Both the position numbers and the translations under genes were made by a program. Source: Candidatus Enterococcus courvalinii (GTDB taxonomy: Bacteria > Bacillota > Bacilli > Lactobacillales > Enterococcaceae). Taken from it: 64,000 nt of DNA. The notes beneath the pieces are model-generated. The model saw nothing but the letters and a program-made list of their open reading frames with translations. It was not told the origin of the DNA and searched no databases. The stretch spans positions 62,001-126,000 of the forward strand of contig NZ_JAFLWI010000001.1 in the NCBI RefSeq assembly GCF_017315945.1. The letters run 5' to 3'. Below are positions 1-64,000 of the stretch, in pieces (positions within the stretch are counted from its first letter, which is position 1; every line of letters starts with the position of its first letter).

Positions 1-507
<507 letters not shown>

Positions 508-534
508 TCAATAATAAATTTTGTTTATCTAACT

Positions 535-819
535 TTACTCAACGATCGCCATAATATCTTTGCCAGAAACGATCAAATATTCTTTACCTTCAAATTTCAC
601 TTCTGTTCCGGCATACTTTTCAAACATTACTTGATCGCCTTCTTTAACAGCGGCAGGAACTTGTTCACCGTTTTCTAATAAACGGCCTTCACCAACCGCA
701 ACGATTCTACCAGTTTGTGGTTTTTCTTTGGCAGAGGAAGCTAAGACGATTCCTCCAACAGTTTTTTCTTCTTCTTTTGCGACTTCGATGATGACACGGT
801 CACCTAATGGTTTTAACAC
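535..819 (-). CDS. groES: Co-chaperonin GroES
   Basis: This is the 94-residue lid of the GroEL chamber. The sequence contains the family hallmarks KPLGDRV at the N terminus, the mobile loop TVGGIVLAS and YAGTEVKF near the end. I chose the GTG at 817-819 because it follows a GGAGG Shine-Dalgarno and gives the normal family length; the upstream in-frame ATG would add 14 residues with no counterpart in the family and lies close to the operator. First gene of the groESL operon, under HrcA/CIRCE control. Confidence 0.97.
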
Positions 820-854
820 GATAAATCCCTCCGATAACACGATTTTTAGTTCCA

Positions 855-881
855 TTAGCACTCTTACCTCACGAGTGCTAA
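855..881. promoter_or_regulatory. CIRCE operator (HrcA binding site)
   Basis: A perfect inverted repeat TTAGCACTC, nine-base spacer, GAGTGCTAA. This is the exact consensus of the heat-shock repressor HrcA. It lies between the groES promoter and its start codon, so groESL is expected to be heat-induced through HrcA. hrcA itself is not in the window. Confidence 0.98.
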
Positions 882-893
882 CCTACATTTTTA

Positions 894-922
894 ATAATAC
901 TCATTCTGCTCCTTTTTTGCAA
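894..922 (-). promoter_or_regulatory. groESL promoter
   Basis: On the minus strand TTGCAA (plus positions 917-922) and TATTAT (894-899) are separated by 17 bp and lie just upstream of the CIRCE dyad. This is a standard SigA-type promoter placed so that HrcA on CIRCE blocks the transcription start. Confidence 0.75.
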
Positions 923-959
923 GCTTTTTAAATCAAAGAAATCTGATTTTTTATTTTCA

Positions 960-987
960 TTGGCGAACAACTTTCGTATGGTATAAT
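960..987 (+). promoter_or_regulatory. Promoter of the CPBP protease gene
   Basis: TTGGCG at 960-965 and TATAAT at 982-987 with a 16-bp spacer, about 70 bp before the CPBP start codon and divergent from groESL. Confidence 0.6.
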
Positions 988-1055
988 TACCAATAAATCT
1001 TGACTACTAACACAGGTAAGCCATCTTTTATGAGAGTCTTGCAAGGAGGAATTTT

Positions 1056-1709
1056 ATGTCATTAAAAAAATATAGTCTACTAAGCATTTTTTGCTACGGT
1101 TTAGTCTTTGTTTCCCCTGTACTTTTGAGCATCACTGGTATTGTTACTACTTCGACTGGTTTGATTTCAGCGACAACTATCACGTATTTACTAGGGGCTG
1201 TGATTCTACTATTTCTGTATTTTAAGCAAAAGGAGCCTTTAACAATAGAAGCAGATGTACCCAAAGCAAGCGTTCCTGAAATCATTTTGCTTGGATTAGG
1301 TGGTATTTTGATAGCAATCTTTTTACAAGGTGCAGCTGTCGGAATAGAAACTTTTTTATTTGGCCAAAGCGCTCCATCTGAAAATACGCAAAATATCATC
1401 CAAATGATTTTAAAAGCACCTGCCTTTATTCTAGCAACGACGATTGGCGGCCCAATCATGGAGGAACTTGTTTTTCGTCGTAGCATTCTAGGTCTTGTTA
1501 GTCATTACTCTAATTTTTGGGTAGGCGCTGTAATCAGTTCTCTACTTTTTGCCGTTGCACATGCAGATGGACATCTGTTAGTTTACTTCTTTTTGGGTTT
1601 CTTCTTTAGTTTATTGTATAAATCAACTGGTCGAATTTGGACTTCGATGATTACACACGTTGGTATGAATACATTAGTTATCGTTGTACAGTTGTTGATC
1701 CAAAAATAA
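1056..1709 (+). CDS. CPBP family intramembrane metalloprotease
   Basis: A 217-residue integral membrane protein with about six to seven hydrophobic segments. The CPBP (CaaX protease and bacteriocin-processing) glutamate motif is seen as MEELVFRR near residue 137, followed by FAVAHADGH (about 168) and the last conserved His in THVGMN (about 202). Family members are membrane proteases, some acting in bacteriocin maturation or self-immunity; the substrate here is unknown. An AAGGAGG Shine-Dalgarno precedes the ATG. Monocistronic, ending in a hairpin shared with the convergent glucosidase gene. Confidence 0.9.
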   Translation: MSLKKYSLLSIFCYGLVFVSPVLLSITGIVTTSTGLISATTITYLLGAVILLFLYFKQKEPLTIEADVPKASVPEIILLGLGGILIAIFLQGAAVGIETFLFGQSAPSENTQNIIQMILKAPAFILATTIGGPIMEELVFRRSILGLVSHYSNFWVGAVISSLLFAVAHADGHLLVYFFLGFFFSLLYKSTGRIWTSMITHVGMNTLVIVVQLLIQK

Positions 1710-1725
1710 TTTTCGCCTTCAATTA

Positions 1726-1766
1726 AAAACTGCGACAAAATCATTCAAGATTTTGTCGCAGTTTTT

Positions 1767-1768
<2 letters not shown>
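1726..1768. terminator. Bidirectional terminator
   Basis: A 15-bp perfect stem (AACTGCGACAAAATC and its complement) around a six-base loop, followed by a T run on the plus strand and preceded by an A-rich tract that serves the minus strand. It separates the convergent CPBP and GH1 genes. Confidence 0.9.
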
Positions 1769-3209
<1,441 letters not shown>

Positions 3210-3236
3210 TCATTTCTCGTTAATTTGTAAAATCGT

Positions 3237-4568
3237 TTATAAAACTTGTGACTCTTCTAATTGATCTGCTTCTTCAAAAGAAAGATCATTTTCTTGTGCA
3301 TAATTCATTGCATCGATTTTCTTCACAAATGGTAGATAGATAAAGAAACCAACTGCTAAAACAAATGTTTGTAACAATGCTGCTTGCCAACCACCTACTA
3401 AAAAGCCTGAGATAATCGGTGGTGTTGTCCATGGTACTTGTACGGCTGTAAATAATGGAACTAGTCCTGTATACAAAGCAAAGTAAGTGATCACACCAGA
3501 AACAACTGGTGTTGCAATAAATGGAATCGCCATAATCGGGTTCATTACAATCGGTGTTGCAAAAATGATTGGTTCGTTAATGTTAAAGATAGCTGGTGCT
3601 AAAGATAAACGACCAAGTTGTTTGAACTGTGCTGATTTTGCAAAGAAAACCATAAACATCACGACACCAATTGTCATCCCAGCACCTGTAACTGTCATGA
3701 ATTGATCTAAGAATTGTTGTGTAACGATATGTCCACCATTCGCAACAGTCAATGCCTTACCAGACTCAAGAATCTCTGTGTTTGCTAATGAATTTGCTTG
3801 TAAGATTGGACCCATGATCCCACCAACAATCGTTGAACCGTGTACCCCGAAGAACCATAAGAATGGAACTAAGAAACCAAGCATCAATGCACCGCCAAGT
3901 GAATCAGTTACACCTTGCATTGGGCTTTGGATTACTTCGTAAATCCATTGAATCATTGTTGTGCTGAACACTGCATCAAAGAAAATATATACAAGCATTG
4001 CAAAAGTGATCAATACAGCTGCTGGAATCAATGCTGTAAATGAGTTAGCCACGTTATCGGGCACTTGCTCTGGCAATTTGATTCGAATATCTCTTTTTAG
4101 GAACCATGTATAACCCCATCCAACAAACAACCCCACCAAGATTGCACTGATCATTCCTTGACCACCAGTCCAAGCTTTATCAATTACGTTACCAATTACA
4201 ACACCAGATTCTGCATCTGTCACATCTGAACGCATTGTTAATAAAAAGATAACTAATGCAATCATTCCTGCTGGTAATCCTTCAAATCCTTCATCTTTAA
4301 CGTAAGAATAAGCAATCCCAACTACCGCAAAAATTGCCATAATCGCAAATGAAGCACCATACGCTTGGTTAAAATAAACAGCCAGGCCAGAATTATTGAC
4401 CCACTCTGAAACTGCTGTAACCGGGAAGTTCGCTAGTAATAGAAAAACCGAACCAACAATGGTGAAGGGCATTGTATATAACATCCCATTACGCAAAGCA
4501 GTAATAGGTTTCGTATTAACAAATTTTAAAACCGGAGGTAAAACTTTCTCATTAATCCATTCATTCAT
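3237..4568 (-). CDS. PTS EIIC permease, cellobiose/beta-glucoside (Lac) family
   Basis: A 443-residue membrane permease with about ten hydrophobic segments, beginning MNEWINEKVLPPVLKF. The conserved segment NINEPIIFATPIVMNP is the substrate-site signature of Lac-family EIIC proteins. The ATG at 4566-4568 follows an AGGAGAG Shine-Dalgarno; the longer ORF start 13 codons upstream lacks one. No IIA or IIB gene is adjacent, so it must borrow these from elsewhere. It imports and phosphorylates a beta-glucoside for the downstream GH1 enzyme. A cre site lies in its promoter region and an RpiR regulator gene lies upstream. Confidence 0.93.
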   Translation of the reverse strand: MNEWINEKVLPPVLKFVNTKPITALRNGMLYTMPFTIVGSVFLLLANFPVTAVSEWVNNSGLAVYFNQAYGASFAIMAIFAVVGIAYSYVKDEGFEGLPAGMIALVIFLLTMRSDVTDAESGVVIGNVIDKAWTGGQGMISAILVGLFVGWGYTWFLKRDIRIKLPEQVPDNVANSFTALIPAAVLITFAMLVYIFFDAVFSTTMIQWIYEVIQSPMQGVTDSLGGALMLGFLVPFLWFFGVHGSTIVGGIMGPILQANSLANTEILESGKALTVANGGHIVTQQFLDQFMTVTGAGMTIGVVMFMVFFAKSAQFKQLGRLSLAPAIFNINEPIIFATPIVMNPIMAIPFIATPVVSGVITYFALYTGLVPLFTAVQVPWTTPPIISGFLVGGWQAALLQTFVLAVGFFIYLPFVKKIDAMNYAQENDLSFEEADQLEESQVL

Positions 4569-4669
4569 AATACTTCTCTCCTTATCCAAGTAAATTAAAA
4601 AAATCATCCAATAAAAAATAAGTGCATTTCATCCAATAAATCCTTTTCTATACTCCTTTCTTTTGTTTT

Positions 4670-4683
4670 TGTATCCGTTTACA
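4670..4683. promoter_or_regulatory. cre site (CcpA) before the beta-glucoside PTS operon
   Basis: Read on the minus strand it is TGTAAACGGATACA, which fits the degenerate cre consensus TGNAANCGNWNNCA. It lies about 100 bp upstream of the EIIC start, so carbon catabolite repression by CcpA is likely. Confidence 0.7.
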
Positions 4684-4712
4684 TATATAACTATAACTAA
4701 CCTTTACAAAGA

Positions 4713-4779
4713 AAAAAAGAGCTTAGCCTTTTGCAGGAACATGTTCCAACAAAAAAAACAGGCTAATGTGCTCTTTCCA
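4713..4779 (-). terminator. Terminator of the RpiR gene (overlaps its last codons)
   Basis: Minus-strand arms AAAGAGC and TTAGCCT pair with AGGCTAA and GCTCTTT around an inner GGAACATGTTCC palindrome, followed by a run of seven T. The 5' arm overlaps the final codons of the RpiR gene. It insulates the regulator from the downstream PTS operon. Confidence 0.75.
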
Positions 4780-5512
4780 TTTCTTGACTCGCTTTTTGCG
4801 CTAACATTTCCAATAAGGTCACCACCGGAACTTGTGTCGTAAGATTCAGCGACTCCTCTTTTCCTCTTGTTTCCGGCATATAATAAGACAAATTATAGTC
4901 TGCCAAACGAGCAATCGTTGACGTTTCATCATTGGTAATACTCAGAACTTTTGCACCATAACGCTTAAAAGCTTCTGTTTTTTCGATCATTTCAGACGTC
5001 TCACCTGACACGGACAAAATAATCGCTAGTGTACTTTCTAAACCACGAGAAGGAACTGGGGCGAATGGATCAGTGATACTATATGCATTCAATCCTAAAT
5101 TGATAAAGTAGCGGCTGCCATATAATCCCAGAACACCACTTGTACCAATTCCAGAAAAAGCAACATGACGAGCTGCTACAATCATTTGGACTGCTTGTTC
5201 CAAAACGATTCGATAGCTTTCATTGTTGACCTTTTTCAAAAAAGAATCCACTTGAACCGTTGCATCATAAAATTGTTCAAACATTTGCTGCTTCGCTTGT
5301 GTCTGATAATTTTTGATTGCAAATTTCAACTCAGAAAAACCTTGTAAACCTAACTTATTACAACAACGTAAAATCGTCGAGGTCGACACATGACACGCAT
5401 CTGACAATTGACGAATCGTCATTTTTGAAACTTCCTCTAAATTAGCAATCAAATAATTATAAACAATCATTTCTAGTTCATTTAACTGCTTAATTTTTTC
5501 TGATTCAAACAC
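4763..5512 (-). CDS. RpiR/MurR family regulator of the beta-glucoside operon
   Basis: A 249-residue regulator with an N-terminal RpiR helix-turn-helix (about residues 1-75; MTIRQLSDACHVSTSTILR) and a C-terminal SIS sugar-phosphate domain (about 100-235; SGIGTSGVLG and ILSVSGETSEM). I chose the GTG at 5510-5512, because the in-frame ATG six codons upstream is encoded by the strong GGGAGGAGG Shine-Dalgarno itself. It probably senses a sugar phosphate and controls the PTS/GH1 operon downstream on the same strand. One of four RpiR proteins in this window. Confidence 0.88.
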   Translation of the reverse strand: MFESEKIKQLNELEMIVYNYLIANLEEVSKMTIRQLSDACHVSTSTILRCCNKLGLQGFSELKFAIKNYQTQAKQQMFEQFYDATVQVDSFLKKVNNESYRIVLEQAVQMIVAARHVAFSGIGTSGVLGLYGSRYFINLGLNAYSITDPFAPVPSRGLESTLAIILSVSGETSEMIEKTEAFKRYGAKVLSITNDETSTIARLADYNLSYYMPETRGKEESLNLTTQVPVVTLLEMLAQKASQEMERAH

Positions 5513-5659
5513 TGGTTTTCCTCCTCCCATTATCTGTTAATTATAACAGAGCAATAATTATAAAAGAAAGTCTGGTGCTGAATTATTCCAGAAAAAACCA
5601 ATTCTTTGACCCTACTCACATAACTTCATACAATAAAGGAAATGATAGGAGGTTTTTTG

Positions 5660-6289
5660 ATGAAAATAGCAATTATTGGTGCAACTGGTCACGCAGGTTC
5701 ATTGATTTTAAAGGAGGCTCTCGCTCGTCATCTCGACGTTACAGCCATTGTCAGAAATGCAAAAAAACTAACAGTAGCTGTTCCATTTATTGAAAAAGAT
5801 TTATATGATTTGACGACTGAAGACCTTGCTTCTTTTGACGTTGTCATTGATGCATTCAATGCACCCGCGGGCAAGGAAGAAATGCATCAAACGTCCCTTG
5901 CACATTTAGCAAAAATTTTAGCGAATACTTCAACTCGTTTACTTGTCGTTGGCGGTGCTTCTTCTCTATTTATTGACCCAGAAAAAACAACTCGGATGAT
6001 CGACCAAGTACCAGAAGACGCCCCTTTTTATCCAACAGCTTTCCATATGTCGCAAGCACTTGTTCATTTAAAAGACACGAACGGGCTTCGTTGGACCTAC
6101 ATCAGTCCGGCTGCGTTCTTCAATCCAACTGGCGAACGAACTGGAAACTATCAATTAAATGATGACTTTCTTCATAAAAATGCCCAAGGAGAAAGTGTTA
6201 TCAGTATGGCGGACTATGCCATTGCTTTAATTGATGAGGTTCTAGCAGATGAGCATGAGAACGAACATATTAGTGTTGTGAGTCAATAA
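5660..6289 (+). CDS. NAD(P)H-binding SDR-like oxidoreductase
   Basis: A 209-residue protein of the atypical short-chain dehydrogenase (NmrA/YwnB-like) group. The N terminus MKIAIIGATGHAGS has the GxTGxxG dinucleotide-binding loop, and a VVGGASSLF strand-loop follows near residue 100. The ATG at 5660 has an AGGAGG Shine-Dalgarno; the ORF open six codons further upstream would place that site inside the gene. The substrate is unknown; relatives are NAD(P)-dependent reductases or redox-sensing proteins. It converges on walJ with a shared terminator. Confidence 0.85.
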   Translation: MKIAIIGATGHAGSLILKEALARHLDVTAIVRNAKKLTVAVPFIEKDLYDLTTEDLASFDVVIDAFNAPAGKEEMHQTSLAHLAKILANTSTRLLVVGGASSLFIDPEKTTRMIDQVPEDAPFYPTAFHMSQALVHLKDTNGLRWTYISPAAFFNPTGERTGNYQLNDDFLHKNAQGESVISMADYAIALIDEVLADEHENEHISVVSQ

Positions 6290-6301
6290 AGCCAAGCAAA
6301 T

Positions 6302-6342
6302 AAAAAATCCCAACAGTATGATCAAACTGTTGGGATTTTTTA
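6302..6342. terminator. Bidirectional terminator between the oxidoreductase gene and walJ
   Basis: Stem AAAAAATCCCAACAGT / ACTGTTGGGATTTTTT around an eight-base loop with T runs on both strands. It closes both the oxidoreductase gene and the wal operon. Confidence 0.9.
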
Positions 6343-6363
6343 TGATATTCTTGGAACAACTTT

Positions 6364-7173
6364 TTAGATTGAAAACAATTCCGTTGCTTGATCTGGATCC
6401 GTATCATACACATCAAAATCAGAGCCCACACCGAAATCTTTTTCTTTTAATATGTTTTCCATCGTCAAATGCGCTAACTCTTTCAAGTTATTTTCCTTAC
6501 TCAAGTGACCTAAATAAATACGTTTGGTTCGATTACCAATCACATCAGTCATCACTAATGCACCATCTTCATTTGATAAATGACCACGATCTCCTAAAAT
6601 TCGTTGTTTTAAATTCCACGGATAAGAACCCATCCGCAACATTTCCAAATCATGATTACTTTCCATCAGATACCCATCCGCGTTTTCAATAATTCCACGC
6701 ATATAATCACTACAGTATCCAGTGTCCGTTAGCATCACGAAAGAACGATTTTCTTTGTAGATACGATAAAACTGTGGCGCAGCCGCATCATGTGAAACAC
6801 CAAAACTTTCAATATCTACATCTCCAAAAGTTTGGACTTTTCCCATTTCAAATAAATGTTTTTGCTCGACGGGTACATTACCGATCAACGGCGACATTGC
6901 TTCCCACGTTTTTTCATTGGCATACACATCTAAATGGTATTTCCGTGCCAGCACACCCACACCATGAATGTGATCTCGATGTTCATGCGTCACAAGAATA
7001 CCATCTAAGTCTTCAGGTTTACGATCAATTTGAGCCATCAAGGAAGTAATTTTTTTCCCGCTAAGACCTGCATCCACCAATAGTCGTTTCTTCTCACTTT
7101 CCAAATAAAGTGAGTTTCCTGAACTCCCACTCGCAAGGATACTGATTTTAAAAGCTGGTTTTTCTTGGACCAT
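6364..7173 (-). CDS. walJ: WalJ/YycJ metallo-beta-lactamase-fold hydrolase
   Basis: A 269-residue protein with the metallo-beta-lactamase signature THEHRDHIHG (about residues 60-69), preceded by LASGSSGNS and LLVDAGLSGKK. The YycJ/WalJ family are metal-dependent hydrolases encoded at the end of the wal operon and linked to coordination of cell division with replication; the substrate is unsettled. Last gene of walRKHIJ, 55 bp after walI. Confidence 0.95.
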   Translation of the reverse strand: MVQEKPAFKISILASGSSGNSLYLESEKKRLLVDAGLSGKKITSLMAQIDRKPEDLDGILVTHEHRDHIHGVGVLARKYHLDVYANEKTWEAMSPLIGNVPVEQKHLFEMGKVQTFGDVDIESFGVSHDAAAPQFYRIYKENRSFVMLTDTGYCSDYMRGIIENADGYLMESNHDLEMLRMGSYPWNLKQRILGDRGHLSNEDGALVMTDVIGNRTKRIYLGHLSKENNLKELAHLTMENILKEKDFGVGSDFDVYDTDPDQATELFSI

Positions 7174-7228
7174 TTATTTATTACTTCCCTTCTTCACACT
7201 GTAAACTTTTTTCATTATACCTACTTTT

Positions 7229-8101
7229 TTAATTATCTTCCACTTTTGGAACCACATTATTTGTCACAATGGTGTTGCTGAATGCATTGACAGATTCAAT
7301 TTGAACACTTTTATCACTGGTTTCAATAGCCACATACCAAATTGGAACGTACACATTTTTTTCTCGAACCTTTACGATACAAGAATAAGCAAGTTGCCGC
7401 CACAAAATTTTTGAAGAACTAGGAATTTTATTATTCACATAAAGTGTTTGGATTGCTTCTTCTTCTGAATACAGATCCATTTTTTCACGCAGCTGTTCAA
7501 TATTTGTTAAATGCGTTTGTGTATATTTCGTCAATTGGTAGACGCCATCATCCTTTTCCACCATAAAATTGATTTCAGCTGTATCATCATGAAATGGAAT
7601 TCCTTCATACGACTGACTCGCCTGAATCTCTAGTGAATTTCCTTCTAATGTCGAGAAATTCGTCATAAATTCATACTCATCGCCATAAAGCACATTATTT
7701 TGACTATTTAAAAATTCCGTAATCGAATGTTTAGTCTGTTTGTTATCGATTTTGTACTTTTCTGATTCTTCAGTGGTAAACGTCTTCGTTAAAGTAGACA
7801 GCCCGTCAAACGTGATGCCACTACGAAGCAACCCCGTAGGATTCTTTTTTCGGTGTTGTGCTAAGACCGTGCCTAAATCACTTTGTTCGGCACTCAAATA
7901 ATATCCTTGTTTGCTCTCAGAAGAAATATTCCCTGAATAAGAAATATCATCACTAGCTAGACGATTTTGTATTGATTCCGTTTGATCTGATCGTATCACA
8001 TTGTTTTCTTGGTTCATTGCCTCATGATAACTGCTGAATAAAAAAATATTGAGACCTAAGAAAGCTAGGAAAAAAATCCATTCAATTTTTTTAAAGTCCA
8101 C
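7229..8101 (-). CDS. walI: WalI/YycI regulator of WalK
   Basis: A 290-residue protein with one N-terminal membrane helix (about residues 8-24, IEWIFFLAFLGLNIFLF) and an extracytoplasmic YycI domain. In Bacillus, YycI and YycH sit beside WalK in the membrane and modulate its kinase activity. It directly abuts walH, with its start codon at 8099-8101 next to the walH stop, which indicates coupled translation. Confidence 0.93.
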   Translation of the reverse strand: MDFKKIEWIFFLAFLGLNIFLFSSYHEAMNQENNVIRSDQTESIQNRLASDDISYSGNISSESKQGYYLSAEQSDLGTVLAQHRKKNPTGLLRSGITFDGLSTLTKTFTTEESEKYKIDNKQTKHSITEFLNSQNNVLYGDEYEFMTNFSTLEGNSLEIQASQSYEGIPFHDDTAEINFMVEKDDGVYQLTKYTQTHLTNIEQLREKMDLYSEEEAIQTLYVNNKIPSSSKILWRQLAYSCIVKVREKNVYVPIWYVAIETSDKSVQIESVNAFSNTIVTNNVVPKVEDN

Positions 8102-9421
8102 TTAGTTCGCCCCCATTTCAGCTAGTTTGTTAGACAATTCACTGGCAGAGTACCAATTTCCTTGATATTTCACATACCATTCTGGTAGCAAATCTACGAC
8201 TCGGTTCGTTTCTTTGATGTTTTGCCACGTATAACCAATGATGACCGATTCAAGTTCTTCTTTTTCCGCACCATGGGTAACCAATTGTTGAATCACTTCA
8301 GCTGTGCTAGCCAATTCTACCGATTCATCTGAAGGGATAGGTACTTGGATCGCATTTAAACTAGTCTGAATGTTCACTTGCGCTTTCCCACTGGTTTCAT
8401 CATTAATCGTTATCCCAACTTTTCCTTTACTATCCGTACCAAATACTGGGAAACCTTCAACAAAAATCCGATAATCGATTTGGTTATCTGTGCGATCAAA
8501 ATAATGAAGATTTCCTAAGCTACTACCAATTTTACTGATGTACGGAAAACTTTTTGAATAAATATTTCCATTATCATTTGTATCAGACAACTCTCCACGA
8601 AAATCGACAACTTGACTGGCAGAATGAATTGTCATTGTTTCATTCCCACCATAAAAAATCAATTCGCTACTTTCATCATTGTTTTTTACTTCATCAGGCG
8701 ATTGGAAGAAAGCATTCCGAAAAAGTGTATAAGGTTGTTGTGATAAAATGTAACTGTATTTTTTCAACTTGATGGATGATTCTGTATCATATTGATGAGC
8801 AATCACAGATGCTTTTTTAGACATTTTAGTCCATTTATTTTCATCGAAAGATAACTCTTTTTCAATATCCTCCCAATTTAGAGAAATATTGGCTTCATAG
8901 ATCGTCTGATGAACAAAGTCCAAGAAACGGATTTTTTTATTTTTTTCATCAAACTGGATACAAGTAAATGAAATCATCTCCGCATCATTGGATAGATTAC
9001 TTACATCTAAGTTCAATCCAAATGCTTGGATGTATTCTTGTAACAAAAAAGGTGCTAGATAAGTTAACTCAAGACCTTCCGAAAGTTCCTTTTTCTGATC
9101 GAATTCAGTTTTATCTCCTGTAGTCACTTCTGAAAGTTTACCAAAACGAGCTTTACCGATGACTGTTTGTAAACGCGAAACTAAGTTTTCACTATTGGTT
9201 TCTCGGATATTCTCTCCTTGGACCCACGTCACATGGAGTGGTAAAAAAATTTCTGAAGATTTTCGATTTGACTGTGATTCAGTCATCACTTGCGTACTTG
9301 TTTCATCAACATTCACTGTTTCTTTTCCAGCAGGACTTAGCCAGATGACATAGGAGAAATATAAACTCAGTGCAACCATCAAAACTAGTCCAATCCGGAT
9401 GATTTTTCCTGAAATTTTCAT
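8102..9421 (-). CDS. walH: WalH/YycH regulator of WalK
   Basis: A 439-residue protein with one N-terminal membrane helix (about residues 8-30) and a large extracytoplasmic YycH domain. With WalI it adjusts WalK signalling. I chose the ATG at 9419-9421, which overlaps the walK stop as ATGA and lies about 10 bases after GGAGG; a GTG two codons upstream is possible but only four bases from the Shine-Dalgarno. Confidence 0.92.
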   Translation of the reverse strand: MKISGKIIRIGLVLMVALSLYFSYVIWLSPAGKETVNVDETSTQVMTESQSNRKSSEIFLPLHVTWVQGENIRETNSENLVSRLQTVIGKARFGKLSEVTTGDKTEFDQKKELSEGLELTYLAPFLLQEYIQAFGLNLDVSNLSNDAEMISFTCIQFDEKNKKIRFLDFVHQTIYEANISLNWEDIEKELSFDENKWTKMSKKASVIAHQYDTESSIKLKKYSYILSQQPYTLFRNAFFQSPDEVKNNDESSELIFYGGNETMTIHSASQVVDFRGELSDTNDNGNIYSKSFPYISKIGSSLGNLHYFDRTDNQIDYRIFVEGFPVFGTDSKGKVGITINDETSGKAQVNIQTSLNAIQVPIPSDESVELASTAEVIQQLVTHGAEKEELESVIIGYTWQNIKETNRVVDLLPEWYVKYQGNWYSASELSNKLAEMGAN

Positions 9422-11253
9422 TCCCACCAGTCCTCCTCGTATGGTTCATAGGGTAACGAAATATAGAAAGTCGAACCTTGTCCTTCTTTACTTTCTGCCC
9501 AAATGGCTCCTCGATGTGCTTTAACCACTTCACGTGAAATCGCTAAACCAAGACCTGTTCCACCTTGTGCACGTGCTCGAGCTTTGTCTACACGATAAAA
9601 GCGTTCAAATACTCGGTTCAAATCTTTTTTAGGGATACCTAATCCCTGATCAGTTACGCTCAAAATGACATTGTTATGTGTTTCTAATAAACGACAAGTG
9701 ATCGTTCCCCCATCAGGAGAATATTTAATGGCATTATTCATAATGTTATCGATCACTTGGATAATTTTATCGGTATCCACTTCGACCCAGAGATCTCGTT
9801 GAGTAAATTCACGGCGAATCGCATATTTCTTTTCTTGATTGCCAACCATCATGTCGAAACGATCGAGTACGAAATTGATTAGCTCATTAAAATTGACATA
9901 TTCTAATTGTAGCTGTGTGTTCCCCGTATCCATTCGAGAAAGATTCAATAAGTCATTGATCATCCGAATCATACGGTCTGTTTCATCTAAAGTTACCTTC
10001 AAGAAATTTGGAGCAATCTCTTCGTCTTGCCAAGCACCTTCGCTCAGCGCTTCAATATAGCTACGCATACTTGTTAATGGTGTACGCAGCTCATGTGATA
10101 CGTTAGAAACAAATTCGCGACGTTCACGTTCTGTCTTTTCTTGCTCCGTGACATCATGCAATACAGCAACCAAACCACTAATAAAGCCTGATTCACGACG
10201 AATCATCGAAAAGTCAACGCGTAAAATCATCTGGTCACTTTCGGTAGAACCTGTTGAGCGGTCAAGAACCATCTCATCTGGATTTTCTAATAATTTACGT
10301 AATGTATACTCTTCTTCGATATCAAGTAACGTCAAAATAGACTGGCCAATCGCCTCTTCATTTTTAATATCTAACAATGATAAAGCCATATCGTTAATCG
10401 TGATAACTTTTCCTCGACGATCGGTTGCAATGACCCCATCCGTCATATGTGAAAGGACACTATCCAACCGGTTTCGTTCGGCTTCCATCGTGTCTTGCGC
10501 TTCTTCGATTCGTTCAGCCAACTGGTTAAATGTGTCTGCCAATTGTCCCAATTCATCTTGTCCGTGGACTTTGACTTTTCGACTATAGTCACCTCGCGCA
10601 ATTCGGATAGCCTGTTCACGCATTTCGCCAATTGGTTGTGTAATTGAACGAGCAACTAAAACCGACACGATCATCGAGATGAATGCCGCAATTAGCGAAG
10701 CCGTGAAAAAGATAATCGCTGTGTTACTAATTTCTGAGTACTTTTGCTCAATATCACTTTTGACGTAAAGAGCCCCGATGACGGCATCGCCGGTCGGGGA
10801 CAGAATAGGCTGAACATTAATATTTACCCGTTTGTCATCTGAATCAAGTGCGACATAACGTTTAGTAGTAAAATCATCAACGGCTACATAATCATTTTTC
10901 TTACCGATAGAACTTTGTTCACTTACATCTGTTGTCCCCCGAATAATCCCTTTTTCATCCACCACACGAATTTCGATAATATCGCTGGAAGCACTATTTT
11001 CGATAAAACGTTTGATATTCGCATTGACCTCATCTGGATCTGCCGTATCTTTTCGACTAAGCTCAGGGCTAATCGTTGAAGCTAATGAGACAACTGTCTG
11101 ATTCATATCTTTGATAAATGTGTTGATCGTGGAGCGCTCCAAACCACGTATAAAATACGCACCAATAATTTCAATCGAAATCAATAAAATCAAAATGAAT
11201 GTAATCGCGATTTTAAAATTGACTGATCGAAAAAAGCGGACCTTTTTCTTCAT
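9418..11253 (-). CDS. walK: Sensor histidine kinase WalK (VicK/YycG)
   Basis: A 611-residue sensor kinase of the essential cell-wall two-component system. Domains in order: membrane helix (about 13-35), extracytoplasmic sensing domain (36-175), second helix (178-202), HAMP (204-256), PAS (262-370), dimerisation domain with the phospho-acceptor H387 in SHELRTP, and an ATPase domain with DNIMNNAIKYS, DQGLGIP and GTGLGLAI. It phosphorylates WalR to control autolysins and wall metabolism. Second gene of the operon, three bases after walR. Confidence 0.98.
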   Translation of the reverse strand: MKKKVRFFRSVNFKIAITFILILLISIEIIGAYFIRGLERSTINTFIKDMNQTVVSLASTISPELSRKDTADPDEVNANIKRFIENSASSDIIEIRVVDEKGIIRGTTDVSEQSSIGKKNDYVAVDDFTTKRYVALDSDDKRVNINVQPILSPTGDAVIGALYVKSDIEQKYSEISNTAIIFFTASLIAAFISMIVSVLVARSITQPIGEMREQAIRIARGDYSRKVKVHGQDELGQLADTFNQLAERIEEAQDTMEAERNRLDSVLSHMTDGVIATDRRGKVITINDMALSLLDIKNEEAIGQSILTLLDIEEEYTLRKLLENPDEMVLDRSTGSTESDQMILRVDFSMIRRESGFISGLVAVLHDVTEQEKTERERREFVSNVSHELRTPLTSMRSYIEALSEGAWQDEEIAPNFLKVTLDETDRMIRMINDLLNLSRMDTGNTQLQLEYVNFNELINFVLDRFDMMVGNQEKKYAIRREFTQRDLWVEVDTDKIIQVIDNIMNNAIKYSPDGGTITCRLLETHNNVILSVTDQGLGIPKKDLNRVFERFYRVDKARARAQGGTGLGLAISREVVKAHRGAIWAESKEGQGSTFYISLPYEPYEEDWWE

Positions 11254-11256
11254 TGA

Positions 11257-11961
11257 TTACTCCTGTTCTGGGTTACGCAAGTAGTAACCGACACCACGAC
11301 GTGTAACTAGATAGTTCGGGTGACTTGGATTGTCTTCAATTTTTTCACGTAAACGACGTACCGTCACATCAACTGTTCGTACATCACCAAAATAATCATA
11401 ACCCCAAACAGTCTGTAATAAATGCTCCCGTGTCATTACTTGTCCAATATGTTTCGCCAAGTAGAAAAGCAATTCAAACTCACGATGTGTCAATTCAATT
11501 GTTTCGCCACGTTTCGTTACCATATAAGCATCTGGGTGAATGGTTAAATCACCGATGGTCAATTCAGATGGTGTTACTTCTTCCACTTCTTTTGCAGCTG
11601 CAGCGCCACGACGTAAATTGGCTTTGACACGAGCGACCAATTCTCGATTCGAAAACGGTTTTGTCACGTAGTCATCCGCACCAAGTTCTAATCCTAAAAC
11701 TTTATCAATTTCAGAATCTTTTGCAGTTACCATGATGATTGGCATGTCATAAGTTTTACGAACTTCTCGTGCTACTTCTAGTCCATCCATTTTAGGTAAC
11801 ATCAAATCTAATAAAATCAAATCAGGAACTACCTCTTCGACTTTTTCTAAGGCTTCTTCGCCATCGTACGCAGTGTAAACATCGTAACCTTCTTTTGTTA
11901 AATTAAACTTAACGATATCCGAAATCGGCTTTTCGTCATCGACAACTAAAATTTTCTTCAT
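11257..11961 (-). CDS. walR: Response regulator WalR (VicR/YycF)
   Basis: A 234-residue OmpR-type regulator. The receiver domain (1-118) starts [12 protein letters not shown] and has the phospho-acceptor D52 in LLDLMLP; the C-terminal winged helix (about 135-230) ends with VRRLREKIE and RRGVGYY. The ATG at 11959-11961 follows an AAGAGGTGG Shine-Dalgarno; the ORF open ten codons upstream is not used. First gene of the wal operon, with a TATAAT -10 box at plus positions 12000-12005. Confidence 0.98.
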
Positions 11962-12060
11962 AAAGAGCCACCTCTTTTTTATTATTGTCATACCTTTTCA
12001 TTATACCGTATTTCAAGATTTGTTTCATCCTTGCGTTTTGAAATGAAATGGAAACTTAAA

Positions 12061-12172
12061 AAGGTTGTGGTGCAAAGCGATCAGCTTCGACTAGATAGCG
12101 AGCAGTCATTCAATATAGCTTTCCATATTTTGATATGAATACAAGCTATATTGAGGAGTTACTTTGGGAACA
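12061..12172 (+). repeat. Dispersed intergenic repeat, copy A
   Basis: Begins AAGGTTGTGGTGCAAAGC and ends GAGGAGTTACTTTGGGAAC. It contains a small stem (AAGC, five bases, GCTT) and a perfect 11-bp stem CAATATAGCTT / AAGCTATATTG. The same two ends and stems recur at 53441-53549, and the left part at about 37453. Confidence 0.75.
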
Positions 12173-12323
12173 TCTTGTAAAAAGTTGGGAAAAAATTATC
12201 TAGTTCATAAATATAAGGGACACTTCCACAGAATAATTTTTACTTTTGCAATGATTATCCATTATTCCAACTAAATTCTTTTTTACTACTATAGAAAAAG
12301 AATGACACACGATTTATTACAAA

Positions 12324-12354
12324 CAAAAAAGCCAGAACATTTCTGTCCTGACTT
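12324..12354 (-). terminator. Aquaporin gene terminator
   Basis: On the minus strand an AGTCAGGACAG / TTCTGGCT hairpin is followed by six T. Confidence 0.75.
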
Positions 12355-12371
12355 CTCCCTGTTTAAAAAGC

Positions 12372-13052
12372 TTAAGCTTCTACGCTATCGTTTTCAGTAT
12401 TTAATAGATATTTTGCAACAAGTGCTGCAAGGATTCCACCTACGATTGGTGCTACGATAAATACCCAAACTTGTTCCAACGCTTGACCACCAACTAACAC
12501 AGCTGGTGCTAAACTACGTGCTGGGTTAGCTGACATTCCTGTTAATGGAATACCAACGAAGTGAATCAACGTTAATGACAATCCAATCACTAAACCAGCT
12601 AAGCTACTGTTTCCTTTTGTTTGGCTTGTAACAGTCATGATAACTAATACAAAGATAAAAGTTAAAATAATTTCAACTGATAATGCACCTACTGTACCCA
12701 TTTCAAAAACATTTTGTCCCAAGTTTTCAACACTTTTACCTGCTGAGTCAAGCAATCCAGATAATGTTAACGAAGCTGCAAATGCCCCAACAACTTGACC
12801 AATGATATAATAAACTAATTCAGTAACTGAAATTCTTTTATTCATCCACATTGCAATCGAAACGGCTGGATTCAAATGAGCGCCAGATACAGTACCAATG
12901 CTGTAAGCTGCTGCAACGATTGTTAAACCAAATGCTAACGCGATGCCAGCAATCCCAACAATCCCTTCTGCTCCTCCACCTAATACGGCTGCGCCAGTCC
13001 CAACAAAGACTAGAATATAAGTGCCAATAAATTCTGCAATACCTTTTTTCAT
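12372..13052 (-). CDS. Aquaporin/glycerol facilitator (MIP family)
   Basis: A 226-residue channel with six membrane segments and the two NPA pore motifs, in SGAHLNPAVS (about residue 65) and SANPARSLAP (about 180). The second motif with downstream ARS is typical of water channels (AqpZ-like). The start is chosen at MKKGIAEFIG, the usual N terminus; an ATG four codons upstream, six bases after AAGGA, is an equal possibility. Monocistronic. Confidence 0.9.
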   Translation of the reverse strand: MKKGIAEFIGTYILVFVGTGAAVLGGGAEGIVGIAGIALAFGLTIVAAAYSIGTVSGAHLNPAVSIAMWMNKRISVTELVYYIIGQVVGAFAASLTLSGLLDSAGKSVENLGQNVFEMGTVGALSVEIILTFIFVLVIMTVTSQTKGNSSLAGLVIGLSLTLIHFVGIPLTGMSANPARSLAPAVLVGGQALEQVWVFIVAPIVGGILAALVAKYLLNTENDSVEA

Positions 13053-13137
13053 AAAAAAATACATCCCCTTTCCTTGCAATTATATCATTTTCTTGAAATT
13101 TTCCAAGGAATTACATTTTCGAGACATATTTTTTCAA

Positions 13138-13998
13138 TCAGGCTTCCAAAATTTGAACACCTACGCCTAACAAACCTGGTCCAGTATGCACCACTAAAGC
13201 TGGCGAGATTTGCCCAAAGTACAGTTGTTGTACTTGTGGAAACTCTTGTCGTAATCTTTCTTCCATGGCGTGTGCTTCCTCTTCTGCAGCTCCATGTGCC
13301 ACAGCCAAATTGAAAACTTGTGCATTCCCTACTCGCTCTTTAATTAAAGCTACGGTTTTATCCAAACTTTTTTTTCGGCCTCTGGCTTTAGCGACAGTGT
13401 AATAAATTCCCTCTTCATTACAAGAAATAATAGGATTTAATTTCAAAGCTGTTCCTAAAATGGACGCAACTAAACCAATTCGACCACCTTTTTGTAAATA
13501 TTCTAGCGTTGCCACATTGAAGAAAACCTTTGTTTGTTTCACTAAAGTTTCCAATTGGTTGATCACTGTTTGCCAGTCCAGTCCGTCTTCAAGCCATTTT
13601 GCTGCCTGGATCGCTGAGAAGCCTGCACCAATTCCAATATTTTTCGTATCAAGGATATATGTCTCTAACGAGGTCTGTTGTTCAGCAATCAATCGCACAA
13701 CATTATAGGTTCCAGATAAACCGCTAGAGATTGTAATCGCTAGCACTTTTTCGTATCCATCTGCTTTGATTTGATCAAAAATAGCAGTAATCGTTTCACC
13801 ATCAGGCAATGAAGTTCCTGGAATTTCTGTTGGTAATTTGTCATAAATTTCTTCTGGGGTAATGTCTACCTTATCAATATATTCACGATTTGAATAAATA
13901 ATTTTCAAAGGAATCATATACATATGATATTGTTCCATCAGTTCTGCCGGAACATCTGTACCTGAATCAACTAAAATCGCAATCTTTTCTTTATTCAT
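13138..13998 (-). CDS. DegV family fatty-acid-binding protein
   Basis: A 286-residue DegV protein with the N-terminal IAILVDSGTDVP motif, TSLPDG (about 75) and the TISSGLSGTYN segment. DegV/FakB-type proteins bind a fatty acid and present it to the FakA kinase for phospholipid synthesis; whether this paralogue does so is not shown. The start codon overlaps the end of the DUF1836 gene by eight bases, so the two are a translationally coupled pair. Confidence 0.92.
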   Translation of the reverse strand: MNKEKIAILVDSGTDVPAELMEQYHMYMIPLKIIYSNREYIDKVDITPEEIYDKLPTEIPGTSLPDGETITAIFDQIKADGYEKVLAITISSGLSGTYNVVRLIAEQQTSLETYILDTKNIGIGAGFSAIQAAKWLEDGLDWQTVINQLETLVKQTKVFFNVATLEYLQKGGRIGLVASILGTALKLNPIISCNEEGIYYTVAKARGRKKSLDKTVALIKERVGNAQVFNLAVAHGAAEEEAHAMEERLRQEFPQVQQLYFGQISPALVVHTGPGLLGVGVQILEA

Positions 13999-14557
13999 TT
14001 GGTTTCTCCCCTTTTAGATAATCTGTTTCTAACATAATTGTTTGTTCTGCAAGTAATTTTAAGGCAAAAGATAAAGTCGCCGTTTTAACAGCTATCATTT
14101 CGACCGCCATCGTTTGATTCAAAATGAGTGGTGCTTGCTCTTTTCCTTGTGCTTGTTGACTAATTAAATGAATAGCGGCTTCCTGTTCTTCGCAAAATAA
14201 ATTATAAGCTTCCCGAATGCCGATCACTTTTCCTTGAAACAAGATTCCGTCTTTGATTTCTGGAATCGTCAAGACTTGTTTTAAAGTTGTAATCGCGATT
14301 AAAAAAGCAACATGTTGCTTTTTGTAACGTTTTTTGACGGGTGCTGGAATCAATCCTTGCTTAACATAATTATTGACCATCGAAGACGTCAACAATGGAT
14401 GCTTTTCCCCTTGGATAATCGGTGATAGATAACGATCAATCAGAGTGATTACCTGATCCATATATAACTCTAAATCGGGTAGTTCTTCCCACCGTGGTAA
14501 ACGAAATGTTTCGATATCTGTTCCCCACGCAACTAATTGTTCACGCATTTTTTCCAT
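13991..14557 (-). CDS. DUF1836 domain protein
   Basis: A 188-residue protein with a DUF1836 region (about 15-110). Its segment SSMVNNYVKQGLIPAPVKK resembles the MerR-type winged helix, so DNA binding is plausible but unproven. It is often found beside degV genes in lactic acid bacteria, as here, where it overlaps degV. Function unknown. Confidence 0.85.
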   Translation of the reverse strand: MEKMREQLVAWGTDIETFRLPRWEELPDLELYMDQVITLIDRYLSPIIQGEKHPLLTSSMVNNYVKQGLIPAPVKKRYKKQHVAFLIAITTLKQVLTIPEIKDGILFQGKVIGIREAYNLFCEEQEAAIHLISQQAQGKEQAPLILNQTMAVEMIAVKTATLSFALKLLAEQTIMLETDYLKGEKPNE

Positions 14558-14962
14558 TAGTTCGTCTCCTTTTCTAATTTCATCAACATCATATCAGAGT
14601 TATCAAAAACATTCAATCTAGTTTTCAAAACTAGATAATTTCTTAATTTTCATTACACCAAAATGGAAATATAATGAACAATAGCCTCAAACAACAAAAA
14701 TGATTGACCTAGAATCCTTTTCAGAATTTTGGGTCAATCATTTTTTATTCCTATAGAAAAATTCTATCCATACCTCTTTGGTAGCTGCACAATAAGCGTA
14801 CCCCATTTGCATTTGTGTTAAGTAAATCTTTTTTGTGCTCTATCACTTCCTCTAAACACGTTTATAAATTAAAAAACATGTTCACACCTAAAGGAAACCC
14901 CTTACAATTTTACATCCAATATTTATACTAAGAAGTGAAGAAACAGTGGCCACCTCGTTCTT
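14558..14962. other. Intergenic region with one terminator-like hairpin
   Basis: About 400 AT-rich bases. A clear hairpin with T runs on both strands lies at 14696-14747 (AAAAATGATTGACC / GGGTCAATCATTTTTT). The remainder shows no gene or site I can support. Confidence 0.6.
14696..14747. terminator. Bidirectional terminator
   Basis: Arms AAAAATGATTGACC and GGGTCAATCATTTTTT enclose about 22 bases. It is well placed to end the RpiR transcript on the minus strand. Confidence 0.8.
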
Positions 14963-15655
14963 CTAATCAAAGATAGACTTTAACGCTTCACTCAGTAATT
15001 GTTCAAATTGATTTAATGCTGTCCCAAAGAAAAGATTCGGTTGATATTCTGATAAAACTTGTGGTGTATATGTCTCTGTGCTAATTGTTAAGGTGGATAA
15101 TTGTCCGATTCGAGAATTTTTTTCTCCAACAAAGGAAATTAAATCGATCCGATGTTTTTTCGCCATTTCGGCAAGTTCCGTTAAACGAAAAGTATCCCCA
15201 GAATTTGAAATAATGATAATCAGAACATCTTTTTCAACATTTTCGCGAAGAAATTCCAAATGACTATTAGCAGTCGCACAAAATCCATAAAGATTAAACA
15301 TTTCAGAAAAGTGATTAGCGATATTTTGAGAAAATCCTGATCCTAGGATCATAATTCTTTTTTCGCGATAGGTGGTCAGCAAGTTGATGAACATATCTCT
15401 ATCGGCACTTGAGAAAGTACGAGAGAAATTGTTGAGAGACTGCTTGTTTCCATAAGCAAAAACTAGTTCACTATAGCCAGAATAGCCAATCTTTTTTGCC
15501 ATATTGACAATCGTCGCTGTTGAGACATAGGATTCTTTTGCTACATCACGAATACCTAATTTTTTTAGTGTTTCACGGTTTTTATCCATAAATCGTAAAA
15601 CAGCAGCTTCTGAATCATTCAACTGATATTTTTCAATAAGCGTTTCCGTATCCAT
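14963..15655 (-). CDS. RpiR/MurR family regulator
   Basis: A 230-residue regulator: RpiR helix-turn-helix (about 1-70; IRDVAKESYVSTATIVNMAKK) and SIS domain (about 95-220; MILGSGFSQNIANHF and IIISNSGDT). The ATG at 15653-15655 sits six bases after GAGGTG; a GTG three codons upstream overlaps that site. It is divergent from the 15700-17631 operon with only 44 bp between starts and most likely controls it in response to a phosphorylated sugar. Confidence 0.88.
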   Translation of the reverse strand: MDTETLIEKYQLNDSEAAVLRFMDKNRETLKKLGIRDVAKESYVSTATIVNMAKKIGYSGYSELVFAYGNKQSLNNFSRTFSSADRDMFINLLTTYREKRIMILGSGFSQNIANHFSEMFNLYGFCATANSHLEFLRENVEKDVLIIIISNSGDTFRLTELAEMAKKHRIDLISFVGEKNSRIGQLSTLTISTETYTPQVLSEYQPNLFFGTALNQFEQLLSEALKSIFD

Positions 15656-15699
15656 CAGATTCACCTCAAATTCAATTCTTTCGTTAGGAGTATTATATT

Positions 15700-16317
15700 A
15701 TGACAGAAAAACAGTTTATTCAAGACCCTTGGGCAAAAATGACCACTAGAAATGGTTTACCTGGAGATGAAGTTATTTCAGCTTTACAAAAATCGATTCG
15801 TAGAGGAAAAGAAAAAGAAGCCTGCGAATTTGCCTATGAAATGTACATCACTTCACCACAATTTGAAGAGAAACTATGGCGTCGATTACTAGCTATCAGT
15901 GTGGAGGACATTGGAATGGGAAATCCAATGGCTGCAATGATGATCAATCATTTGAACATCATGCGTAAAGAATTCCAATACAACGAATCAGACCGTGCAA
16001 TGTTTTTCTTCCATGCCATTCGTTACTTGTGTGAATCAGAAAAAGATCGTTCATCTGATTTACTTAAAAATATTGTGATAAAAAGTTTCGCTATGGGCTA
16101 TGTACCTGAGATTCCAGACATTGCCCTCGACAAGCATACAACTCGTGGCCAAGAAATGGGACGTGGTTCAGAACATTTTTTACACGAAGCTAGTAAAGTG
16201 GTTCCCCAAGCAAAAGTAACGAATGATTACAAAGAACAATATGAAAAAATCATAGAAAAATATGATCCAACGCAAGTGGTTCCAAGTACCTTTGCTTTTA
16301 ATCCTTGGCAAGTATAA
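15700..16317 (+). CDS. Stand-alone RarA/MgsA C-terminal-like protein in a PTS operon
   Basis: A 205-residue protein without AAA+ ATPase motifs. Its core (about residues 23-80), with GDEVISALQKSIRRG and LWRRLLAISVEDIGMGNP, closely resembles the C-terminal oligomerisation domain of the replication-associated ATPase RarA/MgsA, where the matching segment reads as a kSmRGsd block followed by RRL..a.EDIG.adP. The rest (TTRGQEMGRGSEHFLHE) has no motif I recognise. It is 12 bp before a PTS permease gene and divergent from an RpiR regulator, so its role probably belongs to sugar metabolism rather than replication. Function unknown; the homology is from memory of the family, not a search. Confidence 0.7.
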   Translation: MTEKQFIQDPWAKMTTRNGLPGDEVISALQKSIRRGKEKEACEFAYEMYITSPQFEEKLWRRLLAISVEDIGMGNPMAAMMINHLNIMRKEFQYNESDRAMFFFHAIRYLCESEKDRSSDLLKNIVIKSFAMGYVPEIPDIALDKHTTRGQEMGRGSEHFLHEASKVVPQAKVTNDYKEQYEKIIEKYDPTQVVPSTFAFNPWQV

Positions 16318-16329
16318 GGGGGAAATTTC

Positions 16330-17631
16330 ATGGAAAATTCGACAATCATTACAAAACTCAACGAGATGCTTAGCCCTATCGCTGCAAAAATCGGAAATCA
16401 GCGTCACCTTAAAGCTATTTCTAGTGGTATGATGTTTGGTTTGCCCTTCATTGTTATTGGTTCTTTTTTTCTGATTTTCGCTAACCCACCTATCAACTTA
16501 GATCAATATACTCCTGAAACAGCTAATTTTTTCCTGAAATTTATGGCAAGCTGGAAGGATTTTGCAGTTGCAAATTACGATCTGATTACTGCACCCTATA
16601 ATTTAACTATGGGACTTATTGGACTCATTAGTGTTTTTGGGATCGCTTTCTCTCTTGCTAGTGAATACAAAATCAATCCATCTATGAATGGCATGGTTGC
16701 ATCAGTTATTTTTCTAATGGTATGTACACCTGTAACAGAAGGAATGATCAATTTAAATTATTTAGGGACAAATGGTTTGTTCGTAGCTATTATAATTGGT
16801 CTTCTGGTGGTCGAAATCAATCGCTTATTTGAAGTAAAAGATATTAAATTAAAACTGCCAGATACCGTACCACCTATGGTAGCAACCTTCATCAACACTT
16901 TGGTTCCACTATTGACGAATATCATTCTTTTTTATGGAATGAACTTACTCTTTTTGAGTACAACTAAAAAGATTTTTCCAGAAACAATCATGAGCGTGCT
17001 AACACCTGCCACTGATATTGCAGGAAGCCTTGGCGGGTTCCTGTTAATCGTTACTTTAGGAAATATCTTATGGTTATTTGGCATTAATGGCTCATCCATC
17101 ATTTTCCCAATCGTATTTACCTTAGGCATGGCGCAAACTGGACTGAACGCTGAGCAAATGTCTAATGGAGAAGCGATGACCCATCTAATGAATTTGCAAA
17201 TGTTTCGTATTTCTGTTTTAGGTGGTGCTGGTGGAACTCTTGGCTTAGTCATTTTAATGATGCGTAGCAAAGTGTCAGAATATCGTACAATTGGAAAGCT
17301 ATCGCTTATTCCAGGTATTTGTTCAATCAATGAACCAATCATTTTCGGCCTGCCAATCGTTTTTAATCCAATTCTGGCAATTCCGTTTTTAGTTACGCCA
17401 ATCGTTTCATTATTACTAACCTATTTTGCTCAAAAACTAGGATTGATTGGCCTTGGATTTATCGTAGATCCTTCCTTCACACCATTTTTTGCACAGACGT
17501 ATCTTTCAAGTATGGATTGGCGAAATATTGTCTTTTGTTTACTACTAATCCTGATCAGCGCTGTCATCTATTACCCATTTTTCAAAGTAATGGAAAATAA
17601 TAAGACAAAACTGGTGAATGAAGAACAATAA
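16330..17631 (+). CDS. PTS EIIC permease, cellobiose (Lac) family
   Basis: A 433-residue permease with about ten membrane segments, the early GNQRHLKAISSGMMFGLPF segment and the substrate signature SINEPIIFGLPIVFNP. It follows the RarA-C-like gene by 12 bp with a GGGGGAAA Shine-Dalgarno. No IIA, IIB or glycosidase gene is adjacent, so it depends on components encoded elsewhere and its sugar is unknown. Confidence 0.92.
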   Translation: MENSTIITKLNEMLSPIAAKIGNQRHLKAISSGMMFGLPFIVIGSFFLIFANPPINLDQYTPETANFFLKFMASWKDFAVANYDLITAPYNLTMGLIGLISVFGIAFSLASEYKINPSMNGMVASVIFLMVCTPVTEGMINLNYLGTNGLFVAIIIGLLVVEINRLFEVKDIKLKLPDTVPPMVATFINTLVPLLTNIILFYGMNLLFLSTTKKIFPETIMSVLTPATDIAGSLGGFLLIVTLGNILWLFGINGSSIIFPIVFTLGMAQTGLNAEQMSNGEAMTHLMNLQMFRISVLGGAGGTLGLVILMMRSKVSEYRTIGKLSLIPGICSINEPIIFGLPIVFNPILAIPFLVTPIVSLLLTYFAQKLGLIGLGFIVDPSFTPFFAQTYLSSMDWRNIVFCLLLILISAVIYYPFFKVMENNKTKLVNEEQ

Positions 17632-17880
17632 TCTGCTTTGCTTAGCAACAAAAAATTCCTTTATAACAGTTGAAATAAAAAATCCATTATGAATTTTACG
17701 AGCTATCCTTCCATCCGTTTATCTGTAAGAGGATAGCTCGTATCACAAGTTGAATATAAATCATGAAACGAAAATTCACCTTCTATGAGATTGCTGATGT
17801 TGCAGACAAAACGACTTAAGTTATTACCTTTTTTGAGGGTTAGCATACATCAAGTGTAAACAATGCGGTTCTCAAACAAA

Positions 17881-17915
17881 AAAACAAGCACGCCAGCCAA
17901 AGCATGCTTGTTTTT
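17881..17915. terminator. Terminator
   Basis: AACAAGCA and TGCTTGTT arms with a short bulged extension, followed by five T. It probably ends the PTS operon transcript. Confidence 0.75.
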
Positions 17916-17937
17916 ATTATCGTTAAGAATCAAGAGG

Positions 17938-17957
17938 CCCGCCGAAAAATCGGCGGG
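17938..17957. other. GC-rich hairpin
   Basis: CCCGCCGA, four A, TCGGCGGG: a perfect 8-bp stem, much more GC-rich than its surroundings. No T run follows; instead AAAGGAG and an ATG come next. Confidence 0.7.
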
Positions 17958-18158
17958 AAAGGAGTAAAAATGAAAAAGTGTTAGGGTTCGTTCTTTTATT
18001 AAGAACTTTGTTTTGTTAGTATGTTTATATAATAGCCAGAATTTATGAATAAACTATGAAAAAAATTCTCTAACCTTGTAAAATTTTCTTTGATTTTTTT
18101 CTACGTCTTCTTGCATTTTAAAACTCTTAGTGCTAATATTATTAAGTACTTTTGGTAC

Positions 18159-18231
<73 letters not shown>

Positions 18232-18248
18232 TTGGGTGCCAAACCCAC

Positions 18249-18311
18249 GAGAATGGTAGTTTGTCGGCGTCTTCGGACGTTTGGAAGACAGACTACGCAT
18301 TCTCTTTTTTT
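18249..18311 (+). terminator. tRNA-Lys terminator
   Basis: A long imperfect stem (GAGAATG / CATTCTC outer arms; CGTC-TTCG-GACG apex) followed by seven T, 18 bp after the tRNA. Confidence 0.85.
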
Positions 18312-18756
18312 ATTTTCGGACATAAAATTCAAATATGCTACTTATTTTTTCGGCTTTAATAATACGGATACGCAAAAAACGAGTTCATTAAAGCTTCTAT
18401 TACTCATTCTCTATTCTCCTTCCTCTTTTTTAACTGCTACTCTTTCCGAATAAATATTATAGTAGAAACACCTCTCTTAGCGAAGTATTTCCAGCTAATT
18501 AATGTTAATTATCTAACCCAATAACACTTACCATCGTTTGAATCGCTACTTTTTTCAAACTTTCTTTGTTCCTTTTCTTCTTCAACAGACAGCGTAACGT
18601 TTGCTTTCCATTAATAACTCATTTAAGCTTTGAAGTATGAAATACAGACTGTCACTTGGCCAGTTGTTCGTTGTCATGTAAGCATTCAAAAAACAAAGTA
18701 AGTAGAGTAAATCAACTAGCTTCTACGCTGCAGAAAAAACTTTAGGAGGAACAACT
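18312..18756. other. Intergenic region with a possible coding remnant
   Basis: About 440 bases. On the minus strand 18509-18677 can be read as a short protein-like sequence only if one frame change is allowed (start MTTNWPSDSLYF, end DSNDGKCYWVR). Nothing else is recognised apart from a TATTAT-like box near 18460. Confidence 0.4.
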
Positions 18757-19179
18757 ATGGACATTTATTTAACATTTACCGATCAAGCAAAAGAAGTAAT
18801 CCATTTTTACGAAGAAATCTTCTCTGTCACTTGTACCGACCTGACAACTTTTGAAGATATGCCTAGTTCACCTGATTTTTCTATTCCAGAAGAACAAAAA
18901 GAGCTTGTTTTAAATGCTAGTCTGATGATTTATGGTACACGCGTCATGTTTTCCGACACGCCAGAAGGTATGTCCGCTCCTGTTGTTATGGGGAATAATG
19001 TTTCTTTAGTCATTCAGACGACCACTCCAGCAGAAACCAAACAGCTTTTCCAACAATTAAGTGAGGGCGGAGAAGTTACTATGCCTTTAGAACCCACCTT
19101 CTGGGCAAAGCTTTACGGAACATTTACTGACCGCTACGGAATCAATTGGATGGTCAATCTTCCCTTAGAGGAGGACTAG
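18757..19179 (+). CDS. VOC family (PhnB/glyoxalase-like) protein
   Basis: A 140-residue protein of the PhnB-like branch of the vicinal oxygen chelate superfamily: MDIYLTFTDQAKEVIHFYEEIF at the start (the FYEEIF helix), an MFSDTPEG strand-turn in the middle, and the terminal TDRYGINWMV motif. The function of this branch is not settled; it is not PhnB of phosphonate breakdown. An AGGAGG Shine-Dalgarno precedes the ATG. Monocistronic. Confidence 0.85.
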   Translation: MDIYLTFTDQAKEVIHFYEEIFSVTCTDLTTFEDMPSSPDFSIPEEQKELVLNASLMIYGTRVMFSDTPEGMSAPVVMGNNVSLVIQTTTPAETKQLFQQLSEGGEVTMPLEPTFWAKLYGTFTDRYGINWMVNLPLEED

Positions 19180-19241
19180 CTGCCCCAGTCTTTCGCTAGA
19201 TAACTTTCTTTTTGGTTTTTCCTGATTTGCTCGTATAAAAT

Positions 19242-19277
19242 AAAAGGAGTGTAGCCATTCTGGCCACACTCCTTTTT
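19242..19277. terminator. Bidirectional terminator between the VOC gene and opuA
   Basis: AAAAGGAGTGT-GCCA paired with TGGCC-ACACTCCTTTT, with T/A runs for both strands. Confidence 0.88.
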
Positions 19278-19289
19278 TGGCAACTTCTG

Positions 19290-21023
19290 TTAAGCTTTCC
19301 AGCTAGCTACTTTGTCTGGGTTATTTTCAATCCAAGTTTTTGCAGCTTCTTGTGGATCTTTTCCATTGTTGATTTCTAGCATAACTTCTTCCATATCTTC
19401 TTTCGTCCAATTGAATTGGTCCAGTACTTTATATGCTTCAGCTTGGTCTTCCTTCAATCCTTTACGAACCATTGTATGGATCTGTTCTTCACTACCCATA
19501 CCATTTTTAGGATCTTCTAAATATTTCAACTCATATTTTGCGAACATCCAATGAGGCGACCAACCAGTGATCACAATTGGTTCTTGCTTCTTAATTGCTT
19601 GTCCTAAAGCGACTGTCATTGCACCTGATGAAGAGGTTTCTACCGTCCAGCCTGCTAAATTATCATATGTGTTGATTGTATTTTCTGCGGCGTTGACTAC
19701 ACCAGCACCGGGCTCGATCCCAATGATTTTTTTATTTGCTTGATTTGTTAAATCAGCAATTGAGTCCACATCCATATATTCTGGAACAACTAACCCAACT
19801 TTTGCTCCTTTTAAATTTGCTCCTAAATCAACAACTTGATCTTTGTATTGAGCATATTGAGAGCCATGTGTTTTTGGTAACCAAGCAGAAACCATGCCAT
19901 CTGATTCTCCCTTGGCAATTGATTCCCACATGATTGAATTATCAAGTGGTGTCATCGTTACATCATAACCCATTTGGCGTAGGACTTCACCTACTACATT
20001 CGTTGAGGCCACTTCTGTATCCCATTCGACATAAGATAAGTTAATTTTCTTCGTTTCTTTACTTGAAAAGACGCTACCAACACCTAGTGCACCTAGCAAG
20101 ATAACTGCTGTTGCAATGATGATTGCTCCACGACGTTTTTTACTTTTAGCGCCTACTGAATCACTTGCTTTTTTGGTACGTGGTTGATTCAAATGTTGTG
20201 TGAAACGGTCAATGATAATTGCTAAAATAACTAATGCAACACCATTAACAAATCCATTCCCAACTTGTGCACGTTGTAATGCAGACAACACGCCACGTCC
20301 TAATCCAGGCGCGCCAATCATTGAAGCAATCACAACCATAGATAATGAAAGCATCGTTGTTTGGTTGATACCAGCCATAATAGTATTTTTGGCTAAAGGT
20401 AGTTCTAATTTAAATAATTTTTGCCAGCCTGTACTCCCAAATGAATCAGAGGCTTCCACTAACTCTTTTGGCACTTGACGAATACCTAAATTCGTAAAAC
20501 GAACAGTTGGCGGTAAAGCAAAAATAACGGAAGCGAAAACACCGGGTACCATTCCAATTCCGAAAAAGGCAACTGCTGGAATTAAATAAACAAAACCAGG
20601 CATTGTTTGCATAAAGTCAAGAATCGGTTTGATTACACTCTGTGCTTTATCACTTTTTGCCATTAAGATTCCTAACGGCACACCAATAATAATTGAAATC
20701 ACACTTGATAATAAAACAAGAGTCACTGTGTTCATCAAATCCGTCCATAACCCTTGATTATAGATAAACCATAAACCAATCAGTGTAAATAAAGTCAAAC
20801 CTAGACGTTTTTTAGAAATAAAGAAAGCTACTATTGTTAATAGTAAAATAAAAATTGGTGCTGGAATAATCAATAAAAGATTGGTTATCCCAGTCATGAT
20901 TGCTTGTCCGATTGTTTGTAGGAAAGAAAACAAGCCCGAGAATGTCGTTGTGAACCATTCCGTCATTGTTTCTACCCAATCAGCAACAGGAATTTGATAG
21001 TTTAATAAATTATTCATGTTCAC
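19290..21023 (-). CDS. opuABC: Glycine betaine ABC transporter, fused permease and substrate-binding protein
   Basis: A 577-residue fusion. The N-terminal part (about 1-300) has several membrane helices and the ABC permease loop ([20 protein letters not shown], about 190-210); the C-terminal part after a further helix (about 295-315) is an OpuAC-type binding domain facing outside. It imports compatible solutes such as glycine betaine under osmotic stress. It overlaps opuAA by 14 bp. The fused organisation is the known OpuA/BusAB layout of lactic acid bacteria. Confidence 0.95.
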
Positions 21024-22203
21024 TCACCTCACTTGTTTCTGCTAACGCTTCAATCACACTTCCACGAATGACGACTCCTCGTAGCTTGCCATTATCAACA
21101 ACTGCTAGTGGCGTTGGTGAATCATAAATAATATTAAAGATGTCATTAACCAACATATCCTTATCAATGGTCGTTACATTCTCATCCAAGAAATCAGTCA
21201 ATGGCCGTTTTTGACGACGAGCTTCCAAGGCATTTTCAGCTGTAATGATTCCTTTTAAATGACGCTTTTTATCAACAGCCATCAGCATGCTTACTTCTTC
21301 ACTGCGCATGCGTGTCAATGCGACATTTGGTCCATCCACTTCAATATTTGTTGTTAAAGCTGGTACCATGATATTTTGTGCAGTCAAGACTTTTGAACGA
21401 TCGACTTCTTCCACGAATTCACGGACATATTCGTTCGCAGGATTTGTTAAAATTTCTTCTCCTGTTCCAATCTGCATAATTTCTCCGTCTTTCATTAGTG
21501 CAATTCGATCACCAATGCGTAACGCTTCATTTAGATCATGAGTGATAAAAATAATTGTTTTTTGAACAGAAGCTTGTAATTCAAGCAGCTCATCTTGCAT
21601 CTCACGACGGATCAATGGATCCAATGCAGAGAAAGCTTCATCCATCAACAAAATTTCTGGATCATTTGCTAGCGCTCGTGCTAGACCTACACGTTGTTGC
21701 ATCCCACCAGATAATTGATTAGGATATTGATCTTTAAATGAAAGCAAGCCAGAATTTTCTAACGCTTGCTCCGCTTTTTTCTGGCGTTCTTCTTTGGGTA
21801 CACCACGAACTTCTAATCCATACTCCGTGTTTTCTAAAATCGTTCGTTGTGGAAACAATCCAAAGTTTTGAAAAACCATGTTGATTTTATGACGACGAAC
21901 TTCGCGTAATTCTTCTTTATTTAATTGGGATACATCTTCCCCATCAATATAAATATTTCCAGCAGTTGGCTCAATCAGACGATTCAATAATCGAATCAAT
22001 GTAGATTTTCCGCTTCCTGAAAGTCCCATGATGACGAAAATTTCGCCTTCTTTCACATCAAAATTCACATCGTATACGCCAACTGTTGCACCAGTTTTCT
22101 TTAAAATTTCTGTTTTTGGTTGATGCTGTTGCATCATTTCTAATGCGGTTTGTGTCTTTTTACCAAAAATCTTTGTTAATTTTTTTACTTCAACTTTTGC
22201 CAA
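21010..22203 (-). CDS. opuAA: Glycine betaine ABC transporter ATPase with CBS domains
   Basis: A 397-residue ATPase: Walker [10 protein letters not shown], signature [10 protein letters not shown], Walker [13 protein letters not shown], then two CBS domains (about 275-395), which in OpuA sense ionic strength or c-di-AMP. I chose the TTG at 22201-22203, seven bases after AAAGGAG; the upstream ATG of the open frame would include the promoter and its dyad. Forms an operon with the fused permease/binding gene. Expression is probably set by the BusR-type regulator encoded upstream. Confidence 0.93.
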
Positions 22204-22248
22204 ACCAATTCTCCTTTTTTTCGCAAGTTTCAAATTTTTTTCATGAAA

Positions 22249-22291
22249 AAAGTGACCACACAATATTAACATCATGTAGTCACTTTGTCAA
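22249..22291 (-). promoter_or_regulatory. opuA promoter embedded in a dyad (likely BusR operator)
   Basis: Minus strand: TTGACA (plus 22286-22291), 17-bp spacer, TAATAT (22263-22268). A dyad overlaps it exactly: AAAGTGACTACA (22275-22286) and TGTGGTCACTTT (22249-22260), 14 bp apart. The position, covering spacer, -10 and start, fits a repressor site; the neighbouring BusR-type gene is the obvious partner. Confidence 0.8.
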
Positions 22292-22328
22292 AAAAAGAAA
22301 AAAGAGCGCACAATCGCTTGTCCGCTCT
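22291..22328 (-). terminator. Terminator of the BusR-type gene
   Basis: Minus strand AGAGCG, 14-base loop, CGCTCT followed by T runs, just upstream of the opuA promoter. Confidence 0.75.
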
Positions 22329-22343
22329 GCATTTTGCTTATTT

Positions 22344-22976
22344 TTATTCTTCTGGATAGAAAAAATTCATCATTCGCTGTAACGTATATTCGTTTCCAAT
22401 AAAGTGAACTGTATCACCTTCACTAAATTTTGCATATGGGCCTGGGGAAACGAGTAGTTCTTCTTCATGCGAGATCGCAATAACTGTCGCACCAGTGACT
22501 TGCCAAATATTTAATTCACTGATGGATTGATCCAAGTGTTCCGCATTTTTGCTTAATTGCAATTCAAACGGTAATAGTGGATTCATTTTATGGATACGTT
22601 TTGTTTGGTTAACTAATTGATCCAGAAGTTGCGAAAAGTGATCCAACTCTTCTTTTTGTTTTTCGACACTAGCCATAATATCTGCTTTGGTTTCCTGAAT
22701 AGATTGTACATCTTGATATTGTAATAAAAATTCTTTTGCTTTTTCTTTGGAAGCAACAAATGCACCACTACCATGACGAACTTCCATGATCCCCAAGTCA
22801 ACTAAAACATTGATGGCTTTACGTGCCGTTTCTGGTGAGGCATTATAAGTGCTTGCTAAGGTGGAGCGGGCATGGATTTTTTCGCCAACTTTGTAACGAT
22901 TTTCCACTATTCGCTCCGCTAAGTCCACCGCAATTTGTTGGTAACGTGGACGAACAACTTTTTTCTTTTCCGCCAT
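22344..22976 (-). CDS. busR: BusR-type GntR regulator with RCK_C domain
   Basis: A 210-residue repressor with three parts: GntR winged helix (about 8-75; TRYQQIAVDLAERIV-like start, STLASTYNASPETARKA), a helical, probably coiled-coil linker (about 85-130), and a C-terminal RCK_C/TrkA_C domain (about 138-208; VTGATVIAISHEEELLVSPGP). This arrangement is that of BusR, which binds c-di-AMP and represses the glycine betaine importer. It lies immediately upstream of opuA on the same strand. Inference: it represses opuA through the dyad in that promoter. Confidence 0.88.
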   Translation of the reverse strand: MAEKKKVVRPRYQQIAVDLAERIVENRYKVGEKIHARSTLASTYNASPETARKAINVLVDLGIMEVRHGSGAFVASKEKAKEFLLQYQDVQSIQETKADIMASVEKQKEELDHFSQLLDQLVNQTKRIHKMNPLLPFELQLSKNAEHLDQSISELNIWQVTGATVIAISHEEELLVSPGPYAKFSEGDTVHFIGNEYTLQRMMNFFYPEE

Positions 22977-23044
22977 AGCTTCTTTCCTCTTCCCTTTCGA
23001 ATCTTGTCAAACTCATCTTACTATGCTCGGTTAAAATAAGCAAA

Positions 23045-23086
23045 AGAAGCTGAAGTAAAACGAATGTCTTACCTCAGCTTTTTTTC
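23045..23086. terminator. Terminator downstream of feoB
   Basis: AAGCTGA-GTAA paired with TTAC-TCAGCTT, with seven T on the plus strand and a T-rich tract on the minus strand. Confidence 0.75.
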
Positions 23087-23104
23087 AGTTCTTACTTAAT
23101 TTTA

Positions 23105-23242
23105 TTATTTTTCAGTGCTTGATGCTTTTTTCACTGGACAAGTAGTATGACAATCATCACAATTCTTACCTTTTGTCACGCGAGAATAAACAATATAGCC
23201 TGCACTACCAAAAATCAATATACTTAATAAAAATGTTGCCAT
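23105..23242 (-). CDS. FeoB-associated Cys-rich membrane protein
   Basis: A 45-residue protein: one N-terminal membrane helix (residues 3-20) and a short tail with cysteines in NCDDCHTTCP (C28, C31, C35). Small proteins of this type regularly follow feoB in Firmicutes and are proposed to help iron(II) transport. The ATG lies one base after the feoB stop and has an AGAAAGATAAG sequence upstream. Role inferred from position. Confidence 0.85.
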   Translation of the reverse strand: MATFLLSILIFGSAGYIVYSRVTKGKNCDDCHTTCPVKKASSTEK

Positions 23243-23243
23243 C

Positions 23244-25385
23244 TTATCTTTCTCCTTCTAATGAAAGTGACACAACAGATTCTTTTTGTGCCATCGGTTT
23301 TTTTATGATGCCATACACGAGAGCAATCAATACGAAGCCAGCTAAATAAGTCATGATTGATAAAGTTCCACCTTCAAAGACCACATGCCCAATTTGATAG
23401 ATGATAAAACTTACTAAGTAAGCTAAGCCACACTGATAACCAATCGCAATCCAGGTCCACTTTTTCGAACCCATTTCGCGATGAATTGCGCCAATTGCAG
23501 CAAAACATGGTGCACACAACAAATTAAATGCAAGAAAAGAATAAGCTGCGACTGGCGTATACGTACCACGAAGAACTTGCCAGATTTCTTGCCCGTTTTC
23601 GGAAACTTCTCTATTTCCGAAAAGAATACCAAATGTTCCAATCACATTTTCTTTTGCCACTAACCCAGTAATCGTTGCAACGGCCCCTTGCCAATTTCCC
23701 CAGCCGAGTGGATGGAAAACAGGTGCGATGATTCTTCCCAGTCCAGCTAAAATACTGTGCGTTTCCGCTACTGACTGACCACGGAAATTATAAGAAGATA
23801 AAAACCAAACAGCGATACTTGAAACAAAAATAATCGTTCCTGCTTTTTTCACAAATGATTTACAGCGATCATACGTTTGTCGCAAAATTGTTTGAAGTTG
23901 CGGAAAATGGTACATGGGTAATTCCATAATAAATGGGGCTGTTTCGCCAGCAAATAAGCGTGTCTTTTTCAAAGCAATCCCAGATAAAATAATAGCACTC
24001 ATTCCTAAAAAGTAGGCAGACGGTGCCACCCACGAAGAATGTGGAAAGAAAGCGCCGGCGATCAATGCAATGATTGGTAATTTCGCGGAACAAGGCATGA
24101 AAGTCGTAATCATAATTGTTAAACGACGATCTTGTTCATTCTCAATCGTCCGACTCGCCATCACGCCCGGTACACCACAGCCCGTTGCAATCAACATCGG
24201 GATGAACGATTTTCCTGACAAACCAAACTTGCGGAACAAACGATCCATCACAAAAGCAATGCGTGCCATGTACCCGCAGTCCTCAAGAAAACTTAAACAG
24301 AGAAACAGAACCATCAGTTGTGGTAAAAAGCCTAACACTGCACCAACACCAGCAATGATACCGTTCAAGATGAGTTGTTGCATCCAGTCTGCGACTTGAG
24401 CAGCCTGCAACCAGCTTCCAACTGTTTCCGGTACCCATGAGCCAAAGAATGTATCATTGATCCAGTCCGTGCCCATCGTTCCAATTGTTTGAATGGCTAA
24501 ATAATAGATAAACCACATCACTAGCGCAAAGATTGGTAACGCCAACCAGCGATTCGTTACGATTCGATCAATTTTGTCGCTTAACGAATATTGGAAGGAA
24601 TCAACCGTTACCACACTCAAAGCTATTAGTTGTGTAATAAATTCATATCTTTCATTGACAAGGATCGTTTCACTTTCTTCTGCAAAAATTTTTTCTGTTA
24701 ACTGAATCAGCTCTTCAATTTCTTTTGTTTGTTGCGTTGTTAACCCTAATTCAGAACTAGCTAATGCTTCTCGTTCAAAGTACTTTAAAGCATACCAACG
24801 TTGATTTTTCATTGTGAAATCAAAATGCAAGACATCTTCAATTTCGTTTAATGCTGCTTCTAATCGTGGATCGTACTCGCATGGTTCTGGTATGGTAAAG
24901 GTTTCTTGATTGGTTAACAACTTGGAAACACGTTCAAGCCCTTGGTTTTTGACAACACTCATCGGAATAACTGGCACACCTAAACCATAAGACAATTTAT
25001 CCAGATTAATTGTTTTCCCTTCCTTCTTGACCACATCCATCATGTTTAAACAAACCACCACTGGCATGCCTAAATCAAGTAACTGCGTAGTTAGATAGAG
25101 ATTTCTTTCCAGATTAGTCGCATCTACGATATTCAACACAACATCTGGTCGTTCATGAATCAAATACTCTCTGGCAACCATTTCTTCAGGTGTGTATGGC
25201 GAAAGAGAATAAATGCCGGGTAAATCTTGAATATGGATGGCTGGATGTTTTTTTAGGTTACCTGATTTTTTTTCGACCGTAACCCCTGGCCAATTCCCAA
25301 CATATTGATTGGCTCCCGTCAGCGCATTGAATAGACTTGTCTTCCCACTGTTAGGATTACCAACTAACGCAACTTCAATACTCAT
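23244..25385 (-). CDS. feoB: Ferrous iron transporter FeoB
   Basis: A 713-residue protein with an N-terminal G domain (G1 GNPNSGKTSLF near residue 8, G3 DLPG, G4 NMMD) and a polytopic membrane part with two Gate regions (LIATGCGVPGVMA near 410; NLLCAPCFAAIG near 630). It imports iron(II). The start codon overlaps the feoA stop (ATGA), showing coupling. Regulated by a Fur-like box upstream of feoA. Confidence 0.97.
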   Translation of the reverse strand: MSIEVALVGNPNSGKTSLFNALTGANQYVGNWPGVTVEKKSGNLKKHPAIHIQDLPGIYSLSPYTPEEMVAREYLIHERPDVVLNIVDATNLERNLYLTTQLLDLGMPVVVCLNMMDVVKKEGKTINLDKLSYGLGVPVIPMSVVKNQGLERVSKLLTNQETFTIPEPCEYDPRLEAALNEIEDVLHFDFTMKNQRWYALKYFEREALASSELGLTTQQTKEIEELIQLTEKIFAEESETILVNERYEFITQLIALSVVTVDSFQYSLSDKIDRIVTNRWLALPIFALVMWFIYYLAIQTIGTMGTDWINDTFFGSWVPETVGSWLQAAQVADWMQQLILNGIIAGVGAVLGFLPQLMVLFLCLSFLEDCGYMARIAFVMDRLFRKFGLSGKSFIPMLIATGCGVPGVMASRTIENEQDRRLTIMITTFMPCSAKLPIIALIAGAFFPHSSWVAPSAYFLGMSAIILSGIALKKTRLFAGETAPFIMELPMYHFPQLQTILRQTYDRCKSFVKKAGTIIFVSSIAVWFLSSYNFRGQSVAETHSILAGLGRIIAPVFHPLGWGNWQGAVATITGLVAKENVIGTFGILFGNREVSENGQEIWQVLRGTYTPVAAYSFLAFNLLCAPCFAAIGAIHREMGSKKWTWIAIGYQCGLAYLVSFIIYQIGHVVFEGGTLSIMTYLAGFVLIALVYGIIKKPMAQKESVVSLSLEGER

Positions 25386-25855
25386 TCACTTCGCTCCTTT
25401 TGAACAAGAATCAATTCCGCTTCTTTTTTTCGCAATGTTAATTCATAGCCGCGTAAAGTAATCTCAATTGGATCGCCCAATGGTGCTAACTTTCGAATCG
25501 CTACTCGAACATTTTTCGTCACACCCATATCCATTAAACGTCGTTTCACCGCACCTTGCCCATGGATAGCTACCACTGTCGCACTTTCACCAACAGTTAG
25601 TTGATCGAGCGATGTCCAAGTTTCAGCTAATGTTTCTGGCTTCTTCACAATGATTTGTGCTAATACTTCTCGATTGACTGCAATTCGATTGTTCTTTAAT
25701 AGTAGAATTGCATTTTCCCCTGACAAATTCACAACAACAATTTTGGTTCCTGGAATGATTCCTAAATTTTGTAAATGATTTTTGACAGACTCTTTTGTCT
25801 GGATTTTGACAATTTGGTAAACTAAATTCTGTTTTGCTTGTGCTAAAGTTTCCAT
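25382..25855 (-). CDS. feoA: FeoA with two tandem FeoA domains
   Basis: A 157-residue cytoplasmic protein made of two SH3-like FeoA domains (about 1-75 and 83-155). The first has LGIIPGTKIVVV, the second the canonical RRLMDMGVTKNVRVAIRKLAPLGDP-type region. Single-domain FeoA proteins are about 75 residues, so this is a duplicated form. It is needed for FeoB function. First gene of the feo operon. Confidence 0.93.
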   Translation of the reverse strand: METLAQAKQNLVYQIVKIQTKESVKNHLQNLGIIPGTKIVVVNLSGENAILLLKNNRIAVNREVLAQIIVKKPETLAETWTSLDQLTVGESATVVAIHGQGAVKRRLMDMGVTKNVRVAIRKLAPLGDPIEITLRGYELTLRKKEAELILVQKERSE

Positions 25856-25943
25856 CCTAAATCCTTTCTTGTGAAAAAAATCATGTGGGGAAATGATTTC
25901 ATTCTTTTTGTTTCTATTTATTTTTATCTAATATACTAACGAT

Positions 25944-25958
25944 TGATAATCATTCTCA
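25944..25958. promoter_or_regulatory. Fur-like box before feoA
   Basis: TGATAATCATTCTCA matches the 7-1-7 Fur consensus TGATAATNATTATCA with one mismatch. It lies about 90 bp upstream of feoA, as expected for iron repression. Confidence 0.8.
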
Positions 25959-26135
25959 ACAAGAATAACTCCATCAATTGAGAAAGTCAATTATCATTGT
26001 GAAAGATTACACTTTTGTTATAAATTATTTTAATTTGATGAGAAAAAAATCTTTTTAAGCGGTTATCCACAGCTTTTTTTTGCTTGATTATGAGTTTTCC
26101 CTTACTGATGCTTGCTTTCAACTGTTTTTCAAAAA
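25959..26135. other. feoA-nrdH intergenic region, feo-proximal part
   Basis: AT-rich sequence between the divergent feo and nrd operons. It contains a perfect DnaA box (26063-26071); otherwise nothing definite. Regulatory sites of nrdH follow from 26136. Confidence 0.5.
26063..26071 (+). promoter_or_regulatory. DnaA box
   Basis: TTATCCACA, an exact DnaA consensus nonamer, 200 bp before nrdH. Two degenerate relatives with a CCACA core follow at 26149-26157 and 26159-26167. DnaA is known to act on nrd promoters in other bacteria. Confidence 0.55.
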
Positions 26136-26151
26136 ACACAAAACTTAGTAT
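26136..26151. promoter_or_regulatory. NrdR box, distal (degenerate)
   Basis: ACACAAAACTTAGTAT agrees with the NrdR consensus ACACWATATATWGTGT at most outer positions. It starts exactly 31 bp before the perfect proximal box, the three-helical-turn spacing typical of NrdR sites. Confidence 0.75.
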
Positions 26152-26166
26152 TCCACAGTTTCCACA

Positions 26167-26182
26167 ACACAATATATAGTGT
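26167..26182. promoter_or_regulatory. NrdR box, proximal (perfect)
   Basis: ACACAATATATAGTGT matches the NrdR consensus at every position. It lies just upstream of the -35 box. NrdR is the ATP/dATP-sensing repressor of ribonucleotide reductase genes. Confidence 0.93.
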
Positions 26183-26189
26183 TTCTTGA

Positions 26190-26217
26190 TTGACTTTTTT
26201 ACTAAGAGTTTTATACT
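26190..26217 (+). promoter_or_regulatory. nrdHEF promoter
   Basis: TTGACT at 26190-26195 and TATACT at 26212-26217 with a 16-bp spacer, about 45 bp before nrdH. Confidence 0.75.
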
Positions 26218-26263
26218 ATTGATTATAGATAACGACGGAGTATGTTATGAGGAGGCAGAAATA

Positions 26264-26488
26264 ATGAACGTAAAAATTTTTTCTAAAAACAACTGTATGC
26301 AATGTAAAATGGTCAAGCGCTTTTTAGCTGATAATGAAATTGATTTTGAAGAAGTAAATATCGACGAAAAACCAGAAGCAATCAATTGGTTGAAAGAACA
26401 AGGATTCCAAAGCGTCCCTGTGACAACTTCTGAAATTGAAACAGTTATTGGCTTCCGTCCAGATCAATTACGCAAATTAGCTAGCTAA
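26264..26488 (+). CDS. nrdH: NrdH redoxin
   Basis: A 74-residue glutaredoxin-like protein with the redox motif CMQC (residues 11-14) and the NrdH tail segment GFRPDQL. It hands electrons to the class Ib ribonucleotide reductase. The ATG at 26264 is preceded by GAGGAGG; the ORF open further upstream runs through the promoter and is not used. First gene of nrdHEF. Confidence 0.95.
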   Translation: MNVKIFSKNNCMQCKMVKRFLADNEIDFEEVNIDEKPEAINWLKEQGFQSVPVTTSEIETVIGFRPDQLRKLAS

Positions 26489-26522
26489 TTTGTCTATCAA
26501 CTAAAAATAGGTAACACACTTG

Positions 26523-26562
26523 GATTTGACGGCTCGACCAAAAGCCCCGAATCCTTTTTTAA
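26523..26562 (+). terminator. Attenuator-like hairpin between nrdH and nrdE
   Basis: GGATT...GGCT paired with AGCC...AATCC, followed by six T, inside the 123-bp nrdH-nrdE gap. It could lower nrdEF relative to nrdH or protect the nrdH message. Confidence 0.5.
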
Positions 26563-26611
26563 AGCACGATTCTCCAAAACTAAACAAAAAGAAAAGAAGG
26601 TTGGCGTACTT

Positions 26612-28771
26612 ATGAGTCTTAAAAATTTAAAAGATGTCAGTTACTTTAAGTTAAACAACGAGATTAACCGACCAGTTAACGGTCAAATTCCTTTGAACAA
26701 AGATAAAGAAGCTCTTGCAGCTTTTTTTGAGGAAAATGTGCAACCAAATACAATGACATTTCCAACAATCAAAGAAAAAATCGATTATCTGATTGAAAAT
26801 CAATATATCGAAGCAGAATTTATCCAATTATATTCTGATAAATTTATTGAAAAGTTGTATCAATTTTTGGCAGACCAACACTTTACCTTTAAGTCATTTA
26901 TGGCAGCTTATAAATTTTATTCTCAATATGCGTTAAAAACGAATGATGGCTCTGCCTACCTTGAATCTTATGAAGATCGTGTAGCTTTCAATGCCTTGTA
27001 CTTTGCAAACGGTGACGAAGCGCTTGCGTTAGCTTTAGCCGATGAAATGATCCATCAACGTTACCAACCTGCGACTCCTTCATTCTTGAATGCTGGGCGT
27101 AAACGCCGTGGCGAATTAGTTTCTTGTTTCTTAACACAAGTGACTGATGATATGAATTCGATTGGGCGATCAATCAACTCTGCCCTACAATTATCTCGTA
27201 TTGGTGGCGGTGTGGGGATTACTCTTTCCAACTTACGTGAAGCAGGTGCTCCTATCAAAGGATATGAAGGCGCAGCTAGTGGTGTCGTTCCTGTCATGAA
27301 ATTATTCGAAGACAGCTTTAGTTATTCAAATCAATTAGGTCAACGTCAAGGCGCTGGCGTGGTTTATTTGAACGTTTTTCACCCAGATATCGTTGCCTTT
27401 TTATCTGCAAAAAAAGAAAATGCTGATGAAAAAATACGTGTCAAAACACTTTCTCTTGGTGTCGTTGTTCCTGATAAGTTCTATGAATTGACTCGTAAAA
27501 ACGAAGAAATGTATTTATTTAGTCCTTATAGTGTAGAAAAAGAATACGGCGTTCCATTTTCTTACGTAGATATCACGGAAGAATATGATAATTTAGTAGC
27601 AAACCCTAATATTCGTAAACAAAAAATCAAAGCACGTGATTTAGAAAATGAAATTTCAAAATTACAACAAGAATCTGGTTATCCTTATATCATCAATATT
27701 GATACAGCGAACCGTGAAAATCCAATCGACGGCAAAATCATCATGAGTAATCTATGTTCTGAAATCTTACAAGTTCAAACACCATCTGTCATCAATGGCA
27801 AGCAAGAGTATGAAGTGTTAGGAACAGATATTTCATGTAATTTAGGTTCAACGAATATCGTTAACTTGATGGATAGTCCCGACTTTGGAAAATCGATTCG
27901 AACAATGACTCGTGCCCTAACATACATTACAGATGCTTCTGATATTGATGTTGTGCCACCAATCCAAAATGGAAATAAACTAAATCACACAATTGGATTA
28001 GGTGCAATGGGCTTACACACTTACTTTGCAAAAGAACAAATGGAATATGGTTCTGAAGATTCGTTAGACTTTACCAATATCTATTTCATGTTGTTGAATT
28101 ACTGGACATTAGTCGAAAGTAATCAAATTGCTCGTGAACGTAAGGAAGTTTTCCATAACTTTGAAAAATCAGACTATGCGAATGGTACTTACTTTGACAA
28201 ATATATCACTGGCGAGTTCCAACCAAAATCTGAAAAAGTAAAAGCATTATTTAAAGGTATCTTCGTCCCAACTGCACAAGATTGGGAAGAGTTAAAACAA
28301 GCGATTATGAAAGATGGTCTATATCATCAAAATCGTCTGGCGGTAGCACCAAACGGTTCAATTTCTTACATTAATGATACAAGTGCAAGTATCCATCCGA
28401 TTACGCGAATGATTGAAGAACGTCAAGAAAAGAAAATCGGTAAAATTTACTATCCTGCACCTTATCTTTCAAATGAAACGATTCCTTACTATACTTCTGC
28501 TTACGACATGGATATGCGTAAAGTTATTGACATTTATGCGACGGCACAAAAGCACGTCGATCAAGGAATGAGCTTAACTTTATTTATGCGTTCAGAAATT
28601 CCAGAAGGCTTATATGAATGGAAAACAAGTAGCAAACAATCCACACGTGATTTAAATATTTTACGTCACTATGCCTTCCATAAAGGCGTGAAATCAATTT
28701 ATTATGTACGTACCTTTACCGATGATGCAGAAGAAATCGGTAGCAATCAATGTGAAAGTTGTGTCATTTAA
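26612..28771 (+). CDS. nrdE: Ribonucleotide reductase class Ib, large subunit
   Basis: A 719-residue catalytic subunit. Visible motifs: the active-site Cys segment VSCFLTQVTDDM, the radical-cysteine region NLCSEI, PNGSISYIND and the C-terminal redox pair in CESCVI. It reduces ribonucleoside diphosphates for DNA synthesis, using the NrdF radical and NrdH as reductant. Forms an operon with nrdH and nrdF; no nrdI lies within it. Confidence 0.97.
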   Translation: MSLKNLKDVSYFKLNNEINRPVNGQIPLNKDKEALAAFFEENVQPNTMTFPTIKEKIDYLIENQYIEAEFIQLYSDKFIEKLYQFLADQHFTFKSFMAAYKFYSQYALKTNDGSAYLESYEDRVAFNALYFANGDEALALALADEMIHQRYQPATPSFLNAGRKRRGELVSCFLTQVTDDMNSIGRSINSALQLSRIGGGVGITLSNLREAGAPIKGYEGAASGVVPVMKLFEDSFSYSNQLGQRQGAGVVYLNVFHPDIVAFLSAKKENADEKIRVKTLSLGVVVPDKFYELTRKNEEMYLFSPYSVEKEYGVPFSYVDITEEYDNLVANPNIRKQKIKARDLENEISKLQQESGYPYIINIDTANRENPIDGKIIMSNLCSEILQVQTPSVINGKQEYEVLGTDISCNLGSTNIVNLMDSPDFGKSIRTMTRALTYITDASDIDVVPPIQNGNKLNHTIGLGAMGLHTYFAKEQMEYGSEDSLDFTNIYFMLLNYWTLVESNQIARERKEVFHNFEKSDYANGTYFDKYITGEFQPKSEKVKALFKGIFVPTAQDWEELKQAIMKDGLYHQNRLAVAPNGSISYINDTSASIHPITRMIEERQEKKIGKIYYPAPYLSNETIPYYTSAYDMDMRKVIDIYATAQKHVDQGMSLTLFMRSEIPEGLYEWKTSSKQSTRDLNILRHYAFHKGVKSIYYVRTFTDDAEEIGSNQCESCVI

Positions 28772-28816
28772 CAAGAGCACGAATTTAGAAACGACAATCA
28801 ATAAAGGAGTAAACCC

Positions 28817-29782
28817 ATGTCAGAAACTTATTATGAAGCAATTAACTGGAATGAAATCGAAGATATTATTGACAAGTCTACCTGGGAAAAGCTAACGGAA
28901 CAGTTTTGGTTAGATACCCGTATCCCACTTTCAAACGACTTAGACGACTGGCGGACACTTTCTGAACTAGAAAAAGAAACCGTTGGTCATGTATTCGGTG
29001 GTTTGACGTTGCTTGATACAGTCCAATCAGAAAGCGGGATGGATCAGCTACGAAATGATGTCCGTACGCCACATGAAGAAGCTGTTTTAAATAATATTCA
29101 GTTTATGGAATCTGTTCACGCGAAAAGCTACTCTTCTATTTTCAGTACATTAAATACAAAAAAAGAAATTGAAGAAATTTTTGAGTGGACTAATACGAAC
29201 GTCTATTTACAACGCAAAGCGGAACGCATCAATGAGATTTATAAAAACGGTACACCTTTAGAGAAAAAAGTGGCGAGTGTTTTCTTAGAAACATTCCTCT
29301 TCTACTCTGGTTTTTATACACCTCTTTATTATTTAGGAAATAACAAATTAGCAAACGTTGCTGAAATCATCAAATTGATTATCCGCGATGAATCTGTTCA
29401 TGGAACATATATTGGTTATAAATTCCAACTTGGCTACAACGAGTTACCTGAAGCAGAACAAGAACAATTAAAAGACTGGATGTACAATTTGCTTTACGAA
29501 TTGTATGAAAATGAAGAACGTTATACAGAAGAATTATATGATGAAATGGGTTGGACAGAGGAAGTAAAAACTTTCTTACGCTACAATGCAAATAAAGCAT
29601 TGATGAATCTCGGAATGGACCCACTTTTCCCAGATACTGCAAATGATGTCAATCCAATCGTCATGAATGGGATCTCAACTGGTACAAGTAACCACGATTT
29701 CTTCTCTCAAGTCGGAAATGGTTATTTACTAGGTCATGTGGAAGCAATGAAAGATGATGATTACTTAATTGGATTAGAATAA
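28817..29782 (+). CDS. nrdF: Ribonucleotide reductase class Ib, small subunit
   Basis: A 321-residue dimetal subunit that carries the tyrosyl radical. Metal ligands are seen in MESVHAKSYS and IIRDESVHGTYIGYK; the N terminus has EAINWNEIED. An AAAGGAGT Shine-Dalgarno precedes the ATG. Class Ib NrdF normally uses manganese with the flavodoxin NrdI, which is not encoded in this window. Confidence 0.97.
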   Translation: MSETYYEAINWNEIEDIIDKSTWEKLTEQFWLDTRIPLSNDLDDWRTLSELEKETVGHVFGGLTLLDTVQSESGMDQLRNDVRTPHEEAVLNNIQFMESVHAKSYSSIFSTLNTKKEIEEIFEWTNTNVYLQRKAERINEIYKNGTPLEKKVASVFLETFLFYSGFYTPLYYLGNNKLANVAEIIKLIIRDESVHGTYIGYKFQLGYNELPEAEQEQLKDWMYNLLYELYENEERYTEELYDEMGWTEEVKTFLRYNANKALMNLGMDPLFPDTANDVNPIVMNGISTGTSNHDFFSQVGNGYLLGHVEAMKDDDYLIGLE

Positions 29783-29811
29783 AAGATTCGACATTCTTTA
29801 ATCGAATCTTT
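29782..29811 (+). terminator. Hairpin after nrdF
   Basis: AAAGATTCGA / TCGAATCTTT stem directly after the stop codon; only a weak T tract follows a few bases later. Confidence 0.55.
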
Positions 29812-29953
29812 GGGTACTTTTCTTTCGATAAAAAGAAAGTAATACACCAACTATTCGCTCTGGAAAACAAAAAATCATCTGAAAATGATTTACCTCTTTT
29901 GAAGATCATTCGACTTATTTTGCAAGTTTCTTTTGAGCTATTGTTGATTCATA

Positions 29954-30003
29954 AAAAAAATGTCTGGGACATAATCAAAATGATTATATCCCAGACATTT
30001 TTT
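29954..30003. terminator. Bidirectional terminator between nrdF and the mgtC-like gene
   Basis: AAAAAATGTCTGGGA-TATA/ATCC-CAGACATTTTTT type stem (arms TGTCTGGGA and TCCCAGACA with an AT-rich inner stem), T runs on both strands. Confidence 0.88.
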
Positions 30004-30016
30004 ACGTTTCTAGTTA

Positions 30017-30727
30017 TCAAGAAAGACTAACCAGGCGTAACTTAGTAATATTTTTATACGTGGAAAGTTCCTCGATCACATCCGTGTAAGTCATTCCCTT
30101 AGGTAAATCAATCGTGTAAATATTCGTGTAAATACGATAATCTTCAACAAATTTAACATCAAAATTCACATCTTCAATTTTAATTTTTCTTGCTTCAAAA
30201 TAATCAGATAAAAAATCTTTGGTTTCTTGTCGATGAATAAATTGGATCTCTAATTTTTTTGTTGTCGGAACGTGAATAATCCGCTTAACCATTGTCAAGG
30301 CAATCATCACGCCAATGAAACTAATGATGGCAATTGAATAAAAGCCCATCCCGATCGCAATTCCAAGGCCAGCTCCTGCCCAAAGAGAAGCCGCTGTCGT
30401 CAAACCAGTCACTGAGCGCTTTGTTACAATGATTGTTCCAGCACCTAAAAAACCGATCCCACTAACAACTTGAGCAATCAATCTTGCTTCATCTGAACGA
30501 ATCACGCCTGAAAGATCTGGATGTTGCATCGCATCTTGCACTGCTCCTCCAGCAATTTCCACTTGGATCAAAGCAATGATACATGCACCCATACAAACTA
30601 AAATATGTGTGCGCATTCCTGCTGGACGATTTTTATATTGTCTTTCAAAACCAATTGCCCCCCCAAACAACATCGCCAACCCTAAACGCAGCGTAATCTC
30701 TGGAATCGTTAATACCATATCTGCCAT
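30017..30727 (-). CDS. MgtC/SapB family membrane protein
   Basis: A 236-residue protein with four to five membrane helices in the first 145 residues, including the family motif RLGLAMLFGGAIGFERQ and GFLGAGTI, then a soluble ACT-like C-terminal domain (about 150-236). MgtC-family proteins act in magnesium limitation and inhibit ATP synthase in pathogens; the role in cocci is open. The start MADMVL (plus 30725-30727) lies eight bases after AGAGGAG. Confidence 0.88.
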   Translation of the reverse strand: MADMVLTIPEITLRLGLAMLFGGAIGFERQYKNRPAGMRTHILVCMGACIIALIQVEIAGGAVQDAMQHPDLSGVIRSDEARLIAQVVSGIGFLGAGTIIVTKRSVTGLTTAASLWAGAGLGIAIGMGFYSIAIISFIGVMIALTMVKRIIHVPTTKKLEIQFIHRQETKDFLSDYFEARKIKIEDVNFDVKFVEDYRIYTNIYTIDLPKGMTYTDVIEELSTYKNITKLRLVSLS

Positions 30728-30773
30728 CTCACCATCTCCTCTCATTCAATATAGCACATTTTTTATGGGTAAG

Positions 30774-30819
30774 AAAAAAGAAGACAACCAAATACTCATT
30801 GATTTGGTCGTCTTCTTTT
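30774..30819. terminator. Bidirectional terminator after the mannose-type PTS operon
   Basis: AAAAGAAGAC-ACCAAAT paired with ATTTGGT-GTCTTCTTTT. It ends the PTS operon and isolates the mgtC-like gene. Confidence 0.88.
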
Positions 30820-30839
30820 CAATCCTGTCTCTTTTATGA

Positions 30840-31646
30840 TTAGCCCAAGATTCCAAGTGCACTTAACGCAATCGATAAAATCAAGATAATCCAGATGACA
30901 CGTGTGGAATTTAATTTCTTGTGGCCTAGCATCCAGTAAGTCAACAAAACTAATAAAACTGGTACTAATGAAGGTAAAATAGCATCCAATGTATCTTGAA
31001 TCACTAGTTCTACGCCATCTTTTTTATAAACAAACGGTACAGTTGCTTTCACAACGGAAGGAATCAATGCGCCAATAACCGTAACCCCTAAGACAGTTGC
31101 AGCATTCGTAAAAGCAGATAACTTATCTTTTAAGGTCGTAACTAATTTTACCCCTTGTTTATAGCCCAATGGTAATAACGCAGCCCGGCCAAATAACAAA
31201 GCAATATTGGCAATAACCCAAATGACGCAGCCAACAATTGAACCACTTTGAGCCAATGTACCTGCAATTGATCCAAAAATCGTTCCCCAAATTACATGGA
31301 ATAGTGAATCCCCTACCCCTGCAAGTGAGCCCATCAACGCTGTCTTTAGTGCAACGATCGTATCTTTTGCTCGATAGCCATCTTCTTCTTCGATTGCGAC
31401 ATCGATCCCCATAATCAAATTCCCAAAAATCGCATTTGTATTAAAAAATTGGTTATGTGTTCGTAACATATCTTGCAGTTCCAATGGGTCTTCCCCATAA
31501 AACTTTTTCAAGACAGGCAACATGCCGTATAAATAACCTGAACTCATCATTCGTTCATAGTTCCAGTTCAATTGACTTCCTAAAATATAACGCCAACTAA
31601 TTGCGTTTAATTCTTTTTTTGTTAGTTTTTGATTATTCATCACCAT
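30840..31646 (-). CDS. PTS EIID component, mannose family
   Basis: A 268-residue protein with the EIID-Man core: YERMMSSGYLYGMLPVL, FNTNAIFGNLIMGIDVAIEE and LMGSLAGVGDSLFHVIWGT. With IIC it forms the membrane channel. Start set at the ATG five bases after GGAGG; a second ATG two codons later is possible. It overlaps the end of IIC. Last gene of the PTS operon. Confidence 0.93.
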   Translation of the reverse strand: MVMNNQKLTKKELNAISWRYILGSQLNWNYERMMSSGYLYGMLPVLKKFYGEDPLELQDMLRTHNQFFNTNAIFGNLIMGIDVAIEEEDGYRAKDTIVALKTALMGSLAGVGDSLFHVIWGTIFGSIAGTLAQSGSIVGCVIWVIANIALLFGRAALLPLGYKQGVKLVTTLKDKLSAFTNAATVLGVTVIGALIPSVVKATVPFVYKKDGVELVIQDTLDAILPSLVPVLLVLLTYWMLGHKKLNSTRVIWIILILSIALSALGILG

Positions 31647-32427
31647 CAAATCCTCCCTCGAAAGTTCCAGTGTTTGCTACTGTTTGAACATGTGCTGCTT
31701 TTTCGCTATCACGTTTGAAGACAATCATTGCTGCAATGACACCCACAATTGAAATTCCTAACATTGGGACTTGCAAATAAGCAGCTAAAAAGAAACCTAA
31801 AAGCAAATAGGGAATATATTGTTTTGTAGGAAGGTAATGTAGCAAGATCCCAATACCAACTACTGGTAACACACCGCCAGCTGTTTTTAGACCATCCATC
31901 AACCAAGCTGGTGTATTTTCAGTAATTGTTGAGACAGCGGCGTCACCTACAAGTAACATCAACAGGATTGGAAGCGCACGTGATAATCCCCATAAGAAAG
32001 AACCAGACAATACAAGTCGAGGGATTCGGCTAATTTTCATCTCATCAATTGCACGATCAATACGGTGTAACAAGAAAACATTACAGAAACGAGCTACTAC
32101 ATCAAGTTGCAGCATCAGTAAAGAAACTGGAACAGCTAACCCAATTCCATACTCTGCCCCTTTTCCTGAAATCACCGCAAAGGCAGTTCCTAGCACGGCT
32201 CCTGTAAAGTAATCAGGAACCGAAGCGCCACCAAATGCTGCGATACCTAAACGCATCAATTGGAGCGTCCCGCCGACCATTAATCCGGTTTTTAAATCCC
32301 CCATGATCATTCCGGAAATCATTCCGGCAATCGCTGGCTGCGTTAATGTATTTGAAATAAGTGAATCATTAATGGCAATAAAAGCATAAACAGTAATAAG
32401 AATAATTTGATATATTTCTAAATGCAT
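31633..32427 (-). CDS. PTS EIIC component, mannose family
   Basis: A 264-residue polytopic membrane protein of the EII-Sor/Man IIC type, with QPAIAGMISGMIMGDLKTGL near residue 30 and GGASVPDYFTGAVLGT near 68. It is the sugar translocator, acting with IID. It is 19 bp downstream of IIAB and overlaps IID. Confidence 0.93.
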   Translation of the reverse strand: MHLEIYQIILITVYAFIAINDSLISNTLTQPAIAGMISGMIMGDLKTGLMVGGTLQLMRLGIAAFGGASVPDYFTGAVLGTAFAVISGKGAEYGIGLAVPVSLLMLQLDVVARFCNVFLLHRIDRAIDEMKISRIPRLVLSGSFLWGLSRALPILLMLLVGDAAVSTITENTPAWLMDGLKTAGGVLPVVGIGILLHYLPTKQYIPYLLLGFFLAAYLQVPMLGISIVGVIAAMIVFKRDSEKAAHVQTVANTGTFEGGFDGDE

Positions 32428-32446
32428 GGCTGTCTTCCTCCTAATA

Positions 32447-33373
32447 TTAGCTTCTTAATTTTTCCATAAAATCGATAATTGGATCATTTGGTACTAATTG
32501 TGCAGTTATTTTCACTTTTTTTGCAGCAATCGCTTCGAAAACTGTTTCTTCTTCTTTCAATACTTTGATACTCTTCGTCACATCTCTTGCGCCTTCTTTA
32601 TAACTCATGTTTCCGACATTGACCGTTTCCAGTTGGCCACCAGCTTCTAAGTATCTCAATACATCAGTTGGATTTTTAAAGACCAAGAATATTCTTTGCT
32701 TCCCGTACTTACCTGATTGGATATTTTTAGCTGCAGTAGCGACGCCTAAAACTGATAGTCGCATCGATGTAGGCGCTGCCATTCTTAATGAAGATTTTTG
32801 TAAAGAATCTTTAGCCGCTTCATCATTGATCACAATAATTCGTTGCGTATTCAAGCTGGGTGACCAAATACCTGCCACTTGTCCATGAATCAAGCGTTCA
32901 TCGATGCGGACATTAACGATATTGGCTTTGCCTTCATATTGTTTGTATTTTTCTAACTCTGCATTGGAAACCATCGGATCCTTTTCGACTTTGGCTTCCA
33001 TCATTTTCTTTTTAACGTTTGCAATCCCACTTATCGATAGTTGAATCAACTCACTAACACTTGCTTGGCTGTTCAACGTAGCTTCAATGACTAATGGTAA
33101 AGACATTCCCGCAATAATTTCTACCTCATCATTTTCAAGATAGTTAGTCGATGCAACATTACACGGTGTTCCACCCAATAAATCGGCAATAATCAAAGTC
33201 TCTCCGTTAAGGGCTTTCATTTTTTCTTTTAATTCATGTTCAAATTGTAAATTATCCCCATCTGGTTTCAAAGAAGCTGTGTGAACATGTGCCTGTTTGC
33301 CGACAATCATCTCTAAACTTGCTTTGACTCCTTCTGCCATATTTCCATGGCTAATCAATAGGATATTTCTCAT
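32447..33373 (-). CDS. PTS EIIAB fusion, mannose family
   Basis: A 308-residue cytoplasmic fusion. IIA domain (about 1-125) with phospho-acceptor H9 in LLISHGNMAEG; linker rich in charged residues; IIB domain (about 150-308) with H163 in VRIDERLIHGQVAG. It relays phosphate from HPr to the incoming sugar. First gene of the IIAB-IIC-IID operon, preceded by GGGGGAGG. The promoter carries palindromic sites shared with the neighbouring GntR and GH88 genes. Confidence 0.94.
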   Translation of the reverse strand: MRNILLISHGNMAEGVKASLEMIVGKQAHVHTASLKPDGDNLQFEHELKEKMKALNGETLIIADLLGGTPCNVASTNYLENDEVEIIAGMSLPLVIEATLNSQASVSELIQLSISGIANVKKKMMEAKVEKDPMVSNAELEKYKQYEGKANIVNVRIDERLIHGQVAGIWSPSLNTQRIIVINDEAAKDSLQKSSLRMAAPTSMRLSVLGVATAAKNIQSGKYGKQRIFLVFKNPTDVLRYLEAGGQLETVNVGNMSYKEGARDVTKSIKVLKEEETVFEAIAAKKVKITAQLVPNDPIIDFMEKLRS

Positions 33374-33403
33374 CTGTCTTCCTCCCCCAAAATTGAATAT
33401 TCA

Positions 33404-33419
33404 ACTTAATATATTATGT
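33404..33419. promoter_or_regulatory. Shared operator, site 1 (PTS operon)
   Basis: ACTTAATATATTATGT with core TTAATATATTA, about 30 bp before the IIAB start codon. One of five occurrences of a TTAAYATRTTA-type palindrome in this locus. Confidence 0.6.
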
Positions 33420-33469
33420 TTCGTATACCCATACTATAGCACACCACTTTCTTCACGTAAACCTAACAT

Positions 33470-33481
33470 CTTAACATATTA
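33470..33481. promoter_or_regulatory. Shared operator, site 2
   Basis: CTTAACATATTA, in the middle of the divergent PTS/gntR promoter region. Confidence 0.6.
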
Positions 33482-33545
33482 TATTTTTTCCGATAAAAAT
33501 CACATTTCACGAATTAATTCAAAGATAATCAATTGCTAAACTAAA

Positions 33546-33558
33546 GTTAACATGTTAT
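33546..33558. promoter_or_regulatory. Shared operator, site 3 (gntR promoter)
   Basis: GTTAACATGTTAT, an almost perfect palindrome about 45 bp upstream of the GntR start, suggesting autoregulation. Confidence 0.65.
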
Positions 33559-33602
33559 GCTACTAGTTAGTATTTAGCGCAGAGAATGGAGGGTATAATC
33601 AA

Positions 33603-34310
33603 ATGATTCCCAAATATGAACAAATTAAGCAAGATTTATTAGTGGAAATAAAAAAACATAAATTTATTCCTGGAGATAAATTTTATTCAGAAGCTGACAT
33701 CAAACAAAAATATTCTGTCAGCTCGATCACGGCTGTCAAAGCATTGAACGAGTTAACGACTGCCGGCTATCTGTACCGTATTCAAGGAAAAGGAACGTTT
33801 GTTTCCAAATCAAAAGTCTCCCAAAGTGTGAAATTCTCTGATATTGAACTTCATTCTTTAGATAAAGAAAAAGTCAAAGTTTTAGCCATTGAAGAAGAGA
33901 ATCACCCTACTATTTTAAAGGAACTTGGCTTACCTGCCAATGCTTCCTACTATAAAATCAAACGCGTTCGTTTCTTTGAAGACGTGCCTTTTCTTTTACA
34001 TATTACTCATTTACCTAAAAAGTTAGTAAAAGAACCACTGGCAAAAGATCTCTCAACCTACGCAAGTATTTATGAGCGGGTACGCAAAGACTTTGACATT
34101 GATTTATTTTCCCTGTCTTCTGTTGAAACAGATGAAATTATTTTTTCTGATGACTCTGAGTTATTGAATTTATTACAGTTAAGTTTTAGAGAGCCTGTCG
34201 TCAAGCAAGTCAAACATTCTTACTTAGCGGATCAAAGTGTCGCAGAATATATCGTCAGCTACAAACATTGGAAATATTTCAAAACAAAAATCGAAGTGGA
34301 AGCTGAGTAA
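33603..34310 (+). CDS. GntR/UTRA family regulator of the glycan locus
   Basis: A 235-residue HutC-type regulator: winged helix (about 5-68; GDKFYSEADIKQKYSVSSIT, GKGTFVS) and a UTRA ligand domain (about 90-230). It is divergent from the PTS operon and upstream of the GH88-GH35 operon on the same strand. Palindromes recur in front of all the locus operons, so it probably represses them until a sugar phosphate binds. An ATGGAGGG Shine-Dalgarno precedes the ATG. Confidence 0.92.
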   Translation: MIPKYEQIKQDLLVEIKKHKFIPGDKFYSEADIKQKYSVSSITAVKALNELTTAGYLYRIQGKGTFVSKSKVSQSVKFSDIELHSLDKEKVKVLAIEEENHPTILKELGLPANASYYKIKRVRFFEDVPFLLHITHLPKKLVKEPLAKDLSTYASIYERVRKDFDIDLFSLSSVETDEIIFSDDSELLNLLQLSFREPVVKQVKHSYLADQSVAEYIVSYKHWKYFKTKIEVEAE

Positions 34311-34404
34311 GCTACCACTTTTTTTGTGCTTCCACCCTTTTTTAAATGGATAAGAAGAAATGGAACATTCGCTTTTTATAGTTAAGTACGGTATACTAAT
34401 CTAA

Positions 34405-34418
34405 GTTAATATGTTAAC
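34405..34418. promoter_or_regulatory. Shared operator, site 4 (GH88-GH35 promoter)
   Basis: GTTAATATGTTAAC, directly downstream of a TATACT -10 box (34392-34397) and 20 bp before the GH88 start: a classical repression position. Confidence 0.7.
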
Positions 34419-34437
34419 AAGTTAAAAGGAGGCTCTC

Positions 34438-35643
34438 ATGAAACTTCAAGATAAACAAAAGGAATTGATTCAACTCGGTAGTAACGTACAAGAAGACTGG
34501 TTGGCACAGCAATTAGATTGGTGCTGTCAACAAATCGAAACAAATATGCAACGTTATGGGTTAGATTTTCCTTCTGCCTGTGCAACAGATGGAAGCTATC
34601 GAATCAAACCAAATGATGATTGGACAAATGGTTTTTGGACTGGAATGCTTTGGCTCGCTTACGAATGGACTGGAAAAAAACTATTTTTAGTTCGAGCGAT
34701 GGAAAATATCCATAGCTTTCAAGAGCGATTAGACAAGCATTTTGTGTTAGATCATCATGACATCGGCTTTTTATATAGTTTATCTGCTGGGGCAGGCTAT
34801 ACTGTTACCGATAGTTTGTTGTGTCAGCAACAAATTTTACAAGCTGCAGATATTTTACTGGCGCGGTTCCAGCAAAAAGGACAATTTATTCAAGCTTGGG
34901 GAAAATTTGGGGAGCCCAAAGAGTATCGACTAATCATTGACTCACTAATCAATTTGCCATTACTCTTTCGTGCAACAGAAATTTCTGGCGATGCACGCTA
35001 TCAAGAAATTGCCCAAAAGCACTATCATACTTTACTAAAAACGGTCATTCGAGAAAACGCGACAACCTTTCATACTTATTATTTTGATCCATTGACTGGC
35101 GAACCTAGCCACGGAGCAACCCATCAAGGGAACAGTGATGAGTCAATTTGGGCGCGCGGACAAAGCTGGGCAATTTTAGGTATCCCATTAAATGAAAGCT
35201 ATTTACAAAATAATCAACCAAATGGGACACAGGAAGTTATACCTCTGACAAATACTGGCTTCCCACCAAACTATAAGGCAATCGTTGATGTCTTTTTAAC
35301 GAACTTACCTCAAGATCTCGTTCCTTACTGGGACTTTGATTTTAATGACCAAGTTCCTTCAGACAAAGACAGTTCTGCTCTAGCAATCACTGCATGTGGT
35401 CTACTGGAAGCAGAAAAAAGTAATGCCTATCCGGCTGCAAAGAAGTTAGCGCAAGGAATGGTTTATCGATTAGGTGAAAAATATTCAGCCAAATCCGAAA
35501 CGAAAAACGAAGGTCTTTTATTACACGGTGTCTATGCTCATGCAGAAGGAAAAGGCATTGATGAACCAAACCTTTGGGGTGATTATTTTTATTTTGAAGC
35601 ACTAATGCGTTTAGCAAGACCTGAGTGGAAAAAATATTGGTGA
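34438..35643 (+). CDS. GH88 unsaturated glucuronyl hydrolase
   Basis: A 401-residue glycoside hydrolase family 88 protein. Family features: NDDWTNGFWTGMLWLAYE, a catalytic Asp in DHHDIGFLYS (D108), a second in RLIIDSLINLP, and WARGQSWAI. GH88 enzymes remove the 4,5-unsaturated uronic acid left on oligosaccharides by polysaccharide lyases. There is no signal peptide, so it acts on imported oligosaccharides. An AAAAGGAGG site precedes the ATG; GH35 follows after 12 bp. Confidence 0.92.
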   Translation: MKLQDKQKELIQLGSNVQEDWLAQQLDWCCQQIETNMQRYGLDFPSACATDGSYRIKPNDDWTNGFWTGMLWLAYEWTGKKLFLVRAMENIHSFQERLDKHFVLDHHDIGFLYSLSAGAGYTVTDSLLCQQQILQAADILLARFQQKGQFIQAWGKFGEPKEYRLIIDSLINLPLLFRATEISGDARYQEIAQKHYHTLLKTVIRENATTFHTYYFDPLTGEPSHGATHQGNSDESIWARGQSWAILGIPLNESYLQNNQPNGTQEVIPLTNTGFPPNYKAIVDVFLTNLPQDLVPYWDFDFNDQVPSDKDSSALAITACGLLEAEKSNAYPAAKKLAQGMVYRLGEKYSAKSETKNEGLLLHGVYAHAEGKGIDEPNLWGDYFYFEALMRLARPEWKKYW

Positions 35644-35655
35644 GGAGAAAAAACG

Positions 35656-37455
35656 ATGCAGACATTTGAAATCAAAGAAGATTTTTTACTTGATGGAGAA
35701 CCCATCAAAATAATCAGCGGAGCAATTCACTACTTTCGTCTAGCACCTGCTCAATGGGAAGATAGCCTGTATAATTTAAAAGCTTTAGGCGCCAACACGG
35801 TTGAAACCTACATTCCTTGGAACTTCCATGAGCCTCAAGAAGGAACTTTTGAGTTCGAGGGAATAAAAGATGTTGTAGCTTTTGTTAAGTTAGCGCAAGA
35901 ATTAGGTTTGATGGTTATTTTACGTCCTTCTGTTTACATTTGTGCTGAATGGGAATTCGGTGGTTTACCAGCCTGGCTTCTGAAAGAACCTAGTATACGA
36001 TTACGCTCAACTGATCCTCGATTTATGGAAAAAGTCAAAAATTATTATACTGTTTTGCTACCAAAATTAGCACCACTTCAAGTTTCTCAAGGTGGTCCTG
36101 TTATCATGATGCAAATCGAAAATGAGTATGGTTCATATGGTATGGAAAAAGAATACCTTCGCCAAACAAAACAATTAATTGAATCTTTTGCTATTACTGT
36201 CCCGCTATTTACCTCAGATGGTTCTTGGCCTGAAGTTTTAGATGCTGGAACATTGATTGAAGATGGTGTATTTGTTACTGGAAATTTTGGTAGTCGTTCA
36301 AAAGAAAATGCAAACGTTTTAAAAAAATTCATGGAACAACATGGAAAAAATTGGCCTATCATGTGTATGGAATACTGGGATGGTTGGTTTAATCGCTGGA
36401 ACGAACCAATTATCAAACGTGATCCACAAGATTTGGCAGATGAAGTTAAAGAAATGCTGGAAATTGGCTCTCTCAATCTGTACATGTTCCATGGTGGTAC
36501 AAATTTTGGCTTCTATAATGGCTGTTCAGCTCGAGGAATGACAGACTTACCACAAGTCACCAGCTATGATTATGATGCATTGTTAACGGAATCCGGTGAA
36601 CCAACTGAAAAATACTATCTCGTGCAACAAGCAATCAAAGAAGTCTGTCCTGATGTTTGGCAAGCAGAACCAAGAACGAAAAAAATGCGTGCTCTTGGAA
36701 ATTATCCAGTAACAGAAAGTGTTTCTTTTTTCAAAACAAAAGATCAAATGATGACGGGGATTGCTTCTCCTTATCCACTAACCATGGAAAATGTCAGTAC
36801 AGGTTATGGCTATATCCTCTATTCTGCTCAGTGGAAAAATTATCAGCACGAAAATAAATTACGACTTGTCGAAACTAGTGATCGCGCACATATCTATAGT
36901 GACGGTAAGCATCAGGCTACACAATATCAAGAAACACTTGGTGAAGAAATTATGATTACTGGTCAAAAAGAAAACGAAGTAATCCAAATTGATGTATTAG
37001 TAGAAAATTTAGGTCGAGTGAATTACGGAGCTAAATTAAATGGACCCGCACAGTCAAAGGGCATTCGCGGGGGCATCATGCAAGATATCCATTTTCATCA
37101 GGGATACATTCACTATCCATTGACGTTGGAAAAGGAACAACTCGAAAAAATTGATTACCAAGCTGGCAAAGTACCAGAGCAACCTTCTTTTTATCAATTC
37201 AAGTTTGATTTAGCAGACACAGCAGACACATTTATTGATTGCTCTCGTTATGGCAAAGGCGTTGTGATTGTCAACGGAATCAATCTGGGGCGCTACTGGA
37301 ATCAAGGGCCACTTCTAACTCTATATTGTCCAAAAAGCTTCTTGAAACAAGGAGAAAATGAACTTGTGATTTTTGAGACGGAAGGAGTAGAAATCGAAGA
37401 ACTCTGTTTTGTTGATACGCCGAGGGAAAAAGTTATTGATCGACCAAACCTGTAA
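35656..37455 (+). CDS. GH35 beta-galactosidase
   Basis: A 599-residue glycoside hydrolase family 35 enzyme: N-terminal SGAIHYFR and WNFHEPQEG, acid/base E157 in QIENEYGSYG, nucleophile E239 in MEYWDGWF, then beta-sandwich domains with the terminal GINLGRYWNQGP motif. No signal peptide. It removes a terminal beta-galactose from imported oligosaccharides. Cotranscribed with GH88. Confidence 0.95.
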   Translation: MQTFEIKEDFLLDGEPIKIISGAIHYFRLAPAQWEDSLYNLKALGANTVETYIPWNFHEPQEGTFEFEGIKDVVAFVKLAQELGLMVILRPSVYICAEWEFGGLPAWLLKEPSIRLRSTDPRFMEKVKNYYTVLLPKLAPLQVSQGGPVIMMQIENEYGSYGMEKEYLRQTKQLIESFAITVPLFTSDGSWPEVLDAGTLIEDGVFVTGNFGSRSKENANVLKKFMEQHGKNWPIMCMEYWDGWFNRWNEPIIKRDPQDLADEVKEMLEIGSLNLYMFHGGTNFGFYNGCSARGMTDLPQVTSYDYDALLTESGEPTEKYYLVQQAIKEVCPDVWQAEPRTKKMRALGNYPVTESVSFFKTKDQMMTGIASPYPLTMENVSTGYGYILYSAQWKNYQHENKLRLVETSDRAHIYSDGKHQATQYQETLGEEIMITGQKENEVIQIDVLVENLGRVNYGAKLNGPAQSKGIRGGIMQDIHFHQGYIHYPLTLEKEQLEKIDYQAGKVPEQPSFYQFKFDLADTADTFIDCSRYGKGVVIVNGINLGRYWNQGPLLTLYCPKSFLKQGENELVIFETEGVEIEELCFVDTPREKVIDRPNL

Positions 37456-37510
37456 AGGTTGTGGCTCCAAGCGACCAGCTTCAAGTAATAAGGAGACTTT
37501 TCTAAAGATT
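37453..37510 (+). repeat. Dispersed intergenic repeat, copy B (short)
   Basis: AAAGGTTGTGGCTCCAAGC... follows the GH35 stop codon and matches the left 35 bp of copies A and C, including the AAGC-five bases-GCTT stem. The long second stem is missing; a loosely similar AAGGAGACTTT end follows. Confidence 0.6.
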
Positions 37511-37526
37511 GATTCCCCTATTTCTA

Positions 37527-37565
37527 TAAAAAAGTATGGTCAAAGTGAGTGTACTTTGACCATAC
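37527..37565 (-). terminator. Terminator, minus orientation
   Basis: A perfect 13-bp stem GTATGGTCAAAGT / ACTTTGACCATAC with a six-base loop and six T on the minus strand; no T run on the plus strand. Confidence 0.75.
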
Positions 37566-37638
37566 CTCAACAAAAATTATCGCTCAAAGCATCATCTTCA
37601 ACAACTAACTTCAACGACTAACACATACTTACTTGAAT

Positions 37639-37671
37639 AAAACGGCTGGAGCGTTTGCCTCAGCCGTTTTT
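37639..37671. terminator. Terminator between GH35 and the DUF2264 operon
   Basis: AAACGGCTG / CAGCCGTTT arms with T/A runs on both strands. Confidence 0.82.
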
Positions 37672-37686
37672 GATATGTCCTTTTAA

Positions 37687-38523
37687 TTATTCGTCGCGAC
37701 TATTTCGTCCAAAGACTTCGATTTGTGTTAGGGCTGGAAATGGTGAATCATCATTTGCTTTTTTCAAATTTTTTAGTGTTAGTTTGCTTGTTTTTTTCAT
37801 TGGGAAAGTAATTTCTTGGAATGACAAAGTATTTGTCGTCGGTACGACCAGCGTTTCGCCATCTGAAAAAAGTAACGTGATTTCTGTCCAAAAACTATCA
37901 TGTGGATAATCTCCGCGAAAGAGCACTTGTACCCGATCTGTTTCAATCATTCGTCCAAAATCGATAACTAACTCTGCATCTGCTTGTTGATTGATTCCCC
38001 AAGAAGCAAATGGATAGGAACCATGAGAAAGGTTGCCATATTTACCATCAATCGCATTTTTAGCAAAAAAGACAGCATCATTTCGTGTTTCTACATTTGC
38101 AAAAGCATGCGGATAAACACCTGTATCATTTTTTTGATCGTGTGTGTTGATGGACAAGTTTTGATAGTTAGTGATTTCAAATTCATAAGCTTTACGAATC
38201 ATCAACTGATGACGAGTTGATTGAAATCCAGTTTCTACACTTGATTGCATCAGAGATTCCTCCAAAGGAAAATGATATTCCCATTTTTCTTCGGGCAAAT
38301 AGATTAAATTTGGTGCTAATGTTTCATCTAACTGAACGACAAAATAACTTTCATTCGCTTCTGTAGTTATAACAACTTTATCCCCAAACTGGTAACGATA
38401 ATCTTTAATTGCCAAAACAGCCATTTCTTCTCCCGCCACTTCAAATGGTCCTACCTCTTTGTTATGATCGATTTTTCCAATAATTGGTTGATTGTATTGA
38501 TTTTTCAAACTAATTTTCAGCAT
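37687..38523 (-). CDS. Companion of the DUF2264 protein, probable carbohydrate-binding (discoidin-like) protein
   Basis: A 278-residue protein with no signal peptide. The C-terminal half (about 145-270) has features of a galactose-binding-like beta-sandwich: NAIDGKYGN, SWGINQQADAELVIDFG, VQVLFRGDYPHDSFW and a final LTQIEVFGR strand. The N-terminal part is unrecognised. Its start overlaps the DUF2264 gene by 14 bp, so the two proteins probably work together. The function is inferred from fold-like features only. Confidence 0.6.
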   Translation of the reverse strand: MLKISLKNQYNQPIIGKIDHNKEVGPFEVAGEEMAVLAIKDYRYQFGDKVVITTEANESYFVVQLDETLAPNLIYLPEEKWEYHFPLEESLMQSSVETGFQSTRHQLMIRKAYEFEITNYQNLSINTHDQKNDTGVYPHAFANVETRNDAVFFAKNAIDGKYGNLSHGSYPFASWGINQQADAELVIDFGRMIETDRVQVLFRGDYPHDSFWTEITLLFSDGETLVVPTTNTLSFQEITFPMKKTSKLTLKNLKKANDDSPFPALTQIEVFGRNSRDE

Positions 38524-40252
38524 GTTTTTCTCCCTTTTCTGTTATGCCACCAACTAAACAAATCAAGCGATGTGTTCCGGGTTGCAAATGATTTTTTAAA
38601 TACGGTAAGCTAGTCCGCGGGAAAAACAAAGAAGTATTTGCTTCCAGCTGTGTTGCATTTGCTTCTTCATAGCCTTCAACCGCTATGATTTGCGAACATA
38701 ACTCTTCAGAATTGATTTTCGCGGATAATGGTTCAATTACGCCTCCAATGTTTTTCTCTTTTAACGGCAAACTAAATCCCCCTTCTCTGATTTCGATTGG
38801 AATCGTCGTTTTGATTTCATGAAATCGTACGTGCCATTCACCAAAAGGATAAATCTCTGTCTGAATTTCTACTTCTTCCAAAGGTCGCCAGAGATAACTT
38901 ACGCAATCGTTATCGACATGATAAGAAATGACTTCTCCTTTCACTCGGTAAAATTGACCATCTCTGGAAACTGCCAAAACATTATCAAACGCACCTGCTT
39001 CATACTCGACGCCAGTTTTTGGGACACTAAACCCAAACTTGGTCGAATAGACAAATTTACTGTATTTCGCTTCTGCGTGTGCTTGGTTATGCACTAGATT
39101 TCCAAATGGATAACCCAATACATGCTGTCCATTTTTTGCCTGAACGATGAACATATTCCCCGTAGTCACGAACTGGTTTTCTTTTTTTACAATTGGTTCT
39201 GGCTCTGCTTGCCAAAATGGATGCGTTCGTTCCGTAGCTAATAATAAGAAAAATTTAAATGCCCAATAAGGTGATCCTGGGGCATTATATCCTTCTGCCA
39301 TGACAAGATTCTCATAGTGATAACCAATTGACAAGCGACCATCAAAAGTAAAGATATCGTGTGCCAGCCACGTCTGCAGATGATTAGATAACAGTGTTTT
39401 CATTTGTCCCCAAGGAATTGCTTCAACCTCTGCAAAAATCAGTGCCGAAAAAAATGCACCTTGCGCAAATCGATAAGTTAGACTTCGTCCGTAAGGTAGT
39501 GCCTCGCCATCTGAGTCAAAAAAGTAAATAAACTCTTGCGCAAACCTTTTAGCACGAGCAACAAATTTATCTGCCCACTCTGGTAGTTCTTCTTTCATGA
39601 ATTTCGCAAAAATCAACCCATAATAATGAAATGCAAAGGGTACATAATAATCCTTTTGTGTTGGTTTTCCATCCACATACCAACCATTTTCAATCGCCAT
39701 TGTATCAATCAAAGTCAATTCTTCAATCAATTTTTTCTGATTCAACTTTTCTCCACAATGGGCTAGTGCCAAACGAATCAATACTTTGAAAAAAGTCCAA
39801 TTATTTTTCGGGATTTTTTTATCCAACGCTTGGGCTAACCAAGCAACAAGATTTCGTTGATCCTTGGTAGACATTTCCATCCAAAAATAATCTTTGTTTA
39901 ATAATAAATTTAGCGAAAGTGCAGCCATTTCAACGATATATTGATCGTAATCTTCAACTACTCCCCAGTAGAATGGACTATCTGGGTCGGTCCCATTTGA
40001 AACCTTTTGGATATAAGCATCTCTTAACTCATCCTCTTGCTTCATCGTCCAATATGGGCCTAATCCCCAAAGCACTCGAATAAGCGCTTCCATATCTGCG
40101 CGTTTTTGATCGTATACCGCTCCGCTACTCCCCAAATGTAAACCGGATAATTCCGAATGAATCATCTCATCCCGTAAAGGTTGAATCATGTCTTCCAATG
40201 CGTACTGAAAATCTTCGCGCGTAAAAAAATGAGTTCTTTCTCCCTGATACAC
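38510..40252 (-). CDS. DUF2264 domain protein
   Basis: A 580-residue cytoplasmic protein. The first 350 residues have the DUF2264 pattern (ADMEALIRVLWGLGPYW, NNWTFFKVLIRLALAHCG, DGEALPYGRSLTYRFAQGAF) that suggests an alpha/alpha-barrel like that of uronyl hydrolases and lyases; the rest is beta-rich. No activity is established for the family that I know of. I chose the GTG at 40250-40252, five bases after GGGGAG, rather than the ATG 13 codons upstream. Its promoter carries the shared palindrome, tying it to the GH88/GH35/PTS regulon. Confidence 0.82.
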   Translation of the reverse strand: MYQGERTHFFTREDFQYALEDMIQPLRDEMIHSELSGLHLGSSGAVYDQKRADMEALIRVLWGLGPYWTMKQEDELRDAYIQKVSNGTDPDSPFYWGVVEDYDQYIVEMAALSLNLLLNKDYFWMEMSTKDQRNLVAWLAQALDKKIPKNNWTFFKVLIRLALAHCGEKLNQKKLIEELTLIDTMAIENGWYVDGKPTQKDYYVPFAFHYYGLIFAKFMKEELPEWADKFVARAKRFAQEFIYFFDSDGEALPYGRSLTYRFAQGAFFSALIFAEVEAIPWGQMKTLLSNHLQTWLAHDIFTFDGRLSIGYHYENLVMAEGYNAPGSPYWAFKFFLLLATERTHPFWQAEPEPIVKKENQFVTTGNMFIVQAKNGQHVLGYPFGNLVHNQAHAEAKYSKFVYSTKFGFSVPKTGVEYEAGAFDNVLAVSRDGQFYRVKGEVISYHVDNDCVSYLWRPLEEVEIQTEIYPFGEWHVRFHEIKTTIPIEIREGGFSLPLKEKNIGGVIEPLSAKINSEELCSQIIAVEGYEEANATQLEANTSLFFPRTSLPYLKNHLQPGTHRLICLVGGITEKGEKHAEN

Positions 40253-40366
40253 TAAATCTCCCCCCTTACCTCTTTCAGTCAAGGATAACAAGGTACTATT
40301 GCTTTTTCAACTCAACATTTTTTTCAAAATGAATGTTAGATGAGAAGAATTTTTTTTAGCCACTAA

Positions 40367-40380
40367 CTTAACCTATTAAC
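40367..40380. promoter_or_regulatory. Shared operator, site 5 (DUF2264 operon)
   Basis: CTTAACCTATTAAC, same palindrome class as sites 1-4, about 115 bp upstream of the DUF2264 start. Confidence 0.55.
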
Positions 40381-40532
40381 TTTGCACTAGGTGTTTTTCA
40401 TTCCAAAGATTCAGCCAGCTTTCCTTTTTTACTTAACCTAAAACAAATGAAAAAATTTTTATCAAATAATTTTGCTCGTTAATAAATAAAAACGCCCATC
40501 ACGAATGCCTCATTGAATGAAATTTACACAAG

Positions 40533-40574
40533 AAAATAGGAGGTATGACAAAAGTTTTGTCATACCTCCTATTT
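40533..40574. terminator. nagB terminator
   Basis: A perfect long stem AAATAGGAGGTATGACAAAA / TTTTGTCATACCTCCTATTT around two to three bases. Its arm carries a good Shine-Dalgarno sequence by chance. Confidence 0.85.
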
Positions 40575-40607
40575 CTGAATAAACAGCGTTTCCCAAGCAA
40601 CTTCTTC

Positions 40608-41309
40608 TTATAGCTTGCTTGCAGCTTCTTCGTCGATGATTACAACAACATTATCATGGTTTTGCAATGCACTTGCTGGCATTTCAGTTGTCACAGGTCC
40701 ATCAACCATTCCTTTGATTGCGTCTGCTTTGTTTTCGCCATAAGCCATCAAAACGATTTTCTTGCCTTTAAGAATTGAACCAATTCCCATTGAAACAGCT
40801 TTAGTTGGTACATCTTCCACTTTATCAAAGAAGCGTTTATTCGCATTGATTGTTGATTCAGTTAAGTCAACGACAGAAGTTGTTCCGTCAAGTGGCGCAC
40901 CAGGTTCGTTGAAACCAATATGTCCATTTTGACCAATTCCTAAGATTTGGATATCAATTGGATTTTCATCAATTGTTTTGTCATATTCTTTACATGCAGC
41001 AACTAAATCTTCCGCTTTACCATTTGGTACATAAGTTGCTTTGAATGGTTTTTTATCAAATAATTGAACGTTCATAAAATGACGGTAACTTTGTTCATCT
41101 GATCCGCCTAGTCCAACATACTCATCTAAGTTAACAGAAGTCATGTCACTAAAATCAATGTCGCTTGAAGTCATTTCTTTATATAAAGTAATTGGCGTAC
41201 TACCTGTTGCCAAACCTAAAACCTTTGCCCCATTTGCCATGCCATCTTTGATTATTTCAAAAGCTTTTTTGCCGCCTTCTTCAGCGTTTTTCACACGAAT
41301 GATTTCCAT
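40608..41309 (-). CDS. nagB: Glucosamine-6-phosphate deaminase
   Basis: A 233-residue NagB of the short Gram-positive type. Motifs: [15 protein letters not shown] (phosphate site), VNLDEYVGL and [15 protein letters not shown] (catalytic Asp/His). It turns glucosamine-6-P into fructose-6-P and ammonia, feeding amino sugars into glycolysis. Monocistronic. Confidence 0.97.
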
Positions 41310-41342
41310 AGTGATTACTCCTTTGTGTTTTGGTATAGCCCA

Positions 41343-41371
41343 ATTATAGCACCCTTTTTTTCAGATTACAA
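41343..41371 (-). promoter_or_regulatory. nagB promoter
   Basis: Minus strand TTGTAA (41366-41371), 17-bp spacer, TATAAT (41343-41348), about 35 bp before nagB. Confidence 0.7.
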
Positions 41372-41446
41372 TAATTAGTATAGACCAAATTTGAATTTTT
41401 TTCATTTTCTTGACATTTTTCATTCATTTGTGTTAGTTTGCATAAG

Positions 41447-41481
41447 ACGAGGTAATTAAATTGATTTTTGCTGCATTTTAA
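41447..41481 (+). other. Possible leader peptide of the ABC-F gene
   Basis: ACGAGG at 41447-41452, eight bases, then TTG ATT TTT GCT GCA TTT TAA (41461-41481), a six-residue peptide MIFAAF. It ends 16 bases before a terminator hairpin, the layout of translational attenuators of ribosome-protection genes. Confidence 0.45.
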
Positions 41482-41496
41482 CCAGGATACTTGACG

Positions 41497-41526
41497 ACTG
41501 CGGACAGAACTGTCTGCAGTTTTTTT
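41497..41526 (+). terminator. Attenuator terminator in the ABC-F leader
   Basis: ACTGC-GACAG paired with CTGTC-GCAGT around two bases (one G/T mismatch), followed by seven T. It lies between the promoter (TTGACA at 41410-41415) and the ABC-F start codon, only 20 bp before it. Confidence 0.75.
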
Positions 41527-41546
41527 ACTATTAAGAAGGAGAAATT

Positions 41547-43079
41547 ATGAGTATATTAACGCTAACAAATATCACCCAACAATTCGGTGATAAAATTCTT
41601 TATGAAGACATTCAACTACAATTAAACGCTGGCGAGCATTTAGGACTGATTGGTCAAAACGGCGCGGGAAAAAGTACCTTGATCAAAATTATCACAGGGG
41701 AAATTCTGCCAGATAACGGTCACGTCCAATGGCAAAAGAATATTCATCGTGGCTATTTAGATCAGTACGTCGAAGTCGATGAACAATTGACAATCCAAGA
41801 ATTTCTGAAAACTGCTTATGCTGATGAATTTGAAAAAGAACAAAAAATCGGCGAACTTTATATCCAATATGGTGAGACATTTGATGACTCACTACTTGAA
41901 AAAGCAGGAAAATTACAAACCGAACTCGATCAAGGTATCTTTTATCAAATTGATACACTTGTCGCTGAGATGAGTAGCGGACTTGGCTTGGATGTGTTAG
42001 GTATCAATACATTATTAAAAGAACTGAGTGGTGGCCAACGTTCAAAAGTGATCTTAGCTAAATTACTTTTAGAAAATCCAGATGTTTTAATCTTAGATGA
42101 ACCAACAAACCATTTAGACGATCAACACATCCAATGGCTGACACAGTTTCTACAAAGCTTTCAAGGTGCATATATCGTGATTTCCCATGATCAAGAATTT
42201 TTAGATCAAATCACCACACACATTGCAGATATCGAATTCGGTCAATTAACAAAATATACAGGTCATCTAAAACAAGCTTTGAAACAAAAAGAACAAAACC
42301 GCGAAAGTTATTTACGTCAATATCATGCACAACAAAAACAAATCGAGAAAACTGAAGCCTATATTCGTAAATACAAAGCTGGCTCTCGCTCAACAATGGC
42401 AAAGAGTCGTCAAAAACAATTAGACAAAGTCGATCGATTGAAGCCACCAACCAATACAGCAACTGCCGTATTTGATTTTCCTTTCACACCAATCGTCACA
42501 ACATTAGCACTAGAGACAACCGATTTAGTCATTGGGTACGAACGACCTCTACTAGCACCTATTAACTTGACGATTCGTTTTGGCGAAACTGTTGCGATTC
42601 GTGGCTTTAATGGGATTGGAAAATCAACATTACTTAAAACCTTAATTGGTGAAATCAAACAATTAGATGGACAGTTTCATTTTCCGGAAAACACCAAAAT
42701 CAATTATTTTTCACAAGATTTAACTTGGGAAAATCCATTAGAAACACCTTTACAATATTTAAGTGGGCACTTTCCCAAAGCAACAATCAAAGAATTACGT
42801 CGTCAATTAGCCAAAGCTGGCTTAGTTAACCAGCTGGCAAGCGAACCTTTAGCTACGCTAAGTGGTGGTGAGCAAACAAAAGTAAAACTTGCACAGATGA
42901 CTATGAACAGCGGAAATCTACTGATTTTAGATGAACCCACGAACCATATTGATCACGAAACGAAAGCAAGTTTACAAAAAGGAATCCAACAATTTACAGG
43001 AACTGTCTTAGTTGTTTCTCATGAACAAGAATTTTATCAAGAACTGGTTGATCGAGTGATTGAAATCGAAACAAATTAG
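41547..43079 (+). CDS. ABC-F family ATPase (ribosome-associated)
   Basis: A 510-residue protein with two ABC ATPase domains and no membrane helices: Walker A GLIGQNGAGKST and GFNGIGKST, signatures LSGGQRSK and LSGGEQTK, Walker B VLILDEPTNHLD and LLILDEPTNHID. The basic interdomain linker (about 235-305) is the P-site tRNA interaction motif region. ABC-F proteins act on the ribosome, either as translation factors or as antibiotic-resistance proteins. It does not look like Lsa or Msr; it is nearer the YfmM/Uup-type group. The attenuator upstream suggests drug-inducible expression. Confidence 0.9.
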   Translation: MSILTLTNITQQFGDKILYEDIQLQLNAGEHLGLIGQNGAGKSTLIKIITGEILPDNGHVQWQKNIHRGYLDQYVEVDEQLTIQEFLKTAYADEFEKEQKIGELYIQYGETFDDSLLEKAGKLQTELDQGIFYQIDTLVAEMSSGLGLDVLGINTLLKELSGGQRSKVILAKLLLENPDVLILDEPTNHLDDQHIQWLTQFLQSFQGAYIVISHDQEFLDQITTHIADIEFGQLTKYTGHLKQALKQKEQNRESYLRQYHAQQKQIEKTEAYIRKYKAGSRSTMAKSRQKQLDKVDRLKPPTNTATAVFDFPFTPIVTTLALETTDLVIGYERPLLAPINLTIRFGETVAIRGFNGIGKSTLLKTLIGEIKQLDGQFHFPENTKINYFSQDLTWENPLETPLQYLSGHFPKATIKELRRQLAKAGLVNQLASEPLATLSGGEQTKVKLAQMTMNSGNLLILDEPTNHIDHETKASLQKGIQQFTGTVLVVSHEQEFYQELVDRVIEIETN

Positions 43080-43109
43080 ATAATTTACAGCAACAATCAC
43101 TTAGCAAAT

Positions 43110-43154
43110 CAAAAGGTGAAGCAAAACGAAATGACGTTTTGCTTCACCTTTTTG
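43110..43154. terminator. Bidirectional terminator
   Basis: An 18-bp stem AAAAGGTGAAGCAAAACG and its complement, loop AAATGA, T/A runs on both sides. Separates the convergent ABC-F and MFS genes. Confidence 0.92.
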
Positions 43155-43175
43155 ATTTTTATTATTGCTAACTTT

Positions 43176-44357
43176 TTATTTTTTGCGGAATAAAACCAAT
43201 TGACAAACATAGGCACAAGCTTGAAAAGCTAAGCCTGCAAGCGTGACACCCATCCAGCCAAAATGTTCCCACATTGTTGTGCCTACTAACGATCCTATTG
43301 CTCCTCCAATAAAATACATGAACATAAAAATCGTATTATTGCGGTTACTTGCTTCTTCACCCAGCCCTTGGACACGCGCTTGGTTAGACACTTGACCAAA
43401 TTGATTCCCCACATCTAATAAAATAATTGAAAATAATAAAAGTGCTAAATGATCGCCGCCGATGAGAAGTAAAACGAAACTCAGTGTTTGCATCCACAAC
43501 CCCATCGAAATAATCTTTCTTTCCGAATAAGAATCTGCTAAACGCCCCACGATTGGTGCCGCCACAGCTCCTGACAAACCAAAAATCGCTAAGATCCCAG
43601 CTTCAAATGTGCCCCAATGATAAACAGGACTGCTAATATAAAAAATCAACGTTGACCAAAAAATAGAAAACGTTCCAAACATAAAAAAACCATTGAATGC
43701 CGATTCACGTAATAAACGTTGTGATACAAATAAATGCGGTAAGCTCTTCAAGGAATCAACATAAGAAACGGATGCTTTTCGACTTTCTTGTGTTCTCGGT
43801 AATTTTACATAAAGCAACACCGTTAATGATCCCACAGCGACTAGTGCAAATAAATAGACCATTCGCCAAGAAAATACACTGGCAATAATACCTGATATTG
43901 TTCTCGATAATAAGATCCCAACCAATAAGCCACTTAATAATTGTCCCATTATTTTCCCACGTGCTGCTGAACCTGCTAAAACAGCCCCATATGGAATAAT
44001 GATTTGTGGCACGATAGACAGCAATCCAATTAAGAAAGATGCACATGCAAATAACGTAAACGACGGCGCAAAAAAGGCAGCCAACAATGAAATAGCAGAT
44101 AATGCAGCCATCCGAATAATCAATTTAGGCCGATTTACAACATCCCCTAATGGTACTAAGAATAATAAACCCAAAGCATAGCCAAGTTGTGTTAGCATGG
44201 TTAAAATGCCAATTGCACTCGTACTTACTGAAAAACTTGTTGCTACTTTGGTTCCAATTGGTTGAATATAATACATGTTGGCAACCACTACACCACAAGT
44301 AGTTGCTAGTAAAGTCGTCAATGCTCCTGTTAGTTGAATTTGTTTTTTTTGTTCCAT
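43176..44357 (-). CDS. MFS transporter
   Basis: A 393-residue protein with 12 predicted membrane helices and the MFS loop-2/3 motif in PLGDVVNRPKLIIR (about 70-83) and GRLADSYSERKI (about 265-276). The start ANMYYIQPIGTKVATSF resembles drug/proton antiporters of the YnfM/DHA1 type. Substrate unknown. A GAGGGGAAAG site precedes the ATG. Confidence 0.9.
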   Translation of the reverse strand: MEQKKQIQLTGALTTLLATTCGVVVANMYYIQPIGTKVATSFSVSTSAIGILTMLTQLGYALGLLFLVPLGDVVNRPKLIIRMAALSAISLLAAFFAPSFTLFACASFLIGLLSIVPQIIIPYGAVLAGSAARGKIMGQLLSGLLVGILLSRTISGIIASVFSWRMVYLFALVAVGSLTVLLYVKLPRTQESRKASVSYVDSLKSLPHLFVSQRLLRESAFNGFFMFGTFSIFWSTLIFYISSPVYHWGTFEAGILAIFGLSGAVAAPIVGRLADSYSERKIISMGLWMQTLSFVLLLIGGDHLALLLFSIILLDVGNQFGQVSNQARVQGLGEEASNRNNTIFMFMYFIGGAIGSLVGTTMWEHFGWMGVTLAGLAFQACAYVCQLVLFRKK

Positions 44358-44425
44358 TCTTTCCCCTCACTTCCAACTAATAGTGTAGCTCTTTCATAAA
44401 AGAAATGAAATCATCTAGGAACAGT

Positions 44426-45121
44426 TTATTCACTTTTCTTTTCCTCATCTAAACGATGTTTTTCACGATCCTTATAAATAATCACAACTAACCCAATCAG
44501 TAGAAGTACACTTGCAACAATTCCTACTGCTGTTTTGCTATAGCCATGGAACAACGCTTCACCCCCGCAAGCATATAAGATTGATGAAGGTAATACGCCT
44601 AAAATCACTGACATCGCCACTTGTTTTAAAGATAAATTTAGCGTATATGCTGTAAAACTGACCAAGGAAGAAGGAATTACTGGTACCATATAGCCAATCA
44701 TCACGCCTATTTTAGGGTGCCTCATTCGAGTAATTGCCTTCACCCAACGGTTTTCCTTGGTTGAACGATCCAAAAAAGATACATGATGCAGTAAAAAAAT
44801 AGCAAATAAATTTCCTAGTGCATTCCCACTAATATTGATGAAACTTCCAACAACTGGACCATAACTAACCCCCACCAAAACACCGACAATTGATGTTGGA
44901 ATCCCCGGCACTACACACATCACTGTTGTTAATAAAATCAATAATGTTGCAGTGAGCACCCCATGGGAGCGTACTGTTTTTTGTAGTAACGCCTGACTTG
45001 CCTTTGGATTTAACAAGATAGCAAGATCCTTTGCATATTGCAAATAGACATGATAACCAATCAATGAGATCAATCCGATACCACATAGAATCAAAATGAG
45101 TTGAATCATTCTCTTTTTCAT
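44426..45121 (-). CDS. TVP38/TMEM64 family membrane protein
   Basis: A 231-residue SNARE-associated (DedA-like) membrane protein with about six hydrophobic segments and the motif PGIPTSIVGVLVG followed by GNALGNLFAI, then MIGYMVPVIPSSLVSF. Family members are linked to lipid scrambling or membrane homeostasis. The start MKKRMIQ follows AAAGGGG; the open frame six codons upstream starts before this site. Possibly cotranscribed with the MFS gene downstream (68-bp gap). Confidence 0.87.
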   Translation of the reverse strand: MKKRMIQLILILCGIGLISLIGYHVYLQYAKDLAILLNPKASQALLQKTVRSHGVLTATLLILLTTVMCVVPGIPTSIVGVLVGVSYGPVVGSFINISGNALGNLFAIFLLHHVSFLDRSTKENRWVKAITRMRHPKIGVMIGYMVPVIPSSLVSFTAYTLNLSLKQVAMSVILGVLPSSILYACGGEALFHGYSKTAVGIVASVLLLIGLVVIIYKDREKHRLDEEKKSE

Positions 45122-45329
45122 TGATACCCCTTTTCTCAACTATTCCCTTTTATTTCTTATTTTAGCATAGGTTTCGTTTTCTTTGCTTCCTCCTTCATTC
45201 AGCATATCTTAGTTCCGATCTTTTTATTTCTTCTATGTATTCTTTTTTTAATCCGAAGTAAAATCTATTTATCCCTTCCCATTCAAAGTTCAATCCCTGA
45301 TTTTTCATAGACTATCAGAAAAATATTGA

Positions 45330-46178
45330 TTAAAATACTGTTTTCAAATCAATCATTTTTGAAAAATCAGACAATTGCACAGAAAGATCGTCATAACCTA
45401 AAGATTTTACCCAAAAAATAATTGATGATGAATCAAATTCTATGTGATCAATTATTTTTTTATATGTACCAGTGAAAAAGTGCCAAAAAATTCTACCGCT
45501 AACATAAGATATATCAGATGAAGCATCATGCAACTGTAGTAAAATTTCAGGAATAAAAGAATACTGCCCTCTTTCAAAAAGTAAGATTAAATAATTTACC
45601 AAAAAAGATATTTTACAATGCTGATATTTGGGGTAGCCATAATACTTATCATATGCGTTCATAATAATCACGTATTGATTTTTAATATAACTTGTTGAAA
45701 AAAGATTTAGACAATTAGTAAACATAGATAATTCAAAATATCCCCAGGTTTCGACTTTATCTAGATATTTTTTTACAACTACTATTTCAGCGTCCAAATT
45801 AGTTTTCTTGTCATAGATTCTATTTTGAATATTTATGGCCTCTACAAAAAGTAGTAAATAAAAGATGTCTCCATCTTGTTCATATTTCTTCTTCAAGTTA
45901 CGAATAAAATCCGATGAAGATGAGTTAGCCACTTCCTTTAAAAAGTATTGATAAATATCTTCTTTTTCATTTTTATTTTCTTGATTAACTATCAAAAAAA
46001 AATCTTCAGGTCTAATATTTAAGCGATTTAAATAATGAAAAAGTGCTTCTAACGTTACTCTCGTTTCTCCAGACTCAAATCTTGCTACAGAAACTCTTGT
46101 TTGGAGTCCTTCGGCTAGTTGACTCTGAGTGATATTACGCTCATTTCTTAGATTTTTAATGATTTTTCCGTATAGCAT
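45330..46178 (-). CDS. Rgg/GadR/MutR-type regulator of cassette 1
   Basis: A 282-residue protein with an N-terminal XRE helix-turn-helix (about 3-60; ITQSQLAEGLQTRVSVARFESG) and a long all-helical C-terminal region (about 75-280) of the Rgg type. Rgg proteins respond to short secreted peptides and switch on adjacent bacteriocin or virulence genes. It is AT-rich and divergent from the secreted-protein gene at 46363, which it likely controls. No terminator was found downstream. Confidence 0.85.
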   Translation of the reverse strand: MLYGKIIKNLRNERNITQSQLAEGLQTRVSVARFESGETRVTLEALFHYLNRLNIRPEDFFLIVNQENKNEKEDIYQYFLKEVANSSSSDFIRNLKKKYEQDGDIFYLLLFVEAINIQNRIYDKKTNLDAEIVVVKKYLDKVETWGYFELSMFTNCLNLFSTSYIKNQYVIIMNAYDKYYGYPKYQHCKISFLVNYLILLFERGQYSFIPEILLQLHDASSDISYVSGRIFWHFFTGTYKKIIDHIEFDSSSIIFWVKSLGYDDLSVQLSDFSKMIDLKTVF

Positions 46179-46280
46179 ACAAACACCTTACTTTCTGTAT
46201 AGTTTACGTTACATTTTTTTTAATCCTCTAAATGACATTTACAATAAAGACATGATTTCAAAACTAAGGGGGGAAAAATT

Positions 46281-46343
46281 GTGTGCAATATTCTTAATAC
46301 GTACGGTCTTTGGTACCCAACACAACCAACAAATAATTATTAA
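46281..46343 (+). CDS. Candidate 20-residue peptide upstream of the secreted-protein gene
   Basis: AAGGGGGG at 46266-46273, seven bases, then GTG and 20 codons (MCNILNTYGLWYPTQPTNNY) ending in TAA, 19 bases before the next ATG. The Shine-Dalgarno is one of the strongest in the window. It could be a leader peptide, a signalling peptide read by the Rgg protein, or a coincidence. No similarity recognised. Confidence 0.4.
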   Translation: MCNILNTYGLWYPTQPTNNY

Positions 46344-46362
46344 TCTGTTAGGAGCAAAAAAG

Positions 46363-46941
46363 ATGAAAAAAAGAAAATTTCTAACTTTTACACTTACGTC
46401 TCTATTATTTATAGGTAGTTTCACACCCGCTTGTACTAACGTAGTACAAGCAATGGAACTATCTCAAGAAATTAATCAAACAGAAAAATTAGAAAGTTTA
46501 AATTCAACCATCAACAATATAAAAACATCAACTAATAATCTGAATTTTAATGAACAAAGAATACTTGATACATATACAGAAGAACTTTCTAACGAATATA
46601 TCGAGACTCTAAAATCAGGATCCTCCAAGCAAAATAATACTGAATTCACGTTAAATCAACGTGGCGTTGGTTCTCTGATGGCCCACTTACTCCTGCGCTA
46701 CACCAAAACATATATTTTAAAAACACTTCCCAAATTGCTTTATAAAAAAGTTGCAGGCGTTATCGGAGGCAGCGTATCAGAGGCAACTTTTGTAAATATT
46801 TGGAGTAATATTATTGGAATTGCTACTTTATCAAACATTGGAAGTTTGGTTTCCAGTGGATTGAATAGTATTGGTATTACTGGATGGTTGTCAGATGCAA
46901 TAGGGAACGCTGTTCAAATTGCAATTGATGTTTTTTTATAG
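46363..46941 (+). CDS. Secreted hydrophobic-tail protein, cassette 1
   Basis: A 192-residue protein with a signal peptide (KKRKF, hydrophobic core 7-22, likely cleavage after VVQA at residue 30). The mature part has an Asn/Thr-rich polar region (31-99) and, after QRG at 99-101, a hydrophobic glycine-rich tail (about 101-192; VAGVIGGSVSE, IGSLVSSGLNSIGITGWLSDAIG). This two-part build is like a precursor of a membrane-active peptide, but no known bacteriocin family is recognised. The ATG follows TTAGGAGC. Next gene codes for a tiny membrane protein. Confidence 0.75.
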   Translation: MKKRKFLTFTLTSLLFIGSFTPACTNVVQAMELSQEINQTEKLESLNSTINNIKTSTNNLNFNEQRILDTYTEELSNEYIETLKSGSSKQNNTEFTLNQRGVGSLMAHLLLRYTKTYILKTLPKLLYKKVAGVIGGSVSEATFVNIWSNIIGIATLSNIGSLVSSGLNSIGITGWLSDAIGNAVQIAIDVFL

Positions 46942-46959
46942 AAAAGATACAATAAACAC

Positions 46960-47124
46960 ATGAAATATCAAACTATAGTTTTATTAATCATAAGTTTTAT
47001 TTTATTTTGGATACTTTTTGGTCTCTTTAATATCTATCAGCAGCTTGGTGTATGGGGGTTACTCATATTTATAGTTTTAGTTATTGCTTTAAGTATCCTC
47101 GCCAAAATAAAGCAAAGGCTGTAG
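46960..47124 (+). CDS. Small two-helix membrane protein, cassette 1
   Basis: A 54-residue protein, almost entirely two hydrophobic helices (about 5-24 and 31-48) joined by NIYQQLGVW, with a basic end KIKQRL. It starts 18 bp after the secreted-protein gene and ends before a terminator. Position and size fit an immunity-type protein, but this is inference. The Shine-Dalgarno is weak (GAAAAGAT). Confidence 0.6.
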   Translation: MKYQTIVLLIISFILFWILFGLFNIYQQLGVWGLLIFIVLVIALSILAKIKQRL

Positions 47125-47156
47125 AAAAGAAAAAATATCAAATTATAAGTCTCTAT

Positions 47157-47191
47157 CTCTTACTGAAATAATATTCAGTGAGAGTTTTTTT
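47157..47191 (+). terminator. Terminator of cassette 1
   Basis: CTCTTACTGAA / TTCAGTGAGAG stem followed by seven T. Confidence 0.85.
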
Positions 47192-47228
47192 ATCTCACAC
47201 TAGACTCATGTTTTTACATCAGCAAGTA

Positions 47229-47276
47229 TAATAAAAAAGCACCGAAATCCCATCATATCAAGGATTCCGATGCTCT
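47229..47276 (-). terminator. Terminator of the rplJL operon
   Basis: Minus strand AGCATCGGAATCC / GGGATTTCGGTGCT with minor mismatches, then six T. Confidence 0.85.
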
Positions 47277-47290
47277 ATAATCAGCAAAAA

Positions 47291-47659
47291 TTATTTAACT
47301 GTTACTGATGCGCCAACTTCTTCAAGTTTAGCTTTTAATTCTTCAGCTTCGTCTTTAGACACGCCTTCTTTAACTGGTGCAGGAGCGCCATCAACTACAG
47401 CTTTAGCTTCTTTCAAGCCTAAGCCAGTTGCTTCACGAACTGCTTTGATAACTTTAACTTTTTGGTCTCCAGCTGCAGTTAATTCTACAGTGAATTCAGT
47501 TTGTTCTTCAGCTGCAGCACCTGCTACAGCACCAGCTGCAGCTACAGGAGCAGCAGCAGATACGCCAAATTCTTCTTCAATAGCTTTAACTAGGTCGTTA
47601 AGTTCTAGGATAGTTGCTTCTTTTAACTCAGCAACGATGTTTTCAATGTTCAATGCCAT
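47291..47659 (-). CDS. rplL: Ribosomal protein L7/L12
   Basis: A 122-residue stalk protein: N-terminal dimerisation part [17 protein letters not shown], Ala-rich hinge (about 38-55) and C-terminal factor-binding domain with [19 protein letters not shown]. The ATG at 47657-47659 follows GGAGG by seven bases; the ORF start five codons upstream includes that site. It recruits translation GTPases to the ribosome. Follows rplJ. Confidence 0.98.
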
Positions 47660-47709
47660 GATAATTTCCTCCATTAAATGTTGTTTGTTTTATTTATGCT
47701 ATGCGGCTA

Positions 47710-48213
47710 TTAAGCTGCATCTCCATCTTCTTTGTCTGCGACTGCTTTGACAGCGTAAGCCACGTTGCGGACTGGCGCTTGTAGTACAGATAGCAACATA
47801 GAAAGAAGTCCTTCGCGGTTTGGCAATTTTGCCAAGGCTGTAATTTCTTCCAATGAAGATACTTTACCTTCGATGATACCGCCTTTGATTTCTAATGCTT
47901 TTGCGTCTTTAGCAAATTCATCCATGATTTTTGCTGGTGCAACTACATCTTCGTTACTAAATGCAACGGCTGTAGGGCCAGTAAATACTTCGTCCAAGCC
48001 TTCTAATCCAGCTTGTTTTGCAGCACGTGAAAGGATAGAGTTTTTGATAACTTTCATTTCTACGTTTGCATCACGAAGTTGTTTACGCAAGCGAGTTACT
48101 TCATCAACAGTTAGTCCACGGTAGTCAACGACTACTACAGATGCTGCTGCTGTAAATTTTTCACTTACTTTATCAACGATCTCTGCTTTTTTTGCGATTG
48201 CTGCTTCACTCAT
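47710..48213 (-). CDS. rplJ: Ribosomal protein L10
   Basis: A 167-residue protein that anchors L7/L12 dimers on 23S rRNA; it shows [20 protein letters not shown] and GPTAVAFS. The ATG at 48211-48213 lies nine bases after GGAGGTG. First gene of rplJL, preceded by an L10-leader-type attenuator. Confidence 0.98.
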
Positions 48214-48340
48214 TTTGAGTTTCACCTCCTGAATTTTGATGGAAGAGTCTTTAGTTACCTCATTATGCTGTTCAAAAGGACTCCTTTTTACTTTGCTTAA
48301 TCAGTATTGTTCATCAGCTAATTTCTTAGTGTTTCACAAT

Positions 48341-48373
48341 AAAAAAACCCTATGCCACCGTAGACATAGAGGG
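48341..48373 (-). terminator. rplJ leader attenuator
   Basis: Minus strand CCCTCTATG, ten bases, CATAGGG followed by seven T, 130 bp before rplJ. Confidence 0.8.
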
Positions 48374-48457
48374 ACTATTGAAATTATTCAATAAACGTCC
48401 TCGGTAGGAAATTAAGGCAAAGCCACCTACTGTCTTCGGTACAAGTTAATTATTAAC

Positions 48458-48493
48458 CTCAACTAGCTTAGCACGCTAAACTAGTTGAGTCAA
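48458..48493 (-). promoter_or_regulatory. rplJ promoter inside a 32-bp palindrome
   Basis: Minus strand TTGACT (48488-48493), 17 bp, TAAGCT (48465-48470). The interval 48458-48489 is a near-perfect palindrome: CTCAACTAG, one base, TTAGC, two bases, GCTAA, one base, CTAGTTGAG. Confidence 0.65.
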
Positions 48494-48539
48494 GAATTAT
48501 TTTTCAGTTGGATCAATCAACTATCTAATTTAATTCAAA

Positions 48540-49229
48540 TTAGAAAGAAGCTTGGTCAACGTGGATACCAGGTCCAAATGTTGTTGTTACAGTAACATTC
48601 TTCATGTATTGACCTTTAGCTGCTGATGGTTTAGCTTTCACTAATACATCATGGATTGTTTGGAAGTTTTCGATAAGTTTTGCGTCATCGAATGAAACTT
48701 TACCGATTGGAACATGTACGTTACCAGCTTTGTCAACGCGGTAAGTTACTTTACCAGCTTTTACTTCGTTAACAGCTTTTGTTACGTCCATTGTAACTGT
48801 TCCAGTTTTAGGGTTAGGCATTAAGCCTTTAGGTCCTAATACACGACCTAATTTACCAACAGTTGCCATCATGTCAGGTGTTGCAACAACTACGTCAAAG
48901 TCAAACCATCCACCTTGGATTTTTTGAACCATGTCGTCGTCACCAACGAAATCTGCACCAGCTGCTTCAGCTTCTTTTGCTTTTTCGCCTTTAGCAAATA
49001 CTAAAACAGATTGTGTTTTACCAGTTCCGTTTGGTAATACAACAGCACCACGAATTTGTTGGTCTGCTTTTTTAGGGTCAACATTCAAACGGTAAGCAAC
49101 TTCAACAGTTGCGTCGAATTTTGCAATGTTAGTTTCTTTTGCCAAAGCTACTGCTTCTGCAACAGGATAAACTTTACTTGAATCAACTTTTTTTAATGCA
49201 TCTTGCATTTTTTTGCTCTTTTTAGCCAT
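48540..49229 (-). CDS. rplA: Ribosomal protein L1
   Basis: A 229-residue L1 with [25 protein letters not shown]-type start of the RNA-binding domain and [18 protein letters not shown]. It binds the 23S rRNA L1 stalk and represses its own operon in many bacteria. Follows rplK by 108 bp; an AAGGAGG site precedes the ATG. Confidence 0.98.
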
Positions 49230-49236
49230 TTTGTTT

Positions 49237-49274
49237 CCTCCTTGATTGTGGTTATAACGGTTGTACCTCCCACG
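49237..49274 (-). promoter_or_regulatory. L1-binding-site-like leader before rplA
   Basis: Minus strand GTGGGAGGTACAACC...TAACCACA just upstream of AAGGAGG; GTGG can pair with CCAC. A very similar arrangement precedes rplK (49768-49821). Confidence 0.5.
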
Positions 49275-49337
49275 TGTTCTATATCTTTCAATACAGAGCC
49301 AACTGAGAAGCTACTTTCTTGGGGGCGTTAGAATAAA

Positions 49338-49760
49338 TTATTCTACAACGATACCCATGCTTCGTGCAGTTCCTTCAACCATGCGCATTGCTGATTCAAC
49401 GTTAGCAGCGTTTAGGTCTTCCATTTTCAACTCAGCGATTTCTCTTACTTGATCGCTAGAAATTGTAGCAACTTTATTTTTGTTTGGTTCGCCTGAACCT
49501 TTTTCGATTTTAGCTGTTTTTTTCAATAAAACTGCAGCTGGTGGTGTTTTTGTAACAAAAGTAAATGAACGGTCTTCATATACTGAAATTACAACTGGGA
49601 TAATCAAGCCTGCTTGATCAGCTGTACGAGCGTTGAATTCTTTAGTGAATCCCATAATGTTGATACCCGCTTGACCTAGTGCAGGACCTACTGGTGGTGC
49701 TGGAGTTGCTTTACCTGCAGGAATTTGCAATTTAACGATTTTTTCTACTTTCTTTGCCAC
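49338..49760 (-). CDS. rplK: Ribosomal protein L11
   Basis: A 140-residue L11 starting [20 protein letters not shown], with [17 protein letters not shown] and TARSMGI near the end. It forms the GTPase-associated centre and is the thiopeptide target. Start is GTG at 49758-49760, eight bases after AAGGAGG. First gene of rplKA. In this genome it is about 6 kb from nusG, its more usual upstream neighbour. Confidence 0.98.
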
Positions 49761-49767
49761 GAGACAT

Positions 49768-49821
49768 ACCTCCTTAAGTCCGTGATGTGGTTAATTGGAG
49801 ATACATATTTCTCCTCCCACG
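49768..49821 (-). promoter_or_regulatory. L1-binding-site-like leader before rplK
   Basis: Minus strand CGTGGGAGGAG...TTAACCACATCA...AAGGAGG in the rplK 5' leader. It shares GTGGGAGG and TAACCACA blocks with the rplA leader. Confidence 0.5.
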
Positions 49822-49882
49822 TTTTCATCTATCAATTTTTAAAAAGTTAGATAAAAATGCGCATTTCAATGCACACTGATAC

Positions 49883-49910
49883 ATTATAGCAAATCCAATC
49901 ATATTTTCAA
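49883..49910 (-). promoter_or_regulatory. rplKA promoter
   Basis: Minus strand TTGAAA (49905-49910), 16 bp, TATAAT (49883-49888), 123 bp before rplK. Confidence 0.72.
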
Positions 49911-50088
49911 GAATTTTTTTGATTATTTTTAGGGTTATGAGAAAAAAGTGCTAAAAATTTTCTTATAAAAGGAAAGATTTTTCTCTTTCTTTCACCCTTT
50001 TGTGCTAAACTTACGCCAGAATAAATAAATGTACGAAAAATGAAGTTTATAGAAACTTTTTTCCTTAAGAATTTGACGAGGTGAAAAA
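49911..50088. other. rplK-sdaAB divergent intergenic region
   Basis: AT-rich upstream region of sdaAB. No operator or riboswitch recognised. Confidence 0.4.
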
Positions 50089-50757
50089 ATGAAAGAGTTA
50101 AAGTATAGAAGTGTCTTTGATATTATCGGACCAGTAATGATTGGTCCAAGCAGTTCTCATACTGCAGGTGCAGCTAGAATCGGAAAAGTGATCCGCAGTA
50201 TTTTTGGCGAACAACCAGATTCTGTTGATATTTATCTTTATGAGTCCTTTGCAAAAACGTATCGTGGTCACGGTACCGATATTGCTTTAGTTGGTGGTTT
50301 ATTAGGAATGGAACCTGATGATGAACGTTTAGCTGATTCATTAAAATTAGCATATGAAGCTGGGATGGAGGTCTTGTTCGTACCTAAAAGTGAAAAAGCA
50401 GAGCATCCGAACTCAGTTAAAATGCTTTTAACAAAAGGAAAACGAAAATTGTCAGTCACAGGTATCTCGATCGGAGGCGGAAATATTCAGATTTCCGAAC
50501 TCAATGGTTTCAAAATTTCTTTAAGTATGGGAACTCCAACGCTGATTGTTGTCCATCAAGATGTTCCAGGAATGATTGCTAAAGTGACTAATATTCTTTC
50601 CGAAACAAACACAAATATCGGGACGATGACCGTGACAAGAGAATCAAAAGGTGAAAATGCCATTATGATTATCGAAGTGGATGATCCACAAGTCGAAGAA
50701 ACTGTCCGAAAACTACAACAGCTACCACATATTGATAGCGTGAATTACTTTGATTAA
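50089..50757 (+). CDS. sdaAB: L-serine dehydratase beta subunit
   Basis: A 222-residue subunit: N-terminal SerDH_beta domain with GPVMIGPSSSHTAGA and a C-terminal ACT domain (about 148-220; VVHQDVPGMIAKVTNIL). With SdaAA it converts serine to pyruvate and ammonia. Start ATG after GACGAGGTG. SdaAA follows by 17 bp. Confidence 0.95.
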   Translation: MKELKYRSVFDIIGPVMIGPSSSHTAGAARIGKVIRSIFGEQPDSVDIYLYESFAKTYRGHGTDIALVGGLLGMEPDDERLADSLKLAYEAGMEVLFVPKSEKAEHPNSVKMLLTKGKRKLSVTGISIGGGNIQISELNGFKISLSMGTPTLIVVHQDVPGMIAKVTNILSETNTNIGTMTVTRESKGENAIMIIEVDDPQVEETVRKLQQLPHIDSVNYFD

Positions 50758-50774
50758 AGGAGTCTGCAAAGCCT

Positions 50775-51647
50775 ATGTTTTTATCAATTGAAGAATTAGT
50801 CGAACAAGCAAAAGACTACTCATCTGTCGCAGAGCTAATGATTGCCACTGAGATGGAAATGAGTGGCCGTTCGCGCGAACAAATCATTCAAATCATGGAA
50901 AAAAATCTAGCAGTCATGGAGCAATCAATCACTGAGGGAAAAGCTGGGGTCACCTCTGTCACAGGAATTACTGGCGGAGATGCGAAACGTTTAGATGCTT
51001 ACTTGGAACAAGGTGATTTTTTGAGTGGTGACACGATTTTAACAGCTGTAAGAAATGCTATTGCAGTGAATGAAGTTAACGCCAAAATGGGGCTTATCTG
51101 TGCGACACCTACTGCTGGAAGTGCGGGCGTTGTCCCAGGTGTGCTAATGGCCGTTCGTGAACGTCTTTCTTTGACACACGAGCAACAACTAGACTTTTTA
51201 TTCACAGCGGGAGCTTTTGGATTAGTCATTGCAAACAACGCTTCAATCAGCGGTGCTGAAGGTGGTTGTCAAGCGGAAGTCGGTTCTGCTAGTGCAATGG
51301 CAGCTGCAGCTTTAGTTTGTGCTAAAAATGGCACACCGCATCAAGCTGCTCAAGCAATTGCTATCACGTTAAAAAATATGATGGGGCTAATCTGTGATCC
51401 TGTTGCTGGCCTAGTAGAAGTTCCCTGTGTGAAACGAAACGCTCTAGGTTCCTCACAAGCTTTTATTTCCGCAGACATGGCACTTGCAGGAATCGAAAGT
51501 GTCATTCCACCAGACGAAGTAGTTGCGGCTATGTATCAAGTTGGGCGCCAAATGCCATCGATTTTCAAGGAAACGGCTGAAGGCGGTTTGGCTGCTACGC
51601 CAACTGCGCAACGATTAACCAATGAGTTGTTAACTAAACAAACTTAA
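50775..51647 (+). CDS. sdaAA: L-serine dehydratase alpha subunit
   Basis: A 290-residue catalytic subunit that holds the oxygen-labile iron-sulfur cluster. Conserved parts: CATPTAGSAGVVPG, GAEGGCQAEVGSASAM and LICDPVAGLVEVPCVKRN; the cysteines in these blocks are the cluster candidates. Operon with sdaAB, closed by a strong terminator. Confidence 0.96.
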   Translation: MFLSIEELVEQAKDYSSVAELMIATEMEMSGRSREQIIQIMEKNLAVMEQSITEGKAGVTSVTGITGGDAKRLDAYLEQGDFLSGDTILTAVRNAIAVNEVNAKMGLICATPTAGSAGVVPGVLMAVRERLSLTHEQQLDFLFTAGAFGLVIANNASISGAEGGCQAEVGSASAMAAAALVCAKNGTPHQAAQAIAITLKNMMGLICDPVAGLVEVPCVKRNALGSSQAFISADMALAGIESVIPPDEVVAAMYQVGRQMPSIFKETAEGGLAATPTAQRLTNELLTKQT

Positions 51648-51677
51648 AAAGGTCGGGCAGATAATTTTGCCTCGGCC

Positions 51678-51725
51678 AAACTGAAGACAATAATCCTTTC
51701 ATGGTTGTTGTCTTCAGTTTTTTTA
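51678..51725 (+). terminator. sdaAB-AA terminator
   Basis: AAACTGAAGACAA / TTGTCTTCAGTTT stem with a long loop and a T run. Confidence 0.85.
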
Positions 51726-51911
51726 TTTCAAATAAAAAACGCAATTTATTTTCTTTACCTATGTATTTATTAACCGATAAATTCATGCACTCTATCACGG
51801 ACAACCTACTACTATGTTGAAATACATTGTTGCTTCACAAAAAGTTCTTAGCTTAATGATTGACCTTTTACTATAAACGAATGAATCATTTCTATTTATT
51901 ATCTGCTCTAT

Positions 51912-52385
51912 CTATTTATACCCTACAAAATAAAGGAATACTATAAGCATTGTTGAAATATCAAGCGAAACGATCACAATTATCAGTGCGGTCGCTCGTT
52001 TAAATTGTTTTGGAGTAATCTTATTCTTCCACGTAAAAATCATAGAGAGAGCAATTGGCGCGGAGTAAGGAATAAATAGCGCAATTACTAAAAGAATAAT
52101 CAAAGCAAGGTTCCATAATTTCAAATCTTGCATTTCAAATAATCTATTTTTTCTCACTCGTTTACTCAGATATTCTGAGTCCATCACTTCATTTTCAGAA
52201 TAAAAATAATCAATTGGCAAATCAAACAATTGAGATAATAGAATAATATTATCCGTAGTAGGAATCGCTCGTTGATTTTCCCAATTAGAAATTGTTTGTC
52301 TAGAAACTAAGATTTTTTCTGCTAATTCTTCTTGTGTTAGTTCTTTTTTCAATCTTTCTGCTTTTATTTTTTGGTACATAGCCAT
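51912..52385 (-). CDS. Membrane-anchored XRE regulator of cassette 2
   Basis: A 157-residue protein with an N-terminal XRE helix-turn-helix (about 4-60; LTQEELAEKILVSRQTISNWENQ) and two or three C-terminal hydrophobic segments (about 92-112, 133-155). Such membrane-attached HTH proteins are common beside bacteriocin- or stress-type genes. The ATG at 52383-52385 lies eight bases after AAAGGGG. Divergent from the secreted-protein gene at 52514 with TTTACGAATGTAAA-type dyads between. Confidence 0.85.
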   Translation of the reverse strand: MAMYQKIKAERLKKELTQEELAEKILVSRQTISNWENQRAIPTTDNIILLSQLFDLPIDYFYSENEVMDSEYLSKRVRKNRLFEMQDLKLWNLALIILLVIALFIPYSAPIALSMIFTWKNKITPKQFKRATALIIVIVSLDISTMLIVFLYFVGYK

Positions 52386-52407
52386 CAAACAAACCCCTTT
52401 CTTATCT

Positions 52408-52421
52408 AACTTTACGAATGT
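52408..52421. promoter_or_regulatory. Dyad between the cassette 2 regulator and secreted-protein genes
   Basis: TTTACGAATGTAAA is a perfect TTTAC / GTAAA palindrome (5-bp arms, four-base centre) just upstream of the XRE gene, a likely operator. Nearby ATTACATCATTACGTAGTAA repeats similar half-sites. Confidence 0.5.
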
Positions 52422-52513
52422 AAAGCCTTATGTAAAACACCTTTGATAGTTAATTACATCATTACGTAGTAAGTTATTTTTGTAAAGAAAAATTTTGGAA
52501 AGAAGTGTTGAGA

Positions 52514-53059
52514 ATGTTGGCAAAAAATTTAAAAGTTGTTACAGGTTTATTATCAGTTATTACAATTTCTGGAGCTCTTGCCCCAACAGTTACTGTCTTA
52601 GCTGAAGAAAACAATCAGATTAAACTGACTAATGAACAAACAAGCACACAGGAAACATACGTCCTTAATGAAAATAATCAAAACTATAACCAAGCTGTGA
52701 AATACTTAAAAGAAAATGCTAGTAGCTTTTCCGTAAAATACTTTGAAGCATATTTTTACGGAAAAACTGTCACTTCTAAAAATCGTGATGAATTACTGAA
52801 TGGTTATCTCGAGTTTTTAAGTACCAAGCCTCATTCTAGAGTTGGTATTGAAGTTATTTTAGGGATTATCGCCTCGGCTATTGCAATTATTCAAGGAATG
52901 TACAATGTTGGTAGATACGCTGCTAAGCAATGTGTATCTCGTGGTATTCTTTCTAAAAAAGAATATAAACCTAATGGTGGCTGGATAATGGCTGGAATTA
53001 CAGCGTCATTTGGCTTTCCAGCAGCACTAGGTTTTGACGATTACATGTACAATCGTTAA
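52514..53059 (+). CDS. Secreted hydrophobic-tail protein, cassette 2
   Basis: A 181-residue protein with a signal peptide (MLAKNLK, hydrophobic core 8-24, likely cleavage after VLA at residue 30), an Asn/Gln-rich polar region (31-105) and, after SRVG at 108-111, a hydrophobic helix (GIEVILGIIASAIAIIQG, 111-128) and a Gly-rich end (NGGWIMAGITASFGFPAALG). No family recognised. Same architecture as the cassette 1 protein. The start is uncertain: GTG at 52505 or TTG at 52508 are alternatives. Confidence 0.7.
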   Translation: MLAKNLKVVTGLLSVITISGALAPTVTVLAEENNQIKLTNEQTSTQETYVLNENNQNYNQAVKYLKENASSFSVKYFEAYFYGKTVTSKNRDELLNGYLEFLSTKPHSRVGIEVILGIIASAIAIIQGMYNVGRYAAKQCVSRGILSKKEYKPNGGWIMAGITASFGFPAALGFDDYMYNR

Positions 53060-53082
53060 TTTGTCTTACGAAAGGAATAGAA

Positions 53083-53268
53083 ATGAACATATTTAGGGAT
53101 ATTTTTAATTTTTTTATTGATCACTATGATTTCATCGCAATCTTATTACTCTCAGGAGCTGTAATATCTTTATCTATTAAATCGGCTAAACAGCAAGATG
53201 AAATTGACCAAATTAAGCAACAACTTCACACTTACGAAGTACAAGATCTTATATCAAGAAAAAAATAA
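53083..53268 (+). CDS. Small membrane protein with coiled-coil tail, cassette 2
   Basis: A 61-residue protein: amphipathic start MNIFRDIFNFFIDH, one membrane helix (about 16-34) and a charged helical tail (SAKQQDEIDQIKQQLHTYEV, heptad-like). It lies 23 bp after the secreted-protein gene with an AAAGGAAT Shine-Dalgarno. Role unknown; immunity or partner function is an inference from position. Confidence 0.7.
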   Translation: MNIFRDIFNFFIDHYDFIAILLLSGAVISLSIKSAKQQDEIDQIKQQLHTYEVQDLISRKK

Positions 53269-53440
53269 TTGGCCGAATTCACTAAAATGATTGTTCTTAC
53301 AAAAAAGCCTGATGATAAAGTGTCTGTGACAAACGTGGGCGACTTTAAAAAACAAGAAAAACTTTCCAAAAATCTCTTCTCAAATGTTTGTGACACTTCG
53401 ACTTATTTACGAAAGAGTTACTTCTTAAACACCACAGATA

Positions 53441-53549
53441 AGGTTGTAGCACAAAGCCACTTGCTCCGAAAAAAGAGTAAACAGGTACACAAAGTAGCTT
53501 TTCATCTTTTGGCGGGCTGCGAGCTATTTCGAGGAGTTACTTTGGGAAC
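53441..53549 (+). repeat. Dispersed intergenic repeat, copy C
   Basis: Begins AAGGTTGTAGCACAAAGC and ends GAGGAGTTACTTTGGGAAC, the same ends as copy A. Its stems AAGC/GCTC and AAGTAGCTT/GAGCTATTT differ in sequence from copy A but still pair. Confidence 0.75.
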
Positions 53550-53562
53550 GCCGTTTATTCAG

Positions 53563-53599
53563 AAAAAGAGCAGTGACAAAACTTTTGTCACTGCTCTTT
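53563..53599. terminator. Bidirectional terminator before lactate oxidase end
   Basis: AAAAGAGCAGTGACAAAA / TTTTGTCACTGCTCTTT, nearly loopless long stem. Confidence 0.85.
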
Positions 53600-53658
53600 C
53601 TTCATTTTATTAGTACATTTAAATATAGATAGAAAGTTTTTGACTACAACTCCCTCAC

Positions 53659-54759
53659 CTAATCTAACAATGTCGTATTTTTTACTTCTTCAATTGTTTT
53701 TGTTCCAGCTAATTGCATAGTAATGGATAGTTCTTTATTGAAATGTTCAAAGACGGAAGTTACACCTTCTGCACCACCTAAGTTCAATCCATAAATCACT
53801 GGACGACCAATTGCTACTAGATCCGCACCACTTGCCAATGCTTTGAAAACATGTTCGCCACGACGTACACCTGAATCAAAAACAATTGGCACACGTTTGT
53901 TGACTGTCGCAGCAATCATTGGTAATACTTCAAATGAGGCAGGACCACCATCTAATTGACGTCCACCGTGATTTGAGACCCAGATACCATCTGCACCAGC
54001 AGCAATTGCAACTTCAGCATCTTCTGGTGATTGAATGCCTTTTATTAAAACAGGAAGATGCGTAAATTCTTTGATTTTTTTGATGTCATCTGGAACTAGC
54101 CCTTGTTTAGCAGCAGCATAAATTTCAGCGATTCCTTTTCCTTCACCATTTCCGCTAGCACTTTGTTCACTATAAGCAGCTAAGTTAGGCATTGGTAAAG
54201 GGAATTGGAATTGATTGATGACATCTTCTTCACGATAGCCACCTAATGTCGAATCCGCTGTAAGAATAATTGCTTTGGCACCGGCTTCCATCGCTTGTGT
54301 CAAAATAAATTCATTGAAACCATCATCTTTACTCATATATAATTGGAAAAATTGTGGTGCATCTGGCGCTGCTGCAGCGGCATCTTTAATTGTTGTATTC
54401 GCATACGTGCTGATTGAGAAAATTGAGCCAGCAGCTGCTACACCTTTTGCAGTATCCGCCTCCCCTTTTTCATGAGCCAATCCTTGTGCAGCTGATGGTG
54501 CTTGAATAATTGGTGTATCTAACTCAATGCCGAAAATAGAAGTGTGTAAATCAGCTTGATCAATCCCGCGCAAGATGCGTGGCATAATTTTTTTGGTATT
54601 GAATGCAGAAGTGTTTTCTTTCATTGTCCATTCGTCTTCTGAACCACCGCGAATATAACCAAAAGCACCTACTTCCATACGTTCTTTCACGCGACCTTCT
54701 AGTGAGGCAATATTCACGATTTCGATTGGATGTTCTTCATTACTTGTATGATAAGTCAT
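53659..54759 (-). CDS. lox: FMN-dependent L-lactate oxidase / alpha-hydroxy-acid oxidase
   Basis: A 366-residue flavoprotein of the lactate oxidase family: GAFGYIRGGSEDEWT, APSAAQGLAHEKGE, ILTADSTLGGYRE, and the catalytic His in WVSNHGGRQLDGGP followed by the FMN phosphate site FDSGVRRGEHVFKALA. It oxidises L-lactate with oxygen to pyruvate and hydrogen peroxide. Monocistronic; its promoter region carries two similar dyads. Confidence 0.92.
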   Translation of the reverse strand: MTYHTSNEEHPIEIVNIASLEGRVKERMEVGAFGYIRGGSEDEWTMKENTSAFNTKKIMPRILRGIDQADLHTSIFGIELDTPIIQAPSAAQGLAHEKGEADTAKGVAAAGSIFSISTYANTTIKDAAAAAPDAPQFFQLYMSKDDGFNEFILTQAMEAGAKAIILTADSTLGGYREEDVINQFQFPLPMPNLAAYSEQSASGNGEGKGIAEIYAAAKQGLVPDDIKKIKEFTHLPVLIKGIQSPEDAEVAIAAGADGIWVSNHGGRQLDGGPASFEVLPMIAATVNKRVPIVFDSGVRRGEHVFKALASGADLVAIGRPVIYGLNLGGAEGVTSVFEHFNKELSITMQLAGTKTIEEVKNTTLLD

Positions 54760-54782
54760 TTTGACTCCTTCTTTCTTTTCAA

Positions 54783-54821
54783 CTTTACAAAAGTAAGTAT
54801 ATTACTCTTACAAAAAGTAAG
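54783..54821. promoter_or_regulatory. Repeated dyad before lactate oxidase
   Basis: CTTTACAAAAGTAAG (54783-54797) and CTTACAAAAAGTAAG (54807-54821) are two versions of one imperfect palindrome 24 bp apart (about two helical turns), 24-60 bp upstream of the lox start codon. Likely repressor binding sites; the regulator is unknown. Confidence 0.55.
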
Positions 54822-54834
54822 CAAATATTTATAC

Positions 54835-54872
54835 TCAAAAAAAAAGAGCGCTAGCTTAAAATAGCTACCGCC
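54835..54872 (-). terminator. Terminator of the lipoprotein hydrolase gene
   Basis: Minus strand GCG-TAGCT / AGCTA-CGC stem followed by a long T run. It lies just before the lox promoter region. Confidence 0.7.
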
Positions 54873-54920
54873 CAATTGATTTCAACTAAAAATTTTTATT
54901 TTACTGCACTTTTCTCAACT

Positions 54921-55820
54921 TTATTCGTTCTCTTCCCAAAGAAATTTCTGAACGAGTTGATCTACTTCTTGATTTTCATGAAGCATACTATGAGAAGCAT
55001 TATCTCCTTCGACAACGTGTTCCTCCACTTGATTGCCGTGCTGGGTTAGCAAAGCAAATACAGCTAAAGCACTATTGAGCGGCACCGTTCCATCGCTTAA
55101 ATCCGTTTGGCTCAATTGCCCCGCAATTAACATTACCTTGGTCTGCGTAGGAACATGGTCGATCATTTGCTGATAGTCTTGGTAACGACTGGAAGTCACC
55201 GCCGGCCCATTGACTAATTCATCTGACAATGTTTGTGCGCTATCATCAACAAAGTCATTAAATGGCGCGCCAATTGCTACAAATTTTTCGACTTGAGGTG
55301 ATGAACTTTCTTGACCATAAGTTGCCAAGTAGCGCAATGCACTGACTCCTCCCATCGAATGGCCAACAAAGTTCACTTTTTCCACACCATAAGCTGTTTG
55401 TAAATAGGCCAAACAGTTTTTGATCCACTCCGTCTGATTCCATTCATTGTTGACATTGTCAGTAAACAAAACTTGAACCATTGGATTTTCTGCCTGCTGA
55501 TTTAACTCGCCCGTTGCTTGAACCATTCCATCTGGGCTCACTGTCAGCTGAAGGGATTGCTTGGCTAGTTGATTTTTTTCTAGCCGTTGCAACATGCCCT
55601 TAAAAGAATTGACTGTCCCACTATAACCATGAAAAAAAAGTGTTGGGGTCGTTGACTTCTTTGGAGCATCGTTTGTTTGTGACGTTTTTACTGTTTGCGT
55701 AGATGCGCTAGAACTTGCTTTACTAGTTGTTTTTTGACAACCAGATAGGATGACCAGACCTAACAAAAGAAAGCTGGTGATCAAAGCAAGATGGATTTTA
55801 TTTGAACGAAATGTTTTCAA
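54921..55820 (-). CDS. Alpha/beta-hydrolase lipoprotein (DUF915-like)
   Basis: A 299-residue protein with a lipoprotein signal peptide (lipobox LSGC, Cys at about 28), a Ser/Thr-rich spacer and an alpha/beta hydrolase domain (about 58-295) with TLFFHGYSGT, the nucleophile elbow GHSMGG and a final His in NASHSMLHE. It probably acts on the outer membrane face as an esterase or lipase; the substrate is unknown. Confidence 0.88.
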   Translation of the reverse strand: MKTFRSNKIHLALITSFLLLGLVILSGCQKTTSKASSSASTQTVKTSQTNDAPKKSTTPTLFFHGYSGTVNSFKGMLQRLEKNQLAKQSLQLTVSPDGMVQATGELNQQAENPMVQVLFTDNVNNEWNQTEWIKNCLAYLQTAYGVEKVNFVGHSMGGVSALRYLATYGQESSSPQVEKFVAIGAPFNDFVDDSAQTLSDELVNGPAVTSSRYQDYQQMIDHVPTQTKVMLIAGQLSQTDLSDGTVPLNSALAVFALLTQHGNQVEEHVVEGDNASHSMLHENQEVDQLVQKFLWEENE

Positions 55821-55862
55821 TAACCTGTTTCCTCCTTTAATAAATGATCGTCTTGTTTACTA

Positions 55863-55908
55863 AAAAAACCTGAAGCGTCAATCACTGGGATCAACATTTC
55901 AGGTTTTC
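55863..55908 (-). terminator. nusG terminator
   Basis: Minus strand AAAACCTGAAA / TTCAGGTTTTTTT, eight bases after the nusG stop. Confidence 0.82.
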
Positions 55909-55915
55909 TGTTTAA

Positions 55916-56461
55916 TTAGTCAATTTTATCTACTTGATCGAAGTCAAGCTCAGTGCTTGTTTCGCGACCAAACATATCGATATTTACTTTTAGTTTTTCT
56001 TTTTCTTCATCGACTTCAGTTACGTGTCCTTCAAGCCCAGCAAACGCACCTTCAATAATTTTCACTGTTTCACCAACGCCAACTTCCAAATCATTTTGGC
56101 GTACACTCATACCGATTGAACGCAAAATATGATTTGCTTCTTCTGGTAACAAAGGAGCAGGCTTACTACCAGCGCCGTGAGATCCTACAAAACCAGTTAC
56201 ACCTGGAGTATTACGAACAACATACCAAGAGCCATCAGACATAATCATTTCAACTAGGACGTACCCAGGAAATGTTTTATGAACCGTTTCTTTTTCTTTG
56301 CCATTTTTTACTTCAGTCTCTGTTTCTTCTGGGACAACGACACGGAAAATATAATCAGCCATTTTCATGCTTTGCGCACGAGATTCAATGTTTGCCTTTA
56401 CCTTATTTTCATAACCAGAATACGTGTGCAGCACGTACCAATTTTTTTCAAAAGATTCCAT
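55916..56461 (-). CDS. nusG: Transcription elongation factor NusG
   Basis: A 181-residue NusG: NGN domain (about 5-115; NWYVLHTYSGYENKVK, FPGYVLVEM, VRNTPGVTGFVG) and a KOW domain (about 128-181; VGETVKIIEGAFAGLEGHV). It binds RNA polymerase and links it to ribosome or pause control. Last gene of rpmG-secE-nusG. Confidence 0.98.
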   Translation of the reverse strand: MESFEKNWYVLHTYSGYENKVKANIESRAQSMKMADYIFRVVVPEETETEVKNGKEKETVHKTFPGYVLVEMIMSDGSWYVVRNTPGVTGFVGSHGAGSKPAPLLPEEANHILRSIGMSVRQNDLEVGVGETVKIIEGAFAGLEGHVTEVDEEKEKLKVNIDMFGRETSTELDFDQVDKID

Positions 56462-56560
56462 TTACGGCTCCTCATTTCGTTGTAAAATAAAAAAACCTCA
56501 GTCACCCGAAGTTTTTCTTCCACCCAATTGTAGCATAAATCAAGCTCGTTTACTAGCATC

Positions 56561-56731
56561 TTATTTAAGAACTAGTGCAAATAAGCTTTGGATTGCTGTG
56601 TCCATAATGAAAAACATCAAAGCAAAAATAATTGATGTTTCAATGACAACTAAAGTGTCACGACGCAATTGTCTTTTTGTTGGCCAAGTCACTTGTTTCA
56701 TTTCAGCCAATACACTTTTAATAAATTTCAC
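56561..56731 (-). CDS. secE: Preprotein translocase subunit SecE
   Basis: A 56-residue single-helix SecE with the conserved amphipathic motif EMKQVTWPTKRQL and a C-terminal membrane helix (about 28-52). It stabilises SecY in the translocon. Start GTG at 56729-56731, eight bases after GAGG. Located between rpmG and nusG, the usual Firmicute order. Confidence 0.95.
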   Translation of the reverse strand: MKFIKSVLAEMKQVTWPTKRQLRRDTLVVIETSIIFALMFFIMDTAIQSLFALVLK

Positions 56732-56752
56732 CGTTGTGTCCTCGTTTCATTC

Positions 56753-56905
56753 TTATTTTGTTTCTTTATGTAATGTGTATTGATTACAATATTTACAAAA
56801 TTTATTGATTTCCAAACGCGCGCCACTTTTTCCTTCACTAACCGATTTGGTGTAGTTTCGAGAGCCACAAACGGAACAAGCTAATGCAGCTTTTTTCTTT
56901 GCCAT
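56753..56905 (-). CDS. rpmG: Ribosomal protein L33
   Basis: A 50-residue L33 with an intact zinc ribbon: CSVC (C10, C13) and CKYC (C37, C40), so it is the C+ zinc-binding paralogue. It starts [24 protein letters not shown] Shine-Dalgarno. First gene of rpmG-secE-nusG. Confidence 0.95.
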
Positions 56906-56947
56906 CCGTGTCTACCTCCTAACTGAAAATCAAATTTATACATACTA

Positions 56948-56976
56948 ACAGTAGCATGGAAATAAGTTCTTGTCAA
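56948..56976 (-). promoter_or_regulatory. rpmG-secE-nusG promoter
   Basis: Minus strand TTGACA (56971-56976), 17 bp, TACTGT (56948-56953). Confidence 0.65.
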
Positions 56977-57064
56977 TTTGTGTTAAGTACTAGCTATTGT
57001 TTTATAAATACTTATGATATGATTAGTAAGAAATGAAGTAAAAATGAGATATGGGGGTATTATT

Positions 57065-57703
57065 ATGCTACTTAAAACGCTTGTATATAAGAAAAAAGAT
57101 CTAACAACTGTAACAGAAACAAACACATTAGAAGAAGCACTTGAAATCTTAGAAACATCTGGTTATCGTTGTGTGCCAATCTTAGATGAATCTGGAAAGA
57201 TCTTCCGCGGGAACATCTACAAAATGCACATCTATCGTCATAAAGCAAATGGCGGAGATATGACTTTACCAGTCACTCACCTGTTAAAAAATGCGACAAA
57301 ATTTATTTACGTGAATACTTCATTCTTTAAAGTGTTCTTCACGATTAAAGAGTTACCTTATATTGCTGTTCTTGATGATGAAAATCATTTCTATGGCATC
57401 TTGACTCACAGTACATTGCTAAACATGTTGTCACAATCTTGGAGCGTTGAGCAAGGAAGCTACGTTCTAACTATTGCTTCTACGGGTAAGCAAGGTGACT
57501 TAGCAGCCATTTCTAAAATCATTTCTAAATACAGCAGCATTGCTAGCTGTATCACATTGGATATCGGCAAAGACGAATTTATTCGTCGCACATTGATTAC
57601 TTTACCAGCTGATACTGACCAAAAACTTTGTGATACGATTGTTGAACATTTGGAACGCAAAAACTATAAAGTAGTTGAAATCGAAAACTTAAGAGATGCA
57701 TAA
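57065..57703 (+). CDS. cbpA: CBS-CBS-ACT protein, CbpA-type c-di-AMP-binding protein
   Basis: A 212-residue cytoplasmic protein: two CBS motifs (about 10-60, ETSGYRCVPILDESGKIFRGNIY; about 85-128, LPYIAVLDDENHFYGILTHSTLL) and a C-terminal ACT-like domain (about 138-205). This order matches the CbpA family that binds c-di-AMP; ligand binding here is inferred. Start ATG seven bases after GGGGG. Monocistronic with a terminator. Confidence 0.78.
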   Translation: MLLKTLVYKKKDLTTVTETNTLEEALEILETSGYRCVPILDESGKIFRGNIYKMHIYRHKANGGDMTLPVTHLLKNATKFIYVNTSFFKVFFTIKELPYIAVLDDENHFYGILTHSTLLNMLSQSWSVEQGSYVLTIASTGKQGDLAAISKIISKYSSIASCITLDIGKDEFIRRTLITLPADTDQKLCDTIVEHLERKNYKVVEIENLRDA

Positions 57704-57750
57704 GTACGTACGCAATAAAAAAGTTATGCTAAATCGGTATAAACAGACTA

Positions 57751-57788
57751 AAGACAAACCTTGCTTTCTCCGCAAGGCTTGTCTTTTT
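57751..57788 (+). terminator. Terminator of the cbpA-like gene
   Basis: AGACAAACCTTGC / GCAAGGCTTGTCT (one mismatch) followed by TTTTT. Confidence 0.85.
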
Positions 57789-57919
57789 ATTATGGATTAT
57801 TTTCAAAACAAAATATATTTTCTTTTATATTTTGAAATAAATACAATAGGACATTTACACAGCTACCTGCTCTATTGATATTTTTTTCATCTATCCTACA
57901 AACTTAGCGACTCCTAATA

Positions 57920-57960
57920 AAAAAGACAAACCTCATATTTACATAAGGGTTGTCTTTAAA
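57920..57960 (-). terminator. Terminator of the third beta-glucoside operon
   Basis: Minus strand AAAGACAACCCT / AGGTTTGTCTTT with six T. Confidence 0.78.
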
Positions 57961-57975
57961 CTGAAAAAACTAGTC

Positions 57976-58212
57976 CTAAGCTTTTTTCGGCTGTTTCAAA
58001 AATTTTATTTGTACTATTGTAGACATAATCAAAGTGGCTAAAATGATGGGAAATAGTTGATGCATAAGGATACTTCCAAAAGCGCTAAGTAAGATAATTA
58101 AAAATGCATACAGCAATGTCTTCCAAAAACTCCAATTATTGGTTTCAATTTTATTACCCAAAAAATAATGCGTCCCAAAAATTGAAACAAAACAAATGAG
58201 CACAAGTTCCAT
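57976..58212 (-). CDS. Small membrane protein after the PTS permease
   Basis: A 78-residue protein with three hydrophobic segments (about 2-18, 30-48, 52-68) and a basic end KFLKQPKKA. A strong AGGAGG Shine-Dalgarno supports translation. It lies 65 bp downstream of the PTS permease on the same strand, before the operon terminator. No family recognised. Confidence 0.7.
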   Translation of the reverse strand: MELVLICFVSIFGTHYFLGNKIETNNWSFWKTLLYAFLIILLSAFGSILMHQLFPIILATLIMSTIVQIKFLKQPKKA

Positions 58213-58277
58213 TATTATTCCTCCTGTTCAAAGCACGGTAATTTCTTATTTCCTTGAAAATGATTTACTTGATTTTT

Positions 58278-59564
58278 TTATTGATTCTCTTGCGCCAATT
58301 GAATTTTTTCAAACGCTTTAAAAAATGGATAGTAAATTGACAAAGAAACGGCAAAACAAACAAATACCATAACACACGCAACCCAATTCCAATTGGATGT
58401 GATCAATGCCCCTAAAGGTGCTGGTATTGAAAATGGTGGTTTAACCATCATTTTAGGCATCCATCCTAATGCTGTAACGATATAAACCAAAATGGTATTT
58501 ACTACAGGAACGATTATAAACGGAATTGCTAGTAAAGGATTCATAACAATTGGCGTCCCAAAAATCATCGGTTCGTTGATGTTAAAAATACCAGGCAAGA
58601 TAGAAAGTTTTCCTAATTGTTTTAAGTATTTTGACTTGGAGAACATAAACAATACAACTAAGGCCAAAGTAGACCCCGTTCCCCCCATTTGCGCGTACCA
58701 TTGATAGAATTGTTCAGTAAATATATTAGGTAATTCAAATGCATTCATCCCATTTTGAAATAATTCAGCATTTTCAAGAATTGCTTGATCCCAAAAAGGA
58801 CGAATAATCGGTCCCAGTACAGCATGACCATGAATACCTAGCGACCAGAAAATACAAATAACAAATTGCGTAAGTACGCCACCAATAAGATTATTTCCTG
58901 TAAGAAATACTTTCAATGGTGATATCGCCAAAGTTAGCAGTCCATTCAAGTCAAAACCCAAAAAATGACGTGGAATCCAAAACACTAAAACAACAAGAAG
59001 TGTTGGTAACAATGCTGCAAAAGACTCTCCTACAACTGGTGGAACACCGTCTGGCATTTTAATTTCTAACTTTTTGACTTTTGTAAAATGAAAAATCTCA
59101 ACAGAAATCAAAGCTGCAACGATCGCTCCAAATAAGCCCTGTGATCCTAATGAAGCAATTGGTAAATATCGACCTGCTGCGACAGCATTTCCAGCAGTAT
59201 CAATTCCTTCAGCAAGATTCGTAGGCATCACCATCAAAATCGTTGCTAACATGGCTAAAAATCCACTAGTTGTCTTATCTAGTTTATAACTGCTTCCTAA
59301 AAAAGAACCTATAGTAAATGCAGCATATAATGACATCAATCCAACAGTAAATCGAAACGGTACATCTAAAGAAGATAGATACGGTGCAATAAAATCTGTA
59401 TAACCATCAATCGGTAGATTCAGTAAAATTGTAAAAAATGACCCAACAATCGTTAGAGGCAAAATAGAAATAAGTCCATTTCTAACCGCTTGTAAGTGAC
59501 GTTGATTACCTATTGCATTAGCAATAGGCAATAGTTTCATTGCTAGTGAATCTAGTACTTTCAT
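58278..59564 (-). CDS. PTS EIIC permease, cellobiose (Lac) family
   Basis: A 428-residue permease with about ten membrane segments, the GNQRHLQAVRNGLISILP start segment and the NINEPMIFGTPIVMNP signature. It starts two bases after the GH1 stop, and the GAGGTGA Shine-Dalgarno overlaps the GH1 stop codon, so the two are tightly coupled. No IIA or IIB is encoded nearby. Confidence 0.93.
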   Translation of the reverse strand: MKVLDSLAMKLLPIANAIGNQRHLQAVRNGLISILPLTIVGSFFTILLNLPIDGYTDFIAPYLSSLDVPFRFTVGLMSLYAAFTIGSFLGSSYKLDKTTSGFLAMLATILMVMPTNLAEGIDTAGNAVAAGRYLPIASLGSQGLFGAIVAALISVEIFHFTKVKKLEIKMPDGVPPVVGESFAALLPTLLVVLVFWIPRHFLGFDLNGLLTLAISPLKVFLTGNNLIGGVLTQFVICIFWSLGIHGHAVLGPIIRPFWDQAILENAELFQNGMNAFELPNIFTEQFYQWYAQMGGTGSTLALVVLFMFSKSKYLKQLGKLSILPGIFNINEPMIFGTPIVMNPLLAIPFIIVPVVNTILVYIVTALGWMPKMMVKPPFSIPAPLGALITSNWNWVACVMVFVCFAVSLSIYYPFFKAFEKIQLAQENQ

Positions 59565-59566
59565 CT

Positions 59567-60976
59567 TTAAATCACCTCTATTTTTTCTTGAACTTCAAAT
59601 CCATTCTCCGCAACAACTTGCTTGAACCAAAGACCTGATTTTTTTACAGTTTTTTCGCCCGTTTCAAGATCTAATCGATAAAAACCATAGCGATTCTTAT
59701 ACGCATTTATCCAAGACCAACAATCTACGGATGTCCACATATGATAACCTAAGCAATTGCTCCCCTCTTTCATTGCGCGATGCAGCCAAACCAGATGTTC
59801 TTGTAAAAATTCTATTCGGTAGTCATCTTGTACCATCCCATCTTGAATGAAGTTTTCTTCATCTTGAATGCCTATTCCATTTTCCGAAACAAACCAATCA
59901 ATGTTCTCATATTCATGTTGAATTTTTTGCGCAATATCATACAAACCTTTAGGATAAATTTCAATTCCTCTAGATGTATTCATTCTTCGGCCTGGCATCT
60001 CATAATTGTCGTAAAACCATTCAGGTGAAAAGACACCATTAGGGTTAGGCAAAGATTCACGTGCTTTCACACGACGTGGACGATAATAATTAATGCCCAA
60101 CAAGTCAATCTTAGTTTGTTGAATCAATTCAATATCCTCAGATCGAATATCCTCAGGAAGCTGTCCATATTCTTTTAAAACTGTAATCAGTTTTTCTGGG
60201 TACTTACCTTTTAGGACTGCATCATTTAAACTACGTGTATAAAATAAATCTGCCATTTCAGCAGCATATAAATCAGCAGGATTTTCGCTTCTAGGATAAA
60301 CTGGAATTACATCCATGATAATACCTATTTTCCCAAAATAATTTTCTTGTCGAAATACCTTAACTGCCTCACAATGCGCTAAAATAATATTGTGTAACAC
60401 TTGAGCTGCACGCTTAAAATCAACGACATACGGGTAATGTCGGTCATGTAAATACCCAGCTTCGGCAGGTATCATAGGCTCATTGAAAGTAAACCAATAC
60501 CCTACTTTATCTCCAAATAGTTTAAAACAAGTTGATGCATACTCTTTATAGGCATCAATTACTTTCCGGTTTTCAAATCCTCCTAATTCTTGTAAATCCA
60601 TCGGCATATCAAAATGATAAAGGTTAACAAAAGGTTTGATCCCTTTTTTATTTAATTCATCAAAAACATCTTGATAAAATGCAACTGCTGCTTGATTTAT
60701 CTCCCCTATCCCCTTTGGAAAAAGTCGTGACCAAGAAATTGACGTACGAAACGAATTAAAATTGATATCTGCCATATTTTGGATGTCTTGTTTATAATCT
60801 GTATAAAATTTTGACGTATCTTTAGTAGTCACGCCCTCAAAAAAACGATAATTAAATACTTTTGAAGAATAATCCCAGATATTTTCACCTTTACCATCAT
60901 TTTTTACAGTCCCTTCAGACTGAGTTGCACTCGTTGCAGCACCCCAAAAAAAATCTTTTGAAAATGTATATTTCAT
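59567..60976 (-). CDS. GH1 6-phospho-beta-glucosidase
   Basis: A 469-residue GH1 enzyme: FFWGAATSATQSEG start, acid/base E166 in TFNEPM, nucleophile E365 in VSENGIG. It probably cleaves the phospho-beta-glucoside imported by the permease that follows. Compared with the GH1 at 1767-3200 the gene order is reversed (hydrolase first). AGGAGG site before the ATG and a cre-like site upstream. Confidence 0.94.
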   Translation of the reverse strand: MKYTFSKDFFWGAATSATQSEGTVKNDGKGENIWDYSSKVFNYRFFEGVTTKDTSKFYTDYKQDIQNMADINFNSFRTSISWSRLFPKGIGEINQAAVAFYQDVFDELNKKGIKPFVNLYHFDMPMDLQELGGFENRKVIDAYKEYASTCFKLFGDKVGYWFTFNEPMIPAEAGYLHDRHYPYVVDFKRAAQVLHNIILAHCEAVKVFRQENYFGKIGIIMDVIPVYPRSENPADLYAAEMADLFYTRSLNDAVLKGKYPEKLITVLKEYGQLPEDIRSEDIELIQQTKIDLLGINYYRPRRVKARESLPNPNGVFSPEWFYDNYEMPGRRMNTSRGIEIYPKGLYDIAQKIQHEYENIDWFVSENGIGIQDEENFIQDGMVQDDYRIEFLQEHLVWLHRAMKEGSNCLGYHMWTSVDCWSWINAYKNRYGFYRLDLETGEKTVKKSGLWFKQVVAENGFEVQEKIEVI

Positions 60977-60992
60977 ATGCTCCTCCTTATTG

Positions 60993-61006
60993 TGTATCCG
61001 TTATCA
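60993..61006. promoter_or_regulatory. cre-like site before the third beta-glucoside operon
   Basis: Minus strand TGATAACGGATACA, one mismatch from the degenerate cre consensus and sharing CGGATACA with the site at 4670-4683. Confidence 0.55.
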
Positions 61007-61077
61007 TTTGCAAACGAAGTATAGCATAATAAATTTTGTTTATTCATGCTATACTGGATTATGTTTATAAAAACACT

Positions 61078-61114
61078 GTTTGTCATTTGTTTCTCAAATG
61101 TAACAAACTTTTTT
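61078..61114 (+). promoter_or_regulatory. Inverted repeat before the RpiR gene
   Basis: GTTTGT-ATTTG and CAAAT-ACAAAC arms around TTTCT, followed by six T and then the AGGAGG site. It could be an operator or a weak attenuator in the leader of the RpiR gene. Confidence 0.45.
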
Positions 61115-61127
61115 CAGGAGGATAGAT

Positions 61128-61895
61128 ATGCTTTTTTTAGATTACAAACCCGATCTTTCTATATTAGACCAGACTATTTATGATGTTATTCTTGCAAATA
61201 TAGATGCTATCCCAAAAATGAAATTAAAAGACTTAGCGACCTTAACACACACTTCAACTACTTCTGTTACACGATTCTGCAAAAAATTTGAATGCCAGAC
61301 TTTCTCCGAATTCAAAGTCAAACTAAAATTATATAAGAGCTCAATGGATAAAGTGAGTTTTTCAAATAATGATGAAACTCAATACATAGACTTTATTCAA
61401 CGAATAAATAAAGATTTTCTTTCTGAAAAATTAAACCAAGCTGTTAATCTTTTAGCAACTAAAAAAATGGTCATCTTTATTGGCTCTGGCACTTCCGAAA
61501 CAATAGCTGAATATGGCGCTCTTTATTTTTCAAATTTGTCTCAGGCTGCAGTGAAAATAGAAGATCCTTCTAATTATCCAATTGATTGGTTTCCAGATGA
61601 GATTTTGAATCAATCCTGCATTATTGCACTCTCTATTTCTGGAGAAACACAAGAGATTATTCATTATTTAACTCGCTTAAAAAACAGGCCTGTGCCCATT
61701 ATTTCGATTACAAATACTGAGGATTCAGCTGTTGCTAAATTATCAGATATTGTCCTGCCTTATTTTATTCAGCGCGAAACCATTTACAAAGCCAGTGCTG
61801 ACAAAGATAAGACAATTGAAATTACTTCACAACTACCTGCAATTTTATTGATTGAAAAATTAGCCAAACGATTACGGATAAAAAAAGGCTTGTAA
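61128..61895 (+). CDS. RpiR/MurR family regulator
   Basis: A 255-residue regulator, divergent from the GH1-PTS operon that it probably controls. RpiR helix-turn-helix (about 10-75; LKDLATLTHTSTTSVTRFCKKF) and SIS domain (about 105-240; VIFIGSGTSETIAEYG, IALSISGETQEI). CAGGAGG site before the ATG. Clearly paralogous to the regulator at 62464-63198 (shared MLFL start and FCxKFEC block). Confidence 0.9.
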   Translation: MLFLDYKPDLSILDQTIYDVILANIDAIPKMKLKDLATLTHTSTTSVTRFCKKFECQTFSEFKVKLKLYKSSMDKVSFSNNDETQYIDFIQRINKDFLSEKLNQAVNLLATKKMVIFIGSGTSETIAEYGALYFSNLSQAAVKIEDPSNYPIDWFPDEILNQSCIIALSISGETQEIIHYLTRLKNRPVPIISITNTEDSAVAKLSDIVLPYFIQRETIYKASADKDKTIEITSQLPAILLIEKLAKRLRIKKGL

Positions 61896-61904
61896 ATCAT
61901 AACG

Positions 61905-62440
61905 ACCCTTCAAAAGGGTGGTTTGTTCTGAGGCTATAGACCTCTACTACTAGCCAGTGTCTCAAGACGCTGGCTTTCACTATGTTCAAGCCACATTGGT
62001 TTTATCATTTTTGCTCCCTCTTAATTTTTAACCTTTAAAAGGGGCACTATATTCTCAAACACTCTGTTTATCTAGAGCTATATCATGCTTTTCTTGTTCT
62101 TGAATATATTTCTTTATCGTCGCTTCGTTAAGCCCAACCGTGCTTACATAATATCCCGCTACCCAAAAATGACGGTTTCCAAACTTATAGCTCACATTCG
62201 CATGTTTGTCGAATATCATCATGGCGCTTTTCCCTTTTAGATATCCCATGAAACTCAAAACACTTATTTTAGGCGGAATACTTAGCAATAGATGTACATG
62301 ATCTGGCATCATACGGCCTGAACAACTACATTTTAACGCGATTGAAGAGATTTTTTAGTAGAACTTTTTTTCTTCCACCCGCATAGCAGGTGTTTTTTTC
62401 GCTCACTTAGCAAGCTCAACTGGGTCTAAAGGCATAACAA
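61905..62440 (-). mobile_element. IS200/IS605-type element remnant
   Basis: A decayed element between two paralogous RpiR genes. It holds a truncated tnpA (62028-62312) and subterminal hairpins typical of the family: ACCC...GGGT at about 61913-61928, GCCAGTGTCT/AGACGCTGGC at about 61955-61980, and CACC-GC/GC-GGTG at about 62377-62392. Ends are approximate because these elements lack terminal inverted repeats and target duplications. Confidence 0.65.
62028..62312 (-). pseudogene. IS200/IS605 transposase TnpA fragment
   Basis: The visible 85 residues match the middle and end of the Y1 HUH transposase: MPDHVHLLLSIPPK (the HUH metal motif HVH), FMGYLKGKSAMMIFD, YKFGNRHFWVAGYYVSTVG (catalytic Tyr region) and TIKKYIQEQEKHDIALDK. 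About 55-65 N-terminal residues are missing. After SV a TGA stop interrupts the frame, and the expected tail continues as EYSAPFKG before a second stop. Hence inactive. Confidence 0.85.
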
Positions 62441-62482
62441 AAAACAGCTGCGAATTTTATATTTCAATTCGCAGCTGTTTTT
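62437..62482. terminator. Bidirectional terminator at the end of the second RpiR gene
   Basis: A 17-bp stem AAAAACAGCTGCGAATT and its complement around nine to ten bases; it overlaps the stop region of the 62464 gene. Confidence 0.85.
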
Positions 62483-63198
62483 ATGGCTATCTGTTCAATG
62501 ATGTATAAGGTTGGCACCTGTGAAACTGTTATTGATTTATCCCTATGCTCATCAAAAGTATAATGAGAAATAGTTATATCAGATAAATCAGATAGTGAAG
62601 AATCCTTGCTATTAGTAACAGAAATAATAGGTACTTTTTTTTCGATGAACCTATTTAACTCATTATTTATTTTTTGATCGTTTCCATCATTCGACAAAAC
62701 AAATACACCTATTTTTTCTAACATATGGCTAAACAAATGATCAAAATTATTCAGTGGTAAATTTTGCTTTACCGCTATTTTTGACGTATTCGAAAAATAA
62801 AATACTCCGTAGTCTGCTATTGCTTCTAATCCCTTTTCACTAATAAATAAAATTAATTCCTTATTTTTAATAAGTTGAGCTGCTTTAGTTACTTGTTGTT
62901 GAAACTGGACGCTTTTTGTATGTTGTGCGAAATTAAAAAATGTTTCTTCTGATCTAACTGCGATGTGCGAATTTTTCACTAATTCTCCTTGATAAAGTTG
63001 TAGTCTTATTTTAAATTCTGTAAAACCTTCACATTCAAATTTTCTACAAAATCTTACTATTGTCGTTGTGCTGACTTGAACCACTTCAGCCAGTTCTCGT
63101 ATATTCATATGTACTACTTCTTCAATATGCGTAGCAACGAATTTATAAATATGGATATCCTTAGTGCTTAATGAGGGGGAACTTTCCAAAAATAGCAT
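62464..63198 (-). CDS. RpiR/MurR family regulator (paralogue)
   Basis: A 244-residue regulator convergent with the paralogue at 61128. Helix-turn-helix (about 10-75; IRELAEVVQVSTTTIVRFCRKFECEG) is well kept. The SIS-like half is present but weaker: the loop reads LFISEKGLEAIADYG instead of the usual GxGxS pattern, so sugar-phosphate binding may be changed or lost. No sugar genes lie next to it in the window. A cre-like site is in its promoter. Confidence 0.85.
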   Translation of the reverse strand: MLFLESSPSLSTKDIHIYKFVATHIEEVVHMNIRELAEVVQVSTTTIVRFCRKFECEGFTEFKIRLQLYQGELVKNSHIAVRSEETFFNFAQHTKSVQFQQQVTKAAQLIKNKELILFISEKGLEAIADYGVFYFSNTSKIAVKQNLPLNNFDHLFSHMLEKIGVFVLSNDGNDQKINNELNRFIEKKVPIISVTNSKDSSLSDLSDITISHYTFDEHRDKSITVSQVPTLYIIEQIAIKTAAN

Positions 63199-63237
63199 AA
63201 CCTTTCACCAGCTTTCTACTTCATAAACAATATGATT

Positions 63238-63265
63238 TATTATAGCATAACTGCAAACGCTCGCT
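63238..63265 (-). promoter_or_regulatory. Promoter and cre-like site of the RpiR paralogue
   Basis: Minus strand TATAAT (63238-63243). TGCAAACGCTCGCT at 63252-63265 fits the degenerate cre pattern TGNAANCGNWNNCW and overlaps the spacer/-35 region. Confidence 0.55.
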
Positions 63266-63294
63266 TTTCGTTTTTAGGTACATTCTCAAAATAC

Positions 63295-63343
63295 AAAAAG
63301 AACTACCCTTCACTCTAAAAAGAGAACTGGCTAGTTCTTTTTA
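63295..63343 (-). terminator. queT terminator
   Basis: AAAAAGAACTA / TAGTTCTTTTT arms with a long loop and T run on the minus strand. The rest of 63344-63496 shows nothing I recognise. Confidence 0.7.
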
Positions 63344-63496
63344 AATTCATTAACTGACTTACCACCAATTTTTGTGGTGCTGTCTAAGCTGTTGCTCGCA
63401 CAACTGCTCTGTTTATTGATTATTTATTAGTCAACTGACAGAAGCGAAACTCGAAATAATTTTTTAGTTGATTATTTTGCGCTCGTATTAAAAAAT

Positions 63497-63994
63497 CTAT
63501 ACTCTTTTATCGAATCCAATTGCTCGATTCAAATAATACATAATTGGTGCAGAGATTGCCATTGTCACGAATTCACTCAATGCCAATGTTCCGTAAGTGA
63601 TCCAAAAAGGTTTTCCACCTGTCGGCACTAGCATATACGCAATCAAAATCATACTCACTGTGAAAAATAAAGTATTCAATGCCAAACGAACTTTGACATT
63701 TTTTACTTTATGGTGCAATAAAGCTGTAATGCCTAATGCAAGCAATGTTTGTCCTCCGCCGAACAAGACATCTAAAATACCAAATCCAAAAAATGCATTA
63801 TACACAACTACACCACCTAAGACGCCCCATAATAATTTTCGATTAAAGACGACTAAGTGATTCAAGCTTTCTGAAATTCGGATTTGAACTGGTCCTGATG
63901 AAAGTGGTGTAACAAAAGTTAATGCCAAATATAAGGCCATCACAATTCCATTAATCATTACTACTCTTAAACGCTGATTACTTTTTGTTTTCAT
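63497..63994 (-). CDS. queT: QueT family ECF transporter S component (queuosine precursor uptake)
   Basis: A 165-residue membrane protein with five to six helices and the QueT features VQIRISESLNHLVVFNRK and GFGILDVLFGGGQTLLA. It is the substrate-binding part of an energy-coupling factor importer for queuine or preQ1-type precursors. These genes often carry a preQ1 riboswitch in the 5' leader, which here would lie beyond base 64000. A start near the window edge (ATG at 63992-63994) preceded by AAGGAAATG fits. Confidence 0.9.
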   Translation of the reverse strand: MKTKSNQRLRVVMINGIVMALYLALTFVTPLSSGPVQIRISESLNHLVVFNRKLLWGVLGGVVVYNAFFGFGILDVLFGGGQTLLALGITALLHHKVKNVKVRLALNTLFFTVSMILIAYMLVPTGGKPFWITYGTLALSEFVTMAISAPIMYYLNRAIGFDKRV

Positions 63995-64000
63995 TTCCTT

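Follow-up and report, generated by a model that had tools for sequence, protein, structure and literature searches.

Two cassettes of the window, the 64,000-nt stretch of the Candidatus Enterococcus courvalinii genome (contig NZ_JAFLWI010000001.1) that was analysed, are each probably a bacteriocin–immunity unit. In both, a minus-strand regulator gene is divergent from a gene for a Sec-type precursor, which is followed 18–23 nt on by a gene for a 54- or 61-aa membrane protein. This plan of regulator, divergent secreted protein and tiny membrane protein had been proposed in the initial annotation and was borne out in both cassettes, and all six genes were found where it had placed them, at 45330–47124 (cassette 1) and 51912–53268 (cassette 2). 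The cassettes flank a ribosomal/sda block, as also annotated, which reads rplL-rplJ-rplA-rplK-sda when named from the ORF translations. The features are as follows.

45330..46178, minus strand: Rgg family regulator of cassette 1, 282 aa (Pfam Rgg_C 3.8e-16, HTH_3 4.1e-9)
46363..46941, plus strand: bacteriocin-like precursor of cassette 1, 192 aa, with plasmid relatives at 25–33% identity (signal peptide about 1–30, pro part 31–100, tail 101–192)
46663..46938, plus strand: mature tail predicted for precursor 1, beginning past R100 (identity contrast between tail and pro part)
46960..47124, plus strand: small membrane protein of cassette 1, 54 aa, putative immunity, 18 nt past the precursor
47157..47184, plus strand: terminator-like stem closing cassette 1 (11 pairs, then a T run)
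51912..52388, minus strand: regulator of cassette 2, 158 aa, HTH_3 and two hydrophobic regions (HTH_3 3e-17; hydropathy)
52418..52448, plus strand: candidate operator of cassette 2 (ATGTAAA direct repeats ahead of TTGATA)
52514..53059, plus strand: bacteriocin-like precursor of cassette 2, 181 aa (family alignment A1)
52841..53056, plus strand: mature tail predicted for precursor 2, the 72 residues that follow R112 (identity contrast; double-glycine cargo homology)
53083..53268, plus strand: small membrane protein of cassette 2, 61 aa, putative immunity, 23 nt past the precursor
53565..53599, plus strand: terminator-like stem of 16 pairs, some 300 nt past the end of cassette 2

The most likely start of precursor 1 is ATG 46363, giving 192 aa; the 270-aa ORF of the list extends it upstream. 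For precursor 2, ATG 52514 (181 aa) is likelier than GTG 52505 (184 aa) because the GTG sits within a ribosome-site-like stretch common to relatives. The tails begin after an Arg as described, at R100 in precursor 1 and, numbered from the GTG, at R112 in precursor 2. The 54-aa protein of cassette 1 has a 19-residue hydropathy maximum of 2.92. The terminator scans also gave weaker stems elsewhere, one of them within precursor 1.

The two precursors are unrelated in sequence, as had been noted: their tails are without similarity by BLASTP and hhalign, and only the signal peptides align. They had also been said to match no known family, and by Pfam and NCBIfam all four small proteins stay below the cut-offs. 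The finding named beforehand as speaking against the proposal was kinship of the secreted proteins with an unrelated enzyme or surface-protein family; searches of Pfam, NCBIfam, PHROGs, PADLOC and PDB sequences and one fold search gave no such match at a meaningful score. Fold searches gave nothing meaningful; the structural model of precursor 1 was unusable, and that of precursor 2 shows three pro-part helices ahead of the tail and a low-confidence tail end. Relatives of precursor 1 (P0001) are 24–43% identical to it in the tail and 7–16% in the pro part (six rows spanning both), and the corresponding values for seven relatives of precursor 2 are 43–83% and 14–56%. The domain boundary is conserved, and the precursors would be cleaved near the conserved Arg/Lys, a cut position that is not basic everywhere (Gln in Brevibacillus, non-basic in G226).

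A homologous form of the cassette 2 tail is used as double-glycine cargo. Counted with a model that included one of the double-glycine peptides, such tails follow double-glycine leaders in 4 of the 177 genomes examined from an inferred Streptococcus genus. As an independent check, an HMM was built from seven Enterococcus/Trichococcus tails without streptococcal sequences; three double-glycine peptides scored 26.4, 19.2 and 15.0 bits, against 14.2, 11.7 and 12.0 bits for their best shuffles (3000 per peptide, of which 2854 to 2998 received a score), with L088 above its shuffles by a narrow margin, and four further double-glycine peptides from loci of this kind scored at most 2.7 bits. In the HMM alignment, the tail starts no more than about two residues from the Gly-Gly. 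The one double-glycine locus read widely encodes a C39-peptidase ABC exporter (Peptidase_C39 5.2e-31; TIGR01193 560.6 bits, cut-off 523.85). No double-glycine relative of cassette 1 was found in the 177 genomes. The cassette-1 search of these genomes also gave an unconfirmed short match in G852 (54–92 of 92).

A small membrane gene directly downstream, as in a bacteriocin–immunity operon, is present in the window and in relatives. Such an ORF adjoins the precursor in all 15 uninterrupted cassette-2-type loci examined, some of which are near-identical to each other, and in six of the eight cassette-1-type loci examined; in both streptococcal plasmids examined for the cassette-1 type, a same-strand small gene after the precursor is absent. 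L016 and L031, which are cut by contig ends, and a third Bacillus plasmid were left out of the counts, and the cassette-1-type loci L033–L037, L058, L069, L082, L090 and L091 lie outside the next-gene count. The small membrane gene is retained in 5/6 cassette-2 relatives with an interrupted precursor, and the two tail subfamilies (seven and three members) pair with two unlike small proteins. In G195, an intact 58-aa small ORF lies 132 nt on from the precursor.

Both regulators had been annotated as XRE regulators, of which the helix-turn-helix was found in both; their remaining parts are not common, and they are of two different kinds. The regulator of cassette 1 (P0005) is an Rgg protein (TIGR01716, 70.7 bits, cut-off 36.9) with the Rgg C-terminal domain (PF21259, 59.8 bits, cut-off 27). 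For the adjoining short hydrophobic peptide gene expected of Rgg/SHP quorum sensing, a short-ORF scan with a ribosome-site filter listed one 20-codon ORF, which is not hydrophobic. The regulator of cassette 2 (P0006) has hydrophobic regions at about 86–120 and 131–157 by hydropathy, and this membrane-anchored HTH kind is also divergent from several relatives. The ATGTAAA repeats of cassette 2 lie, by manual count, at 52418 and 52430, 12 nt apart, with TTGATA at 52443, and at least two ATGTAAA copies are present in 6 of 9 aligned intergenic regions. Regulator pairings differ in other genomes: an Rgg gene adjoins a cassette-2-type precursor in Enterococcus mundtii, and on the Latilactobacillus sakei plasmid pLs145-c a cassette-1-type precursor is divergent from a regulator that, like that of cassette 2, combines an HTH with a hydrophobic C-terminal part, the BLASTP alignment of this regulator being restricted to the HTH, a very common domain. 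By these arrangements, the regulator kinds appear cross-paired between the two cassette types.

The presence of Rgg, ComR-like or HTH-TPR regulators next to several units would also suit signalling pro-peptides, in which a membrane receptor or the adjacent regulator would sense the tail as a pheromone, with the small membrane protein aiding release or sensing. A tail of 72–92 residues is large for an Rgg-type pheromone, which counts against this reading, and the small protein switches kind with the tail subfamily and outlives the precursor, which suits protection better. We consider signalling improbable, even though C39 exporters are described as exporting pheromones too (PMC7018657).

The cassette plan recurs in many loci, and complete cassettes also occur on a plasmid of 4 kb and on a plasmid-like contig. 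In the own genome, a second complete cassette 2 lies on a 4,050-bp contig with a Rep_trans gene, and its precursor is 67% identical to precursor 2 of the window. The order-wide A2 search listed 7 of 395 genomes, where the match in G145 has stops and that in G396 covers the N-terminal part only. Order-wide A1 matches in G120, G357, G393 and G399 were set aside, being restricted to the N-terminal part. Units on small replicons, with a hydrophobic peptide and a small membrane partner, would also be expected of addiction or abortive-defence modules, in which the precursor attacks the membrane of the cell that makes it, with the small membrane protein as antidote. This is very improbable in view of the signal peptides and the long variable pro part, the homologous tail behind double-glycine leaders with a C39 exporter alongside in one locus, and the matches to PADLOC models, which were restricted to HTH parts plus, weakly, P0001 (15.7 bits).

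Of the window's ORFs of 130 codons or more, 55 are non-nested; two of these, exactly those of the two cassettes, are followed within −60 to +130 nt by an ORF of 40–75 aa with an ATG start and a membrane-like stretch, taken as a 19-residue hydropathy above 1.9, a threshold chosen after the cassettes had been seen. Looser settings gave 3/55 at a hydropathy of 1.6 and 4/55 at 35–130 aa and 1.6, and non-cassette window genes with such a small ORF, the background for the locus counts above, numbered 2 of 53 at the loosest settings. That these are ordinary secreted or surface proteins without antagonism, whose cassettes are alike by coincidence, would fit precursors without detectable homology outside the signal peptide, but is highly improbable given how few other window genes precede such a small gene, the plan seen in many loci, and regulator kinds that vary among relatives of one type and reappear in the other.

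The proposal of two independent members of one bacteriocin-, toxin- or signalling-type class is supported by the unrelated tails and by parts apparently exchanged elsewhere, and among the three functions the bacteriocin is favoured because of the double-glycine relatives, the C39 exporter and the small gene persisting beside interrupted precursors. The case is weaker for cassette 1 than for cassette 2 because it has no double-glycine relative in the 177 genomes and the two streptococcal plasmids lack the same-strand small gene. No reports of antibacterial activity of these proteins were found in the literature searched, and we infer killing, cleavage, immunity and regulation in both cassettes. 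As bacteriocin–immunity units, they would work as follows. The precursor would be exported by the Sec pathway, with signal peptidase removing about 30 residues, and the polar pro part would be cut off outside the cell near the conserved Arg/Lys, releasing a hydrophobic helical peptide of about 92 residues in cassette 1 and about 72 in cassette 2. This peptide would target related bacteria at their membrane or at a membrane receptor, and the membrane protein encoded next would shield the producer. The divergent regulator would turn the unit on, Rgg probably via an imported peptide, and the membrane-anchored HTH protein, which would act at the ATGTAAA repeats, probably via a membrane or outside cue.

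Comparison of the relatives suggests that such units can swap their regulator, export leader, active part and protector. We give about even chances to a wider reading, a Bacilli-wide plug-in architecture with separately exchangeable regulator, export module, killing domain and immunity, in which the cassette-2 tail family would have switched its export route. The regulator would then be Rgg, ComR-like, HTH-TPR or membrane-anchored HTH, and export would use either a Sec signal with a removable pro part or a double-glycine leader with a C39 exporter. The pro part would be an extracellular safety catch, a role that streptococci would give to the leader cleaved at the exporter.

If the bacteriocin–immunity reading is right, the window encodes two Sec-exported bacteriocin families with candidate immunity genes, absent from the family libraries searched, and offers a way to approach the rtg-like double-glycine peptides, a group without an assigned function. 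Since the homologous enterococcal tail stands alone with its own small membrane gene, activity and immunity could be tested without a dedicated exporter, and the role of the pro part would become testable.

Among the closest known systems are the Sec-dependent class IIa bacteriocins. To our knowledge, class IIa precursors lack a long pro part, and by eye the cassette tails differ from class IIa in having no YGNGV-type motif. Class IIa, whose Sec-dependent members include hiracin JM79 and enterocin P, is described as a single bacteriocin class that uses Sec or double-glycine export (PMC3546714), and so offers a precedent for the use of both routes. Dysgalacticin and streptococcin A-M57 are described as plasmid-encoded large non-lytic bacteriocins (PMC8308785, PMC10086258); dysgalacticin is like the cassettes, by its description, in its Sec leader and the adjoining gene for the membrane-associated immunity protein DysI. 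A putative bacteriocin is reported for the Streptococcus pyogenes plasmid pA996 (PMC10808429), and its tail is homologous to precursor 1 with a conserved R-G boundary; unlike cassette 1, it has no annotated adjoining regulator, nor does a small membrane gene follow it directly on the same strand.

EntV (enterococcin V583, enterocin O16) of Enterococcus faecalis is likewise described with a Sec signal, a pro part and a 68-aa C-terminal active part freed by an extracellular protease (PMC9562342, PMC6606811). No adjacent immunity gene is described for it in the available passages of these papers, and the word 'immunity' is absent from the main text of PMC6606811. Membership of the EntV family was rejected: against the NF058576 cut-off of 130 bits P0001 scored 12.7 (E 0.095) and P0003 was unlisted at E 1; the cysteine pair is absent, with no Cys in the tail of P0001 and one in that of P0003; and a search for a GelE-type M4 protease (PF01447) gave 0 matches in the own genome, whose completeness is 99.99%, and, as control, matches in 2 of 14 named genomes. 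For the precursor-2 model, with its low-confidence tail end, the EntV structure 7roa was absent among the matches listed.

The rtg double-glycine peptides of Streptococcus pneumoniae belong to an Rgg-regulated C39-exporter locus, and the authors, who could not find their function, only speculate that they are bacteriocins (PMC7018657). The window precursors differ in having a Sec-type signal and a long pro part, without a double-glycine leader or adjoining exporter gene. The homology seen for the cassette 2 tail is to double-glycine peptides of rtg-like loci in other genomes. In these rtg-like loci, by our own count, Pro occupies position −18 in three of the four leaders, within the part of the leader described as rtg-specific (PMC7018657), and a small membrane gene follows the peptide, as in the cassettes.

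Good comparative evidence points to cassettes 1 and 2 as two putative bacteriocin-immunity cassettes of one general plan, in which a regulator gene is accompanied by a divergent precursor gene (Sec-type signal peptide, pro part and hydrophobic tail) and a small membrane protein gene. Both units were found as the initial annotation had claimed:

45330-46178, minus strand: cassette 1 regulator, Rgg gene
46363-46941, divergent from the Rgg gene: cassette 1 precursor
46960-47124: cassette 1 membrane protein, 54 aa
51912-52388, minus strand: cassette 2 regulator, HTH protein with two hydrophobic regions
52514 or 52505 (start) to 53059, divergent from the HTH gene: cassette 2 precursor
53083-53268: cassette 2 membrane protein, 61 aa

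Terminator-like stems lie downstream of both cassettes. In a control set of 55 non-nested window ORFs of at least 130 codons, precursors 1 and 2 were the only ones (2/55) with a small ATG ORF carrying a membrane-like stretch directly after them under strict settings (40-75 aa and hydropathy > 1.9, a threshold picked once the cassettes were already known), and looser settings gave 3/55 or 4/55. A 20-codon, non-hydrophobic ORF with a G-run ribosome site (46281-46343, plus strand) lies between the Rgg gene and precursor 1; by eye, the precursor 1 frame, if extended to a TTG start, could use this site as well.

Judged by sequence, precursors 1 and 2 are distinct proteins. Their BLASTP alignment lies in the N-terminal half and scores 18.9 bits (E 0.048), and comparison of the family profiles aligned the signal peptide alone (probability 87.9, E 3.3e-6), in agreement with the earlier view that the secreted proteins are unrelated. 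Nor was a known family found for them in these searches: the precursors and small membrane proteins were all below every curated cut-off in Pfam and NCBIfam and had weak matches at most in PHROGs and PADLOC, and a structural search with a model of precursor 2 gave no meaningful match. Both families are absent from the libraries searched. Precursor 2 was modelled from 8 sequences; mean pLDDT was 64 at best and ranged from 64.0 to 39.6 over five models. In the model, the pro part forms three helices predicted with confidence (residues 59-71, 74-84 and 94-106), followed after a break by helices at 114-128 and 132-145; the model is not reliable over residues 154-184.

Relatives of cassette 2 were detected in 7/15 genus, 9/105 family and 16/395 order genomes, each count including the source genome of the window, and 4 of the 16 order-wide matches, consisting of the N-terminal part alone, were set aside. 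In named genomes, 9 loci were confirmed from 83 candidate stretches, with relatives in E. thailandicus (three loci), E. ratti, E. mundtii and E. villorum and further ones in Enterococcus sp. ZJ1622, Enterococcus sp. RIT-PI-f (a remnant) and Trichococcus flocculiformis. Three Bacillus plasmids, two of them read in detail, also carry relatives. In an eight-row alignment, identity to precursor 2 in the other seven rows was 43-83% for the tail and 14-56% for the pro part. A Lys or Arg stands at the tail boundary or at most one column away in 8/8 rows. The relative on the Bacillus altitudinis plasmid (locus L092, 1124-3476) is downstream of phage holin and amidase genes, and that of E. mundtii (loci L012/L042 and L066) adjoins nusG, which is also near the cassettes in the window.

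Eleven plasmid records carry cassette 1 relatives: seven from Streptococcus, two from Brevibacillus and one each from Secundilactobacillus and Latilactobacillus. Among them is pA996, reported to carry a putative bacteriocin (PMC10808429). Whole-genome matches numbered 7/395 in the order and 2/398 in the phylum, both counting the source genome, and 2/177 in the genus of G390, a genome of another family in the same order; some of the remaining matches were weak, interrupted or N-terminal alone. We infer that this genus is Streptococcus from a pA996-type plasmid in one member (L090) and an rtg-like locus. The small protein P0002 of cassette 1 was found in 1/105 family genomes, the source genome itself. 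E. thailandicus (G012) is without cassette 1, as window 45199-47232 has no blastn counterpart there while the flanks align well, and mere pieces remain in relative G010. A hydrophobic ORF came next on the same strand in 6/8 cassette 1 loci examined, the L. sakei ORF being read across the record start, and none was found in the two streptococcal plasmids among the eight. Five of these ORFs are 52-64 aa long and that of genome G226 is 113 aa. The Secundilactobacillus precursor is split into two annotated ORFs, Brevibacillus halotolerans has the precursor-membrane pair in tandem repeat, and in B. laterosporus the pair comes after an HTH-TPR regulator and a 45-aa ORF. The cassette-1-type precursor on Streptococcus agalactiae pYZ1605 has a member of the geobacillin-26 family as its neighbor (L056, 3033-3635; 45.1 bits against a cut-off of 40).

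Neighboring genes were evaluated in 20 cassette-2-type loci, 15 of which have an uninterrupted precursor, including near-identical ones (G832/G905 and window/E. thailandicus) and that of E. ratti, whose last stretch deviates. In 15/15, a membrane-type ORF of 44-68 aa starts -23 to +23 nt from the precursor stop, against a background of 2/53 other window genes so followed under the same length and hydropathy settings with ATG starts only. The precursor is interrupted in six loci (ZJ1622, G010, G068, G367, G195 and G049, the last from outside the 20-locus set), and the small gene is intact in all of these except G049; draft-genome errors could explain some interruptions. Such a gene, placed next to precursors and kept beside interrupted ones, would behave as expected of a putative immunity gene. 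Two tail subfamilies are paired with two unlike small proteins. By eye, the products of window 53083-53268, L041 3534-3698 and L092 3336-3476 have one membrane stretch and then a charged, coiled-coil-like end.

The 4,315-bp L. sakei plasmid pLs145-c encodes a cassette-1-type precursor, a 56-aa membrane protein and a divergent HTH regulator with a hydrophobic end as in the cassette 2 regulator, to which the HTH alone aligns (27/65 identical). In E. mundtii, a convergent Rgg gene (Rgg_C 1.6e-12) follows the small gene of the cassette-2-type unit and presumably regulates it. A narrow scan beside the cassette 1 Rgg gene revealed no short hydrophobic pheromone gene. At least two ATGTAAA copies, 11-12 nt apart, occur in 6/9 aligned intergenic regions of cassette 2 relatives, just upstream of a TTGAYA-like box (spacing counted by hand), and represent a candidate operator. 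A further full cassette 2, whose precursor is 67% identical, is present in the source genome; its 4,050-bp contig also bears a Rep_trans gene and has no overlapping ends that would mark it as circular.

The cassette 2 family tail is also matched by a G390 peptide with a double-glycine leader. An HMM of seven Enterococcus/Trichococcus tails, cut at the basic residue before training, scored this peptide at 26.4 bits and those of two further genomes at 19.2 and 15.0 bits. When each peptide was shuffled 3000 times, the top scores were 14.2, 11.7 and 12.0 bits, and four further double-glycine peptides of such loci reached at most 2.7 bits. In the alignments to these pre-cut tails, the distance between the Gly-Gly and the tail start is about two residues at most. 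Double-glycine peptides with this tail were found in 4/177 genomes of the G390 genus, in a search whose E-values are not independent because its model contains the loci L078 and L073, and another genome of that genus (G267, L073; 37.5 bits) has a Sec-type relative. Given that double-glycine and Sec/pro-part relatives share the tail, this domain seems to be set off for release by two processing signals that are unrelated to each other. Of these double-glycine loci, the one covered over a wider stretch is that of G390. It includes a gene for an ABC exporter with a C39 peptidase and one for an HTH protein in which no Rgg domain was recognised; of its three double-glycine peptides, the two checked are each followed by a short membrane ORF.

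A third class of Sec-type precursor was observed in loci L076, L077 and L080 (genomes G357, G399 and G393), with a short membrane ORF next in 2/3 and none detected in L077; in L085 (G357), a ComR_TPR domain (1.3e-41) was recognised in the upstream regulator. Among the matches listed from the literature searched, whose reach mostly excluded subscription papers, none described either precursor family; the accessions of five relatives occurred in no paper and pLs145-c in one. EntV-like proteins below the NF058576 cut-off were noted in four other genus genomes (L047-L050), and their profile finds EntV 7roa (E 0.0042). EntV membership of the window precursors was rejected on score, cysteine pair and, in the genome, protease. 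The cassettes resemble EntV in architecture; GelE releases the 68-residue tail of that protein (PMC9562342, PMC6606811). The G390 locus resembles the pneumococcal rtg locus; the authors who described that locus could not establish what its peptides do and propose, as speculation, a bacteriocin role (PMC7018657). Class IIa bacteriocins are one class able to use either Sec or double-glycine export (PMC3546714).
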